Shown here in pieces: positions 1 to 45,520 of a stretch of DNA of 45,520 nt (its first letter is position 1; every line of letters begins with the position of its first letter). The stretch spans positions 1 through 45,520 of IMG/VR virus record IMGVR_UViG_3300024999_002322. One strand, written 5' to 3'. The translations under genes and the position numbers were made by a program. Below the pieces are notes generated by a model that saw nothing but the letters and a program-made list of their open reading frames with translations, did no database searches and was not told where the DNA came from. The stretch is from a virus.

Positions 1-1
1 C

Positions 2-20
2 TGACAACGGAATTTAGTCA
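2..20. promoter_or_regulatory. Possible fourth operator of the left-hand switch
   Basis: TGACAA and TAGTCA arms frame an imperfect palindrome that matches the reverse complement of the 333-353 operator at 14 of 19 positions. It lies outside the repressor-recombinase cassette, so it may belong to a promoter left of the window. The match could be chance because the centre differs. Confidence 0.35.
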
Positions 21-68
21 ACTAACGAAGGTGCGAGAGTAGGTTAAGTAGATGGTCCGTGGAGGCAT

Positions 69-99
69 AAAAAAGTACCGCCAGGTTAATCCTGACGGT
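69..99 (-). terminator. Rho-independent terminator of the HTH repressor gene
   Basis: Read on the minus strand, a 9-bp stem (ACCGTCAGG with CCTGGCGGT, one G-U pair) and a 5-nt loop are followed by a run of six T. It overlaps the stop codon of the leftward HTH gene. Confidence 0.75.
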
Positions 100-310
100 C
101 GCCGTTTTCTAGTATGAGTAAATCAGAAATACCTACGCCTAAGTATTCACAGAGCTTTGCTAAAATTTCACGCGGGAACCTTTCAGTATCATTGTTATAT
201 AATCGGCGTACTGATTCAAATTGAAGTCCAGTGTCAGCGGCAACCTTGCGAATAGATAGCCCACGCTCATCTAAAATATTTTTCAGCCTGGAGTTTACTT
301 GCAAAAACAT
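86..310 (-). CDS. Small HTH (XRE/Cro-type) repressor of the recombinase cassette
   Basis: The protein has about 74 residues and is almost entirely one Cro/C1-type helix-turn-helix: a helix around LKNILDERGLSIRKVAADTG, then a recognition helix around FESVRRLYNN. It has no oligomerisation or protease domain, so it resembles a minimal Xre regulator. It diverges from the tyrosine recombinase gene, and the shared intergenic region carries three operator-like repeats over both promoters, which suggests autoregulation and control of the recombinase. The GGGGG ribosome site is only 2 nt from the ATG. A TTG at 304, 8 nt away, may be the true start, and a GTG at 313 is also possible. The DNA target is inferred from position. 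Confidence 0.75.
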   Translation of the reverse strand: MFLQVNSRLKNILDERGLSIRKVAADTGLQFESVRRLYNNDTERFPREILAKLCEYLGVGISDLLILENGDRQD

Positions 311-325
311 CACCCCCTAACTCTA

Positions 326-353
326 ATTATAATTGACTAATTAAATTTGTCAA
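326..353 (-). promoter_or_regulatory. Leftward promoter for the HTH repressor
   Basis: On the minus strand a perfect TTGACA (348-353) and a perfect TATAAT (326-331) are separated by 16 bp. The operator at 333-353 covers the -35 box and spacer, as expected for autorepression. Confidence 0.7.
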
Positions 354-418
354 TTATCCATTGACTAATTAAAGTGGTCACTGTATAATAATTTATAGCG
401 ACTAACTAAATAGGTCAG
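333..418. promoter_or_regulatory. Three operator repeats of the recombinase switch
   Basis: Three 21-bp copies start at 333, 361 and 398. Each has a GACTAAyTAAA half followed by a GTCA arm. The first copy is close to a true palindrome, with TTGAC and GTCAA arms. They cover the leftward promoter, the rightward -35 and spacer, and the rightward transcription start region. The likely ligand is the adjacent HTH protein (inference). Confidence 0.7.
361..389 (+). promoter_or_regulatory. Rightward promoter for the tyrosine recombinase
   Basis: TTGACT at 361-366 and TATAAT at 384-389 are separated by exactly 17 bp. The second operator overlaps the -35 box and spacer. Confidence 0.75.
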
Positions 419-431
419 AGGGGGCAGCAAC

Positions 432-1274
432 TTGGTACTAGCAGAAGCATGGAAAATGTATGAAGCGGACAAGCGTCTTTTGGGATACTCACCGCACACC
501 TTAAAAGCCTATAAAGTGCAACATAATTTATTGATTAGACACTTCGGGGACGTTGAAATCTCAGAGGTCACCCATGTGTCACTTAAGGAGTATTTAATTA
601 AGCAGGATCACCTTAAGCCTGCTTCGATCGGGCATAGGATAAGGTTTATTAGAGCCTTCTTCAGGTACCTGCACGAAGAAGGATTTGCGGAGCGCAATGT
701 TGCCTCAAAGCTCAGAGAGCCTAAGCAGGGTGGGCGGATTCCAAAGGCCATGAGCGAAGAGGAGGTAGAACTGCTCCGAGATAGTTGCAGCACTGTATTG
801 GAAAAAGCTCTAACTGAGTTTTTCTACGCCACAGGATGCAGGATTGGTGAGGTGCACGGGCTGAATCGCAATGACATCAACTGGGATGATCGGTCAGCTC
901 TTGTAATTGGCAAAGGTGACAAGCAGCGCGAAGTGTATTTTACCGTCAGGTGTCGTATTTGGTTGCAGAAATACTTGCAGAGTCGGAAAGATGATCATGA
1001 GGCACTGTTTGTAACCGTTAGGCAACCAATCCGGCGTATGTCTATTGCTCGGATAAGAGAAATAATAAAATATATCGCTGAGCAATCTGAGGTAGAAACA
1101 AATGTCTTTCCGCATAGGTGGCGCCATACTACAGCGACAGTTATGGTTAATAACGGAGCTCCGATAGCGGTGATTCAATCTAATTTAGGCCATGCTAGAC
1201 CAACAACTACTATGATCTACGCGACTCTTTCAGGTGAGCGTCGCCGGCAGGAGTATAATAAATATTTTAGATAG
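432..1274 (+). CDS. XerC/D-like tyrosine recombinase without arm-binding domain
   Basis: A 280-residue site-specific recombinase with a SAM-like N-terminal domain (about 1-95) and a C-terminal catalytic domain. The catalytic set is complete: R137 in ATGCRIGE, a beta-hairpin Lys near 161-164, H228 and R231 in PHRWRHT, H254 in NLGHA, and nucleophile Y263. Its length and lack of an AP2-like arm-binding domain place it with XerC/XerD and resolvase or invertase types. The phage integrase at 15233-16435 is a separate gene. The TTG start is supported by GAGGGGG 7 nt upstream. It has its own promoter, operators and terminator and lies between late structural genes, so it behaves as a moron. Dimer resolution or DNA inversion are possible roles; no target site is visible. 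Confidence 0.88.
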   Translation: MVLAEAWKMYEADKRLLGYSPHTLKAYKVQHNLLIRHFGDVEISEVTHVSLKEYLIKQDHLKPASIGHRIRFIRAFFRYLHEEGFAERNVASKLREPKQGGRIPKAMSEEEVELLRDSCSTVLEKALTEFFYATGCRIGEVHGLNRNDINWDDRSALVIGKGDKQREVYFTVRCRIWLQKYLQSRKDDHEALFVTVRQPIRRMSIARIREIIKYIAEQSEVETNVFPHRWRHTTATVMVNNGAPIAVIQSNLGHARPTTTMIYATLSGERRRQEYNKYFR

Positions 1275-1297
1275 CCGTCCTTGGGACGGTTTTCTTT
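1275..1297 (+). terminator. Rho-independent terminator of the recombinase gene
   Basis: A CCGTCC/GGACGG stem with a 3-nt loop is followed by TTTTCTTT immediately after the recombinase stop. It closes the cassette before the tail genes resume. Confidence 0.75.
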
Positions 1298-1317
1298 ATG
1301 GAAAGGTTGGTGCTCAC

Positions 1318-1704
1318 ATGCTACGCCGGGCAGTAATTCAAAACCTAAAAAACATACCTGCCCTGGGTGGCAGAGTGTATCAAGCCTTTCTTGCTCCTGC
1401 CAATGTCGATAAGCCATATGCAACGGTTAAGCTGGCAACACAGATAGGCAGTGCAAATATTAGCTTTGCCGGTACCCAGCCGGTAGAGGTTTACCTTTAC
1501 GCTGACCAGGATTCCTTTATTAACTTGGATGTGATTGAAAAAGAAGTTATTGAGGTACTGGCCGGGGAGATACGGGACACCACTACCGGCAACTACTTTG
1601 AGCTTGCTTGGGCACCTGGCACCAGTGATTTTGTGGATCCTGAGAAAAAACTTATAGGCCGTAGGGTGATATTCAACACGGCCTTACTGATGACTAAGGA
1701 ATAA
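1318..1704 (+). CDS. Putative tail terminator / tail completion protein
   Basis: About 128 residues. Position directly before the tail tube gene, size and mixed alpha/beta composition fit the siphophage tail terminator (lambda gpU / HK97 gp10-neighbour type) that caps the tail and joins it to the head. The family call rests on synteny and overall resemblance; no catalytic motif is expected. The ATG at 1318 was chosen because upstream in-frame codons run through the recombinase terminator and the recombinase gene itself. It starts only 20 nt after that terminator with no evident promoter, so late transcription presumably reads through or resumes by a route not seen here. Confidence 0.65.
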   Translation: MLRRAVIQNLKNIPALGGRVYQAFLAPANVDKPYATVKLATQIGSANISFAGTQPVEVYLYADQDSFINLDVIEKEVIEVLAGEIRDTTTGNYFELAWAPGTSDFVDPEKKLIGRRVIFNTALLMTKE

Positions 1705-1716
1705 GGGGGAAAGTAA

Positions 1717-2319
1717 ATGCCAGCCGTAAAACAACAAAAGAGTGGCTATGTCAAAGGCGTTAAAGGCATTGTCATCACAGGCCTCTTGGAGACCGGGGCG
1801 GCCGATGTTACCGCTGTGGCGCATGGGATTAAGACAGCCCAAAAAGCATCCATTGAAGTGCAGTATGAAGAAGGGGAAAAGTCTACCCTTCGCGGTGGTG
1901 ATAGTATCCTCTGTGTAGTAGAGGATAGCGACACAATCACCGGCGTTACAATGAAATTTACTAATGCTAAGTTTGATGCTGATGCAACCCTCATCATCCA
2001 GGGCGGCACTTTGATACAGGATGATACGGACCCAGACAGTCCAATTACTATCGGATGGGAAGCTCCTATGACAGCAGACGCTAAACCAAATCCATTCAAG
2101 GCAGAGATTTATGCTAGAAACTACAATTCATCCGGTATTGTAGACGGCTATGTTAAGGTGACCGTGCCCTATTGCACCGGTAAAATGTCTAGTTTGGCCT
2201 ATGCGGACAATGAGTGGTCCACCCCTGAATTTGAAATCAAGGGTAAAGAAAACTCTGCTTTAAGTATGGGCTGCTATCGCAAGGAATTTGTGGCGGCACT
2301 GCCGACAGAATTATCGTAA
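1717..2319 (+). CDS. Major tail tube protein
   Basis: A 200-residue protein expected to form the hexameric rings of the flexible tail tube. It is rich in beta-strand-forming residues and Gly/Thr turns and lies between the tail terminator and the tail chaperone genes, the conserved slot for this protein. The GGGGGAAAG ribosome site lies 5-9 nt before the ATG. There is no Ig-like extension at the C terminus. Function is inferred mainly from order and size; the sequence resembles phage tail tube families of Gram-positive siphophages. Confidence 0.75.
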   Translation: MPAVKQQKSGYVKGVKGIVITGLLETGAADVTAVAHGIKTAQKASIEVQYEEGEKSTLRGGDSILCVVEDSDTITGVTMKFTNAKFDADATLIIQGGTLIQDDTDPDSPITIGWEAPMTADAKPNPFKAEIYARNYNSSGIVDGYVKVTVPYCTGKMSSLAYADNEWSTPEFEIKGKENSALSMGCYRKEFVAALPTELS

Positions 2320-2354
2320 GTAAAGGCCTACATATTGAATAAGGAGATGTTGTT

Positions 2355-2807
2355 GTGGATAGCAAAAAACCTATTTCTATAGAAGAAATTCGCCAAAGAG
2401 CTGCCGGTACCATTATTGATATTCCTGATTGGGATAATCCCAGCAACACCATAGCCATTAGGGTAAAACGCATTGACCTGACTACCAAAATACTGGAAAG
2501 CGACATCCTACCAAATGAGCTAAGAGTAGCAGCTGACTCTGTTTTTAACGGTTCGGATGAGGAAATAGAGGACAGCATCAAACAAAGCATGATACAAGAA
2601 GGTAAATTCGATAAATTTATTTCCATGCTCGATGCTATGTGTGAGGAGGCCATGCTGGAGCCAAAGTTCAAAGAAGTGCAGGAGGCATACCCGCTCATCC
2701 TGACACAAAAGATAGCTATATTTAACTGGTTAATGGGTGGTATCCAAAAGCTCAAATCCTTTCGTGGAGAACCCGCAGGCAATGACGGAGCTGTGTCTGG
2801 TAGCTAA
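2355..2807 (+). CDS. Tail assembly chaperone (gpG-like)
   Basis: A 150-residue acidic protein located just before the tape-measure gene, the position of the lambda gpG-type chaperone that coats the tape measure during tail assembly. The GTG start has AAGGAG 8 nt upstream. The central helical part includes the EIEDSIKQSM region, and the C terminus (EPAGNDGAVSGS) is low in structure. Its 3' end overlaps a second open frame shifted by +1 (equivalently -2), an arrangement that often yields a gpG-gpT fusion by programmed frameshifting. No classic -1 slippery heptamer was seen in the overlap. Confidence 0.7.
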   Translation: MDSKKPISIEEIRQRAAGTIIDIPDWDNPSNTIAIRVKRIDLTTKILESDILPNELRVAADSVFNGSDEEIEDSIKQSMIQEGKFDKFISMLDAMCEEAMLEPKFKEVQEAYPLILTQKIAIFNWLMGGIQKLKSFRGEPAGNDGAVSGS

Positions 2808-2955
2808 GACGTTTGGCATAAGGCCGTCTAGCCTGATATCCGGCCTGGACGGCTACACAGCGTATTCCTTTGACGTGGCTGCCGCTATTTATGTGATGCA
2901 TCTGAAAAAAGGCGATAAACCCATGGAGGATGTAGATGCCATGTCATTTTTGTAA
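2782..2955 (+). CDS. Second tail chaperone segment (gpT-like), possibly frameshift-expressed
   Basis: A 57-residue frame that opens at 2734 and overlaps the end of the upstream chaperone gene in the +1 register. The ATG at 2782 has GGAG 12 nt upstream, so independent initiation is possible. Alternatively a +1 or -2 shift between 2734 and 2807 would fuse it to the upstream protein. It ends 8 nt before the tape-measure start. The sequence contains KTFGIRPSSLISGLDGYTAY and a hydrophobic helix (SFDVAAAIYVMHL), typical of the small second chaperone of Gram-positive siphophages. Which expression mode is used cannot be settled from sequence. Confidence 0.55.
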   Translation: MTELCLVAKTFGIRPSSLISGLDGYTAYSFDVAAAIYVMHLKKGDKPMEDVDAMSFL

Positions 2956-2963
2956 GGTGGTGA

Positions 2964-5660
2964 GTGGTGGTGAGTACCGGTAGTCTCGGTAGTGTATGGA
3001 CAGAATTTAGGCTTAGGATGGACCAATTGCGCGGTGACATAGACAGTGCCACAGCCGATTTGAGGCGTGGAAGTACAGCTATGGAAAGGATATCCCAAGA
3101 AACATCCAGACGGATGCGGGAATCTATGCATAGCGTTACCGACAGCATGAAAGAGGTTGGCATGGCTGCCACTGCTGCCGGTGCAGCAATAGCTGTAGGA
3201 CTCGGCATGGCGGTAAAGACGGCGGCAGATTTTGAAGCTAAGATGTCGAAGGTTCAAGCTGTGTCAGGTTCTACTACTGAAGAGCTTGCACAGATGAGAA
3301 AGCAAGCTATGGAGCTTGGTTCATCTACCTCCTTTTCAGCTTCAGAGGCTGCGGAAGGTATGCAATTATTGGCTTCTGCCGGTATGGATGCCAATAAGAT
3401 AATGGGTGCTATGCCCGGTGTTCTTGATGCTGCAGCTGCCAGTGGTGAGGATCTGGCCCTAGTTGCTGAGACCATGGGTACAATTCTGAACACTTTCAAT
3501 CTAGCTGCTACAGAATCTGGCCATGTGGCTGATGTACTGGCCAAGTCGGCTAACTTATCCGCAATTGGGGTAAAAGACATAGCAGAGTCAATGAAGTATG
3601 TGGCTCCGGTTGCTGCTCAGCTTGGTATGACCGTTGATGAGGTTGGGGCGGCACTGATTGAACAGGGCAATGCAGGAATTAAGGGGAGCGAAGCTGGTAC
3701 AGCATTAAGGTCCTCACTACTGAGTCTAATATCTCCGTCTGATGCAGCGGCGACTACTATGGAGCAGCTTGGTATTAAGATAATAGATAGTAGCGGTAAA
3801 ATGCTCCCATTTAGCAATGTTTTGGAGCAACTAAAAACCAAAATGGCGGATATGTCAGAGGCTCAGAAGGCCGCTGCTCTGGCAACGATTTTCGGCAAAG
3901 AGGCTGTATCTTCCATGTTGGTATTGGTTGGCCAGGGCGGTGCTAAGTTTGATGAGTTTACCGCAGCACTGAAAAATGCTAATGGCTCAGCAGCAGAGAC
4001 GGCAAAGATAATGGACAATAATTTAAGCGGTTCCCTTGACCAGTTGAGTGGGGCTGTTGAGACCATTATGATATCCGTGGGTACAGCTTTGATCCCATTT
4101 GTCCGATTGGTGGCAGACACCTTATCTGTTTTGGCAAACGCATTTAATGCACTTCCAGGACCAGTTCAAAGCGCTATTGCTATTTTCTCACTTATGGCAG
4201 CAGCGGCCTTGCTCTTAGGTGGGGGACTCCTCATGCTGATAGGCTTTATACCCAGCATAATGGCAGGGTTTGCTGCACTGGGAGTTACGGGAGCCACAAT
4301 AACAGGTATTTTCGGAACAATGTGGGCTGTGGTTACTGGCCCGGTTGCTATAGTAATAGCAGTTATAGCTGCAATTGTTGCTGCCGGATACATGCTTTAT
4401 AAGCACTGGGATGATGTTAAGAAATATGGTGTTGAAGCATGGAAAGCTATGGGCAAGGGTATTAGTGCAGCCTGGGGTGTAATTAAAGGCGTTTTCTCTA
4501 AGATACCGGATTCTATAAAAGAGATTATAGGTTATTTCGCAGACCTGCCAGACAAAATAGGTGGAGCTCTTTCTGATGCTGCCCAGTGGGTTGCTGATAC
4601 AATGGGAGCAATGCTTCAATCAATCACTGATGTTGGCGCAGGCATTATAAACTGGTTTACAGATTTGCCGGTAAAGGTAGTTAGTTTCCTGCAGATGATT
4701 GCGAAAGAAGGCCCATACTGGATAGGCTATGCTATTGGTCGCATGTTAAGGATAGTTATAGATACCGGTTCGGATATAATCCAATGGTTTGCCGAATTGC
4801 CTGGCAGAATAGTAACTTTCATCTCCGATATGGCGAACCAGGCAGTCGCTACTTGGGATAATCTTAAGACTACAACGGTAACTACTGTACAAAACATGAT
4901 TAATGGTGTTATAGATTTCTTTACGCAGCTACCAGGAAGAGTAGTTGCATTTGTAACAGAAACGGTTGATTCGGTTGATGCAGCATGGACATCTATATCA
5001 AGCACTATGACCACAGCGGCCAGTGATGCCGTAACAGGCACAATAAACTTTTTTGCACAGCTGCCGGGTAGGACCTGGACGTTCTTGGTGGCAACCTATA
5101 ACAGAGTAGTAGAATTTGGTGCCAATGCTGTTGCTCAAGCCAGGAAAGCCGGTTCAGATATGGTTGACGGCATAATTAGTTTTTTATCCGGGTTGCCTGG
5201 CCGGGTTTATAAAGTCTTTACTGATTGCGTTGACAAGATAGTTAGTACTGCTGGGGAATGGCGCAAGGCTGCAAAAAATGCAGCTTCTCAGGCCTGGGAA
5301 GGTTTTAAAGATGGCTTAGGTATCCACTCCCCTTCTTATATAGAAGAGGCTTTATTTAAGATAATGGATACCTCTAAAATGACTGTCGGTGATCTCATGA
5401 AGGATTTTAACAGAATATCATCAATGACGGTAACACCTGATTTCGCTCCTGCATTTGGTGTCGCTGGAACTGGATCCGTGTCAGGAAGAGCAGTTAATCA
5501 GACCGCTAATACTAATGGGTACTCAAATAGCACTGCCGACAGCCTAAAAGGAAACGTAAATAACACCAATATCAACCTGATGATATTGGATGATCAGGAT
5601 ATTACCAAGCTACATCGGAAACTAAAAACAGCAGGGCTTATGGAAGGGGTGAGGGCCTAA
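2964..5660 (+). CDS. Tail tape measure protein
   Basis: An 898-residue protein that sets tail length and is extended in the tail lumen. Residues about 85-330 form the TP901-type core (MSKVQAVSGSTTEELAQMR, FSASEAAEGMQLLASAGMDA). The N terminus is helical. Hydrophobic stretches at about 395-480 are typical of the membrane-active part. Six repeats of about 43 residues follow, each with a WF-x-x-LPGR core. The C terminus (GIHSPSYIEEALFK) is a widespread tape-measure ending. Three consecutive GTG codons (2964, 2967, 2970) follow AAGGTGGTGA and any could be the start. At about 0.15 nm per residue it predicts a tail near 130 nm. Confidence 0.92.
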   Translation: MVVSTGSLGSVWTEFRLRMDQLRGDIDSATADLRRGSTAMERISQETSRRMRESMHSVTDSMKEVGMAATAAGAAIAVGLGMAVKTAADFEAKMSKVQAVSGSTTEELAQMRKQAMELGSSTSFSASEAAEGMQLLASAGMDANKIMGAMPGVLDAAAASGEDLALVAETMGTILNTFNLAATESGHVADVLAKSANLSAIGVKDIAESMKYVAPVAAQLGMTVDEVGAALIEQGNAGIKGSEAGTALRSSLLSLISPSDAAATTMEQLGIKIIDSSGKMLPFSNVLEQLKTKMADMSEAQKAAALATIFGKEAVSSMLVLVGQGGAKFDEFTAALKNANGSAAETAKIMDNNLSGSLDQLSGAVETIMISVGTALIPFVRLVADTLSVLANAFNALPGPVQSAIAIFSLMAAAALLLGGGLLMLIGFIPSIMAGFAALGVTGATITGIFGTMWAVVTGPVAIVIAVIAAIVAAGYMLYKHWDDVKKYGVEAWKAMGKGISAAWGVIKGVFSKIPDSIKEIIGYFADLPDKIGGALSDAAQWVADTMGAMLQSITDVGAGIINWFTDLPVKVVSFLQMIAKEGPYWIGYAIGRMLRIVIDTGSDIIQWFAELPGRIVTFISDMANQAVATWDNLKTTTVTTVQNMINGVIDFFTQLPGRVVAFVTETVDSVDAAWTSISSTMTTAASDAVTGTINFFAQLPGRTWTFLVATYNRVVEFGANAVAQARKAGSDMVDGIISFLSGLPGRVYKVFTDCVDKIVSTAGEWRKAAKNAASQAWEGFKDGLGIHSPSYIEEALFKIMDTSKMTVGDLMKDFNRISSMTVTPDFAPAFGVAGTGSVSGRAVNQTANTNGYSNSTADSLKGNVNNTNINLMILDDQDITKLHRKLKTAGLMEGVRA
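4530..5225 (+). repeat. Six ~43-codon repeats inside the tape measure gene
   Basis: Motifs YFADLPDK, WFTDLPVK, WFAELPGR, FFTQLPGR, FFAQLPGR and FLSGLPGR occur at spacings of about 118, 134, 130, 134 and 131 nt. They are degenerate at the nucleotide level, so they are old protein repeats and not a recent tandem duplication. Confidence 0.75.
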
Positions 5661-6046
5661 TGAATCTTTATCTAGGGGCAGAAGGTACCTCACAGTCAGG
5701 AAAAACTCTGCTGTCTGACATGGAAAGAGAGTTTAAGCCAAAAGCACAGAAGCTGGGTAAGAGGAGAAGGCTAGCTTCTGGTAAGTTAGTCGGGGACGTT
5801 ACAGCAATAAAAAACTCCTTTGAAATAACATATAGGGTAATCAAGGGTAGCGACTTATCAACTATACGTAATATGTGGGTTACCGGTGGAGTATGGGAAC
5901 TGGAGGTTGAGCAAGAGGACGGTTCCTATGAAAAGTATCTTGTTATGTTTGATGATAATTTTAGCTCAACCTACTGGAAGAAAAAATATTATCCCTATAT
6001 GGGCTGGTTACACAAGGATGTAAAAATACTGTTAGAGGAGGTCTAA
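5660..6046 (+). CDS. Putative distal-tail / tail-tip connector protein
   Basis: A 128-residue protein whose ATG follows the tape-measure stop with a short overlap (GGCCTAATGA). Position between the tape measure and the tail-tip gene is that of the distal tail (Dit) protein, but it is shorter than canonical Dit proteins (usually over 200 residues) and no galectin-like C-terminal part is visible. It is rich in Lys and aromatic residues (YWKKKYYPYMGWLHK). Assembly of the tail tip is the likely role, by position only. Confidence 0.55.
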   Translation: MNLYLGAEGTSQSGKTLLSDMEREFKPKAQKLGKRRRLASGKLVGDVTAIKNSFEITYRVIKGSDLSTIRNMWVTGGVWELEVEQEDGSYEKYLVMFDDNFSSTYWKKKYYPYMGWLHKDVKILLEEV

Positions 6047-6048
6047 AG

Positions 6049-7404
6049 ATGATTGATATCTCCGAAGAATATAAAATTATCATCAATACTCCTGAAAGGC
6101 ATTTCCAGCCTAAGCTATTAATCTACTTTGATGGCGAGGACCAAACACCTATAGAATTTAATGGTGATGATATTTTTAGTCTATCGCTGCTAGAAGAAAG
6201 GAAAGCCGAAAACGGTAAGCCCTTCGGGTCCGTATCTGCCAATAGTATCTTCATCGAATTAAATAACTCGGATAAGAAATTTACACAGAACAATGTTGAC
6301 GGTCCTTACTACGGTAAAATACGGCCAAACATCATGATTAAGCCATACCTTGGATTAGAGCTTTCAAGCGGTGATTTGGAGTACATCCCGTTGGGTGTGT
6401 TTTGGACGGGAGAGTGGCAAGAGAATAAGAGTGAATTATCGGCCAGTGTTACCTGCATGGATAGGATGGCAAAAATAAAGAACATGGACCTACCCATGAT
6501 ACCGGTTGTGTATAACACTAATATTAGGGATATGTTCTTTGTATTATTTGAAGCCCTAGGATTACCTCCTGCAAGCTATATCGTTGATTCTACCTTAACG
6601 CAAGAAGTTCCTAGGGGTTGGTTTCCGAATGGCAAGGTTACAAATTCATTAAATTGTTTATGCGAATCTGGTAATTGCAATGTAGCTATGGATAGGTATG
6701 ACATTGTTAGAGTAGATCCCAATGTTGTCACCGGAGAAGCCGGCCTTTCTATTGATGATGAAAATCAAATAGAAAGTGGGAGTAACCCGGTCAAATATCT
6801 GGATGCATATTCGAGAGTAAATGTAAAATACAAGATCCCTTTTGTTAAGGAAAAGTCATCAATATTAAAGTTGGAGAAGCTACCAGTTGCTAGTGGCAAT
6901 GTTACCTTAAGCAACCTTACCTTTTTCGGTGGCCCATTAGTTGTCATAGATAGTATTAACATAACTTGCACCGGCGATATAACTGTTATGGATGTTGATT
7001 GTGGCGCCTGGTCAATGTCATTAACGCTTGAAAATAATGGTGACACTGAGGAAATAGATTTAGAGGTCTTTGGCAGGTGCCTAGACTTAACCGGCTCCGA
7101 GAAAACAGCCGTCAATGAAGTTGCCGACTTTGATAGAACATTATCTATTGAGAATCATCTGATTCAGGATGAAACTGTAGCTGTAGCTTGTGCCCAGCAG
7201 GTATTGGACTATGTTAAGAATCCAGACATACCTTTCGCTTTCGGCCTAAGAGGTAATCCAGCGGTAGAGATTAACGACATAATAAACGCACAAGCTCCAA
7301 GCCTTAATATAGCTACTGTTAATGTTACGCCTACAAGGATAACTCTTGATTACAATGGCGATGATGGCCTATACTGCCGGATGGAAGCCAGGAAGGTGAT
7401 ATAA
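6049..7404 (+). CDS. Tail-tip / baseplate hub-like protein
   Basis: A 451-residue protein starting 3 nt after the preceding stop with an excellent GGAGG site. The N-terminal 150 residues resemble phage tail-tip proteins (LEERKAENGKPFGSVSANSI, then LPLGVFWTGEW-type strands). The C-terminal half is beta-rich with a NATIVE-like ending (LDYNGDDGLYCRMEARKV). No lysozyme, peptidase or endosialidase motif is evident, so any wall-degrading activity lies elsewhere. It is probably the Tal-equivalent hub that closes the tail and carries receptor-binding proteins. Precise family unresolved. Confidence 0.6.
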   Translation: MIDISEEYKIIINTPERHFQPKLLIYFDGEDQTPIEFNGDDIFSLSLLEERKAENGKPFGSVSANSIFIELNNSDKKFTQNNVDGPYYGKIRPNIMIKPYLGLELSSGDLEYIPLGVFWTGEWQENKSELSASVTCMDRMAKIKNMDLPMIPVVYNTNIRDMFFVLFEALGLPPASYIVDSTLTQEVPRGWFPNGKVTNSLNCLCESGNCNVAMDRYDIVRVDPNVVTGEAGLSIDDENQIESGSNPVKYLDAYSRVNVKYKIPFVKEKSSILKLEKLPVASGNVTLSNLTFFGGPLVVIDSINITCTGDITVMDVDCGAWSMSLTLENNGDTEEIDLEVFGRCLDLTGSEKTAVNEVADFDRTLSIENHLIQDETVAVACAQQVLDYVKNPDIPFAFGLRGNPAVEINDIINAQAPSLNIATVNVTPTRITLDYNGDDGLYCRMEARKVI

Positions 7405-7991
7405 TGCCGGTAATTAATTTTAGTGATAATCTGCTGACAAACCCTTCTGCTGAGGATGGTGTTAATGGGTGGATAACAAGCGGAGTAACGACTGAGCCAG
7501 GCGGGGTTGATGGTGCTAACAGGTTTGTGTTAACCGCCAATGCTTTTATGTATCAGGACTTGGGGGTGCTGGAAGAGCCATATAACTTCCTTGTTGCCGG
7601 ACAATTTAGGCCTGACGTGCCCTGGGCTAATGAGACACATATCGGAGCTTATGTGATAGTTACTTTGACTTTGCTTAACGGAAAGAAAAAAATATACACC
7701 TTCCCAATGAGGACTAATGACTATAACCTTGAATGGCATAGGATGGCCGGTGCTATTGATTATTACGAAGAAGGCAACCCGGTTATAAATGCCAGGTTTG
7801 GAGCTAAGACATATAATAAGTCGGGAAGATTTGACAGCTTTTCCTTGCGAAAGGAGTTGAATAGCGAGGAAGGGGGTGAGTCTGCAGGGGGATTGACTGT
7901 TACAGGCACTCTTGCCTTTGAACGTCCCACCAGTAGAACAATTAGTGGTGTAAATATAGTTGATGTGATTATTACTGGTACTCTGAGTTAG
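7404..7991 (+). CDS. Tail adhesin with carbohydrate-binding-like module
   Basis: A 195-residue protein whose ATG overlaps the upstream stop (GATATAATGCC). The N terminus reads NLLTNPSAEDGVNGWITSG, the signature opening of CBM4/9- and CBM22-like jelly-roll modules seen in phage tail and glycan-binding proteins. The middle is a beta sandwich (YVIVTLTLLNGKKKIYTF, SGRFDSFSLRKE). A short Gly-rich linker leads to a 35-residue tail. A receptor-binding or tail-fibre decorating role fits both fold and position. The ligand cannot be predicted. Confidence 0.6.
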   Translation: MPVINFSDNLLTNPSAEDGVNGWITSGVTTEPGGVDGANRFVLTANAFMYQDLGVLEEPYNFLVAGQFRPDVPWANETHIGAYVIVTLTLLNGKKKIYTFPMRTNDYNLEWHRMAGAIDYYEEGNPVINARFGAKTYNKSGRFDSFSLRKELNSEEGGESAGGLTVTGTLAFERPTSRTISGVNIVDVIITGTLS

Positions 7992-8004
7992 GTTGGTGAA
8001 CATT

Positions 8005-8688
8005 ATGGCGAAGCATACCCTAGATTTCAATGGTTGGGGTGTCAGGGACTGGATAGAGGGGCTTAGTGATTTTCTGGTATCATGTGGAGTCGCTACAATA
8101 ATAAATACACAGTACGATACCTACGGGCATATTACCAATAGGGCAATACGATTAAATAATAACCCCCGTGCGATCGATATACGTACATACGCAGCATATT
8201 TTACCTACCTGCGTATAGATGTGTATGATTTGAATGATAATGCCGTAGTGGCCACATTATACAATAGCTATGGATTCATGGCATCAGGAACACTAGTCTG
8301 CTGTGAAGGGGAAAATTCGGTCATTGTATGGGTGCAAAATTTGGCGACGAATGTATTTACTTTATTCTTCGTAGCTACGAAGGATGAATATGGGAATCCG
8401 CTAATCCTCAGGAATGATACTGCAAATGTATCCACAGACGAAGAAGGATGGCACATCAAAGCAGAGATAGTCGGCAAATTGGGAGATTCCAATTATATTT
8501 GCGCACCATCTATACTTGTTGATAACTTGGCTGACAGTGAAGTAACTCAGTTGTATGCTCTGATGCCTCATGTATTCGGAATAGTAGCAACAGATCCCTG
8601 GAATACCGTAGAGCATTTAACCAGTGAGAATGGCGAATTTGTATATTATTACCGAGAAAGCGATACTGATTATTTATATAGGATTTAG
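8005..8688 (+). CDS. Tail-associated protein of unknown function, paralogue 1
   Basis: About 227 residues. The ATG at 8005 is preferred over a TTG at 7993 because GGTTGGTG lies 6 nt before the ATG. I do not recognise a family. It is beta-rich, acidic in places and ends in alternating aromatic residues (FVYYYRESDTDYLYRI). It shares size, layout and a similar C-terminal pattern (a YALMPH-type segment, then YYY) with the next gene, suggesting an old duplication. Its place after the tail tip and adhesin suggests a virion surface or receptor-interaction role (inference). Confidence 0.6.
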   Translation: MAKHTLDFNGWGVRDWIEGLSDFLVSCGVATIINTQYDTYGHITNRAIRLNNNPRAIDIRTYAAYFTYLRIDVYDLNDNAVVATLYNSYGFMASGTLVCCEGENSVIVWVQNLATNVFTLFFVATKDEYGNPLILRNDTANVSTDEEGWHIKAEIVGKLGDSNYICAPSILVDNLADSEVTQLYALMPHVFGIVATDPWNTVEHLTSENGEFVYYYRESDTDYLYRI

Positions 8689-8699
8689 GTGATGGTAGC

Positions 8700-9368
8700 A
8701 TGAGATCAATTCATACCATAACATCAAGCACAACCAAGATTTTTATGGAGCAAATGAGGAATCTATTGATCAGCTATGGCGGAGTAGTGGACAGTGAGTC
8801 TATAACGGGTAGTAGTGCTGATTATTTTTTAATGTCCTTTCCGGTGTTAAACCCAGGGCATCAATTCAGGTTTGCTATGTCCTCTACAACATACTCTGTG
8901 GCCTGCTGCAAGTTAGGTAGCACAACCGAATTTGTCTGGATTAACGGCATAAGTAAAACATATATACTGAATACCATCGAGGTAGTCATAATTACAGATG
9001 ATAACCTATTGGTCCTTATTACCCGTAGTAGTACAGACTATCTAAATTTTTATATCACCCCGTTTGGCAATAGCCATAAGGTTAGTGGGGTGCGCGACAA
9101 AGCTGCCAAATACCTTGATGATACGGTTTACAATTTTTCTTCACTTAACTACGACTACGACGCAACAACAGCGGACGGCAAAATATATTTATCTCCTATA
9201 TTACTGCTGGCTTTGGGGGCTACGTTCTATACAGATATATATGCCATGTCCTACATCCACAAGGGGACCAATATTAGCCCTGGTGTCAGAATGGGAGATT
9301 ACCTTGAGGATACATTAAATTATTACTACTGGCTAGGCAACAACTTATACTGCAAGCTGGCCAAGTAA
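8700..9368 (+). CDS. Tail-associated protein of unknown function, paralogue 2
   Basis: A 222-residue beta-rich protein, last gene of the structural operon. It starts with an ATG closely following the previous gene and TAGGTGATGG. It resembles its neighbour in length and in a C terminus with IYAMSYIH and NYYYWLGNNLY. No enzymatic motif is visible. Two adjacent related adhesin-like genes are common in phages that alternate receptors, but no inverted repeats for switching were found between them. Confidence 0.6.
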   Translation: MRSIHTITSSTTKIFMEQMRNLLISYGGVVDSESITGSSADYFLMSFPVLNPGHQFRFAMSSTTYSVACCKLGSTTEFVWINGISKTYILNTIEVVIITDDNLLVLITRSSTDYLNFYITPFGNSHKVSGVRDKAAKYLDDTVYNFSSLNYDYDATTADGKIYLSPILLLALGATFYTDIYAMSYIHKGTNISPGVRMGDYLEDTLNYYYWLGNNLYCKLAK

Positions 9369-9382
9369 TTATTGAAATAAAG

Positions 9383-9496
9383 GTATACTTTTCATTTTTG
9401 CTCACATCGAAAAAAACCAGTAAAATCAGCAGGTATACAAAAAGTATACAGGTTTACATTTGTATACCTTAGTAAAATCAAGGCATGAAAGTATAC
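9383..9496. repeat. Cluster of five GTATAC palindromes with a duplicated AGTAAAATCA
   Basis: GTATAC occurs at 9383, 9433, 9444, 9462 and 9491, all within 114 bp of non-coding DNA. AGTAAAATCA occurs at 9419 and 9471, each upstream of one GTATAC. The arrangement looks like protein-binding repeats between the tail and lysis genes. No known family of sites was recognised. The segment 9369-9543 otherwise holds only the following terminator. Confidence 0.6.
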
Positions 9497-9519
9497 CGCC
9501 ATCGAGCGGTTTTTATTTT
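9495..9519 (+). terminator. Terminator between tail and lysis genes
   Basis: A short ACCGC/GCGGT stem with a 6-nt loop is followed by TTTTATTTT. The last GTATAC repeat overlaps its 5' arm. The stem is modest, so partial read-through is likely. Confidence 0.6.
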
Positions 9520-9543
9520 GGATACCGGAGGTGGGAGGGGTGA

Positions 9544-9726
9544 ATGGAAACTGAAGTTTTAAAGTCAGTAGCAAGCCAAGGACCATGGGCGGTGCTGTTT
9601 GTGGCACTGCTTTTTTATGTGCTTAGAATCAATGAAAGGAGGGAGGAGAGACTCTTAAGTGCCCTTGAAAAATTGGGTGGGCAATATGAGACACTAAGCA
9701 AGGATATGAAAGGAAAGGTGATGTAA
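9544..9726 (+). CDS. BhlA/UviB-type holin-like peptide
   Basis: A 60-residue protein with one membrane helix (about 13-28, GPWAVLFVALLFYVLRI) followed by a charged coiled coil (NERREERLLSALEKLGGQYETLSKDM). This is the layout of the BhlA/UviB family, membrane peptides linked to phage lysis and bacteriocin release. It is encoded 1 nt before the amidase gene, and GGAGGTGGGAGGGG precedes the ATG. With the LLH-type holin downstream it makes a two-component membrane lesion set around the endolysin. Confidence 0.85.
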   Translation: METEVLKSVASQGPWAVLFVALLFYVLRINERREERLLSALEKLGGQYETLSKDMKGKVM

Positions 9727-10536
9727 ATGTTAGCACGCGGATCTAAGGGTGTGGACGTTAAGGAACTGCAACAAAACTTGACTAAACTTGGCTTCAACAT
9801 AGGAACGGCAGACGGCATATTCGGGAACAAAACCGAGGATGCCGTCTTAAAATTCCAGCAGAAATACGGTTTGGCGATAGACGGTGTTGTTGGCCCGCAG
9901 ACACAGGCAAAAATTCTTGCTCTGATTGCAAGCGCATCAAAGCAAGTCAGCCAGGTATGTGGTAGTTTATCCGGTCGCACATTTATTATTGCAGCTGGTC
10001 ATGGGGCAGGAGGGGATCCCGGGGCAGTGGACGGGATTAACCCGACAGAAGGGGATACCTTATATACTTTGGAAAAGGACATCAACTTGCTTTTTGCTCT
10101 GGAGCACAAGCAGAGGCTTGAGGCCCAGGGGGCAAAGGTGATCTGGATTGAGCAGTCAGTTGACTATTCCAAGCAACCGGCTTTAATTAATCAGAAATAT
10201 CCTGGTGCTGTTTTATTTATTAGTTGGCACAATAATGCCGGTGATGCAAAAGCCAGCGGCTTCGAGGATTTGTCCTATGGTCAGAGCAGTCGGGCTTGGA
10301 GGCTGGCAGAAATGATTCGGGATGAAGTGAAAGCAGTAGGGATCCCGCTGCATGGCAAGGGCACCTGGGAGCGTCCCGGATTGTGGTTGCTCAAAAAAAC
10401 CGGTATCCCGACATTAATCATTGAAGCCGGGTTTATCACGAATCCAGGCGAAGAAGCAAGGTTACATGATCCGGCGTACCGGTCTCGGATTGTAGACGCT
10501 GTAATGGTGGCGATGCTGAAGTATTATTCAAAGTAG
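9727..10536 (+). CDS. Endolysin: N-acetylmuramoyl-L-alanine amidase with peptidoglycan-binding domain
   Basis: A 269-residue lysin that cleaves the bond between N-acetylmuramate and L-alanine in peptidoglycan. Residues 1-65 form a peptidoglycan-binding type 1 domain (GSKGVDVKELQQNL, DGIFGNKTEDAVLKFQ). Residues about 84-268 form an Amidase_3 domain with zinc ligands H92 (AAGHG), E116 (LEKD) and H168 (SWHNN) and catalytic E233 (IIEAGF). No signal peptide is present, so release depends on the holins. The binding domain is N-terminal, the reverse of many phage endolysins. GGAAAGGTG provides the ribosome site. Confidence 0.93.
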   Translation: MLARGSKGVDVKELQQNLTKLGFNIGTADGIFGNKTEDAVLKFQQKYGLAIDGVVGPQTQAKILALIASASKQVSQVCGSLSGRTFIIAAGHGAGGDPGAVDGINPTEGDTLYTLEKDINLLFALEHKQRLEAQGAKVIWIEQSVDYSKQPALINQKYPGAVLFISWHNNAGDAKASGFEDLSYGQSSRAWRLAEMIRDEVKAVGIPLHGKGTWERPGLWLLKKTGIPTLIIEAGFITNPGEEARLHDPAYRSRIVDAVMVAMLKYYSK

Positions 10537-10546
10537 TTAGAGTTTA

Positions 10547-10568
10547 GCCTCAGTCATGCTGGGGCTTT
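10547..10568 (+). terminator. Hairpin between amidase and holin genes
   Basis: A 7-bp GCCTCAG/CTGGGGC stem (one G-U pair) with a 5-nt loop and only TTT after it. The weak U tract suggests an attenuator or mRNA-stabilising hairpin and not a full stop. Confidence 0.45.
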
Positions 10569-10595
10569 AAAAAATAAACAGTGGAGGTATGAGCC

Positions 10596-11060
10596 ATGCA
10601 AGAGATTTTTGTAGGTCTACTCAACAACCTTCTGCCGGACGTGCTCTATGCTGTGGCAGCAGCAGTATTTTTCTATGTCGGTATGGTGGTCAGGAAGCTC
10701 TGGCCGACTGCTGACAAGTGGATCAAAGCGCACACAACAGCAACACAACAAGAGCTCATTAAGCAGCTTGGGCAAAAGGCTTTCGTCTACGCGGAAACCG
10801 TTTTCAGGGAGAAAAACGGAGCTGATAAGCTGCATGAGGCCATTTCGTTTTTCCAGAAACATTTAGACAGCCAGGGCTTAACCGGTGTGAATCTGAACTA
10901 TAATATGATTAGAAATTCCGTGGAACGCGCCTGGTTGGCCGACAAGTCTCTCAGGACGTTTGACGTTACTGCTGAGCTGGAGCCGGTAACTGCCGAGACA
11001 CTTTTAGAGCTTCCGGAAAACCAGGTTGTGCCGATGACGGAAGTTACTGAGGTAGCGTAA
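10596..11060 (+). CDS. Phage holin, LLH family
   Basis: A 154-residue protein with one N-terminal membrane helix (about 12-32, LLPDVLYAVAAAVFFYVGMVV). A soluble helical domain follows, with the QELIKQLGQKAFVYAETVF and INYNMIRNSVERAW-type segments characteristic of the LLH holin family of Lactobacillus-type phages. It would permeabilise the membrane to release the amidase. GTGGAGG precedes the ATG at good distance. The last 30 residues are acidic and low complexity. It overlaps the next gene by one base (TAATG). Confidence 0.85.
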   Translation: MQEIFVGLLNNLLPDVLYAVAAAVFFYVGMVVRKLWPTADKWIKAHTTATQQELIKQLGQKAFVYAETVFREKNGADKLHEAISFFQKHLDSQGLTGVNLNYNMIRNSVERAWLADKSLRTFDVTAELEPVTAETLLELPENQVVPMTEVTEVA

Positions 11061-11374
11061 TGAAATTTGAATTATGGCCGGAGTTTGAATATATCAGCGG
11101 CAAAGAGATCGCTCGGTTGCAGCGCGAAGAAGGACAGGTTGTGTTGATTGCCGGGGGAAACAACCCCAAGGTCGAGGTATTTGTCCGTGAAAACAGGCCA
11201 GTTGAGTTTTTATTTATGCTTGACCGGGAGATTGAGGATGAATGTGTACTTGAGCAGGACGGCAAGTATTTTGTCAGCTCAGAAAATATAGACGAATTTG
11301 CCGAAAGGCATGAGTTTGAGTTGGTGCCGGTTAGAGGTGACTACCCTGTGCTGAAAATGCAAATAATAACATAA
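11060..11374 (+). CDS. Hypothetical protein of the lysis operon
   Basis: A 104-residue acidic protein translationally coupled to the holin gene by TAATG. I do not recognise a family. It is predicted soluble alpha/beta with no Cys and no membrane segment (FELWPEFEYISGKEIARLQ, VEVFVRENRPVEFLFML). Its place as the last gene before a strong terminator could indicate a lysis accessory or a moron product. No function is assigned. Confidence 0.6.
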   Translation: MKFELWPEFEYISGKEIARLQREEGQVVLIAGGNNPKVEVFVRENRPVEFLFMLDREIEDECVLEQDGKYFVSSENIDEFAERHEFELVPVRGDYPVLKMQIIT

Positions 11375-11391
11375 CGCGAATTACTTTTATG

Positions 11392-11438
11392 GCCTCGGAA
11401 CTGTCAATATTTCTTTGACGGTTGCCGGGGCTTTTTTT
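11392..11438 (+). terminator. Strong terminator of the lysis operon
   Basis: A stem of about 16 bp (GCCTCGG plus AACTGTCAA paired with TTGACGGTT and CCGGGGC, two G-U pairs, one bulge) is followed by eight T. It is the strongest terminator in the window and marks the end of late transcription. Confidence 0.9.
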
Positions 11439-11454
11439 TATTTCACGTGAAATA
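11439..11454. promoter_or_regulatory. parS-like palindrome, copy 1
   Basis: TATTTCACGTGAAATA, a perfect palindrome extended to 18 bp with its flanks. It directly follows the lysis terminator and lies about 50 nt upstream of the HTH gene start at 11505. It shares the TTCACGTGAA centre with bacterial parS and the outer A/T bases with Noc boxes. Confidence 0.75.
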
Positions 11455-11504
11455 ATTTTAAAGGAATTAATTTACAAGTGTCGAAGTAGTAACCGGGTGA
11501 TGCT

Positions 11505-11717
11505 ATGGAAAATAACCTAAAAGTATGGCGGGAGAGATGTGGATTATCTCAGCAACAGGTGGCAGATGTGTTTAGGACTAAGTATGGAAAATCAACTGTT
11601 AGTCGCCAGCAAATAAGTACTTGGGAGCGTGGAGATTCCGCTCCCGCTATTGAGAACGCCCTAATACTTTCAGAAATATATAGTTGCACAGTACATGACC
11701 TGTTTGAGCTGGACTAG
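11505..11717 (+). CDS. XRE-family HTH transcriptional regulator
   Basis: A 70-residue protein consisting of one XRE helix-turn-helix (LKVWRERCGLSQQQVADVF, then the recognition helix around SRQQISTWERG). It has an unusual 8-residue insertion (RTKYGKSTV) between helices 2 and 3. The same insertion style occurs in the S24 repressor of this phage, which has REKYNVRLS. It opens the accessory block upstream of the RHH-like and ATPase genes and is preceded by a parS-like palindrome. A role in controlling that block is plausible but unproven. Its own terminator overlaps the stop codon. Confidence 0.8.
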   Translation: MENNLKVWRERCGLSQQQVADVFRTKYGKSTVSRQQISTWERGDSAPAIENALILSEIYSCTVHDLFELD

Positions 11718-11738
11718 TTTCCAGCTTTTTTTTATTTT
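11707..11738 (+). terminator. Terminator of the HTH gene
   Basis: AGCTGGA pairs with TCCAGCT over a 6-nt loop and is followed by seven T. The stop codon lies inside the loop. It isolates the HTH gene from the next genes. Confidence 0.85.
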
Positions 11739-11810
11739 TACCGCCAGTCATATATATGTCTTACCTGCATAAGATTATAGTGTCACAGAAAAGTATGCGG
11801 GGGTGAAATA

Positions 11811-12038
11811 GTGAATGACTTGGTAAGTAAAACGATAAAGGTAACCAGGCGACAGGTGGATTGGGTTCTTGGCCGATCTAGTAGCTTTAGTCGTTATGTC
11901 CGGACATTGATTGATAAGGAAATGGGGGCAGAAGAGGCCCGCTTGATGGTGCAGGCACAGGAGCAAACAAAAACAGAAACTTCCACCAAACAGCCCGCTC
12001 AGCCGGTTAAGTGGAAGTTTCCAGAAGGGCAAAAGTAG
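11811..12038 (+). CDS. Small ribbon-helix-helix-like protein
   Basis: A 75-residue protein. The N-terminal 45 residues have a short strand (SKTIKVTRRQ) followed by two helices (VDWVLGRSSSFSRYVRTLIDKEMG), which resembles ribbon-helix-helix DNA-binding proteins such as relaxosome accessory factors and small plasmid regulators. The Gln/Thr/Pro-rich C terminus is disordered. The GTG start has GGGGGTGA 5 nt upstream. A cluster of palindromes lies right after the gene and could be its operator. The RHH call rests on pattern only. Confidence 0.6.
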   Translation: MNDLVSKTIKVTRRQVDWVLGRSSSFSRYVRTLIDKEMGAEEARLMVQAQEQTKTETSTKQPAQPVKWKFPEGQK

Positions 12039-12061
12039 TGCCAACGCTACAGCGCATGCAC

Positions 12062-12087
12062 GCTATAGCATATGCTGCGGGTACCCG
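12062..12087. repeat. Abutting palindromes before the ATPase genes
   Basis: GCTATAGC, AGCATATGCT and CGGGTACCCG are head-to-tail palindromes within 26 bp, just upstream of an AT-rich stretch. They lie between the RHH-like gene and the membrane protein/ATPase pair, where an operator or a nick-type site would be expected. The rest of 12039-12259 shows no convincing gene. Confidence 0.6.
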
Positions 12088-12259
12088 TAAATATGACAGT
12101 TTTATATTATTTCTAAAATTTTTGTTTGGAGATAGCTTGATGCTATGAATAAACCCAAGAAAAACAGAGCCCATTTTGCCCAGAATGATTTTGGCTTTTC
12201 GGATAGTTTCAATTTAATCACCTCATGTAAATTATACCCCGAAAAAAGGAGTGATAGAC

Positions 12260-12472
12260 GTGGAATCTATAGACTCTGGAGGATTGAAAATTTTTTTGAT
12301 AGTTATTTCCTGTGTGCGATGGATAGCGGCAGTCGGTATGGCTGTCTGCCTTGGATACATTGGTATGGGTGATATTAATACCGGTGTTCGCCGTGGAGTT
12401 TATGCGTTCATAGCTCTGATACTTAGCTTTATTTTGCCGGATGTGGTCAAAGATTTTTTAGGCAGTAAATAA
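12260..12472 (+). CDS. Small membrane protein coupled to the ATPase
   Basis: A 70-residue protein with two predicted membrane helices (about 9-35, KIFLIVISCVRWIAAVGMAV, and about 47-62, YAFIALILSFILP) joined by a short Gly/Arg loop. The GTG at 12260 is chosen because AAAGGAG lies 8 nt upstream. An earlier in-frame GTG at 12251 overlaps that site. It is encoded 15 nt before the large ATPase gene, which lacks obvious membrane helices of its own, so it may serve as its membrane anchor (inference). No family recognised. Confidence 0.65.
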   Translation: MESIDSGGLKIFLIVISCVRWIAAVGMAVCLGYIGMGDINTGVRRGVYAFIALILSFILPDVVKDFLGSK

Positions 12473-12487
12473 ATTGGGGGTAGTGCT

Positions 12488-15040
12488 ATGTTTAAACGCA
12501 CAAAGGTAATACCATGGGATGAGTTTTTTAAGGAGCCGGTTAAAGATACCGGCTTTTGTGTACTGCAGATTACGCCTGACCGAAAGATTACTAATGATGA
12601 TGTTGATAGCATGGTGTTGGTGCTTGCAGAGCTTTACCGGCCATGGTGGAAGCGAATAAAGAGGGTAGGGAAATTTATTACCCTTGATGCACAGGAAAGG
12701 GTACAGTGGGAGGTTATCTTTGAGGCAGGGAAAATAACCTTTCAGTTCCGGGTGCCGGTTAAATGGAAAGATGTTATTCTAGCAAGGGTAAAAACGGTGT
12801 GGCCCAGGGCAGCCGTCCGGGAGGTTGACGGTGGTCTTGGGCAGTGGGATCCGAAAAAATGCGCCGGTGGTACCGTAGAGCTTAAAAAGCATTTTACCCT
12901 GGCACTAAAAACAGATCACCGGTCCCATGCTCCGCTCTGGTCCTTAGTTGGCGCTGTCCGCGCTTTTCAGGATAAGGATCGGGCAGTGCTGCAGTTAGAC
13001 CTAACTCCAACCGGTGAATGGTGGCATAAGCAAGCCGAAGAGGAACTTAATGCCTATCGTAAAGGCAAGAGTCTTGAAAAGCTTCGATGGGATATAAAAA
13101 CAGGGACGCAATATGCTCAGCGAGGTCTTTTAACTATACTTACCTTCTTAGAAGGGATTGTTAAAGAAGTACTAGATGCGTTAACTCCTGGGCAGAAGAA
13201 GGACACGGAGGAGCGCATCGAGGGACTTTTACGCCGTATACTGGAAGACAAAGAGGGCAGTGATATTACAAGCTCAACACGGCAGAAAACAAGTCATAAG
13301 GGGCTGCAGGTTAGCATTCGCGTGCTTGCTCAGGCAGAGGATAGAGAGAGGGCAGAGCTTCACGCTAGGGCGATATCAAACAGCCTTAACGACCTGGCTG
13401 GAGACAATGAATTTATTTACTTACCGGCTAAAGGCAGATCCATGAAAAAACTTATCACCGAAACTGGACAAAGAAAAACGGTCATCAGGATTAACGGTGA
13501 CATTCTGAACGTGCCGGAAGTTGGCCGCTTAATACAGCTCCCACCGGCCGCATTGCAGGATCAGGTGAAGGCCGTTGAGAAAACCACCGGTGATTGTGAA
13601 CTGCCGAAGTCGGCCATGGCTGGTGGCGTACCGCTTGGCAAAGTGACGGTCGGCGGGGAAAAGAAAGATGTCTTCATTTCGACCACTGACCACAATATCT
13701 TATGTCTACCTCATGTAGGCCTGGGTGGTATGGGCACCGGAAAAACAAACGGCCTGGGGGCAAACATGGCACTAGGATTCCTTCGGTCAGGCTTCAGCGC
13801 CGTCTGTATTGATGTGGCCGATGGAAAACTTATTGATACTGTTCGTGATGCTCTTCCGGAGAGCTTTCCGGATGGACACATAATCGATATAGACCTCGGG
13901 AACCAGGAGTGGCCAATACCGCTCAACTGGTCAGAGATAACCAGGAATCTTACCGGTAACGGCAATATCAAAACTATGGATGCACGGAAGGCAGCCAACC
14001 GGTTAAGTGCTCAGCTTGTAAACTTCATCAATAAAATTTCTGCAGCTGAGACAACGGATAGGATGGAGGCATACTTAACGGCAGCTGGCAAAGCTGTATT
14101 AGGGAACCCAGCCAATGGACTCCTGGAAGTGATACTAACTTTATCAAGTGAAGTTTACCGGGATCGGTTGCTTGAGTCGGGGAGTATTAAAAATCCAACC
14201 GTTTATGATACTCTGAGAGGCCTGCATGATATGTCCGAAGGTGCCAGGGGACAGGTTACCGGTCCAATACTGGACCGGCTGAACATACTACTTAATAATG
14301 AAGCAATGGCCAACTGTCTGCTTCAAAGAAACAAACTTAATAGCCAGGGCAATTCGCTCATTGACTTCCGTAGATGGCTGGACGGCGACCAAAACGGGCC
14401 GTACTTTATTGGTATCCGAATCCCGAAGGAGGAACTCCTGGATGTGGCCACTGACCGGCTATCAACATTCATCATTGCAAAAGTATGGCTCAGTGTATTA
14501 TCACGATACGACCAACCGGAAGACATGCGTAAACCTTGCGTTTTTGTGATGGATGAGCCACATCAGTTCATGTCAGGAGCTGCGCTTTGGAGCGACATGG
14601 TTAGAGAAGCCCGAAAGTGGCGGCTAAAGTTGTGCTGGTTGGCGCATAACTTCCGAGACTTCAAATCACTGTCCAAAACTATGAAAGATTCAGGATGTCA
14701 GTATTCTATTTACAAAACATCAAAGGAGACATACCAGGACCTGCTGGAGGAACTGGCTCCATTTGAGATGCAGGACTTGCTATCTATTCCGGACCGGCAT
14801 TGGGCGGTTAATAAAATTGTGATGCCAGGAACTGAATCAACACCGTCATTCCTTGCTCAGATGGCTCCACCGCCAGAGCGGATCCTAGACCGGTCACACT
14901 TAAGGACTAACTGCAGTAAGATGTATGGAAGCCATATAGACCAAGTTGAAGCTGATATATTGGAACGGAAAAAGGTTCTGTATGAAAGACTGGAAAAGCC
15001 TGAAATAGAAAGGCCGAAGAGAAAAAAGAAGGGTGCCTGA
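12488..15040 (+). CDS. TraG/VirB4/HerA-class DNA-pumping ATPase
   Basis: An 850-residue P-loop ATPase. Residues 1-120 resemble the N-terminal domain of Gram-positive conjugation-type ATPases (QWEVIFEAGKITFQFRVP). The motor follows, with Walker A GGMGTGKT at about 413-420, a conserved CIDVADGKLIDTV element, and Walker B VFVMDEPH near 685-690. The WLAHNF segment and a basic C terminus complete it. Enzymes of this class use ATP to move DNA or unfolded substrates at the membrane (coupling proteins, VirB4, HerA). No relaxase or other secretion component was found nearby. The GGGGGTAGTGCT ribosome site precedes the ATG. Location between lysis genes and attP marks it as accessory cargo. The role in a phage is unknown. 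Confidence 0.85.
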   Translation: MFKRTKVIPWDEFFKEPVKDTGFCVLQITPDRKITNDDVDSMVLVLAELYRPWWKRIKRVGKFITLDAQERVQWEVIFEAGKITFQFRVPVKWKDVILARVKTVWPRAAVREVDGGLGQWDPKKCAGGTVELKKHFTLALKTDHRSHAPLWSLVGAVRAFQDKDRAVLQLDLTPTGEWWHKQAEEELNAYRKGKSLEKLRWDIKTGTQYAQRGLLTILTFLEGIVKEVLDALTPGQKKDTEERIEGLLRRILEDKEGSDITSSTRQKTSHKGLQVSIRVLAQAEDRERAELHARAISNSLNDLAGDNEFIYLPAKGRSMKKLITETGQRKTVIRINGDILNVPEVGRLIQLPPAALQDQVKAVEKTTGDCELPKSAMAGGVPLGKVTVGGEKKDVFISTTDHNILCLPHVGLGGMGTGKTNGLGANMALGFLRSGFSAVCIDVADGKLIDTVRDALPESFPDGHIIDIDLGNQEWPIPLNWSEITRNLTGNGNIKTMDARKAANRLSAQLVNFINKISAAETTDRMEAYLTAAGKAVLGNPANGLLEVILTLSSEVYRDRLLESGSIKNPTVYDTLRGLHDMSEGARGQVTGPILDRLNILLNNEAMANCLLQRNKLNSQGNSLIDFRRWLDGDQNGPYFIGIRIPKEELLDVATDRLSTFIIAKVWLSVLSRYDQPEDMRKPCVFVMDEPHQFMSGAALWSDMVREARKWRLKLCWLAHNFRDFKSLSKTMKDSGCQYSIYKTSKETYQDLLEELAPFEMQDLLSIPDRHWAVNKIVMPGTESTPSFLAQMAPPPERILDRSHLRTNCSKMYGSHIDQVEADILERKKVLYERLEKPEIERPKRKKKGA

Positions 15041-15162
15041 AAGGTGCCCATTTGGTGCCCAACTTTGCCAAGCGGTTTATTAGTTAGCCAATAGCATATA
15101 ATAAAAACATAGGCGAATCAAGCCTTCCACATCACTGCAAATATTATATAAAGCAAACGATA

Positions 15163-15210
15163 GCACTCGTAATGCGTAGGTCGAGGGTTCAATTCCCTCC
15201 ATCAGCTCCA
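15163..15210 (+). other. tRNA-Thr(CGT) 3' half (att core)
   Basis: Anticodon loop CTCGTAA (anticodon CGT at 15168-15170), stem TGCGT, variable loop AGGTC, T arm GAGGG-TTCAATT-CCCTC, acceptor CATCAGC, discriminator T and encoded CCA. The 5' half of the tRNA is missing: only three anticodon stem pairs can form on the left. It is therefore a gene fragment that restores the host tRNA upon integration, not a functional tRNA gene. Confidence 0.85.
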
Positions 15211-15220
15211 GGAAAATCAA

Positions 15221-15250
15221 GGCCTCCAGGGTTTATTCTGGAGGCCTTTT
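15221..15250 (+). terminator. Terminator next to attP, overlapping the integrase 3' end
   Basis: A perfect 9-bp GGCCTCCAG/CTGGAGGCC stem with an 8-nt loop is followed by TTTTTATG. It faces right, 10 nt after the tRNA CCA, and would stop transcription arriving from the ATPase side or from the host tRNA after integration. Confidence 0.8.
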
Positions 15251-16435
15251 TATGTCTTTGGTGCCCGTTTGGTGCCCGACGTCGCCAAAAAAAATTAGTT
15301 CTTCAAGTTTTGCGGCCGCTTTTTTCTGCATGCCAGGCGCTAAATGTGTGTAAATATCGGAGGTAATACCTACTCCAGCATGTCCAAGTCGCTCGCTGAT
15401 CAGCTTCAGCGATTCACCGTTTTTAAGTAGTAGGCTAGCATGGGAATGTCTTAGGTCATGGAATCTTACCCTGGGTAAGCCGTTTTTTTCTATGAACTCC
15501 GGGAACCAGCTTGAAATACTATCAGGGTGCTGAGGTCTTCCATCAGGTTGAGTGAAGATAAGATCCCCACTCTCTTCATGATAGTGTTCCCCGTATGCAA
15601 GTTTACATTTATTCTGTTCAACCTTAACCTTTCGCAAAACTGTAACTACATAGTCTGAGACATCAAGAGACCTTCTACTGCTAGTTGTTTTCGGTTCCTT
15701 AAAAAAGATTCCCTTTTCCTTTGTGTACTGTGATGCCTGCCTAACAGTAATGATGCCTTCAACTAGGTCAACATCTCGCCATCGGAGACCGTAGATCTCG
15801 CCTCTCCTCATACCAGTAAGAATAGCTAAAACAATCTGAGGGAAATAGGCACTGTCCAATGTAAGTTTAATCATTTCATTTACCTGTTCCTCGGACAAAA
15901 TAGCCATCTCAGTTGGTGCCTTCTTTGGTGCCTCAACTGCATCAGCTACATTGCGCGGCACAAGCTGCCACTTTACCGCTGATTCTAGTGCCTTATGCAG
16001 GATCAGATGATGTTTGAGTACTGTGGTTGAGGAAAGTCCCCCAGAACCGTCCTGCCTGCCCTCTGTGAGCATCTTTGTATAGTAGCTTTGAAGGTGCAGA
16101 GGCTTTAGCTTTTCAACTATAACCTGACCAAGGTTCGGGATTACGCTTTTTAAAATAATTTCCTCATATCGTGAGTAGGTTTTTGGTGAAGTCTTAACCT
16201 TAGCATAATCAGCGAGCCATTTTTTAAGGTACTCGCCAAATGATAACTTACTTGGTTCACAGTATAGACCTGTCTCAATCTCAGTAAGCATCCGGGCAAG
16301 TTCTTTCTCAGCTTCTTTTTTAGTTCCCCGAAATGCTTTTTTGATTCTTTTGCGCTTGCCGGTGGCCGGATCCCGACCGGCTTCAATAATGATGGTCCAG
16401 GAATCTTTAGATATCTTTTCAAGATGGCCGGGCAT
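15233..16435 (-). CDS. int: Phage integrase (tyrosine recombinase with arm-binding domain)
   Basis: A 400-residue integrase of the Tn916/phage type. Residues about 5-55 are an AP2-like arm-type DNA-binding domain (DSWTIIIEAGRDPATGKRKR). A SAM-like core-binding domain occupies about 65-165, and the catalytic domain lies C-terminal. R210 (TGMRRGE), a Lys near 248, H326, R329 (HDLRHSH), H352 (LGHAG) and Y362 are all present. AAAGGAGGT lies 6 nt before the ATG. The stop lies 23 nt from the tRNA-derived core, the usual int-attP arrangement. A parS-like palindrome sits in its leader. The last residues are encoded over the right arm sites, so int coding and attP overlap. Confidence 0.95.
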   Translation of the reverse strand: MPGHLEKISKDSWTIIIEAGRDPATGKRKRIKKAFRGTKKEAEKELARMLTEIETGLYCEPSKLSFGEYLKKWLADYAKVKTSPKTYSRYEEIILKSVIPNLGQVIVEKLKPLHLQSYYTKMLTEGRQDGSGGLSSTTVLKHHLILHKALESAVKWQLVPRNVADAVEAPKKAPTEMAILSEEQVNEMIKLTLDSAYFPQIVLAILTGMRRGEIYGLRWRDVDLVEGIITVRQASQYTKEKGIFFKEPKTTSSRRSLDVSDYVVTVLRKVKVEQNKCKLAYGEHYHEESGDLIFTQPDGRPQHPDSISSWFPEFIEKNGLPRVRFHDLRHSHASLLLKNGESLKLISERLGHAGVGITSDIYTHLAPGMQKKAAAKLEELIFFGDVGHQTGTKDIKRPPE

Positions 16436-16456
16436 GTAATACCTCCTTTCGTTAAA

Positions 16457-16472
16457 TATTTCACGTGAAATA
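16457..16472. promoter_or_regulatory. parS-like palindrome, copy 2 (int leader)
   Basis: TATTTCACGTGAAATA, ending about 10 nt upstream of the integrase ribosome binding site on the minus strand. Binding here could block int translation or transcription initiation. Identical to the three other copies. Confidence 0.75.
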
Positions 16473-16528
16473 ATTATTTAAATTATTTATCTCTCAAAGC
16501 TGGATGCTCCCAATAACTATCTGCAACA

Positions 16529-16813
16529 TCATTGTTTCTTAACTAACCAAGAATGCTTGCAGTCCTGACATTGCCAAGTATCTCTTGTGAAAATCATAAT
16601 AAATGATAGGATAATAAGTACCGGGACAAGCAACCAAAATGGAGGGAAAAGAATGCCTATCCACATAAGACACCCAGCGCCACCAAAGAAAGTGAAAACA
16701 AAAACCCATTTACTAATTTTCTGCACTCTATTAGATTTGCACCTGGGACATGGGGACCAGTTATCCGATTGATTATCCAAGCTATAGCTCACCACCTTGA
16801 TAAAAAATACCAT
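16529..16813 (-). CDS. Zinc-ribbon membrane protein of the lysogeny region
   Basis: About 94 residues. A CxxC (CPRCKSNRV) and a second CxxC (CQDCKHSW) frame a hydrophobic segment (about 36-72) that forms one or two membrane helices (WVFVFTFFGGAGCLMWIGILF, LLVPVLIILSFIM). The paired Cys motifs should form one zinc ribbon on the cytoplasmic side, split by a membrane hairpin. The ATG has a weak ribosome site; a TTG further in, after AAGGTGGTGA, may be the true start. The gene is flanked by two parS-like palindromes. Expression from the lysogen is likely, and a role in immunity or host modification is a guess. Confidence 0.7.
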   Translation of the reverse strand: MVFFIKVVSYSLDNQSDNWSPCPRCKSNRVQKISKWVFVFTFFGGAGCLMWIGILFPPFWLLVPVLIILSFIMIFTRDTWQCQDCKHSWLVKKQ

Positions 16814-16847
16814 CTAATCTTTTGATAGATCAGCCTGCATGAACGAT

Positions 16848-16863
16848 TATTTCACGTGAAATA
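16848..16863. promoter_or_regulatory. parS-like palindrome, copy 3
   Basis: TATTTCACGTGAAATA with flanks extending the palindrome to 20 bp. It lies between two minus-strand lysogeny genes, about 35 nt upstream of the 16813 start and 1 nt past the stop of the next gene. Confidence 0.75.
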
Positions 16864-16864
16864 A

Positions 16865-17455
16865 TTAAGGCTTACAAACTTTACACGCCACATAACCATG
16901 TGCATGAGCATCGGCAGCATAGGTAAACCAAATCTGATTTGCAGGGTTTATTTTCTTGGCCCATCTACAGTCAGGGTAATGGTATTTATTTTGGTCTGTA
17001 CTGCCGACATATTTTTTGCCAGGCACTTGTTGCGTGATAGGCTGCGATGCAGGTTGTTGGGTTGTAGTATTAATGCTATCAGATTTATTTTTAAATTCGT
17101 CTGGTGTTAATTCTTGTGAAGTAGTTGTTTCTGGTGATGTCGCTAGTTCTTGTGCTGGTTTTGTTTGGCTAATATCTTTATTTTGTTCTACTGGTTGGGG
17201 GTCTTGTGTGTATTGTGAAGTATCCTGCTTAATTTTAGCTTCGGAATCTTGTTTTATTTGTTGTTGTGATGTTGCTGCTTGTTTATTATCTACATGAGGA
17301 GCATTTACTGCTCCAACCATAAGAACTATAAACGCCACCCCTGCACCGGCAAGCCACTTCTTCCATGTGCCGGTGTGTTTAAATGCAACAACTATTGTAC
17401 CAATGATGGCGGCTATTGTTGCAAAAAATCCTATGACTACCATTGCAGTCCACAT
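16865..17455 (-). CDS. Membrane-anchored protein with Ada-like zinc-binding C-terminal domain
   Basis: About 196 residues. Two membrane helices (about 3-23 and 33-50) are followed by a long Gln/Thr/Ser-rich linker (55-150) and a C-terminal domain. That domain reads KYVGSTDQNKYHYPDCRWA, then YVACKVCKP, the pattern of the small metal-binding domain related to Ada Cys-rich domains and common at the end of secreted Gram-positive nucleases and envelope proteins. The ATG at 17455 has AAGGTGG 8 nt upstream. The globular domain would sit outside the membrane. Together with the lipoprotein upstream it forms the typical lysogenic-conversion slot between integrase and repressor. Confidence 0.75.
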   Translation of the reverse strand: MWTAMVVIGFFATIAAIIGTIVVAFKHTGTWKKWLAGAGVAFIVLMVGAVNAPHVDNKQAATSQQQIKQDSEAKIKQDTSQYTQDPQPVEQNKDISQTKPAQELATSPETTTSQELTPDEFKNKSDSINTTTQQPASQPITQQVPGKKYVGSTDQNKYHYPDCRWAKKINPANQIWFTYAADAHAHGYVACKVCKP

Positions 17456-17468
17456 ATTTAGCACCACC

Positions 17469-17930
17469 TTATTTTTTACTCGGTATATCAGAAAAGTATT
17501 TCCATAACCCTTCGCTATCTTTTACTAAATGCATAGATGCTTTATATGCTTGCTGCTGTCCCATTATATTTTCATTTAAGGTAAAGGGCAACTCGGCAAC
17601 ATCTCTGTATGTTTTCCCGTTACCTTTACGATCAGTCCAACTATCCAATAAAATTGCGTCTTTAATTTCAACTATTTCAAAGCTGGGCATATTGCTTTCT
17701 TGCATCTGGATAAATTCCTGTTCTGTCATCAGTTTCTGTGTATCAGGGTGTATGTATTTGTACAATTGTTGCCACTGCTGATATGATTGGTATTCCAATA
17801 TCTTGCGTGCAACTTTTTCGGGTGCCTCTGGTTCCGGCTTTGGTGCCGATGCAGGCTTACTGTTACAACCAGAAACTATAAATATGGCGCAGATAAGCAT
17901 TGATATAATACTAAGTTTGCTAAATTTCAA
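17469..17930 (-). CDS. Prophage lipoprotein, candidate superinfection exclusion protein
   Basis: A 153-residue precursor with a clear lipoprotein signal: basic start (MKFSKLS), hydrophobic core and lipobox IVSGC with the acylated Cys at 22. A Pro-rich linker (SKPASAPKPEPEAPEK) follows, then a compact alpha/beta domain (RKILEYQSYQQWQQLYKYIHPD) resembling NTF2/DUF4878-like extracytoplasmic domains. Phage lipoproteins encoded between int and the repressor include superinfection exclusion proteins of streptococcal and lactococcal phages, which block DNA entry. That role is inferred here by position and type. The next minus-strand gene starts 14 nt after its stop, so they are probably co-transcribed. 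Confidence 0.75.
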   Translation of the reverse strand: MKFSKLSIISMLICAIFIVSGCNSKPASAPKPEPEAPEKVARKILEYQSYQQWQQLYKYIHPDTQKLMTEQEFIQMQESNMPSFEIVEIKDAILLDSWTDRKGNGKTYRDVAELPFTLNENIMGQQQAYKASMHLVKDSEGLWKYFSDIPSKK

Positions 17931-17960
17931 TTAATTACCTCCTTTATTACTTACTTTATA

Positions 17961-19004
17961 TTAAGACATGCCAGATAATTTTTTTGCTAAATCTATCTGC
18001 ATATCTATCATATTACATATTGCAGATGGCTTAAAGCCATTCGAGACAGCTTTTTCAATCGCTTCATTCCATCCCTGTAAATGATCATCTTTAATATAGA
18101 TATATTCACGGTAAGTATTCAGCGAAGGGGGATTTTTTAATATCCTAACAACATGACCTTGTATTTGGTCATTGTCTTTTAATTCAATATCCTTGTATTT
18201 GGGGTCCGGGTTGGCAGCTCTTAAAACTGCCTTACCGTTTTCTTTGATGTAATATTTTAAGGTTGTTTCATCTAAATTTACTAGGGCCACAACGACATCT
18301 CCATGACAATGGTTGTAATTTTGTTTGCATAAAACTATATCTCCATCAGAAATACCAGCCCCTATCATACTGTCCCCGCGAACGATTAGACCAAAATCTA
18401 CCTTTCCTTCTAGATCGGGTGTACTATCTAAGTATTCAACTATATTTTGTTGCTCTGATAGAACTGGAATACCAGCTATTATAGTTCCTAAAACAGGTAT
18501 CTTCCCCGTAAATCCTTTTATAGCTTGAATTAACCTTTGTCTTTTCTTTACATCTAAAGGCTCGCCTCCAGATGTAATTTGAATATCTCTTTCCTCTAAA
18601 ATATCAGCAAGCTCTAACTTTGGGTGTATTGGTCCAGTTCCAGAAACTATCGAAAGCAAATTAAGCATAGATGGCAACGATAGGGAACTACTAATATCGC
18701 CATTTTCACTGCCTAAAAAATCTCTTATTACATTAATGGCCGAAGCTATTTTCTTTTTTGTGCTTTCAGGTTTATAACTATTTGTGCTCACATTAACAAT
18801 ATCTTCTGATAGATCGTAAAAATCTTTAAGTGCTGTTTCAACATTTTTAGTTAGATTAGTTCTTTCATTTCTCTCAATCATGCTTAAATAAGCAGCCGAC
18901 AATCTAACATTATATTTTTCTCTTACATTAGCAGCTGCTTGCTCCTGAGTTAATCCCTTTTCTTCTCTAGCTAATTTAATTTTATCTCCGAACATATGAC
19001 CCAT
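17961..19004 (-). CDS. CI-like repressor with XRE HTH and S24 (LexA-type) autoprotease domain
   Basis: About 347 residues. HTH at about 7-47 (LAREEKGLTQEQAAANV, then SAAYLSMIERNE). A long linker follows, then an S24 peptidase fold at about 155-275 with the cleavage pair Ala167-Gly168 (GTIIAG), catalytic Ser202 (GDSM) and Lys240 (TTLKYY). RecA-stimulated self-cleavage and SOS induction are expected. It has an unusually long central linker (about 60-150) and a 60-residue C-terminal extension not needed for LexA activity. The ATG at 19004 is chosen for its spacing to GTGGGTG. It controls the divergent operators just upstream. Confidence 0.92.
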   Translation of the reverse strand: MGHMFGDKIKLAREEKGLTQEQAAANVREKYNVRLSAAYLSMIERNERTNLTKNVETALKDFYDLSEDIVNVSTNSYKPESTKKKIASAINVIRDFLGSENGDISSSLSLPSMLNLLSIVSGTGPIHPKLELADILEERDIQITSGGEPLDVKKRQRLIQAIKGFTGKIPVLGTIIAGIPVLSEQQNIVEYLDSTPDLEGKVDFGLIVRGDSMIGAGISDGDIVLCKQNYNHCHGDVVVALVNLDETTLKYYIKENGKAVLRAANPDPKYKDIELKDNDQIQGHVVRILKNPPSLNTYREYIYIKDDHLQGWNEAIEKAVSNGFKPSAICNMIDMQIDLAKKLSGMS

Positions 19005-19024
19005 AAACATCACCCACTACTTTA

Positions 19025-19120
19025 TTTAACTATTGGTTAAAATAATCCTCTAAACTATCAGTAAAATTATTTCTACAAACTTAACTGACAGTGTTGACAA
19101 CGCCTAAACTATCAGTTAAA
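19025..19120. promoter_or_regulatory. Four operators of the main lysogeny switch
   Basis: Related sites near 19025-19041, 19050-19066, 19081-19095 and 19104-19120 share TTAACT or TAAACT, then ATCAGTTAA. The first is TTTAACTATTGGTTAAA, close to a palindrome. Two sites overlap the rightward early promoter and two lie toward the repressor gene. The S24 repressor and the Cro-like protein are the expected ligands. Confidence 0.75.
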
Positions 19121-19122
19121 AT
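19094..19122 (+). promoter_or_regulatory. Early rightward promoter (PR-like)
   Basis: TTGACA at 19094-19099 and TAAAAT at 19117-19122 with a 17-bp spacer. One operator overlaps the -35 box and another the spacer and -10. It feeds the Cro-like gene and the early operon. No equally good leftward promoter could be picked. Confidence 0.75.
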
Positions 19123-19144
19123 ATATAAAAAGGGGGGTTAATAA

Positions 19145-19429
19145 GTGCAGAAAATTTCACGGCAAGGTAAATACAAAAATAAGGTAAAACACTATAGAGA
19201 AAATATAGGGATAACGCAAGAAGAATTAGCCGAAAAACTTAAAAGTCGCGGTCTCAAGGCATCTGGTGCTTATATAAGCCAGATAGAAGCTGGTTTAAAA
19301 AACATTCCTTATGGACTTGCCGTTGCTATCTGTCAAGAATTAGGATTTCATGCTAATAGAGTTACTGATATTTTTTTGCCTGACAATTTCACTGGTAGTT
19401 TAGACGCAACCGGTACCGAAGGCACTTAG
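19145..19429 (+). CDS. Cro-like XRE regulator
   Basis: A 94-residue protein with a single XRE helix-turn-helix (VKHYRENIGITQEELAEKL, recognition helix around SGAYISQIEAG) and a short acidic C-terminal tail. It is the first gene of the rightward operon, divergent from the CI-like repressor, which is the Cro position. The GTG start has AGGGGGG 8 nt upstream. Like the other HTH proteins of this phage it carries a short insertion (KSRGLKASG) before the recognition helix. Confidence 0.85.
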   Translation: MQKISRQGKYKNKVKHYRENIGITQEELAEKLKSRGLKASGAYISQIEAGLKNIPYGLAVAICQELGFHANRVTDIFLPDNFTGSLDATGTEGT

Positions 19430-19441
19430 GAGGTGACATTC

Positions 19442-19780
19442 ATGCAATGCAAATGCGGTGCAAGCCTGCAAGAAGGCGCAAAGTTCTGCTCAGAGTGCGG
19501 TAAGCGGGCACCAAAGCCGAAGCCGCCACAGCAGCAGTTTGCCGACAACCTCATGATTACACAGGTCAAGCCTATACTTAAGCCGGCCGAAGCTGCTACC
19601 CTGCTGGGCATCAGTAGATGGAAGCTTGACGAACTGAGAAAACAGGGTAAGCTTCCACCGAGCAGTTACTTTCAGATTCCGTCATCCGGCTCCGGAAAGT
19701 TTCAGACCTACCGGTACCGGGCGAAAGAACTGCTTGAATGGTCTGAAGATATTTCCGGGCCGATTACTACGGCTGGTTAG
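19442..19780 (+). CDS. Zinc-ribbon plus MerR/Xis-type HTH protein, candidate excisionase
   Basis: About 112 residues. The N terminus is a zinc ribbon (CKCGASLQEGAKFCSECGKR). The C-terminal half is a winged-helix HTH_17 domain (LKPAEAATLLGISRWKLDELRKQGKLP, ending RAKELLEW), the fold of phage excisionases and DNA-bending cofactors. The ATG at 19442 has GGAGG 8 nt upstream. The position as the second early gene, with a tyrosine integrase in the same phage, makes an Xis role reasonable. A transcription factor role is the alternative. The zinc ribbon fusion is unusual for Xis. Confidence 0.65.
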   Translation: MQCKCGASLQEGAKFCSECGKRAPKPKPPQQQFADNLMITQVKPILKPAEAATLLGISRWKLDELRKQGKLPPSSYFQIPSSGSGKFQTYRYRAKELLEWSEDISGPITTAG

Positions 19781-19800
19781 GCGAAAGCCTTTCTTTTTTA
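19779..19800 (+). terminator. Short terminator after the Xis-like gene
   Basis: A 4-bp AGGC/GCCT stem with a GAAA tetraloop is followed by TTCTTTTTT. The short stem suggests partial termination, which could limit expression of the following early genes. Confidence 0.5.
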
Positions 19801-19916
19801 GAGTCAATATAGACAAGCCAAGGTGGTGGTGTAATCCGGTAGCATTACAAAAAATTATATCTCAGATATCTGTAGTGTGAAGAGGGCAAATCTACGTACT
19901 ACAGGGGGTTGAGACG

Positions 19917-20414
19917 GTGTTTTTGGCACTAAGAAATAGCCTACAGGAGGCGCGGGAGGCTGCTAACGTAACTCGCCCGATAGCTGAAATGTACTTATGC
20001 TTAGGAACTAGGGTCATAGAAAATTACGAGCGAGGCAAGAGCAGGACGCCGCTGGAGATTACCAGGGCTGCCGCTGAAAAATTTAAGGCGCCTGAGTTGA
20101 TGGATAGGGCCTACAGCGATTACCCTCAGGAATGGCCGAGGATTCCCTTGCCAAGCAGGATCGAAAAGAGCCTACTTGCAAACACAGCAAAGCAGCTGAA
20201 AGAGTCTTCCGAGAATGTTCAAGCCGTGCAATGCTTAATGGTCAGCGCCTATGGGAAAGAATCCGGGGCAGACCTAACAGCAAAAGACCGCGAGATCATA
20301 GAAGTCATTATTCGTGAGGGAGCAGAGGCAGTAGCGGCGTACAAGATGTTTTGCATTAACCTGGTGAAAAACTTCGGTTACACGATGGCCGACATAGATA
20401 GGTTCATCAGGTAG
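19917..20414 (+). CDS. Putative HTH regulatory protein of the early operon
   Basis: A 165-residue protein. The first 60 residues are XRE-like (LRNSLQEAREAANVTRPIAEMYLCLGTRVIENYERGKSRTP, cut by short loops), and the rest is helical with no recognised domain. The GTG start follows AGGGGGTTGAGACG. The upstream 19801-19916 segment holds several small hairpins (GTAAT/ATTAC, CAGATATCTG, CTGTAGT/ACTACAG) and no gene, so translation or transcription control there is possible. An early regulator is the likely role; no closer call can be made. Confidence 0.6.
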   Translation: MFLALRNSLQEAREAANVTRPIAEMYLCLGTRVIENYERGKSRTPLEITRAAAEKFKAPELMDRAYSDYPQEWPRIPLPSRIEKSLLANTAKQLKESSENVQAVQCLMVSAYGKESGADLTAKDREIIEVIIREGAEAVAAYKMFCINLVKNFGYTMADIDRFIR

Positions 20415-20447
20415 CCGGTTAGGTAAAAGTTGGTAGGAAGGGGTGGG

Positions 20448-20780
20448 ATGATGGCAGCAACTATAGGCCAGAAGATTGAGGAGCTTAGAGAGGCTTTTAA
20501 AAAGGAGTACGGACTGGACGTTAAAGTTAATATTAGCGCCTATGACAACAGGAATGATATTAAACCGAAAGAGGCAGCCAGTATCCTTAAAGGTCTCAAA
20601 AAAGACCATGAGGTAACCGGTGACACCAGGACTAGCAGTGATGGTAAGACTTCCAGCGGGAAAAAGTTTGGGTGGTCCGAGATTGATGGTGACAGCTCGA
20701 GTATGGCAATATTCTATAGCCTTGAGGGGATAGAAAAGGACCTTTCAGAGCAGATGGGAGGTGAAACATGTGATACCTAA
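20448..20780 (+). CDS. Early hypothetical protein
   Basis: About 110 residues. GGAAGGGG precedes two tandem ATG codons (20448, 20451). The N-terminal half is a helix plus strand (IGQKIEELREAFKKEYGLDVKVNISAYD), and the C-terminal half is Ser/Asp/Gly-rich with an acidic helix at the end. No family recognised. It overlaps the next gene, so both are likely translated from one message. Confidence 0.5.
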   Translation: MMAATIGQKIEELREAFKKEYGLDVKVNISAYDNRNDIKPKEAASILKGLKKDHEVTGDTRTSSDGKTSSGKKFGWSEIDGDSSSMAIFYSLEGIEKDLSEQMGGETCDT

Positions 20781-21216
20781 AAACATAGCCAGGGCTCTTC
20801 TAGAAGCCGGGCTAGAATGGAAGCCAGGGCTTGGCGATCAGATTTCTTGCTTTGACGTTAAGTCAAGATTTCAAACGTGTACTGTGACTAATATCCTACC
20901 CATTAGCGTTGAGGTAAGTTTCATTTTAGGAGAAAAACGCATTCTTAAGACAGTAGAAAAAGCTATCTGTTTGTGGTTACCGAGACTAGACCAACTCTTA
21001 AGTGAAATCAGGCGATATGGCTGGGACTGGATGATGTACGAAGATGATAAGTGTGTAAAGGTTAATTTATATCAACACGGCAAGCAGCACAAGCTTTGTT
21101 TTGACGGCAATAACCTAGAAAAATCGGTAGCTCATGCGCTGCTGTGGGTTTTAAAAAGAGAGGCTTGCGTGGACAAGCTGGAAAAAGAAAAAACCGCTTT
21201 GAAGGCGGCTAAGTAA
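20770..21216 (+). CDS. Early hypothetical protein
   Basis: About 148 residues. The GTG at 20770 has GGGAGG 9 nt upstream; an earlier GTG at 20761 overlaps that site. The protein is mixed alpha/beta, basic, with a WLPRLDQLLSEIRRYGWDWMMYEDD segment and a helical Lys-rich C terminus. The pattern of short strands and a terminal helix resembles small phage proteins of unknown function found in early operons of clostridial phages. No function is assigned. Confidence 0.5.
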   Translation: MIPKNIARALLEAGLEWKPGLGDQISCFDVKSRFQTCTVTNILPISVEVSFILGEKRILKTVEKAICLWLPRLDQLLSEIRRYGWDWMMYEDDKCVKVNLYQHGKQHKLCFDGNNLEKSVAHALLWVLKREACVDKLEKEKTALKAAK

Positions 21217-21271
21217 ATATCCAAAATCATTGTACCATGCCTGGTGTGGCGTGGTCAAGGGAGGGACAATT

Positions 21272-21604
21272 TTGGCTAGTGAAGCTATGATTGCAGCGAT
21301 TTATGCTATGAAGGAGTTTAACGATACCCTGAGGTCAATATCTGATTCAGGGCAGGGAAGACCAATCGCTATTCAGACACATGAAGGTCCGCTGGATCCC
21401 AAAAAGCTCACCGCAACAACTGATAAAAACTTCAATACCGGCATGTTTGAGGTTGTAGCGATATATAAGAACAAAAAAATCCGCAGAGTAATCCGGCTAA
21501 ATGAGACATTTGAAACTAATGGCGAAGCTCAGACAGCTGCCAGGCGGATCGGAAGAGAGATTAAGTCCGGGGCGAGAGTCATTGAATTGCCGGCACTGAA
21601 GTGA
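21272..21604 (+). CDS. Early hypothetical protein
   Basis: About 110 residues. The TTG at 21272 is chosen because AAGGGAGGG lies 6 nt upstream. The first part is a helix (AMIAAIYAMKEFNDTLRSI), followed by a beta-rich domain (FNTGMFEVVAIYKNKKIRRVIRLNETF) and a final helix. The last codon overlaps the ATG of the next gene (AAGTGATG). Unknown function. Confidence 0.5.
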   Translation: MASEAMIAAIYAMKEFNDTLRSISDSGQGRPIAIQTHEGPLDPKKLTATTDKNFNTGMFEVVAIYKNKKIRRVIRLNETFETNGEAQTAARRIGREIKSGARVIELPALK

Positions 21605-21783
21605 TGCTTGAAAAATGCGAATGCTGCGGTACAGGCTTAGAGATTATTGAAATTCCAGTTAGTGTGCCGGTGGTGGCAGGCGGGATTTTGTATGAACGTG
21701 ATGACACTGACTTAGTAGCGTTTTGTCCGAACTCTGACTGTTTACCGGTGACGGAAGAGAGCATAGATGATATACCGTTTTGA
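21604..21783 (+). CDS. Small zinc-binding protein ending in an SSB-type tip
   Basis: A 59-residue protein with CECCGTG and, after a hydrophobic stretch, CPNSDC, which can coordinate one zinc. Its last residues are acidic and end SIDDIPF, the same kind of tip as bacterial single-strand binding proteins (consensus DDDIPF), which docks many DNA repair and replication proteins. The ATG overlaps the stop of the preceding gene, and no strong ribosome site is visible, so translational coupling is likely. An adaptor to host replication proteins is a possible role (inference). Confidence 0.55.
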   Translation: MLEKCECCGTGLEIIEIPVSVPVVAGGILYERDDTDLVAFCPNSDCLPVTEESIDDIPF

Positions 21784-21792
21784 GGTGGTTTG

Positions 21793-22005
21793 ATGAGCTG
21801 GTTTCAAGAGATGGAGAGCAAAGCAGGCACAGAGATTAACCCTATCGTGGGTATCTGTTGTGTCTGCAGCAAGAAGATATACCGGCATGAACTTGCCCTG
21901 GGTGCTACAAAAAGTAACTGTGGGGGCATGTGTCAGGAGAAAGAACTAAGGCAGGTTATAAGAGAGTTTTACCAGCACAACAGACTGAGAATAGTGGAGG
22001 GATAA
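21793..22005 (+). CDS. Small Cys-rich protein
   Basis: About 70 residues with ICCVCSKKIYRH and, further on, NCGGMCQEKE, which give a CxxC-(n)-CxxxC set suited to one zinc site. GAGGTGG lies about 5 nt before the ATG. The C-terminal helix is basic (LRQVIREFYQHNRLR). It sits between two other early genes with almost no spacing. The family is not recognised; nucleic-acid binding is plausible from charge and zinc motif. Confidence 0.55.
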   Translation: MSWFQEMESKAGTEINPIVGICCVCSKKIYRHELALGATKSNCGGMCQEKELRQVIREFYQHNRLRIVEG

Positions 22006-22006
22006 T

Positions 22007-22576
22007 ATGAACTCAACCGATAAATTGAACGAATACCTGGAGCAGTGTGGCGAGGATGCAGCCGAGCAGTGCCATACCCCGTTTAATATTGAAAACACGG
22101 AGCAGGCAATGTGGGCTATGCGCAAACTGGCCAGTATTGAGAAAGAGCGCAGTGAAGCAATTGCAGCGGCCAATGCCGAAATAGAGAGAATTAAAACCTG
22201 GTTGGCTGCCGAGGAGAAAAAAGCAGACGATAAGCGCAGATTTTTTGATGGCTTACTGGAAGGGTATCACCGGCGCGTCTTAACGGAAAACCCGAAAAAG
22301 AAAACCATTAAGCTGCCTCACGGAGAACTGCAGTTCAGAACGCAGAAGCCTGAATTTGAAAGAGATGAAAAGGTGCTTTTAGACTGGGCAAAGGTAAACA
22401 AGCCCCAGTACGTTACAGAACCACCACCTACGGAATCAAAGCTAGAATGGGCTGAATTAAAAAAGATAATTAATGTAATGGATGGCAAGGCTGTGGATCC
22501 GAGTTCTGGTGAAGTGATACCCGGTATTACTGTTATCGAGAGGGATTCTAAATTTAACATAAAGCTGGTGATGTAG
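22007..22576 (+). CDS. gam: Host-nuclease inhibitor, Mu Gam-like
   Basis: A 189-residue Gam-family protein. The long central coiled coil (about 40-85, MRKLASIEKERSEAIAAANAEIERIKTWL) and the C-terminal part with TIKLPHGELQFRTQKPEFERDEKVLLDW are the family hallmarks. Mu Gam is a Ku-like homodimer that binds double-strand ends and shields them from RecBCD/AddAB exonucleases. Here it would protect replicating or linear phage DNA. GGAGGGATAAT gives a good ribosome site. It forms a recombination block with the following gene. Confidence 0.88.
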   Translation: MNSTDKLNEYLEQCGEDAAEQCHTPFNIENTEQAMWAMRKLASIEKERSEAIAAANAEIERIKTWLAAEEKKADDKRRFFDGLLEGYHRRVLTENPKKKTIKLPHGELQFRTQKPEFERDEKVLLDWAKVNKPQYVTEPPPTESKLEWAELKKIINVMDGKAVDPSSGEVIPGITVIERDSKFNIKLVM

Positions 22577-23998
22577 GTGGCAATCAAAGGTATATCGGAA
22601 AGGCGCCGCCTACCTCGCCAGGGGAAAATAAAGATCGGGGAAAAGCGGACAAAGATGAAAGACGGCAAGCCAGTTATCCGAAATGGTAAGCCAGTTGAGT
22701 ACCCGGTGGCCTTGGATTACTTCAAGGTACCGGAAGAAATAGCGGACAAAATTAGGGAAGTTTACGGGGAAAAGCCGCGGTCGCTGGACATCATGTTTTT
22801 GGTCAATGACCCGGAACAGGTTTTTCCGCAGCACATGAAAAAATACGGGCTTTCGACTGGGTTGCTCTGTAAGGGTGACGGTGAGACCGGGGCAAACATG
22901 GTAGATGGTGAGTTGGTTGATAGAATTTGTGACCCTGATGATGATTTTTGTAAAGGTTGTAGCCCTAAGGGAACTCTGAATTATTCGCTAACGAAGTTCC
23001 CTGGGCTTGGGGTATGGCAGACTACCACAAGCGGCTGGAATTCGATAGTGAATATCAATACAACTATTGACATGATTTCTGGTATGACCGGGGGTAGGAT
23101 AGCATTTATACCCTTGAAATTAAAACTTATGCCACACGAAGGCGTGGTTCATAAGGATGGTTCACAGTTTAAGAAAACAGTTTACACCTTAACCCTTGAT
23201 ATAGACGAAAGTATGGAAGAATTTTATGCAAGATTCTCTCGCAAGCAGATAGCTCCGTCTGAGCAAGTGTTGCAGATACAGGCTGCAGGTCAAGATTTTA
23301 TAGATATGCTGACTAAGGCAAAACAGGAGCAATTGGCTGAGCGTATGCCTCTATCAGGAGAAGACCCTGACGATAAGCTTGAGAACATTCACCCTATTTA
23401 TTCGGCTGGTATGGCCAAGGGTTTGAACGAGGATGAAATTGCAGTTTTAGTCTGGCTAGGTTGTGGCAAGAGAACAGATCTGTTGGAAGAGTTGACTGAT
23501 AAAGAGGTTGCGATTACAGTTGCAGGTTTAAATAAAAACACCTCAGATGGGCTACACGAGTTAATAGCGAACATCGAGGCAGAGTATGACGAATGGGTGG
23601 CGTTTGATAAGGGCGCTACTGGCGGTACCAGTACCGTAAATACCAATCAGTCTACTGGTCAGGCTTCAAACCAGACAATAAATCTAGGATCATCAGGATC
23701 ACAGAGCACTATTAAGCAGCAGAATATGATTCATGTCACGGCCAGTAAAATGGGTGTTGATGATAAGACACTAAAGGCCTTTTTGAATCATAAATACGGG
23801 ACAGAAAGCACAAAAGGACTGGACAAGGGCCAGGCTTCAAAAGTTATCGAGTACCTGACCGGCACAACCAAGGAAGACCTGGAGTCTGAATTAGCCAGCT
23901 ATAGTACGGATGAATTTATTGATGACATAGCTGCAGGCATGGATGAAGCAGGCATGCTCAAACAGGTTGATTTTAGTGAGGATGAAATCCCATTTTAA
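22577..23998 (+). CDS. Gp3-like (recombination-directionality-factor-like) protein with SSB-type C-terminal tip
   Basis: A 473-residue protein. Residues 1-240 match the phage Gp3-like family: GISERRRLPRQGKIKIGEK, EKPRSLDIMFLVNDPEQVFP, GLLCKGDGETGANM. That family was named after serine-integrase directionality factors but is widespread next to Gam and replication genes. A Cys pair (CDPDDDFCKGC) may bind metal. A Ser/Thr/Gln/Gly linker lies at about 345-380, then a helical domain, and the chain ends VDFSEDEIPF, like the SSB tip. This phage has a tyrosine integrase and no SSB gene is visible, so a single-strand DNA or recombination-mediator role fits better than directionality control (inference). 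Confidence 0.75.
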   Translation: MAIKGISERRRLPRQGKIKIGEKRTKMKDGKPVIRNGKPVEYPVALDYFKVPEEIADKIREVYGEKPRSLDIMFLVNDPEQVFPQHMKKYGLSTGLLCKGDGETGANMVDGELVDRICDPDDDFCKGCSPKGTLNYSLTKFPGLGVWQTTTSGWNSIVNINTTIDMISGMTGGRIAFIPLKLKLMPHEGVVHKDGSQFKKTVYTLTLDIDESMEEFYARFSRKQIAPSEQVLQIQAAGQDFIDMLTKAKQEQLAERMPLSGEDPDDKLENIHPIYSAGMAKGLNEDEIAVLVWLGCGKRTDLLEELTDKEVAITVAGLNKNTSDGLHELIANIEAEYDEWVAFDKGATGGTSTVNTNQSTGQASNQTINLGSSGSQSTIKQQNMIHVTASKMGVDDKTLKAFLNHKYGTESTKGLDKGQASKVIEYLTGTTKEDLESELASYSTDEFIDDIAAGMDEAGMLKQVDFSEDEIPF

Positions 23999-24063
23999 TA
24001 TTGGTCAGCGGAGGCATGACAAAACATGCTTCTGCTTTTAAAAAATAGAGAGCGGTGATTTGA

Positions 24064-24990
24064 GTGTCAATTAAGGATTACACTACCGGCCAAACCTTTG
24101 TAGGATTTATGGCTGTCCGCAAAGCAAGTGTACAACCAACCAAAAACGGTAGTAAGTTTTTATCTCTCGATCTAACAGATGGCCAGACAGATATTCCGGC
24201 CAAACAGTGGGATTTCACCGATATCCCACCGGCAGAAAATACTGTTATAAAGGTCAAGGCAACTATGGACCAATACCAAGGACAGCCACAATTAATTATT
24301 CAGCGCTGGAAGTTAGCTGGGCCAGGTGAGGCGGATCCGTCTCAGTTTATCGGCAGGTGTCCGGTAGATATCGGTACCATGATGAATGAGCTATGCAGTT
24401 ACATTAACATGATACAAAACCCAGACTTAAAAACATTAGTCAATATTATTGTCAGTGACAATGCAGATAGGTTTATTGCTTGCCCGAGTGCTATGAAGCA
24501 CCATCATGCTTATATTGGTGGCATGTTAGAGCATACCCTGGGTGTTGTAAGTAAGTCCATGGCTATGTCGCCGGTTGAGATAAATAGGGATCTACTTATT
24601 GCTGGTGCTGCGCTACACGACATCGGAAAGCTTTGGGAATATGACTGGAGCGGCTGCTGCATCCAATTGACAAATGAGGGCCGGTTGCACGGTCATATTG
24701 CCATTGGCGTCAAGGTGTTGCAGTCCTATGCGGAGTACACGGAGTATGTGGGCAGAAATATCTATGACGCTCTCCTACATGTAATTCTCAGTCATCACGG
24801 TAGGCTTGAATGGGGTAGCCCCATAGAGCCAGTGATTAAGGAAGCTATAATAATACACCAGGCGGACATGCTGGATGTTCAACTGAATAAGATCCAAAAG
24901 GCTGAAACTGAGTCCGGGGACAGTGAGTGGACGGCAAAGATATACGGGATTAATCGGGAGTTTTATGTTTTACGTGAAAATGCAGTATGA
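24064..24990 (+). CDS. YhaM-like 3'-5' exonuclease (OB-fold plus HD domain)
   Basis: A 308-residue protein. The N-terminal OB fold (about 5-90, VQPTKNGSKFLSLDLTDGQTDIPAKQWD) is followed by an HD phosphohydrolase domain. Metal ligands seen are HHHAYIGGMLEHT, AALHDIGK, HGHIAIG, ILSHHG and HQADMLD. This is the domain order of YhaM/CBF1, a Mn-dependent 3'-5' exonuclease of Firmicutes acting on single-stranded DNA and RNA. Length and motifs are complete, so activity is likely. The gene follows the Gam and Gp3-like genes with only a short gap and is probably part of the same phage recombination or mRNA-processing set. Confidence 0.88.
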   Translation: MSIKDYTTGQTFVGFMAVRKASVQPTKNGSKFLSLDLTDGQTDIPAKQWDFTDIPPAENTVIKVKATMDQYQGQPQLIIQRWKLAGPGEADPSQFIGRCPVDIGTMMNELCSYINMIQNPDLKTLVNIIVSDNADRFIACPSAMKHHHAYIGGMLEHTLGVVSKSMAMSPVEINRDLLIAGAALHDIGKLWEYDWSGCCIQLTNEGRLHGHIAIGVKVLQSYAEYTEYVGRNIYDALLHVILSHHGRLEWGSPIEPVIKEAIIIHQADMLDVQLNKIQKAETESGDSEWTAKIYGINREFYVLRENAV

Positions 24991-25006
24991 CCGTGAAATG
25001 AGAAAG

Positions 25007-25120
25007 ACGGGAGTCGTAAGCTCCCGCCGCTTAAATAACAACCTAAGCAATTATACACTTTGTTTAGTGTATATATCAAGCCCGGCGGGTATCGGTTACC
25101 CGCCAACGGGCTAATTTTTT
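25007..25120 (+). terminator. Tandem hairpins ending in a terminator after the YhaM-like gene
   Basis: Three structures follow one another: CGGGAG/CTCCCG near 25007-25025, a perfect TATACACT/AGTGTATA dyad at 25052-25073, and a long stem at 25078-25119 (AGCCCG plus GCGGGTA with TACCCGC and CGGGCT) followed by TTTTTT. The last is a good terminator; the middle dyad may be an operator. No gene is seen in 24991-25178. Confidence 0.7.
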
Positions 25121-25178
25121 AAACTGGTGTACTGGGCAAATATTCCTTCATTTATTGGTATGAGGAGTGAAAATATTT

Positions 25179-25361
25179 ATGACTAGCCAGGCAAAAAAGG
25201 CCTGCATTAAAAACGTTAATCTGATATTCGATTGTCCCAAATGTGAGGCAGAAACTACATCATTGATTGATACAGCAAAGTGGGAAAAACATAGCTGCCC
25301 TGCATGCGGATGGTCGGCTGAATTTTTAGTCAAGGTTAGGGTGACTGCCAATGAAAGCTAA
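25179..25361 (+). CDS. Small zinc-ribbon protein
   Basis: A 60-residue protein with CPKCEAET and CPACGW, a classic two-knuckle zinc ribbon, flanked by basic residues. GAGGAG lies 11 nt before the ATG; an in-frame GTG at 25167 overlaps that site. It opens a new gene group after a terminator. The fold is like those of small DNA- or RNA-binding accessory proteins, but the partner is unknown. Confidence 0.65.
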   Translation: MTSQAKKACIKNVNLIFDCPKCEAETTSLIDTAKWEKHSCPACGWSAEFLVKVRVTANES

Positions 25362-25461
25362 TTATTTTGCTTTGTATTTGAGTATTGTAGCTGGATACAC
25401 GGTTAATAAGGCGTTACGGCAGTTAGGTGCAGCGCCTAAGAAAAACAAGAAGGTGAGTTAG
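25351..25461 (+). CDS. Short membrane peptide
   Basis: A 36-codon frame starting inside the end of the zinc-ribbon gene and ending 2 nt before the next start. The peptide has one hydrophobic stretch (YFALYLSIVAGYTV) and a basic tail (PKKNKKV). AGGGTG lies 7 nt before the ATG. The tight packing between two real genes, with overlap at the 5' end, supports translation. Function unknown. Confidence 0.5.
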   Translation: MKANYFALYLSIVAGYTVNKALRQLGAAPKKNKKVS

Positions 25462-25463
25462 GG

Positions 25464-26003
25464 ATGGCATTAATTGAATTTGATGACGCATATGAAGCTG
25501 AACTATTAGCGAGCAAGGTCATAGGTAATCATCATAAACATTTGGCCGAGGCTAAAATTAAGTACCTTTTTAGGGAAGGTCCGTGGTCATCGAAGGACCG
25601 TACTACCTGGGGAAGGGCTATTAAAGTAACTGCACGGGAAAGACACCTGACCGGCTACGATTTCTGCGTTGTGATTAATAGCAAGGTATGGCGTTTACTG
25701 GAAAAACACCAGAAGGTCGCACTGATAGACCATGAATTAAGTCGTTGTGGTCGGAAGGCTGACGATGACAAAGACGGCAACCCGGTATGGTACGAGGTAT
25801 CACACGACATAGAGGATTTTGCTGCAGTAGTACGTCGGCATGGTTTGTGGTCTGAAGATGTACGAAAGATTGCACGGGCCATTGAGCAACATAACGAGCC
25901 TTCTCTGCTGGAATTTGGTTTAGAGGATCCTGGGCGGGAGGAGGATGACGATAATGTACTATCGCTGGCAGGTCAGGGGCTATCGGAAAGCCTCCCTAAC
26001 TAG
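25464..26003 (+). CDS. Putative phage metallopeptidase-family protein
   Basis: A 179-residue protein of the phage metallopeptidase family: CVVINSKVWRLLEKHQKVALIDHELSRC, then HDIEDFAAVVRRHGLW. The family zinc site normally reads HExxH, as in HELCH; here the second His is replaced by Arg (H90-E91-L92-S93-R94), so catalysis may be lost or use another ligand. The C-terminal 40 residues are acidic. Genes of this family usually lie in early regions near ParB-like and methyltransferase genes, as here. The last part of the gene overlaps the start of the next gene in another frame. Confidence 0.75.
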   Translation: MALIEFDDAYEAELLASKVIGNHHKHLAEAKIKYLFREGPWSSKDRTTWGRAIKVTARERHLTGYDFCVVINSKVWRLLEKHQKVALIDHELSRCGRKADDDKDGNPVWYEVSHDIEDFAAVVRRHGLWSEDVRKIARAIEQHNEPSLLEFGLEDPGREEDDDNVLSLAGQGLSESLPN

Positions 26004-26154
26004 GCAACTGGTTAGAAGGTTTGAACGAGTGGTTACTGTGGTGCAGGAGTGGCTGGAGGGTGAGGACAATCCTGCTGCTGAGATCTTGGGGTATGGGTTT
26101 GTTGCACTGACTTTTTTATATATGGTCGGCCAGGTTGTGAGGTGCTTTGTATGA
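25954..26154 (+). CDS. Small membrane protein
   Basis: About 66 residues: a basic N-terminal half (YRWQVRGYRKASLTRQLVRRFERV) and one C-terminal membrane helix (GYGFVALTFLYMVGQVV). The ATG at 25954 is 9 nt from GAGG, while an earlier ATG at 25945 is too close. The stop overlaps the start of the following gene (ATGATG). No family recognised. A cytoplasmic positively charged domain anchored at the membrane could touch nucleic acid or lipid head groups. Confidence 0.55.
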   Translation: MYYRWQVRGYRKASLTRQLVRRFERVVTVVQEWLEGEDNPAAEILGYGFVALTFLYMVGQVVRCFV

Positions 26155-27158
26155 TGGTCAATCCTTTACGAATATCTAAAGGCATGTATTGGGATCGAGC
26201 GTGGTCATTGGTTGAAGGATGTTCCTACGTCTCTGATGGATGTATCAATTGTTGGTCGGCTGCTCAGGCTCATATGAGGTCTGGACAGAAAAACGAAAAA
26301 ATCCGTGGTAAGTACGCTGGACTAACTACTGATGATGGTCGATGGAATGGGCAAATAAGACTACTGCAAAGTAATCTGAACTTGCCAGTTAGCATCAAAA
26401 AGCCGATTGTTTGGGCGGTATGGAATGACTTGTTTCACGAATCTGTTGATTTTAGTTTCATCAGGGCTGCATGGGCGCGAATGGCCACAAGTCCACAGCA
26501 TACTTTTCTGATACTTACAAAGCGACCGGAGCGTATGAAAGAGTTCTTTGAATGGATGGAAGGGCAGGAATTCAAAGTAGAAACTTATTTGCCGCATATT
26601 TGGCTTGGAGTTACCTGTGAAAATCAGGAGCAGGCTAATAAGCGGATACCGATATTACTGCAGTTACCAGTGCTGGTTAGGTTTATTTCAGTGGAACCCA
26701 TGCTGTCAGCAGTAGACTTGACACATATCCATTTTGAGCACTTCGGCACTAATTACCTCAACTGTTTTACTGGTGATTTGGAGTTTACAAATAACCAGGG
26801 TGACCGGGATGAGACGGTAATCGACAAGGTGGATTGGGTAATATGTGGCGGGGAGTCGGGACCTGGCGCGAGGCCAATGCATCCATACTGGGCAATGGAT
26901 TTATCGGCTCAGTGTGAGGCTGCAGGGGTTCCATTCTTCTTTAAACAGTATGGCGAGTGGCAGCAGGTTGGCGAGTGCTTGAATGGACCAGATGACCGTA
27001 AATTTTACAATAAAACTAAGATTGAAATACTTAATCATGAAGGCGGTCAGGGGTATCATGGGGCTGGATCAGTATATATACAAAGAGTGGGCAAGAAGAA
27101 GTCTGGAAGGCTACTTGATGGGAAAGAGTGGTCAGAGTTTCCGCAGGCACAACAATGA
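26151..27158 (+). CDS. Phage Gp37/Gp68 family (DUF5131) three-Cys protein
   Basis: A 335-residue protein with the family's near-invariant three-Cys motif CX6CX2C (C24, C31, C34 in EGCSYVSDGCINCW). Other family blocks are KPIVWAVWNDLFHESV, FLILTKRPERM, HIWLGVTCENQEQANKRIP, RFISVEPML and VICGGESGPGARPM. The Cys motif resembles a radical-SAM iron-sulphur site, but the reaction is not established. Family members often have a dedicated three-Cys-motif partner protein beside them; none is seen here, and the next gene is an MT-A70 methyltransferase. GAGGTG lies 7 nt before the ATG. Confidence 0.88.
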   Translation: MMVNPLRISKGMYWDRAWSLVEGCSYVSDGCINCWSAAQAHMRSGQKNEKIRGKYAGLTTDDGRWNGQIRLLQSNLNLPVSIKKPIVWAVWNDLFHESVDFSFIRAAWARMATSPQHTFLILTKRPERMKEFFEWMEGQEFKVETYLPHIWLGVTCENQEQANKRIPILLQLPVLVRFISVEPMLSAVDLTHIHFEHFGTNYLNCFTGDLEFTNNQGDRDETVIDKVDWVICGGESGPGARPMHPYWAMDLSAQCEAAGVPFFFKQYGEWQQVGECLNGPDDRKFYNKTKIEILNHEGGQGYHGAGSVYIQRVGKKKSGRLLDGKEWSEFPQAQQ

Positions 27159-27760
27159 TGGATAATAAATACCGTCTACTTCTGGCAGACCCGCCTTGGC
27201 AATATAACGATCAGGGAACTAGGCTAAGTCCTCAGTATGAGGGCAAGCAGCGTAAGAGCGGTAAGCACTACGACACTATGAGTCTGGACGAAATCTGCTC
27301 TTTGGGAGAGTGGGTAAAATCTATCACAGCACAGGACGCGATCCTGCTGCTGTGGTCAACTCACCCGATCAAGCAAACGCATCCTTGGCCAGTGATAAAG
27401 GCTTGGGGGTTTAAATATTCGACGGCGATACCCTGGGTGAAGGCTAGATGGGATGCAAAACAAGGACGTTTCGTGTATCAGATCGGCGGTGGAAAAACAA
27501 CCCGGTCATGCAGCGAGGAACTTCTTATCTGTACCAAGGGGAAAGGTGCTTCACTGGTTTTGGACAGGGGAATACCGGGGGCGATTATAGCTTCTAAAAC
27601 AAAGCACAGCGCAAAGCCGGAGGAACAGTATATTATCGCTGAGCGGATGATTTCTGGCGGGCCATTTCTGGAGTTGTTTGCCCGCCAGATTAGGCCGGGA
27701 TGGTCAGTGTGGGGAGAAGAGATTAACGACTGGGTTCATGGAATACAGACGGCCACATAG
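27155..27760 (+). CDS. MT-A70 family adenine N6-methyltransferase
   Basis: A 201-residue SAM-dependent methyltransferase. The catalytic DPPW motif is at 12-15 (LLADPPWQY). Further family blocks are HYDTMSLDEIC, LLLWSTHPIKQTHPWPVIKAWGF, SCSEELLICTKGKG and KPEEQYIIAERMISGGPFLELFAR. MT-A70-type phage enzymes methylate adenine in DNA and can protect it from host restriction. The ATG overlaps the stop of the Gp37/Gp68 gene (ATGATG), so the two are translationally coupled. No cognate restriction enzyme is seen. Confidence 0.9.
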   Translation: MMDNKYRLLLADPPWQYNDQGTRLSPQYEGKQRKSGKHYDTMSLDEICSLGEWVKSITAQDAILLLWSTHPIKQTHPWPVIKAWGFKYSTAIPWVKARWDAKQGRFVYQIGGGKTTRSCSEELLICTKGKGASLVLDRGIPGAIIASKTKHSAKPEEQYIIAERMISGGPFLELFARQIRPGWSVWGEEINDWVHGIQTAT

Positions 27761-27774
27761 CCGGGGCTAGATAT

Positions 27775-27963
27775 TTACCTGGAAATTAGTTTTTGGAGCA
27801 ATTCCATAAAGGATTTAGCATCTGTTTCAACCTTTCCATAACATGGATCGTTCTCAGGATCAGTTGAATCCATTTCAAAAACTATTTTACCTGGTTGAGA
27901 CTCATAAATATCAATATTCCTGTTGTTGCCAGCAATTGAGATTTTTAAAGTAGGCTTGTCCAA
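27775..27963 (-). CDS. Leftward small protein with near-perfect ribosome site
   Basis: A 62-residue acidic protein on the opposite strand to all its neighbours. The TTG start is preceded by AAGGAGGTGAT at ideal distance, one of the best ribosome sites in the window. The protein has a short strand pair (TLKISIAGNNRNIDIYES) and a helix (AKSFMELLQKLISR); no family is recognised. Its promoter overlaps the iterons upstream of the DnaD-type gene, so its transcription may be tied to replication initiation. Antisense transcription against the methyltransferase end is also possible. Confidence 0.6.
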   Translation of the reverse strand: MDKPTLKISIAGNNRNIDIYESQPGKIVFEMDSTDPENDPCYGKVETDAKSFMELLQKLISR

Positions 27964-28019
27964 GTAATCACCTCCTTATTTTATATAAGTTCAATATGTG
28001 AATATAGATTTCCTTCTTA

Positions 28020-28048
28020 ATTATAAGTAAATGTAACGCTACTGTAAC
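28020..28048 (-). promoter_or_regulatory. Leftward promoter overlapping the iterons
   Basis: On the minus strand GTTACA (28043-28048) and a perfect TATAAT (28020-28025) are 17 bp apart. The -35 box is inside the second iteron, so an iteron-binding protein would compete with polymerase. It drives the small leftward gene. Confidence 0.6.
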
Positions 28049-28080
28049 GTTACGGTAACACGAAGCAAAAACTATGTAAC
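28032..28080. repeat. Iterons upstream of the replisome organiser gene
   Basis: TGTAACGCTAC (28032), TGTAACGTTAC (28043) and GGTAACACGAA (28054) repeat with an exact 11-bp period, and a further TGTAAC lies at 28075. They precede the DnaD-type gene and share the TGTAACGTT core with repeats inside it. Likely initiator-binding sites or an operator. Confidence 0.65.
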
Positions 28081-28100
28081 AAACTTAGGGGGACGAACTA

Positions 28101-29039
28101 ATGTCTTTGTGGCTGAGGCTGTATACCGAAATAAAAAATGACCGGAAGTTGAGGAGGTTGCCGCCTGCTCAAAGGTGGCTTTGGGTGGTTATTTTGACCA
28201 TGTCGAAAGAGTCACCAAGGCAGGGTTTATTACTTCTTTCAGAGGGTGTTCCGGTCACTGCCGAGGATATGGCCGATGCTGCAGCCGTTCCCTTTGAGGA
28301 AGTACAGGACGGACTAAAAGCCTTTGAAGCCTTGAAAATGCTTGAAAAGTCTAATGATGTTTGGCATCTGGTCAACTGGGATAAAAGACAATTTGTCAGC
28401 GATAACAGCAGTGATCGAGTTAAAAAACACCGGTCCAAACAAAAAGAAAAAACTGTTTCTTCTATTAATAATGAAACGTTACAGAAACAAAATTGTAACG
28501 TTTCAGAAACGCCCCCAGAGACAGAGACAGAGACAGAGACAGATCATAATGATAATGATGATGATAACGCGCGCGAAGAAGAAAACTTTGTAAAAGTGTA
28601 TGAGCAAGAATTTGGTAGGCTTATTAGTCCTAGCGAAATGGAAAACCTACAGAGTTACGTTGACAGCGGGATGGAGCAGTCGGTTGTTTGTGAGGCTATT
28701 AAAAGAGCCCGCGCCAATGGAAAGACCACTGTCAAATATGCTGCAGCAATTTTAAATAAATGGCTGAGTAATCAAGTTACAACTATGGCCGGAGTGGCCA
28801 GGTCAGACCTGGAATTTGAGCAAGCCAAAAAATCCAGGGCCTCACCCGGTAAAAGCAATGCCTCGGGCAGTCAGGTACCCAGGGCATTTGCCAGCCTTGA
28901 TGAGTGGGTGCAAGAACAGGGGGGATACCGTGACTCCAAAAGAAATACAGAACTTGATCGGATGGGCAACGGCAAACCATCCAGGCGTACAGGGAAAGGA
29001 TATGCGTCCTACTGCAGCTCTCTGGATGAAAATGCTTGA
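28101..29039 (+). CDS. DnaD-type phage replisome organiser / replication initiator
   Basis: A 312-residue protein. The N-terminal 115 residues are the phage replisome organiser winged-helix domain (LWLRLYTEIKNDRKLRRLPPAQRW, WHLVNWDKRQF). A low-complexity acidic linker with a (TE)n run lies near 138-158. The DnaD-like domain follows at about 163-235 (YEQEFGRLISPSEMENLQSY, VKYAAAILNKWL). Such proteins bind the origin and load host DnaB. The linker DNA holds two 17-bp repeats, so the origin probably lies inside the gene. AGGGGGACGA precedes the ATG. The last 110 nt overlap the helicase-loader gene in another frame, longer than usual. Confidence 0.85.
   Translation: MSLWLRLYTEIKNDRKLRRLPPAQRWLWVVILTMSKESPRQGLLLLSEGVPVTAEDMADAAAVPFEEVQDGLKAFEALKMLEKSNDVWHLVNWDKRQFVSDNSSDRVKKHRSKQKEKTVSSINNETLQKQNCNVSETPPETETETETDHNDNDDDNAREEENFVKVYEQEFGRLISPSEMENLQSYVDSGMEQSVVCEAIKRARANGKTTVKYAAAILNKWLSNQVTTMAGVARSDLEFEQAKKSRASPGKSNASGSQVPRAFASLDEWVQEQGGYRDSKRNTELDRMGNGKPSRRTGKGYASYCSSLDENA
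28472..28575. other. Candidate replication origin inside the DnaD-type gene
   Basis: Two 17-bp copies of TGwAACGTTwCAGAAAC lie at 28472 and 28494, 22 bp apart (two helical turns), and GAAACGTTAC/GTAACGTTTC are inverted to each other. A run of AGAGAC hexamers and an AT-rich ATAATGATAATG stretch follow. Phage initiators commonly bind repeats within their own gene. The exact boundaries are uncertain. Confidence 0.6.
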
Positions 29040-29448
29040 GGATATACCGTATGAGGTAGCAGAAAATGCCCTTATGAAGGTTATGGCTACGAACAGATTT
29101 TTCCCTACAGTGGCTGAAATCAGGGAAGCAGCAGCACTTATAACTACCCCGGAACTGCTAACTCATGCTGAGGCCTGGAGTGAAGTCTTGAAGGCTGTTA
29201 GGAAATACGGGACTTATGATTATGAAAAAGGCATGGCTAGTTTGCCGGACGTTGTCAGGCAGGTGGTACGCATGATCGGATGGCGTGAAATATGTCTTTC
29301 AGAGCAACCGGATGTGATACGTGGTCAGTTTAGAATGGCCTATGAGCAGGAGGTAGCCCGGATAAAAGAGAGAGCACTGCTACCTGAAAACGTTAAGAGA
29401 TTCATGCTGCAGTCATCAGGAAATCAGTTGCAGATTGGAGGGCAATGA
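28930..29448 (+). CDS. Helicase loader (G39P-like)
   Basis: A 172-residue protein. MTPKEIQNLIGWATANHP, then LWMKMLEDIPYEVAENALMK and FFPTVAEIREAA match the N-terminal domain of the SPP1 G39P loader/inhibitor family, which delivers a hexameric helicase to the initiator complex. The GTG at 28930 has GGGGGGATACC upstream; upstream in-frame codons lie in the preceding gene and lack the family signature. No phage DnaB-type helicase follows, so it probably loads the host helicase. The overlap of 110 nt with the preceding gene couples their translation. Confidence 0.8.
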   Translation: MTPKEIQNLIGWATANHPGVQGKDMRPTAALWMKMLEDIPYEVAENALMKVMATNRFFPTVAEIREAAALITTPELLTHAEAWSEVLKAVRKYGTYDYEKGMASLPDVVRQVVRMIGWREICLSEQPDVIRGQFRMAYEQEVARIKERALLPENVKRFMLQSSGNQLQIGGQ

Positions 29449-29918
29449 TGCATCACATAGCGGATATCGTAAATAAGCAGTCCAACAAACCAGGACATGA
29501 AACTTGCAAGCAATGCGGCCTAACTTTAATTTTTAGTGAAAACCAGTGGCGGCAGCGCTGCCCTGGGTGCGGTATTGTTATTACCCTGCATCAGAGCCGG
29601 GTGCTGAGGAAAAAAGAACAGGTGAGGAACCCTGCCTGCTTTATGTGCCATGATGTCGGACTTATAGAGTATTGGGCACAGGACAGCGGAAACCTGAACC
29701 ACTACGTTGCCCGCTGTAACTGCAGGTTTGGCCAGGAGCGGCCAGAAAAGTCTATTCCTTTGGCTGCCGATTGTCTGGGCCATATGCCTGATTTACGATG
29801 GTTAGCCCAGAAGAATTTACAAGAGTGGGAGAAAAAGCACGGGCCGGTTAACCGGCTGCTTGATGATTCGGTCGAGGTGGATGCTGAGGAAGTGCCGTTC
29901 CGGGTGAACGCAAAATAA
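29448..29918 (+). CDS. Double zinc-ribbon protein
   Basis: About 156 residues. The first ribbon uses CKQCGLTL and CPGCGI; the second uses CFMCHDVG and CNC. A short acidic helix follows. The ATG at 29448 has GGAGGG 5 nt upstream and overlaps the loader stop. The second half (CFMCHDVGLIEYW) resembles the small zinc domains of some DnaC-like loaders and primase accessory proteins, but no ATPase motif is present. Its position between the loader and the ParB-like gene suggests a role in replication (inference). Confidence 0.6.
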   Translation: MHHIADIVNKQSNKPGHETCKQCGLTLIFSENQWRQRCPGCGIVITLHQSRVLRKKEQVRNPACFMCHDVGLIEYWAQDSGNLNHYVARCNCRFGQERPEKSIPLAADCLGHMPDLRWLAQKNLQEWEKKHGPVNRLLDDSVEVDAEEVPFRVNAK

Positions 29919-29940
29919 CGCGTAGAAAAGGGGTGAGACC

Positions 29941-32553
29941 ATGAGTGATACCATGCTTTTTATACCGGTTGATATGATTTACCCTAACCCTCTTAACCCC
30001 AGGAAATACTTTGACCCGGCAGCCATGGACGAGATGGTCAGCAGTATCAAGCAGGTGGGTATAATCCAGCCGGTAGTTGTGGTTAAGGATGAGGATGAAA
30101 CTACGACACGTTTTAGACTTGTCGTCGGTGAGCGCAGGTGGAGAGCAGCGGAAATGGCAGGGCTAAAAGACATGCCGGCAATGGTGCGGGAACTCACGAA
30201 AGAGCAGGAACTTGAGATAGCTATAATTGAGAATCTGCAGAGAAAAGATGTAAATGCCATCGAAGAGGCACACGGTTTTAAAGCTATGCAGGACAATGGT
30301 ATGACACAAGAGGCCCTGGCTGAACGGTTGGGCTGTAGTCAAGGCCATATCGCTAACCGGCTTAGGCTTTTAGACCTACCGGAAGACATTCAAGAAAATA
30401 TTTCACGCGGAATAATTACGGCCAGCCATGCCAAGGAACTATTGGTGGCTAATAAAATCAATCCTGAGATTATGGCAAGAGTGGCACAAAAAATCGTTGA
30501 GGAAGGAATATCCGTTAGGGTTGCAGCAAGCTATATACAGCAAAATCTATGGAATTTCTCTAAGCCGCTCCAGGCCTCAAAAATTAACGAATATAAAATA
30601 TTTTTTAATCCGGAGAACTGTGAGCGGTGCAAGAATAAAGCAATGTTAAAAGTACCGGCCGGCATGATGGTAGGCGGTGAAAAATCAGAGCAACTTCGCT
30701 GCATAAATCCTGATTGTTGGAACGCCAAGAACCTGGACGCTATGAGGGAAATGAATCGGCAGCGGAGTAGTGACGTGCATCCGGAGCCAGACAATGAAGA
30801 GGGCGACCTTTGGGAAAATTCTAAACCTCTGTATGGTGACACTGTTGTTTTCGACTCAATGATTGAATGTCGGGGCTGCCATGACAAAAAGGTCCTGTTG
30901 AATCCAAGCGGCAAGAAAGAACTCCGATGTACTGATGTGGAGTGTTGGAAAACTCAGCAGAAAGAGGCTAAAGAAAGGCGTGGTCATGTAATCCAGTCGG
31001 TACCAAAAGAAATGGTTAAGCATGAAGAGCGCCAGGGTGTGCAGGAAAGTTTTGAAAAAATCAATGAAGCTGCAGCAGCGGAAGTTTTGGCTGTCTACCA
31101 AGAGGTTACTGCAGTTTCTGAACAAGAAAGTGACCAGCAAGCTGCAGTTATGCCGATAGCCTCACCTAACCCTGCCATAGCTAAGTTAATAGAGCAGTCA
31201 AGGCAGGTTTGGGAGGATGAAGCTGTTCGGACTTGGGGTGAGCCTGAAATTGCCATGGATCGAGAATCAATATTGCCGCTAGGTGAATTGATCGAACACT
31301 GGAAACATAAATGCGAAGTATGCATAGAGGCCACCACTATACCTGAGCAAATGGAAGGTTCGACAATAATAATCCATGAGCAATGCATTAAGTTTGTTGC
31401 TAAAGGTGAATTCGTAATTAATGACGGTAAGTTAATCATTGGTAATGATAATAATTACGTTAAAGATGTTGAGCCAGAGCTGCCTGCATATTATCGAATC
31501 AGTGGAACGTATGGTGGACATAAAAGTATTAGGCAGCTAGTAGGTATAGTGACGCCTTCTAGAACAATTTTTATTAACAGCTTCTATGGTGCCACGATGC
31601 GGAAGGACATATATGACAAGTGGATCAAGGTGGTGGATGAGCTGCCACCGGTGGAAACTGCAGATATAGGCCCGGATGAAGCTTTGGAAATTGTGCTTAA
31701 GACAGACACAGAGCAGTTGGATAGTGATTGGACTGATTCTCTTATTGGTTGTGGTAACTGTGGCAAATTTGCAAAAGGTTTATGCACTGGAGGCCAGAGA
31801 GATTGTGTTGAAAATGAATTTATTAATTGGCTAGATGATGAGGCCGAGGCCGAAGCTGTGAACGATATGGCCGAAAGTGTTACTGAAACACCGGAAATCG
31901 TGAACGATGAACATAATGTCTCATATTCAGAATCGCTTATAGCAGCGACACGGGGCATGACATGTACACATATTAATTGCGTTGATGGTTGTAAATATAT
32001 GGTTAAGGTCACACACAATAAAGATAAGGTGACTAATAGGTGTGTCAATCCGGAATTTGCTAGTATTGCATTTAATCCAGATATAGTCCAGGAGTTTAAT
32101 CAGGGTGCTAATGAAAAATGGCAAACTTGCCGGGGTGTGTTTGAGACAGCAGAGACGGATCCAGAACCGGAAGCTATAAAATTAAATAGCTATCAGAAAA
32201 TAATGCGCCAGTACGTTTGTAAACTTTGTCCTAATTTTAACGTGGATTTGTGCCAGCAAACAAATATAGAAAACCCTTGGGAAAACCGTCACTGCCTAGA
32301 TAAGCAGGAGTTGAAATTCAGAGATAAAACAGGCCGCATAATGTTTGTTTCTGCTGGACTTGGAAAAGCCGAATACGGGACATTTTACCGAAAGTCACCT
32401 AACCATACGGGGATGCACAGGGTAAAAAGTCCAGCTATGCCGATGATGCCGAGCAGAGACGAAGCCGAGCGTAATTTTATTTTTTATGCCAGAGATAAGG
32501 GCTTTGTATTTGTTGTGGAGGAAGAAGGTAACGACCAGGCGGATGCTGTTTAG
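29941..32553 (+). CDS. Large ParB/KorB-like DNA-binding protein with multiple zinc clusters
   Basis: An 870-residue protein. Residues 1-190 are a full ParB/Spo0J N-terminal region: CTP-binding GERRWRAA at 63-70, ENLQRKDVNAIEEA at 97-110, and the parS-reading HTH at about 125-146 (LAERLGCSQGHIANRLRLLDLP). The rest is not the usual dimerisation tail. It carries at least six Cys clusters starting near residues 227, 310, 459, 604, 675 and 760, mostly CxxC paired with later Cys, so it likely binds several zinc ions. No ParA gene is visible. It may act as a partition clamp or as a KorB-like regulator on the parS-like palindromes. AAAAGGGGTGA gives a good ribosome site. Confidence 0.85.
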   Translation: MSDTMLFIPVDMIYPNPLNPRKYFDPAAMDEMVSSIKQVGIIQPVVVVKDEDETTTRFRLVVGERRWRAAEMAGLKDMPAMVRELTKEQELEIAIIENLQRKDVNAIEEAHGFKAMQDNGMTQEALAERLGCSQGHIANRLRLLDLPEDIQENISRGIITASHAKELLVANKINPEIMARVAQKIVEEGISVRVAASYIQQNLWNFSKPLQASKINEYKIFFNPENCERCKNKAMLKVPAGMMVGGEKSEQLRCINPDCWNAKNLDAMREMNRQRSSDVHPEPDNEEGDLWENSKPLYGDTVVFDSMIECRGCHDKKVLLNPSGKKELRCTDVECWKTQQKEAKERRGHVIQSVPKEMVKHEERQGVQESFEKINEAAAAEVLAVYQEVTAVSEQESDQQAAVMPIASPNPAIAKLIEQSRQVWEDEAVRTWGEPEIAMDRESILPLGELIEHWKHKCEVCIEATTIPEQMEGSTIIIHEQCIKFVAKGEFVINDGKLIIGNDNNYVKDVEPELPAYYRISGTYGGHKSIRQLVGIVTPSRTIFINSFYGATMRKDIYDKWIKVVDELPPVETADIGPDEALEIVLKTDTEQLDSDWTDSLIGCGNCGKFAKGLCTGGQRDCVENEFINWLDDEAEAEAVNDMAESVTETPEIVNDEHNVSYSESLIAATRGMTCTHINCVDGCKYMVKVTHNKDKVTNRCVNPEFASIAFNPDIVQEFNQGANEKWQTCRGVFETAETDPEPEAIKLNSYQKIMRQYVCKLCPNFNVDLCQQTNIENPWENRHCLDKQELKFRDKTGRIMFVSAGLGKAEYGTFYRKSPNHTGMHRVKSPAMPMMPSRDEAERNFIFYARDKGFVFVVEEEGNDQADAV
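30399..30414. promoter_or_regulatory. Degenerate parS-like site inside the ParB-like gene
   Basis: TATTTCACGCGGAATA matches the palindrome of the other copies at 14 of 16 positions. It lies in codons for ENISRG, so chance is possible, but a parS within parB is a familiar arrangement in Bacillus. Confidence 0.3.
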
Positions 32554-32578
32554 GTAGACTGTCTTAGCAGTCTACCTA
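32551..32578 (+). promoter_or_regulatory. Perfect hairpin at the ParB-like gene stop
   Basis: An 11-bp stem (TAGGTAGACTG with CAGTCTACCTA) and a 6-nt loop begin at the stop codon. No U tract follows, so it is more likely an mRNA-stabilising or processing hairpin than a terminator. Confidence 0.6.
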
Positions 32579-32615
32579 CTGCCGGACTTAAATTAGCTTA
32601 GGAGGGGGAAAGCCA

Positions 32616-33104
32616 ATGTCTGAACGGAATGAAGAGTATTTTGCTAAGGTTGACCATGTAGTGGTGTATTGTGAAAGTAATCAGGCTGAGTTGGAGAAGT
32701 TGCAGACTAAGGCCAAAAAGTTAGCCTACTTACACGAACAGCTTAAAGATATATCTCCTGATGTGGTGTTGAAGGGTTTTGCCAGGTTTTCTAAAGCCAG
32801 GGTACGGCCTTTAGATCAGCAGATGGCCGCATATAGGCAGAAAATGCAGGAGAAGATGGATGTGCAGGTAGCCCAGATGCCTTTTACTGAGCAGGAAGCC
32901 CGGGCGATGATTGGCAAAAGGGTTGTGCTGACTGCTAAGGACCTGTCCGGTAAGCCGTATGAAGTTAGGGGAACTATGGTAGACGTGAAGCCGCATGCAC
33001 AGTATCCGTGGGCGCTGCATATCAGAAAGTTGAGAGCTAGAAAGACGGTTAGTATATATTCACCGGAGCCGGGAGTTTTATTAGGACTTCGGGAAGCTAA
33101 ATGA
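32616..33104 (+). CDS. Early hypothetical protein
   Basis: A 162-residue protein with AGGAGGGGG before the ATG. The N-terminal half is helical and basic (ELEKLQTKAKKLAYLHEQLK, RPLDQQMAAYRQKMQEKM). The C-terminal half is a small beta barrel-like segment (GKRVVLTAKDLSGKPYEVRGTMVDVKP) that resembles SH3-type folds. It overlaps the RusA gene by 4 nt (ATGA). No family recognised; an accessory role in recombination or replication is suggested only by position. Confidence 0.55.
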   Translation: MSERNEEYFAKVDHVVVYCESNQAELEKLQTKAKKLAYLHEQLKDISPDVVLKGFARFSKARVRPLDQQMAAYRQKMQEKMDVQVAQMPFTEQEARAMIGKRVVLTAKDLSGKPYEVRGTMVDVKPHAQYPWALHIRKLRARKTVSIYSPEPGVLLGLREAK

Positions 33105-33571
33105 CCAGGCTTAGCCTCCAGCAGTTTAAACAGTTGACCAAGAAGGGAATACGGGCCACCAAGCCCGTAATCCTTCCACCGGTGCAGGTTCATTGGGACG
33201 CAAAGAGGCTGCCGGGAGGGGTGTGGATACAGGTACCTTTTTCCCCGGTCAGTCTGAACGAATGGAAGAACTGGCACTGGGCGAAGCAGGGGAAGTATAA
33301 AGATGAGCTGGCCGAGGCTATTGGCAAGCTGGTCCTGTGTTTTGGACTTCCAAAGTTTGAGCGGGCGACAGTGCAGATAATTCACTACTTCAAGGTAAAT
33401 CGCAGGCGGGATCCGTCAGACAATTATGCACCTAAATTTTTAATGGATGCGTTGGTGCGGGCCGGGATCCTGGAGGATGACAACGGGGAGTTGGTGACGG
33501 TACCGGTGCCTGAACTAAAGGTGGACAAAGAGCGACCCAGGACGGAAGTATTTATACGCGCTATTAATTAA
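33101..33571 (+). CDS. rusA: RusA-like Holliday junction resolvase
   Basis: A 156-residue protein. The C-terminal 110 residues carry the RusA fold with PFSPVSLNEWKNWHW, then RRRDPSDNYAPKFLMDALVRAGILEDDN, where the conserved Asp residues coordinate the metal. RusA cuts four-way junctions as a dimer and removes branches from phage DNA before packaging. The first 40 residues are an extra basic leader. The ATG overlaps the upstream stop. It sits near the end of the early operon, the usual place for rusA. Confidence 0.9.
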   Translation: MTRLSLQQFKQLTKKGIRATKPVILPPVQVHWDAKRLPGGVWIQVPFSPVSLNEWKNWHWAKQGKYKDELAEAIGKLVLCFGLPKFERATVQIIHYFKVNRRRDPSDNYAPKFLMDALVRAGILEDDNGELVTVPVPELKVDKERPRTEVFIRAIN

Positions 33572-33588
33572 AGGGTGGTGAGTGGGGA

Positions 33589-33885
33589 ATGAGTGTGCGG
33601 AGATATGTGACGGAACTATCAGATCACGCATGGAAGAGATATGTTGAGCGGGGTGGGACGTTAATCCGAAAGAAGTTAGTCAACTATATTCATGTGAGGC
33701 TAAATAATCAGATAGGCGGTACCGGAATTATTGTAGGTAAGTCTGGCACTATCTGGCTTCCGATTAGTGGGCTGTTGTGTGCTGGACTAAGGATAAATAT
33801 GTTTGGAAGGCTGGTTGTTACCACTTTTATTGTTATGGACAGAGAGGACCAATTTGAGCAGTTGAGGGAGTTAGAAGTTAGTTAG
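33589..33885 (+). CDS. Early hypothetical protein
   Basis: A 98-residue protein with GGTGGTGAGTGGGGA before the ATG. It begins with ELSDHAWKRYVERGG, a pattern seen in small phage proteins with an RNase-toxin-like or RelE-like layout. A beta-rich core (GIIVGKSGTIWLPISGLLCAG, RLVVTTFIVM) follows. No catalytic residues can be assigned, so it is left as unknown. Confidence 0.5.
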   Translation: MSVRRYVTELSDHAWKRYVERGGTLIRKKLVNYIHVRLNNQIGGTGIIVGKSGTIWLPISGLLCAGLRINMFGRLVVTTFIVMDREDQFEQLRELEVS

Positions 33886-33895
33886 GAGTGATGAT

Positions 33896-34180
33896 ATGGA
33901 CAGGGCAAGTTCGATTGATAACTTCTTAGCAGACTGCGAGGAAAGCGACAGCATAGTTGATTATATCAGGCAAGAGCATGAAAAACTTGTTGATGAATAC
34001 GGATATAGAGTTATTAACGACATTGAGAACGCCTGCTGTTTGCAGATGGCGTCTACCGATGAGGATGAATATAAAAAGGCTGTTTCCAAGCTTACAAAGG
34101 CAACGATATTAGAAATAAGTGCAACCGTGGCCTTCTTGGCCGGGATGGTTGCTTGTTATGAGAAGTTAAAGCAGAAATAA
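33896..34180 (+). CDS. Early hypothetical helical protein
   Basis: A 94-residue acidic, almost fully helical protein ending in a weakly hydrophobic helix (ILEISATVAFLAGMVACYEKLKQK) that could be a membrane anchor or a packing helix. TTAGGAGTGAT precedes the ATG. No family recognised. Confidence 0.5.
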   Translation: MDRASSIDNFLADCEESDSIVDYIRQEHEKLVDEYGYRVINDIENACCLQMASTDEDEYKKAVSKLTKATILEISATVAFLAGMVACYEKLKQK

Positions 34181-34187
34181 ATAACAA

Positions 34188-34207
34188 AGCCAGGTTAACG
34201 CCTGGCT
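34188..34207 (+). promoter_or_regulatory. Hairpin before the late regulator gene
   Basis: AGCCAGG/CCTGGCT forms a perfect 7-bp stem with a 6-nt loop and no U tract. It lies about 30 nt upstream of the sigma-like gene and may influence its expression. Confidence 0.45.
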
Positions 34208-34237
34208 AATACATATTTATCGGGGGAGGTGGGATTG

Positions 34238-34702
34238 ATGCAGGATCTTATTCAGGAATATAAGAAGTCGATTAAGACTTTGCGCAACGCCAAAACAGTA
34301 CCGGTGCAGTGCAACAGCATGATCTCAGACACCCTTTGGGCAGTTGAAGTCATGGAGACGGGGAAAATACCGGGCACCAAGTGGACAGTCGCAAGGTGGG
34401 CAAAGGATAAACGCGAAATACCCGTAGATATGCAGACCATGGCTGGCTACTTGACTGATAGAAGAACTGAAGTTCAACCACTTTCCGAGGAGAAGAAAGA
34501 AATACTGAGAAAGCTGTTATCTGCACTAACAGGGCGCGAGAGGGAAGCCTACTACCTAGTTCGTGGAGAAAAGTTTTCTTTTGCCCAGGCTGGGCGCTAT
34601 ATGGGTTGCAGTAAGGGCAGTGTTCAAAATTTTGTTAGCCGTGCAGAAAAAAAGATTATTCTTGTCGTACGAAAGCAAACTATTGGTAGAGGGGCAATTT
34701 AA
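34238..34702 (+). CDS. Sigma-70 region-4-like late transcription regulator
   Basis: A 154-residue protein. The C-terminal part (about 85-150) matches sigma region 4: SALTGREREAYYLVRGEKFSFAQAGRYMGCSKGSVQNFVSRAEKKI, here split by its loops, with a recognition helix after the turn. The N-terminal helical part resembles ArpU/RinA-type phage regulators. The ATG at 34238 has GGGGGAGG 8 nt upstream. It is the last gene before the terminator and the packaging genes, the standard place for the late gene activator in Gram-positive siphophages. Confidence 0.8.
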   Translation: MQDLIQEYKKSIKTLRNAKTVPVQCNSMISDTLWAVEVMETGKIPGTKWTVARWAKDKREIPVDMQTMAGYLTDRRTEVQPLSEEKKEILRKLLSALTGREREAYYLVRGEKFSFAQAGRYMGCSKGSVQNFVSRAEKKIILVVRKQTIGRGAI

Positions 34703-34731
34703 AGCCGCCTGGTGAGGGCGGTTTTTGTTTT
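34702..34731 (+). terminator. Early-late boundary terminator
   Basis: CCGCC pairs with GGCGG (extended by AA-TT pairs) and is followed by TTTTTGTTTTT. It overlaps the stop of the sigma-like gene and separates early from packaging genes. Confidence 0.8.
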
Positions 34732-34754
34732 TATATGACTAAGAGGTGGTGGTT

Positions 34755-35525
34755 TTGGCAAAATGGACAGCAGAAAAAAAGCAAGAGGTATTGGCCATGG
34801 CCGAGACCGCCACTATTCGGGAAGCCTCTGAAAAGTTTGGCGTGCCTGAGGGTACAATTAAGAGATGGCGAAGCGAACTAAGAGAGAAAACCGAACCGAA
34901 CCGGAAAAGTGAACCGAAAAAGAACCATGAACCAAACCCAGATGAAATCAGCTGGATTGATATTGAAAACGAATATGTTACAGATGTTCGTCGGAAGGCT
35001 TGTACGCTTGAGGATTTAAGTAAAAAGTATAGCATACCTATCCAGACTATATATGATCAATCAGCGGCCAATAAGTGGAGTGAAAAAAGAAGGACATACA
35101 GAGAGAGAACGAAGGAAAAAGCCAGGGAGAAATTATCCGAAAAAGTTAGTTCTGACGTGGCAGTAGCGTTAGCAAAGCATTTCAAACTATCAGACACAGT
35201 TATCAAGATAGTGGAAAAGGCTTTATCCGACGAAAAAGAGCTTTATAAGTATGTGGAGAAGCTCCGGACAGGAACTGGCCCTGGCGAATTCAAAGAGGAA
35301 ATCACCTATGAGGTTATTGAGTCGCTCAATGACGGTAAACTTCTGAATATCGTCAACGCATTGGATAAGCTTCAAAAGATGCAGCGTCAAACACTTTGCA
35401 TCATGGATGAAAAGGATAAGCAGCGAATTGATTTGGTGAAGGCAAAATTAGAGCAGGGCGGGGATCCCGGTAAAGGTGATTCCTGGGCAGACCTGGTAGT
35501 CGGTGATGACGATGAAGAATCTTAG
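34755..35525 (+). CDS. Terminase small subunit
   Basis: About 256 residues. Residues 1-45 form a helix-turn-helix (EVLAMAETATIREASEKFGVPEGTIKRWRSEL). A second HTH follows near 80-110 (LEDLSKKYSIPIQTIYDQSAANKW), then a basic linker (RTYRERTKEKAREKL) and a helical oligomerisation region. The double HTH and place directly before the large terminase identify the DNA-recognition subunit that selects packaging substrates. The TTG at 34755 is favoured by spacing to AAGAGGTGG; GTG codons at 34746 and 34749 are alternatives. It overlaps the large subunit gene by about 20 nt. Confidence 0.82.
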   Translation: MAKWTAEKKQEVLAMAETATIREASEKFGVPEGTIKRWRSELREKTEPNRKSEPKKNHEPNPDEISWIDIENEYVTDVRRKACTLEDLSKKYSIPIQTIYDQSAANKWSEKRRTYRERTKEKAREKLSEKVSSDVAVALAKHFKLSDTVIKIVEKALSDEKELYKYVEKLRTGTGPGEFKEEITYEVIESLNDGKLLNIVNALDKLQKMQRQTLCIMDEKDKQRIDLVKAKLEQGGDPGKGDSWADLVVGDDDEES

Positions 35526-36972
35526 TCCGGAGCAGAAGAAGGAACTCAAAAAGAAAGGTCAGACTAAACCGGTTTGGTGGGTGAAAAATGTCCTGGGTGT
35601 TATCCCATGGAGCAAGCAGCAAGAGATATTGAATTCAGTCAGGGACAATCCAAGAACTGCAGTCCGGAGCTGTCACGGCATAGGAAAGTCATTCACCGCA
35701 GGTCAAGTCATCCTGTGGTTTTTGTTCAACTTCCCTAGAAGCATTGTTCTCTCAACCGCTCCAACATGGCGCCAGGTGGAGAAGTTGGTCTGGAAGGAAG
35801 TCAGATCCGGCTACAAAAAGGCAAAGGTCAGACTAGGAGGCAAGCTCCTGCCAGTGCGACCGGAAATTCAGATCATCCAGGATGAATGGTATGCAATGGG
35901 GCTAAGCACTAACGACCCGGATCGCTTTCAGGGGTACCATGAGAAATACATCCTGATAGTGGTTGATGAGGCTGCCGGTGTTCCAGAAGATATATTTTTA
36001 GCCGTTGATGGTGTGCTAACGTCAGCACATGCACGCCTTTTATTGTTAGGTAACCCTACATCATTGAGCGGTACCTTCTATAATGCTTTCCGGGGCACTG
36101 GCTGGAATACTATTGCGATATCTGCCTTTGATACGCCGAACTTCACGGAATTTGGCATCACGGAAGATGACGTTGCCAGTGATGCCTGGGAGAGTAAAAT
36201 AACCGGTCCGCTGCCCAACCCTAAATTGATTACACCTGCCTGGGTAGCCGATAAGTACCTTCGCTGGGGGCCTGATTCACCGGCTTATCAAGCCAGGGCA
36301 AAAGGACAGTTCCCGACCGAGGCAGACGATACACTTATTCCGCTGGCTTGGATTGAGGCAGCCATGGAGCGCGAGGTAAACAAATTAACTCCGGTCAGGA
36401 TTGGAAATGATGTGGCCCGTTTTGGTAGTGATAAAACAGTAATTTGCACACGCAAAGGCCTTAAGGTTCTGCCGCTCAAGGTGTACGCCAAGAAGGACAC
36501 CATGGAGACAGCTGGCCTGGCTATAGCTGAGCAGAAACATTATAACGCTGAGCATATACTGGTTGATGTTATTGGCCAGGGTGCTGGTGTAGTTGACCGA
36601 CTGAAGGAGCAGGGCTATCCTGTGGTAGCCATTAACGTGGCAGAGTCAGCGACGGATCCGGAAAGGTTTGCTGATTTGAGATCCGAAATGTGGTGGAACT
36701 TAAGGTATTTACTTGACCCAAATCCTAAGGGTAACCCCAATCCTATAGCGCTGCCGAAGGATGATGAGCTCCTAGGTGACCTGAGCGGGATTAAATACAA
36801 GTATACCAGCAAGGGACAAATCAGGGTTGAAAGTAAGGATGAGATGAAAAAGCGGATTAAGCGGAGCCCTGACCGGGGTGACGCTGTTGTGCTGGCATTC
36901 GGCGATCCGAACAGGGGTGAAGCAAGTGCCAAAGACCTGGCTGCATTAGGGGGGATTAGAATTTATGGCTGA
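35506..36972 (+). CDS. Terminase large subunit
   Basis: A 488-residue packaging motor. The N-terminal ATPase has Walker A CHGIGKS at 56-62 and Walker B VVDEA at 152-156, with a GNPTSLSG coupling motif after it. The C-terminal RNase H-like nuclease has Asp ligands in GNDVARFGSDKT, LVDVIGQGAG and PDRGDAVVLAFG. It cuts concatemers and pumps DNA into the prohead through the portal. Start options are ATG 35506 or 35512 within GTGATGACGATG. It overlaps both neighbouring genes, consistent with a tightly coupled packaging operon. Confidence 0.95.
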   Translation: MTMKNLSPEQKKELKKKGQTKPVWWVKNVLGVIPWSKQQEILNSVRDNPRTAVRSCHGIGKSFTAGQVILWFLFNFPRSIVLSTAPTWRQVEKLVWKEVRSGYKKAKVRLGGKLLPVRPEIQIIQDEWYAMGLSTNDPDRFQGYHEKYILIVVDEAAGVPEDIFLAVDGVLTSAHARLLLLGNPTSLSGTFYNAFRGTGWNTIAISAFDTPNFTEFGITEDDVASDAWESKITGPLPNPKLITPAWVADKYLRWGPDSPAYQARAKGQFPTEADDTLIPLAWIEAAMEREVNKLTPVRIGNDVARFGSDKTVICTRKGLKVLPLKVYAKKDTMETAGLAIAEQKHYNAEHILVDVIGQGAGVVDRLKEQGYPVVAINVAESATDPERFADLRSEMWWNLRYLLDPNPKGNPNPIALPKDDELLGDLSGIKYKYTSKGQIRVESKDEMKKRIKRSPDRGDAVVLAFGDPNRGEASAKDLAALGGIRIYG

Positions 36973-37411
36973 TTTCTTACCAGAAAGAGAAGATGGCGAG
37001 TCGGTACCGGACTATAATAAACGTTGTGCTGTAATCCTGAAGGCAAAGCAGGAATATTGGGCGAAAGTTTTGCGGGTGCAGGACTGGGATATAAAAAGCA
37101 CAATTATATCCCGTGAGGAAATGCATCATGAGCTGGAGCGTGATGGCTGTGTAGGATTTTGTACACGCGACAGAACACATAAAGAAGCTTATATTGCCTT
37201 ATTGGTCGATAAATCAAGTGAAGATGATTTTGTCCACGAGATGCTGCATATAGTCCTAGATGACGTTCAAGCCAGGGCATATAATGCATTTGAATCAGTT
37301 GAATCAAGGGCAGTCAGGGAGGCATTAGAACGTGAATTAAAAGAGAGTCTGGAAAGAACTATTAATATGCTTTCCGGGGCACTGCTTAAGGCAAGAGATG
37401 GGGCTATATAA
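36965..37411 (+). CDS. HExxH metallopeptidase-like protein between terminase and portal
   Basis: A 148-residue protein with a zinc-metallopeptidase motif HEMLH at 91-95 (DDFVHEMLHIVLDD), flanked by two helices in a short minimal-protease layout. GGGGGGA lies 9 nt before the ATG, and the gene overlaps the terminase end by 8 nt. Proteins like this are found in this slot in several Firmicutes phages, but the substrate is unknown; a structural or host protein is possible. It is distinct from the capsid protease region downstream. Confidence 0.7.
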   Translation: MADFLPEREDGESVPDYNKRCAVILKAKQEYWAKVLRVQDWDIKSTIISREEMHHELERDGCVGFCTRDRTHKEAYIALLVDKSSEDDFVHEMLHIVLDDVQARAYNAFESVESRAVREALERELKESLERTINMLSGALLKARDGAI

Positions 37412-38901
37412 TGGCTAAAACATTCTGGCTGAAAAAAGCTATCGGTGAGATATCTAAGCTGCTGGCCCCTGTGGTCAGTTTTTCTTTTGGACGTTCAACA
37501 GCTCCCTATGTGTTAAGTAGTCAAAAGGTAAAATACGAACTGACCAAGGCTTTGTATAAAAACACTGAGGACGGCTACAAACTGGGGGCTGCATTCGCCA
37601 GGCCGGTAATTGATACCTGCAACGGCTTCATGGGTACGCCTACACTCCGGAGCGTTGACGAAAACGCTCAGCAGGTCCTGGATGACCATATTGGCCGGTG
37701 GTCTGGTCGGTTCCTGATGGGGCAGCGGAATGCTCTTAGGGACGGTGACCAGTATTTTCGTTTGGTTCGTGTGGATGAAAATAATAGTAAGCTGTACAAA
37801 GAGACTGGACCGCGTATTGATTTAAGGACTATACCGGCAGGACAAATGCAGGACATAGAAGTTGACCCGGAGACGGGTGATATAGCTGCTTATGTCCGGG
37901 AAATTAAGGTTAAGTGGGGTGACAATAAGCGCAAAGAGTACGTTGTCACCGAGCGCATCACTGCAGAACAGACTGAAATTAAGTATTCCGGAAACGAGGT
38001 ACCGGCCGACAAAAATAATTATGAGGTACCTAACCCCTGGGGGTTTATTCCTATTGTTCACCTTAAGAACGAAGCAGAAGAGGATGAACTTTATGGCAGT
38101 TCCGATCTGGAACCAATTGAGCCATACTTGAAGGCATATCATGATGTTATGCTGCACGCTATGCAGGGCTCAAAGCTACATTCTACCCCAAAAATGAAGC
38201 TTAACGTTAAGGATGTCGCTCAGTTCCTATTGGTTAATTTTGGCGTTGATATCAGCAAGGTTAAGCCTGGTGAGAAGCCTAGCATATCCTTGGAAGGCAA
38301 GGAATTGCTCATACTTCGTGATGATGAGGATGCAGGCTTCATCGAAGTGCAGAGCCCGACCGGTGCGGCTGAGGTCCTGCTGAAATTCCTGTTTTATTGC
38401 ATTGTTGACGTAAGCCAGACTCCGGAGTTTGCTTTTGGTACCCACATTAAATCTAGTAATGCCAGCGTGCAGGAACAAATGGTGCCGCTCATCAGGAAAG
38501 TACAGCGCAAGCGGGGACAGTTTGAAGAGCAGTATCAACTACTTGGCCGGATGCTTTTGTCTATGTGGGAGCAGTCCGGAGGTGGTGGGATAAGCACCTA
38601 TGATACTGCAGTAGAGTGGGATCCCATTACTGAGAGAGATGAAAAAGGACTGGCTGAGACTTTGGATAAGTTGGTTAGTGCCTTAAGTAAAGCAGTCACC
38701 GATAATCTCATGAGTCAGCAGGCTGCAGTCGAATTCCTTGCTAACTATGTGCCTACTATGATGGCCTGGATATCCGATGACCCTGAGACACCAGGGGAGA
38801 GGGAACGAATTATTAAAACAATGTTATTGCGGTACCGGTTGGAGGATAGTGAAGGTTTGCTGGATGAGTCAAAAATCCTCAAAGAAGAGGGGGCTGCATA
38901 A
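37411..38901 (+). CDS. Portal protein (SPP1 Gp6-like)
   Basis: A 496-residue portal. The conserved middle (RNALRDGDQYFRLVRVDE, then NPWGFIPIVHLKNEAEEDELYGSSDLEPIEPYLKAYHDVMLHAMQ) matches the SPP1 Gp6-like family, which forms the dodecameric vertex for DNA entry and tail attachment. The TAATG overlap with the preceding gene couples translation. The N terminus has AIGEISKLL, which resembles the repeated GE[M/I] motif in the protease/scaffold protein. Length is normal for the family. Confidence 0.92.
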   Translation: MAKTFWLKKAIGEISKLLAPVVSFSFGRSTAPYVLSSQKVKYELTKALYKNTEDGYKLGAAFARPVIDTCNGFMGTPTLRSVDENAQQVLDDHIGRWSGRFLMGQRNALRDGDQYFRLVRVDENNSKLYKETGPRIDLRTIPAGQMQDIEVDPETGDIAAYVREIKVKWGDNKRKEYVVTERITAEQTEIKYSGNEVPADKNNYEVPNPWGFIPIVHLKNEAEEDELYGSSDLEPIEPYLKAYHDVMLHAMQGSKLHSTPKMKLNVKDVAQFLLVNFGVDISKVKPGEKPSISLEGKELLILRDDEDAGFIEVQSPTGAAEVLLKFLFYCIVDVSQTPEFAFGTHIKSSNASVQEQMVPLIRKVQRKRGQFEEQYQLLGRMLLSMWEQSGGGGISTYDTAVEWDPITERDEKGLAETLDKLVSALSKAVTDNLMSQQAAVEFLANYVPTMMAWISDDPETPGERERIIKTMLLRYRLEDSEGLLDESKILKEEGAA

Positions 38902-39771
38902 TTGGCATATAACCTTCATGATGCCCAGCGGGTAGTGAGGGAGTTAAGAGAGGCTTCCGGCGAATATGGCATATGGGCACTGCAGGCCCGGCAGGATTAC
39001 ATTAAGCTTCGGTTACGTCAGGATCCGGAGATAAGAAAGTTGTATCTGAAAGCAGCGCAAAACATTGCCAAGGAAATTCGTTTAGCTGGCAGCATACATC
39101 CTTTAAGGCAAAGGCAACTGGAGGCACTGGAAAGCCTCCTTAAACAGGAATGGCAGGCCTTTAACGACCAGTTGAAGGGTAGGCTGGAAAGCCATATCGA
39201 GCAGGCTGTCAAAATAACCGTGGAACCTGCCAGAGAAATCACTCTTAGGGCTGTGTCAGGTGCAAATGTCGGGCTCTCATCCGCCATAATCAGAGAAATG
39301 TATGTCACTGTAAACCATGCAGCCATTGAAGCAATATGGTCAAGGACAGTAAAAGGACTTCATCTATCCGACCGCATTTGGAACACATCTGAGAACTTTG
39401 GCAATGTTATGAGAGACATAATTCAGGCCGGGGTTGCTACTGGCCAGAATGCTGTGACAACAGCCAGGGCGCTGGAGAAGTACGTTAAAACTGATGTCTC
39501 TACGCTGGCCAAAAATTATCCTAATATGATGGAGCGCATGGCCGGACGGATACCGAAAAATGTCTGCTATGAAGCTTTGCGTTTGGCCAGGACAGAAATG
39601 ACTGCAGCTTACGGTGAGGGCGTAATTGTGTCTGGTAGGGTTAGTCCTGGGTATAAGGGTGTTAAGTGGGTGCTTTCTAATACGCATCCCATCTTTGATA
39701 TTTGTGATACTCTGGCCGGGAAAATATATGAAAAAGGTGATGAGCCTATGTATCCTGCTCATCCTAACTGA
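38902..39771 (+). CDS. MuF-like head morphogenesis protein (ends at an in-frame TGA)
   Basis: To the TGA the protein has 289 residues. Its C-terminal region is the MuF fold: ARTEMTAAYGEGVIVSGRV, KWVLSNTHPIFDICDTLAGKIYE, then YPAHPN. MuF-family proteins continue with a Cys after HPN, then x-Cys (HPNCLC). Here the codon at 39769-39771 is TGA, and the same frame continues with LCALVPVYEDP, exactly the family's next residues. The annotated stop is therefore either a nonsense change or a recoding site. TTG start with AAGAGGGGG about 9 nt upstream. The protein is a minor head component linked to portal and capsid assembly. Confidence 0.88.
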   Translation: MAYNLHDAQRVVRELREASGEYGIWALQARQDYIKLRLRQDPEIRKLYLKAAQNIAKEIRLAGSIHPLRQRQLEALESLLKQEWQAFNDQLKGRLESHIEQAVKITVEPAREITLRAVSGANVGLSSAIIREMYVTVNHAAIEAIWSRTVKGLHLSDRIWNTSENFGNVMRDIIQAGVATGQNAVTTARALEKYVKTDVSTLAKNYPNMMERMAGRIPKNVCYEALRLARTEMTAAYGEGVIVSGRVSPGYKGVKWVLSNTHPIFDICDTLAGKIYEKGDEPMYPAHPN

Positions 39772-39909
39772 CTGTGTGCATTGGTCCCCGTGTACGAGGA
39801 CCCTAACAAAATGATTGACCGATTATTAGTATGGAAAAAGAACCCGCAAAATCAGCCTGATTTAGAGGATTGGTACCAAAATATCTACAGAAATAAGAGG
39901 ATAGCTTGA
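39769..39909 (+). other. TGA recoding candidate, SECIS-like hairpin and 45-codon MuF extension
   Basis: TGA at 39769 is followed by 45 sense codons in frame to a TGA at 39907. They begin LCALVPVYEDPNKMIDRLL. At 39783-39802 GGTCC pairs with GGACC, with a C/A mismatch, two further pairs and a TGTA apical loop containing GU. The loop begins 19 nt after the TGA, within the usual bacterial SECIS spacing, and the GG of the stem falls at offset 15, close to that of the E. coli fdhF element. Selenocysteine in place of the family Cys is one reading; a nonsense mutation or an assembly error is the other. Confidence 0.5.
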
Positions 39910-39944
39910 CCACTTTGCCGAAATATACCGGTGGAGGTGGTTGT

Positions 39945-40079
39945 ATGAGCATTGGAGAAGGTTTTAGTATTTCACTTACCAACCCAAACAAAAAGAAAAA
40001 AAGCCAGCATCAGAAGGATGAGACAAGAAAAGATGCTAAGAAAGCGGGCCTAAAAGCAGTTGAAGGTGGGAAAAAGTAA
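39945..40079 (+). CDS. Small basic protein in the head operon
   Basis: A 44-residue, Lys-rich protein (NKKKKSQHQKDETRKDAKKAG), probably disordered and able to bind nucleic acid. GGTGGAGGTGG precedes the ATG, and the gene overlaps the next one by TAATG. It is a typical tiny head-operon gene. No family recognised. Confidence 0.6.
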   Translation: MSIGEGFSISLTNPNKKKKSQHQKDETRKDAKKAGLKAVEGGKK

Positions 40080-40315
40080 TGGATATCCCGAAAGGAATGA
40101 CTCACCCGGTACTGGAGCAGGAAAAGCCGAGGAAGGTAGTCACACTGGCCGATGGTAATTATGTCGGAGCTATTCACCAGGCATTAAGTATCCTGCCGGT
40201 TGAAGTCCGGGTTGACCGGTGCAACGTGCTCGAGGAGTATGGACAAGCCCCAAAGGTGGAGCTTACACTTACCATAACCGGTGAAAAAGAAATGGATGAG
40301 AGCAGTAGCCAATAG
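40079..40315 (+). CDS. Small head-operon protein, unknown
   Basis: A 78-residue acidic protein coupled by TAATG to the preceding small gene. The core is a strand-helix-strand unit (KVVTLADGNYVGAIHQALSIL, VEVRVDRCNVLEEYG, VELTLTITG). The last residues are Asp/Glu/Ser-rich. Unknown function; a scaffold cofactor or capsid accessory is possible by position. A terminator-like hairpin overlaps its 3' end. Confidence 0.5.
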   Translation: MDIPKGMTHPVLEQEKPRKVVTLADGNYVGAIHQALSILPVEVRVDRCNVLEEYGQAPKVELTLTITGEKEMDESSSQ

Positions 40316-40330
40316 GCAGCTGCTTTTTTG
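40301..40330 (+). terminator. Terminator-like hairpin inside the head operon
   Basis: AGCAG/CTGCT with an inner GCC/GGC pair set and an AATA loop is followed by TTTTTTG. It falls in the middle of co-directional head genes, so late transcription probably passes it by antitermination or leaks through. Confidence 0.55.
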
Positions 40331-40354
40331 TTTGCATTGAAAGGGGTTGGCGGA

Positions 40355-40498
40355 ATGAGAAATACAAGGCTTGAGATAAACCCCAAAACCAACAAACTGC
40401 AGGCCCGGGATAAAATAACCGGGCAATTTAAGGGGGTGAGTGGCCTTCAAAAAGGACAAGAACAAACCAGTAATGTTGACAGCAAGCCTGTGCGGTGA
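40355..40498 (+). CDS. Small hypothetical protein overlapping the protease/scaffold start
   Basis: A 47-residue basic peptide (MRNTRLEINPKTNKLQARDK at the start) with AAGGGG 11-16 nt upstream. Its last 59 nt overlap the start of the next gene in another frame. The peptide has no recognisable motif. It may be real because it fills a gap between two operon genes and has a ribosome site, or it may only couple translation. Confidence 0.4.
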   Translation: MRNTRLEINPKTNKLQARDKITGQFKGVSGLQKGQEQTSNVDSKPVR

Positions 40499-41591
40499 AA
40501 TGGCTGTAGAGTCGATACCTGCTGCTGCAAGTGTTGATGTAGCAGCTCTAAAAGCTGGTGATGATGACCCGATGGAGGTTGTTGTAGAAGTACCGGCAGG
40601 CAAGTCTACAAGAGGCTGGGACTATAAGCCTGAAGCCCTACGGGATATTGTAAACCATGTCAATCTGCACACTTTAAATGGGTTCCTGGGACACCAGAAG
40701 CCCGAGGATGTTGCTAGTCAATTTCTACCTCCCGTAACTCATTGGGTGGGCGCTAAATACGAAAATGGTAAAGCATATTTCAGGGGTGTAATTGATGCAT
40801 CGGCTAAGGACCTAAAGCGCTGGATCCGCTCTAAAAGGGTTAAGCAAGTATCAATTTTTGGTATGCCTAAGCTTAGGGTGGCAAGTGGTGAAACTGCTGT
40901 TTTGGGGTATAAACCTTTTTCAATTGATTGGACACCTTTGGACAGGTCCGGGATGCCCACTAGGATAGTTGCCGTTGGTGAAATGGATTTTATAGGTGCA
41001 CCAGATGATGGTGATTCTGATTTTGAGGGGGAAATGAGCATGAAGGAACTTTTGGAGAAGATTCGTGAAGCATTAAGAAACCGGCAGTTAACCGTTCCTA
41101 TGATAGCCGGTGAAATGGGCTGGAAAGCTGATCAGATAGCCGGGGAAATTGATGCTGACTGGCTGAAGAAGGCCACCGGTGAAATGACACTGCTGGCCGA
41201 TGTTATAAAGGAACTGGGTGTGGAGCCAGGGCAGGCCGTGACTAAGGTTAAAGAACTGGTTAAGGTAGCTGGTGAAATGGTTATCCTTGAGCAAGGAAAA
41301 ATCATGGGTGAGATGCTGACCGAAAAGGTAAAAAGCGATCCGGTGCGCCAAGCCTTGACTGATGAAAAGACACTGCTGGGCAAGTTGTTTAAGTCTGCAG
41401 TTGTGGTTAAGTCCGGTATGACTAAAGAACAGATTTCCGGGGAGATTGACGCCTTTATGTCCGATGAGGCTGTCAAGGGTGAAATTAGCCGCATTCATAC
41501 TGACCCGACACCACCGGGCACCAAATTTGATAACCGTAACGATAGCAACAACAATACCGGTGGGCTGCGCTCCAAACGGGTAGCACTATAA
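40440..41591 (+). CDS. Prohead protease-scaffold fusion-like protein
   Basis: A 383-residue protein. Residues about 60-178 resemble a phage serine-type prohead protease/scaffold N-terminal domain (GWDYKPEALRDIVNHVN, NGFLGHQKPED, GYKPFSIDWTPLDRSGMP). Residues 179-350 are a helical, charged scaffold-like region. A GE[M/I] motif occurs at least ten times, nine of them in that region, always after a small or hydrophobic pair (IAGEM, IAGEI, VAGEM, ISGEI). Repeated identical sites in a scaffold are what a maturation protease would need for self-removal. The GTG start has AAGGGGG upstream. It precedes the decoration and capsid genes. The catalytic residues were not identified. Confidence 0.7.
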   Translation: MAFKKDKNKPVMLTASLCGEMAVESIPAAASVDVAALKAGDDDPMEVVVEVPAGKSTRGWDYKPEALRDIVNHVNLHTLNGFLGHQKPEDVASQFLPPVTHWVGAKYENGKAYFRGVIDASAKDLKRWIRSKRVKQVSIFGMPKLRVASGETAVLGYKPFSIDWTPLDRSGMPTRIVAVGEMDFIGAPDDGDSDFEGEMSMKELLEKIREALRNRQLTVPMIAGEMGWKADQIAGEIDADWLKKATGEMTLLADVIKELGVEPGQAVTKVKELVKVAGEMVILEQGKIMGEMLTEKVKSDPVRQALTDEKTLLGKLFKSAVVVKSGMTKEQISGEIDAFMSDEAVKGEISRIHTDPTPPGTKFDNRNDSNNNTGGLRSKRVAL

Positions 41592-41620
41592 AATAAATTT
41601 ATACGTGGAGGGATTGGTTT

Positions 41621-42193
41621 ATGAGTTTTGCAGGTCAACCTGTAGCAACTACAGTTTATAACAAGCTCCGTAACCCTGTAGGTTATGGAAAATCAATTAA
41701 GGTGGTTGTACCGCAGAGCACCACTATTGAGGGCGGCAAGTTCTATCTTCTGGATAATATTTTGGGCTGTGCTTTTAGTGACATAGTAACAGCTGCCGGT
41801 GAGACTTCGGAAGTAGCGCTAAATATTGACACTGCCGAGTATGAGACAGGCCAAATCGACACTACTGATACCTTTGCTAAGGGCAGTAAGGTATATTGGG
41901 ATAGCGGAAACAGCAGGTTTACCACCGTTGCCACCGATGGTATTTTTGCCGGAGTGGTTACTGTGGCAAAGGATGCTAATAACGTAATCTGGTTTGTATT
42001 AGCCTGTCCGCAAAACGTAGCAAAACAGGCTGCTGCAGTAGATGATGTGGCTTCGGATGATGGAGTTGCGGCTGCTGGAGATGCACCTAATGCTGCAGAG
42101 TTTGACGCTGTTGTTTTGCTGGCCAATGAAACAAAAGAACAGCTTAACGCAGCCCTGATAGCCTTAAGAGCAGCAGGCCTAATGGCCGAATAA
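41621..42193 (+). CDS. Capsid decoration-like protein (DUF2190 type)
   Basis: A 190-residue protein with GGAGGG before the ATG. The beta-rich first 130 residues (ATTVYNKLRNPVGYGKSIKV, KGSKVYWDSGNSRFTTVATDGIFAGVV) match DUF2190, small proteins encoded beside the major capsid and thought to decorate the shell. An Ala/Asp-rich linker leads to a short helical tail. It lies directly before the capsid gene, with a parS-like palindrome between the two. Confidence 0.75.
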   Translation: MSFAGQPVATTVYNKLRNPVGYGKSIKVVVPQSTTIEGGKFYLLDNILGCAFSDIVTAAGETSEVALNIDTAEYETGQIDTTDTFAKGSKVYWDSGNSRFTTVATDGIFAGVVTVAKDANNVIWFVLACPQNVAKQAAAVDDVASDDGVAAAGDAPNAAEFDAVVLLANETKEQLNAALIALRAAGLMAE

Positions 42194-42201
42194 TAACCGA
42201 T

Positions 42202-42217
42202 TATTTCACGTGAAATA
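42202..42217. promoter_or_regulatory. parS-like palindrome, copy 4 (capsid leader)
   Basis: TATTTCACGTGAAATA, extended by its flanks to 20 bp, ends 5 nt before the GGAGG of the capsid gene. In RNA it could form a hairpin masking the ribosome site; as DNA it matches the three other copies. Confidence 0.75.
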
Positions 42218-42234
42218 ATTATGGAGGTATGGTA

Positions 42235-43302
42235 ATGGCTAGAATTGTAAGTGTTGAAACAATGAGAGATGAGCGCCGGGCGCAACTGGTCGGACAAAAT
42301 CTTAAGATGGGTATTCCCTTTGTCCTGAACGGCAGAGACTATCTTGCTACTAAAGAGTTTGTCAGCGGGGAAATGACTGTCTATGAGTTAGCACGTCCTA
42401 TCGGTGAGATGTTAATCACTGCATCCGGACAGAAAGAAATGCTGGAGAAGATTGTTCTGGACGTCGAACTTGGCCGGGAGCAGGTACCTATTTTGTATAC
42501 TCCTATTTATGAGCGGATTGAGAACGCTGATTTTCCGCAGACCTTTGAAGCAAAATGGGAGTTGTACGGCGTAATCGTCTTTCTCGAGCATGTTGAAGGC
42601 GAGCAAGTTAAGTTTGGTTCTTTGCAGGCTGAAAAAGGTCCTACTGCTAAGATTACGACTTATGCTGCTGGATTTCAGTATACCGAGGACTTGGTTATTT
42701 ACAACCAGACCTTTAATATGGAGATTTTGAACCGTGCTTTCGGTGAGGCGTATAATGCTTTACTGAACCACCTTCACTTGTACCCGATTATAAGTTTTTC
42801 TTACCAGGCAGCTAATAAAACGGCTGCCGTGTATGTTGATGAGAAGTACCAGGTGTTGCCCAGTTCAGTGGGTAGGCATAAGATTCTTTCCATGCGGGCC
42901 ACTTTGGAAGATGCTCTTGTCACCTGTGCTAATGCAAAGCGCCAAGGCAATATCCTTTTGGCCGCCAGCTCCAGGAAGTATGAGATTGAACCGGCACTGC
43001 AGTCTGTGATGATTAACAATACATCTTATAGCGCCCTGGGCATTGATACAATTATTTACTATGACGGATGGGAAGTGACTGTAGGCAAGAAAACCCACTC
43101 CTATTCCGGTGTAACCAGTAGCAAAGCTTATTTAGTACGTCCGCGCCGCGGCTTTAAAGAACTGGTTAAACATGATCTTCGGGTGGATGCAGGTAATGCA
43201 GATATTACCCGCTTGATTGAGGATGCCCTGGTGGGTAGAGCTCGCAGGGGTGTTTTTGCGGCCGTAAGTAATAACGTGCAGGAGATCGCCCTGCCAACCT
43301 AA
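42235..43302 (+). CDS. Major capsid protein (HK97 fold)
   Basis: A 355-residue protein in the capsid slot after protease/scaffold and decoration genes. Blocks that fit the HK97-type fold are the P-domain segment with LEDALVTCANAKRQGNILLAASS and the C-terminal A-domain part. The N terminus has VSGEM near 44 and PIGEM near 57, the same motif repeated in the protease/scaffold protein, which suggests N-terminal maturation cleavage (inference). The ATG at 42235 is 7 nt from GGAGG, while an ATG at 42229 is too close. High expression is expected. Confidence 0.8.
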   Translation: MARIVSVETMRDERRAQLVGQNLKMGIPFVLNGRDYLATKEFVSGEMTVYELARPIGEMLITASGQKEMLEKIVLDVELGREQVPILYTPIYERIENADFPQTFEAKWELYGVIVFLEHVEGEQVKFGSLQAEKGPTAKITTYAAGFQYTEDLVIYNQTFNMEILNRAFGEAYNALLNHLHLYPIISFSYQAANKTAAVYVDEKYQVLPSSVGRHKILSMRATLEDALVTCANAKRQGNILLAASSRKYEIEPALQSVMINNTSYSALGIDTIIYYDGWEVTVGKKTHSYSGVTSSKAYLVRPRRGFKELVKHDLRVDAGNADITRLIEDALVGRARRGVFAAVSNNVQEIALPT

Positions 43303-43315
43303 GGGGGAGTTGTAG

Positions 43316-43675
43316 TTGACCCCAACTGATGAGTTAAGGACTGATTTGCGGGAACTGCTGGATGAAGAAATTCCGGAAGGCGGATCTGACAGCGACACCC
43401 GCTTTACTGCCGTCCAAGTTGATAGTATGTTAACCGGTGCCCATAATGTTTATGCTGCAGCTGCTGTAGGCTGGACCCGTAAGGCTGCTAAGCTGCAGAG
43501 GGAACTTGGCCGGAAAAAATCTTACAGTATTGGACAAGAGAAATATGACTACGAGACGCTAAAGGACAATCTTGGCTATGCACTGACCATGGCACAAACA
43601 TACCAGGGCATGGCCGGTCCTGCCCCTACCTCTGTCAGTATGTTGTTTGATGTTGCTAAGCCAGAGGTGATGTGA
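43316..43675 (+). CDS. Head-tail adaptor (gp6-like)
   Basis: A 119-residue helical protein following the capsid gene, the adaptor slot of siphophages. The TTG start has GGGGGAG 7 nt upstream. The region ELLDEEIPEGGSDSDTRFTAVQVDSML and LKDNLGYALTMAQ is typical of the small connector that bridges portal and head-closure protein. It overlaps the next gene by one base. Named by position and type. Confidence 0.7.
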   Translation: MTPTDELRTDLRELLDEEIPEGGSDSDTRFTAVQVDSMLTGAHNVYAAAAVGWTRKAAKLQRELGRKKSYSIGQEKYDYETLKDNLGYALTMAQTYQGMAGPAPTSVSMLFDVAKPEVM

Positions 43676-44040
43676 TGTCGGTCGAACAAATGCGAAAAAA
43701 TACCCTGGATTCTATAGCTGATAACCCGGTTACCGTCACCATTAACCGAAAGGAAAAGACTGATGACGGTGGTGGTGGTTGGGTAGGTCAAGGCGTAGAT
43801 CTACAACCGCAAACTATAAGGATTTTTGTAACAGAAAGAAAGCATTCAGAAAAGACTGATGAGGCTGGCCAACAGCGGTCTTCTCAGTGGGGACTTTTGG
43901 CCAGTTATAACGCCGACATTATTTCTGACGATACCTTTACCCTTCCTGGGCGTGGTACCTTTAGTGTTGGTCAGGTTATGCCAGTAACTCATGCCGGTGA
44001 AGTTGTCAGTAAACAGGCCATGCTGGAGGAAATAGCATGA
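43675..44040 (+). CDS. Head closure / head-tail connector protein
   Basis: A 121-residue beta-rich protein (NPVTVTINRKEK, LLASYNADIISDDTFTLPGRGTFSVGQVMPVTHAGEV) of the kind that closes the head after packaging. GAGGTG lies 5 nt before the ATG. It overlaps the next gene by ATGA, so the four connector genes are translationally coupled. The family is called from order and fold pattern. Confidence 0.65.
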   Translation: MSVEQMRKNTLDSIADNPVTVTINRKEKTDDGGGGWVGQGVDLQPQTIRIFVTERKHSEKTDEAGQQRSSQWGLLASYNADIISDDTFTLPGRGTFSVGQVMPVTHAGEVVSKQAMLEEIA

Positions 44041-44372
44041 GCGGGGTTGATGAGGTAGTCAGAAATCTTGACAGGTGGAATAGTAGGCGCAGGGCAGCCA
44101 TTGAGGCTTTGGCTAATACTTGGGCTGGCACACTGGAAGGCAGAGCAAAGGAAAATGCTTTATGGCAGGATAGAACCTCTCATGCTAGGCAGGGAATGTT
44201 CGGATCCGTGATAAAGCGACGTGATGAAGTTGTTATTTTGCTGTCGCATAGCATGCAGTACGGACTTTGGTTGGAGCTATGTAACGACGGTAGATATGCT
44301 ATTTTAAAGCCTACAATGGACGCTGCAATACCTGAGATAATCAGGGCTTACAGGCGTCTTTGGGAGGAGTGA
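44037..44372 (+). CDS. HK97 gp10-like tail-head joining protein
   Basis: A 111-residue protein of the HK97 gp10 type: a basic helix (LDRWNSRRRAAIEALANTWAG), then RQGMFGSVIKRRDEVVILLSHSMQYGLWLEL and a C-terminal helix. Such proteins complete the joint between head and tail. The ATG overlaps the upstream stop. Length is normal. Confidence 0.78.
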   Translation: MSGVDEVVRNLDRWNSRRRAAIEALANTWAGTLEGRAKENALWQDRTSHARQGMFGSVIKRRDEVVILLSHSMQYGLWLELCNDGRYAILKPTMDAAIPEIIRAYRRLWEE

Positions 44373-44376
44373 ATAA

Positions 44377-45520
44377 ATGCCAGAAGTTTATGATCAGCTT
44401 TTGAATAGGGATAAGCGTGGTACCTGGACATCAGCCCGTTATGATGCAGATGCTGCCGCCTGGTTGACCGATTCGGCTATGTGGGTGAAGAATGCGGCCG
44501 GAATATATGTGCCGGTCAGTGATGCCAATCCCATGCCTAGTAAACTAGCTGATATTAGTTTATCGGAACCATTGCCAACAGTTTTAGATGTTGGGGTTGC
44601 TACAGGTGGTAGTAATACAACTATAGAGGATATTGCAAAGGATTTTGAAAACAATTTACTTGCCGGTACGGTAGTAGACATTGAGATAGACGATATTAAT
44701 TATCTGCGTACTGTTATTACTAATACAGCTAATATGCTCACAATCAATCCATTACCTGGTGCAGCCGCATCTGCTGTTATTGGTAATGTCGGTACAGCGG
44801 AAGTTACCATTGTTTATGGCATAGAGGGTATTGGTGGCAATGAATATGAAGTAGAGGTTGTAGAAGCACCAGGCGCTGACGACAATCTATCTGCTTCATT
44901 GACAGGACTTATGCTTACCATTTATCTAGGTAAGACAGATGATGCGCCAGATGGTATCAAGAATACCGCCACAGCAGTGGCCGAGGTTATCAGTACAGTA
45001 CCTGGTTTCACAGCAACTATGACGGGATCTGGTGGAGTAATGCCAGTAACAGTGGAACCAATACCATTTACCGGTGGTATTGCGATTGTCGAGGCAGGTA
45101 GTGGTTGTAAATATGAAATCAAAAAGAAAGTCGTAGTAACAGCCGATGCTCTACACCCACTACAAACAAAACTGATAGATCACGACATTTCCACAATTAC
45201 ACCAATTCCCATGGCTATGGTGGATGCCACAAATGGTGAGGTAGTGGGCAGTAATCATCCACTACCTGTTATTGTAAATGGTATGGGTAGTGTTGACACT
45301 ATACCTGTAACCGATCCTGATGCGCTAACCGCAAATGAATTAGGGCTACTAAGGGGGATACTTAAGCAGCTCAAGGGTGGCGGCAGCGGGGCGACTCCTG
45401 TCCAACTAACTGGTAGTTATGTTTCGGTAGATGCTGTCATAGCACTTAACGGTACCTTATCCACAGAGATTGATTTTAGGAATTTTAAATACTTATCTAT
45501 TCGTATGCCTGACGCTTGGA
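44377..45520 (+). CDS. Structural protein, truncated by the window end
   Basis: At least 381 codons are open to the last base. GGAGGAG precedes the ATG by about 9 nt. The first 90 residues are unique. A beta-rich phage structural domain follows (GIGGNEYEVEVVEAPGADDN, LTGLMLTIYLGKTDDAPDGI, FTATMTGSGG, FTGGIAIVEAG), then a linker. The visible end (STEIDFRNFKYLSIRMPDAW) looks like the start of another structural domain. Such domains occur in head, tail and fibre decorations. It would lie between the head-tail joint and the tail terminator genes, so a tail or joint structural role is likely. The missing part lies outside the window. Confidence 0.7.
   Translation, partial: MPEVYDQLLNRDKRGTWTSARYDADAAAWLTDSAMWVKNAAGIYVPVSDANPMPSKLADISLSEPLPTVLDVGVATGGSNTTIEDIAKDFENNLLAGTVVDIEIDDINYLRTVITNTANMLTINPLPGAAASAVIGNVGTAEVTIVYGIEGIGGNEYEVEVVEAPGADDNLSASLTGLMLTIYLGKTDDAPDGIKNTATAVAEVISTVPGFTATMTGSGGVMPVTVEPIPFTGGIAIVEAGSGCKYEIKKKVVVTADALHPLQTKLIDHDISTITPIPMAMVDATNGEVVGSNHPLPVIVNGMGSVDTIPVTDPDALTANELGLLRGILKQLKGGGSGATPVQLTGSYVSVDAVIALNGTLSTEIDFRNFKYLSIRMPDAW

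Follow-up and report, generated by a model that had tools for sequence, protein, structure and literature searches.

Does the TGA that closes the minor head protein gene of this phage end the protein, or is it read as an amino acid in a longer form? The window, as we call the whole stretch of DNA analysed here, is an IMG/VR virus record of 45,520 bases from a temperate tailed phage; its genes include those for integrase, repressor, terminase, portal and head (Table 1). The gene order is terminase-portal-MuF. By its clear homology and its position among the head genes, the gene in question is, as far as sequence comparison goes, a MuF (PF04233) minor head protein, with a profile score of 24.2 bits (E=5.8e-5) that lies under the gathering cut-off of 29.6. 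Read through the TGA, the protein shares 43% identity with the BalMu-1 'head morphogenesis' protein and 39% with phiCD27 orf4 over 95% of its length. A sequence search of solved structures with the MuF protein returned no match. In an AlphaFold model of low confidence (mean pLDDT 52), the part beyond the TGA is predicted to form one strand and two helices of the C-terminal region. The C-terminus of MuF proteins serves as a fusion site of cargo domains in other phages.

Table 1. Positions of the features in the window and of the candidate shift sites in other MuF genes
Feature	Position	Strand	Basis or remark
Terminase gene	35503-36972		upstream of MuF gene
Portal gene	37411-38901		directly before MuF gene
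MuF / SPP1-gp7-like minor head gene	38902..39771	+	conventional reading 289 aa, TTG start, stop TGA 39769
TGA at conserved Cys column, residue 290 of HPNxLC	39769..39771	+	alignment, codon tabulation
Continuation, 45 codons + TGA stop 39907-39909	39772..39909	+	homologous to C-terminal tail of full-length MuF relatives
Proposed SECIS hairpin GGUCC-C-CG-UGUA-CG-A-GGACC	39783..39802	+	folding
Candidate +1 shift sites	L031:3464-3482; L040:2878-2896; L296:1915-1933		L296 in G426:C12, about 43300; bacterial genome

The first-pass annotation proposed selenocysteine (Sec) at this TGA, and its description of the codon is borne out. The triplet lies in the frame of the open reading frame, and alignment places it on the first Cys of the HPxCxC motif, a residue that is invariant in BalMu-1, phiCD27 and others. 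As had also been claimed, several other genes of the window stop at TGA, so the codon is not globally reassigned. Neither a tRNA nor an Rfam match was found in the window, and thus no phage-borne tRNA-Sec or suppressor tRNA.

The continuation is likewise as described: an open frame of 45 codons, LCALVPVYEDP...NKRIA, in the same frame as the gene. Homologues align across the TGA up to residue 331 (tblastn), and between the window and its nearest relative, L083, dN is 0.20 for the part before the TGA and 0.18 for the part behind it; synonymous sites are saturated in this comparison. The downstream frame therefore shows none of the decay that had been named as a refutation. An untranslated tail, if old, would have decayed, which leaves a TGA that is recent, erroneous or translated through. 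The coincidence with a conserved Cys, together with the undecayed tail, is real and goes beyond chance.

What stands at this column in other MuF genes bears on all further readings. In a non-redundant count of homologues from viral and genomic searches the codon is TGC or TGT in 76, ACG or ACC (Thr) in eight and GAA or GAG (Glu) in four. Since the column takes Thr and Glu, it is not that of an obligate redox Cys. The neighbouring H262, C268 and H287 are nearly always kept, and the arrangement that they form with the Cys column suggests a metal-type site rather than a redox Cys. The Thr variants, in which the second Cys has become Ser (HPNTLS; L056, L059, L060, L063, L078, L108, L110, L112, L132), form one well-supported clade; those with Glu (HPNELC; L012, L020, L085, L113) do not.

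TGA occurs at this column only in the window and in one distant MuF gene, L082, which came from a pattern scan directed at TGA. None was present among the homologue sets gathered without selection for TGA, and the homologues found in genomes of the Sec-decoding class all carry a sense codon. Of the three matches returned by the directed scan only L082 is a real MuF; L080 and L081 are chance matches outside the family. A control scan for TGA at the second Cys gave a single match, again not MuF. Of the Cys/TGA alternation that the annotation had put forward as a check, the pair at an almost invariant column and the intact homologous tail are supported, but no close relative has TGA there.

Other irregularities were observed in MuF genes. 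In L015, a TAG replaces a conserved Trp codon in an otherwise intact gene. L026:1720-2965 carries an intein-like insertion at HPN|C, with the frame broken inside the insert, and L039:2165-3300 an intein-like insertion at an upstream conserved Cys (DVC), which is open and ends ...AVHN before the Cys.

The nearest relative, L083, belongs to a prophage in a Desulfotomaculum-type MAG. It shares 73% identity with the window gene, is its sister on the tree with 100/100 support and has TGT (Cys) at the column, one base from TGA. This prophage, at G001:C106:30000-89999 (L145-L147), shows synteny with the head and tail module of the window, the terminase at 85% and the portal at 78%. Judged by the syntenic prophage, the host is likely a Desulfotomaculum-type Firmicute. 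General decay of the phage was considered and rejected, as MAG homologues match intact frames in the other comparable late genes of the window.

In the MAG with L083, selA, selB, selC (tRNA-Sec) and selD were all found, which answers the proposed check on the host machinery for the nearest prophage and, by extension, for the presumed host group; the lack of selB or selC that had been named as a refutation is not seen there. The same Desulfotomaculum MAG has in-frame TGA codons inside two formate dehydrogenase genes and selD. Across the likely host class, 110 of the 113 genomes have SelB, and nearly all of the strong SelD matches listed contain one TGA. Given the sel genes and the prevalence of SelB, the likely host can decode Sec.

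The hairpin claimed as a SECIS element is present: 39783-39787 pair with 39798-39802, two inner pairs follow past a C.A mismatch, and the UGUA loop starts 19 nt after the TGA. Its energy is -8.8 to -10.2 kcal/mol. Generic limits for bacterial SECIS elements (bSECIS) are a loop of 3-9 nt with a G within its first two positions, a stem of 4-16 bp, a spacing of 16-37 nt and an MFE <= -7.5 (PMC13188914). The window hairpin (spacing 19, UGUA) lies within them, as had been stated. The limits are equally satisfied by the corresponding site in 26 of 85 homologues, by 16 of 90 Cys codons and by 358 of 1200 codons drawn at random from the window. The agreement is therefore not specific, as 18-31% of ordinary codons or Cys homologues behave alike. 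Among synonymous recodings of the window site, 8% satisfy the bSECIS rules and 0.7% match the hairpin energy; in a second test, 3% fold as well. The hairpin is thus only marginally above chance.

SECIS elements of the host class (n=33) mostly have a continuous apical helix of 6-9 bp and a GGU apex. A class-type test for a GGU apex on an unbroken apical helix of 5 bp or more is passed by 29 of the 33 and, by chance, by 5.3% of window codons. The window hairpin, with an apical helix of 2 bp and a UGUA loop, fails it and thus does not resemble the SECIS elements of that class. As the generic rules are unspecific and the class-type test is failed, the hairpin lends little support to Sec.

L082 has its TGA at the same Cys column (L082:6093-6160; HPH-stop-MC). 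A hairpin of 6 bp with a GGU apex (AGCCAC-AGGTG-GTGGCT) begins 19 nt after this TGA and passes the class-type test, as do 3.8% of the codons in its own contig; at that stringency such hairpins turn up in about 4-5% of codons. Such a hairpin is absent from the Cys sisters L232, L276 and L227, yet that of L082 is no more stable than its own synonymous recodings. Of the two genes, L082 makes the stronger case for Sec. The N- and C-terminal parts of MuF in L082:4998-6275, L232:3712-4780 and L227:535-1840 do not share one continuous open frame: they lie in different frames in L232 and L227, and L082 has an out-of-phase stretch. A bad contig was dropped as an explanation for L082, as its sisters L232 and L227 also encode the MuF parts in different frames. 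The MuF genes of this clade are candidates for split genes or for another frameshift.

A different kind of stop was seen at the same motif in L031, L040 and L296. These genes read CAT CCC TAA C TG(C/T) CTT TG, with a zero-frame stop after His-Pro and the conserved tail in the +1 frame. The three genes are not one clade: each adjoins an unshifted relative on the tree, and the unshifted sisters carry other codons at the site (CCG AAT, CCT TCG, CCA AAC). Folding 5' of the site ranks 4, 12 and 13 of 120 in the shifted genes and 56, 58 and 81 in their unshifted sisters, although a fold as strong as that of the shifted genes is reached by 4%, 6% and 18% of their synonymous recodings. In the tsh tail genes of the Listeria phages PSA, A118 and A500, +1 shifting at CCC_UGA is established (PMC5009743). 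The MuF sequence CAT CCC TAA C is thus a candidate for a programmed +1 frameshift into the same tail. The window does not share the defining feature of these three genes, its extension being in the zero frame, and folding upstream of its TGA ranks 65 of 120, which is average. These candidates raise the credibility of a recoded stop in the window only modestly, because the match of the TGA with a conserved Cys is what singled the finding out, and such Cys are few in this gene.

How, then, is the TGA best explained? The weights that we attach to the explanations are judgements and not computed posteriors, and a small remainder is assigned to none of them. Ranked first, with what we regard as an even chance, is the replacement of one base in a Cys codon (TGT or TGC), giving TGA, in the minor head gene of a temperate Firmicute phage; it would be either a recent real nonsense mutation or an assembly base error. 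The protein would then end at 289 aa, 46 codons early, and the tail would have stayed intact since the change is either young or spurious; we infer that the TGA is not recoded. Directly observed are the TGA and its column, a tail free of decay and the TGT of the nearest relative. The one-base distance to L083 counts for a plain change, as do the sense codons of the class homologues, the similar lesion in L015 and the undistinctive hairpin. The record is a single contig, and a search of IMG/VR gave no identical or near-identical second copy of the site, so the base has no independent confirmation; this, too, counts in favour. So does the minor and partly dispensable role of MuF in SPP1, which still assembles without gp7 (MuF), about 25% of its virions being infective (PMC6316719); a damaged MuF gene should therefore be tolerable to a phage. 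Against a plain change count the intact state of the other late genes, the TGA of L082 at the same column and the recoding-type stops of three unrelated MuF genes at the neighbouring codon. The few conserved Cys codons would, moreover, seldom be hit by a random nonsense change, though the finding was picked for precisely that.

A UGA followed by C is a weak termination context, and readthrough without Sec, in which a near-cognate tRNA reads the UGA in some ribosomes and MuF proteins of 289 and 335 aa result, is ranked second, a possible reading that we hold to be on the unlikely side. HPxCxC would then be the place where MuF genes set a leaky stop before the tail. This would fit a tail as strongly constrained as the remainder of the gene, the zero-frame stops of L031, L040 and L296 at the same place with their stronger 5' folding than in the sisters, and the Listeria precedent (PMC5009743). 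The window itself, however, has its tail in the zero frame, no shift site and average upstream folding, little weight attaches to the overlap with the shift site in a finding so selected, and readthrough of MuF stops is putative for every member. Decoding of the UGA as Sec by host SelB and tRNA-Sec through the hairpin, which would yield a phage structural selenoprotein, comes third and appears rather improbable. The selenocysteine claim keeps the exact Cys/TGA pair, the intact tail, a likely host class that decodes Sec almost universally, a hairpin within the generic limits that folds better than most synonymous recodings, and the GGU-apex hairpin of L082. It loses ground through the missing TGA in close relatives, generic rules that ordinary codons also satisfy, the failed class-type test, the unexceptional stability of the L082 hairpin, and Glu or Thr (the latter with the second Cys lost) at the column, a misfit with a redox Cys. 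In addition, a 2026 review of the prokaryotic selenoproteome contains no phage, capsid or MuF term, and the literature searched yielded no paper on phage selenoproteins or MuF recoding. Far less probable still is a truncated MuF whose tail would be a separate, working piece, started anew behind the TGA by reinitiation. Possible start codons follow at a short distance in the frame (e.g. TTG 39781, GTG 39790), and the L082 clade suggests that MuF can be split, but no Shine-Dalgarno-like sequence precedes either codon, and the tail runs straight on from the metal-motif residues and is placed in the C-terminal region by the low-confidence model.

Compared with the first-pass annotation, the three-gene CAT CCC TAA C candidate for a +1 shift and the L082 candidate, a TGA with a GGU-apex hairpin, are new. 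Taken at its broadest, the proposal would be that MuF proteins use recoded stops at HPxCxC to make a long minor form, by Sec or readthrough at UGA in the window and L082 and by a +1 shift at CCC UAA in other lineages. A structural selenoprotein, the first from any bacterial virus, would be among the consequences; we consider this whole rather unlikely. Should Sec be true, selenoproteins would extend to the particles of bacterial viruses, and phage fitness would be tied to the selenium supply of the host. Should readthrough be true, the window would be one more case of a minor head protein in which recoding recurs at one site. If there is only a nonsense change, the case illustrates that generic SECIS rules are weak evidence, with roughly one in five to one in three ordinary codons passing them.

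When compared with bacterial selenoproteins such as FdhA and SelD of the same class, the window gene has in common a UGA on a conserved Cys, an open frame beyond it, a hairpin at a permitted distance and the Sec machinery. It differs in lacking a conserved TGA in close relatives and the GGU apex and helix, its column is not only Cys, and no redox role is known for it. The +1 shifts of Listeria phages PSA, A118 and A500 combine a CCC before the stop with a C-terminally extended structural protein, as would L031, L040 and L296, whereas the window needs no change of frame, its tail standing in frame behind the UGA. With SPP1 gp7 and the MuF proteins (PF04233; phiCD27 orf4, BalMu-1 gp27), the window shares the gene order, 39-43% identity and the HPxCxC motif; where it has TGA, phiCD27 orf4, BalMu-1 gp27 and others have TGC or TGT.
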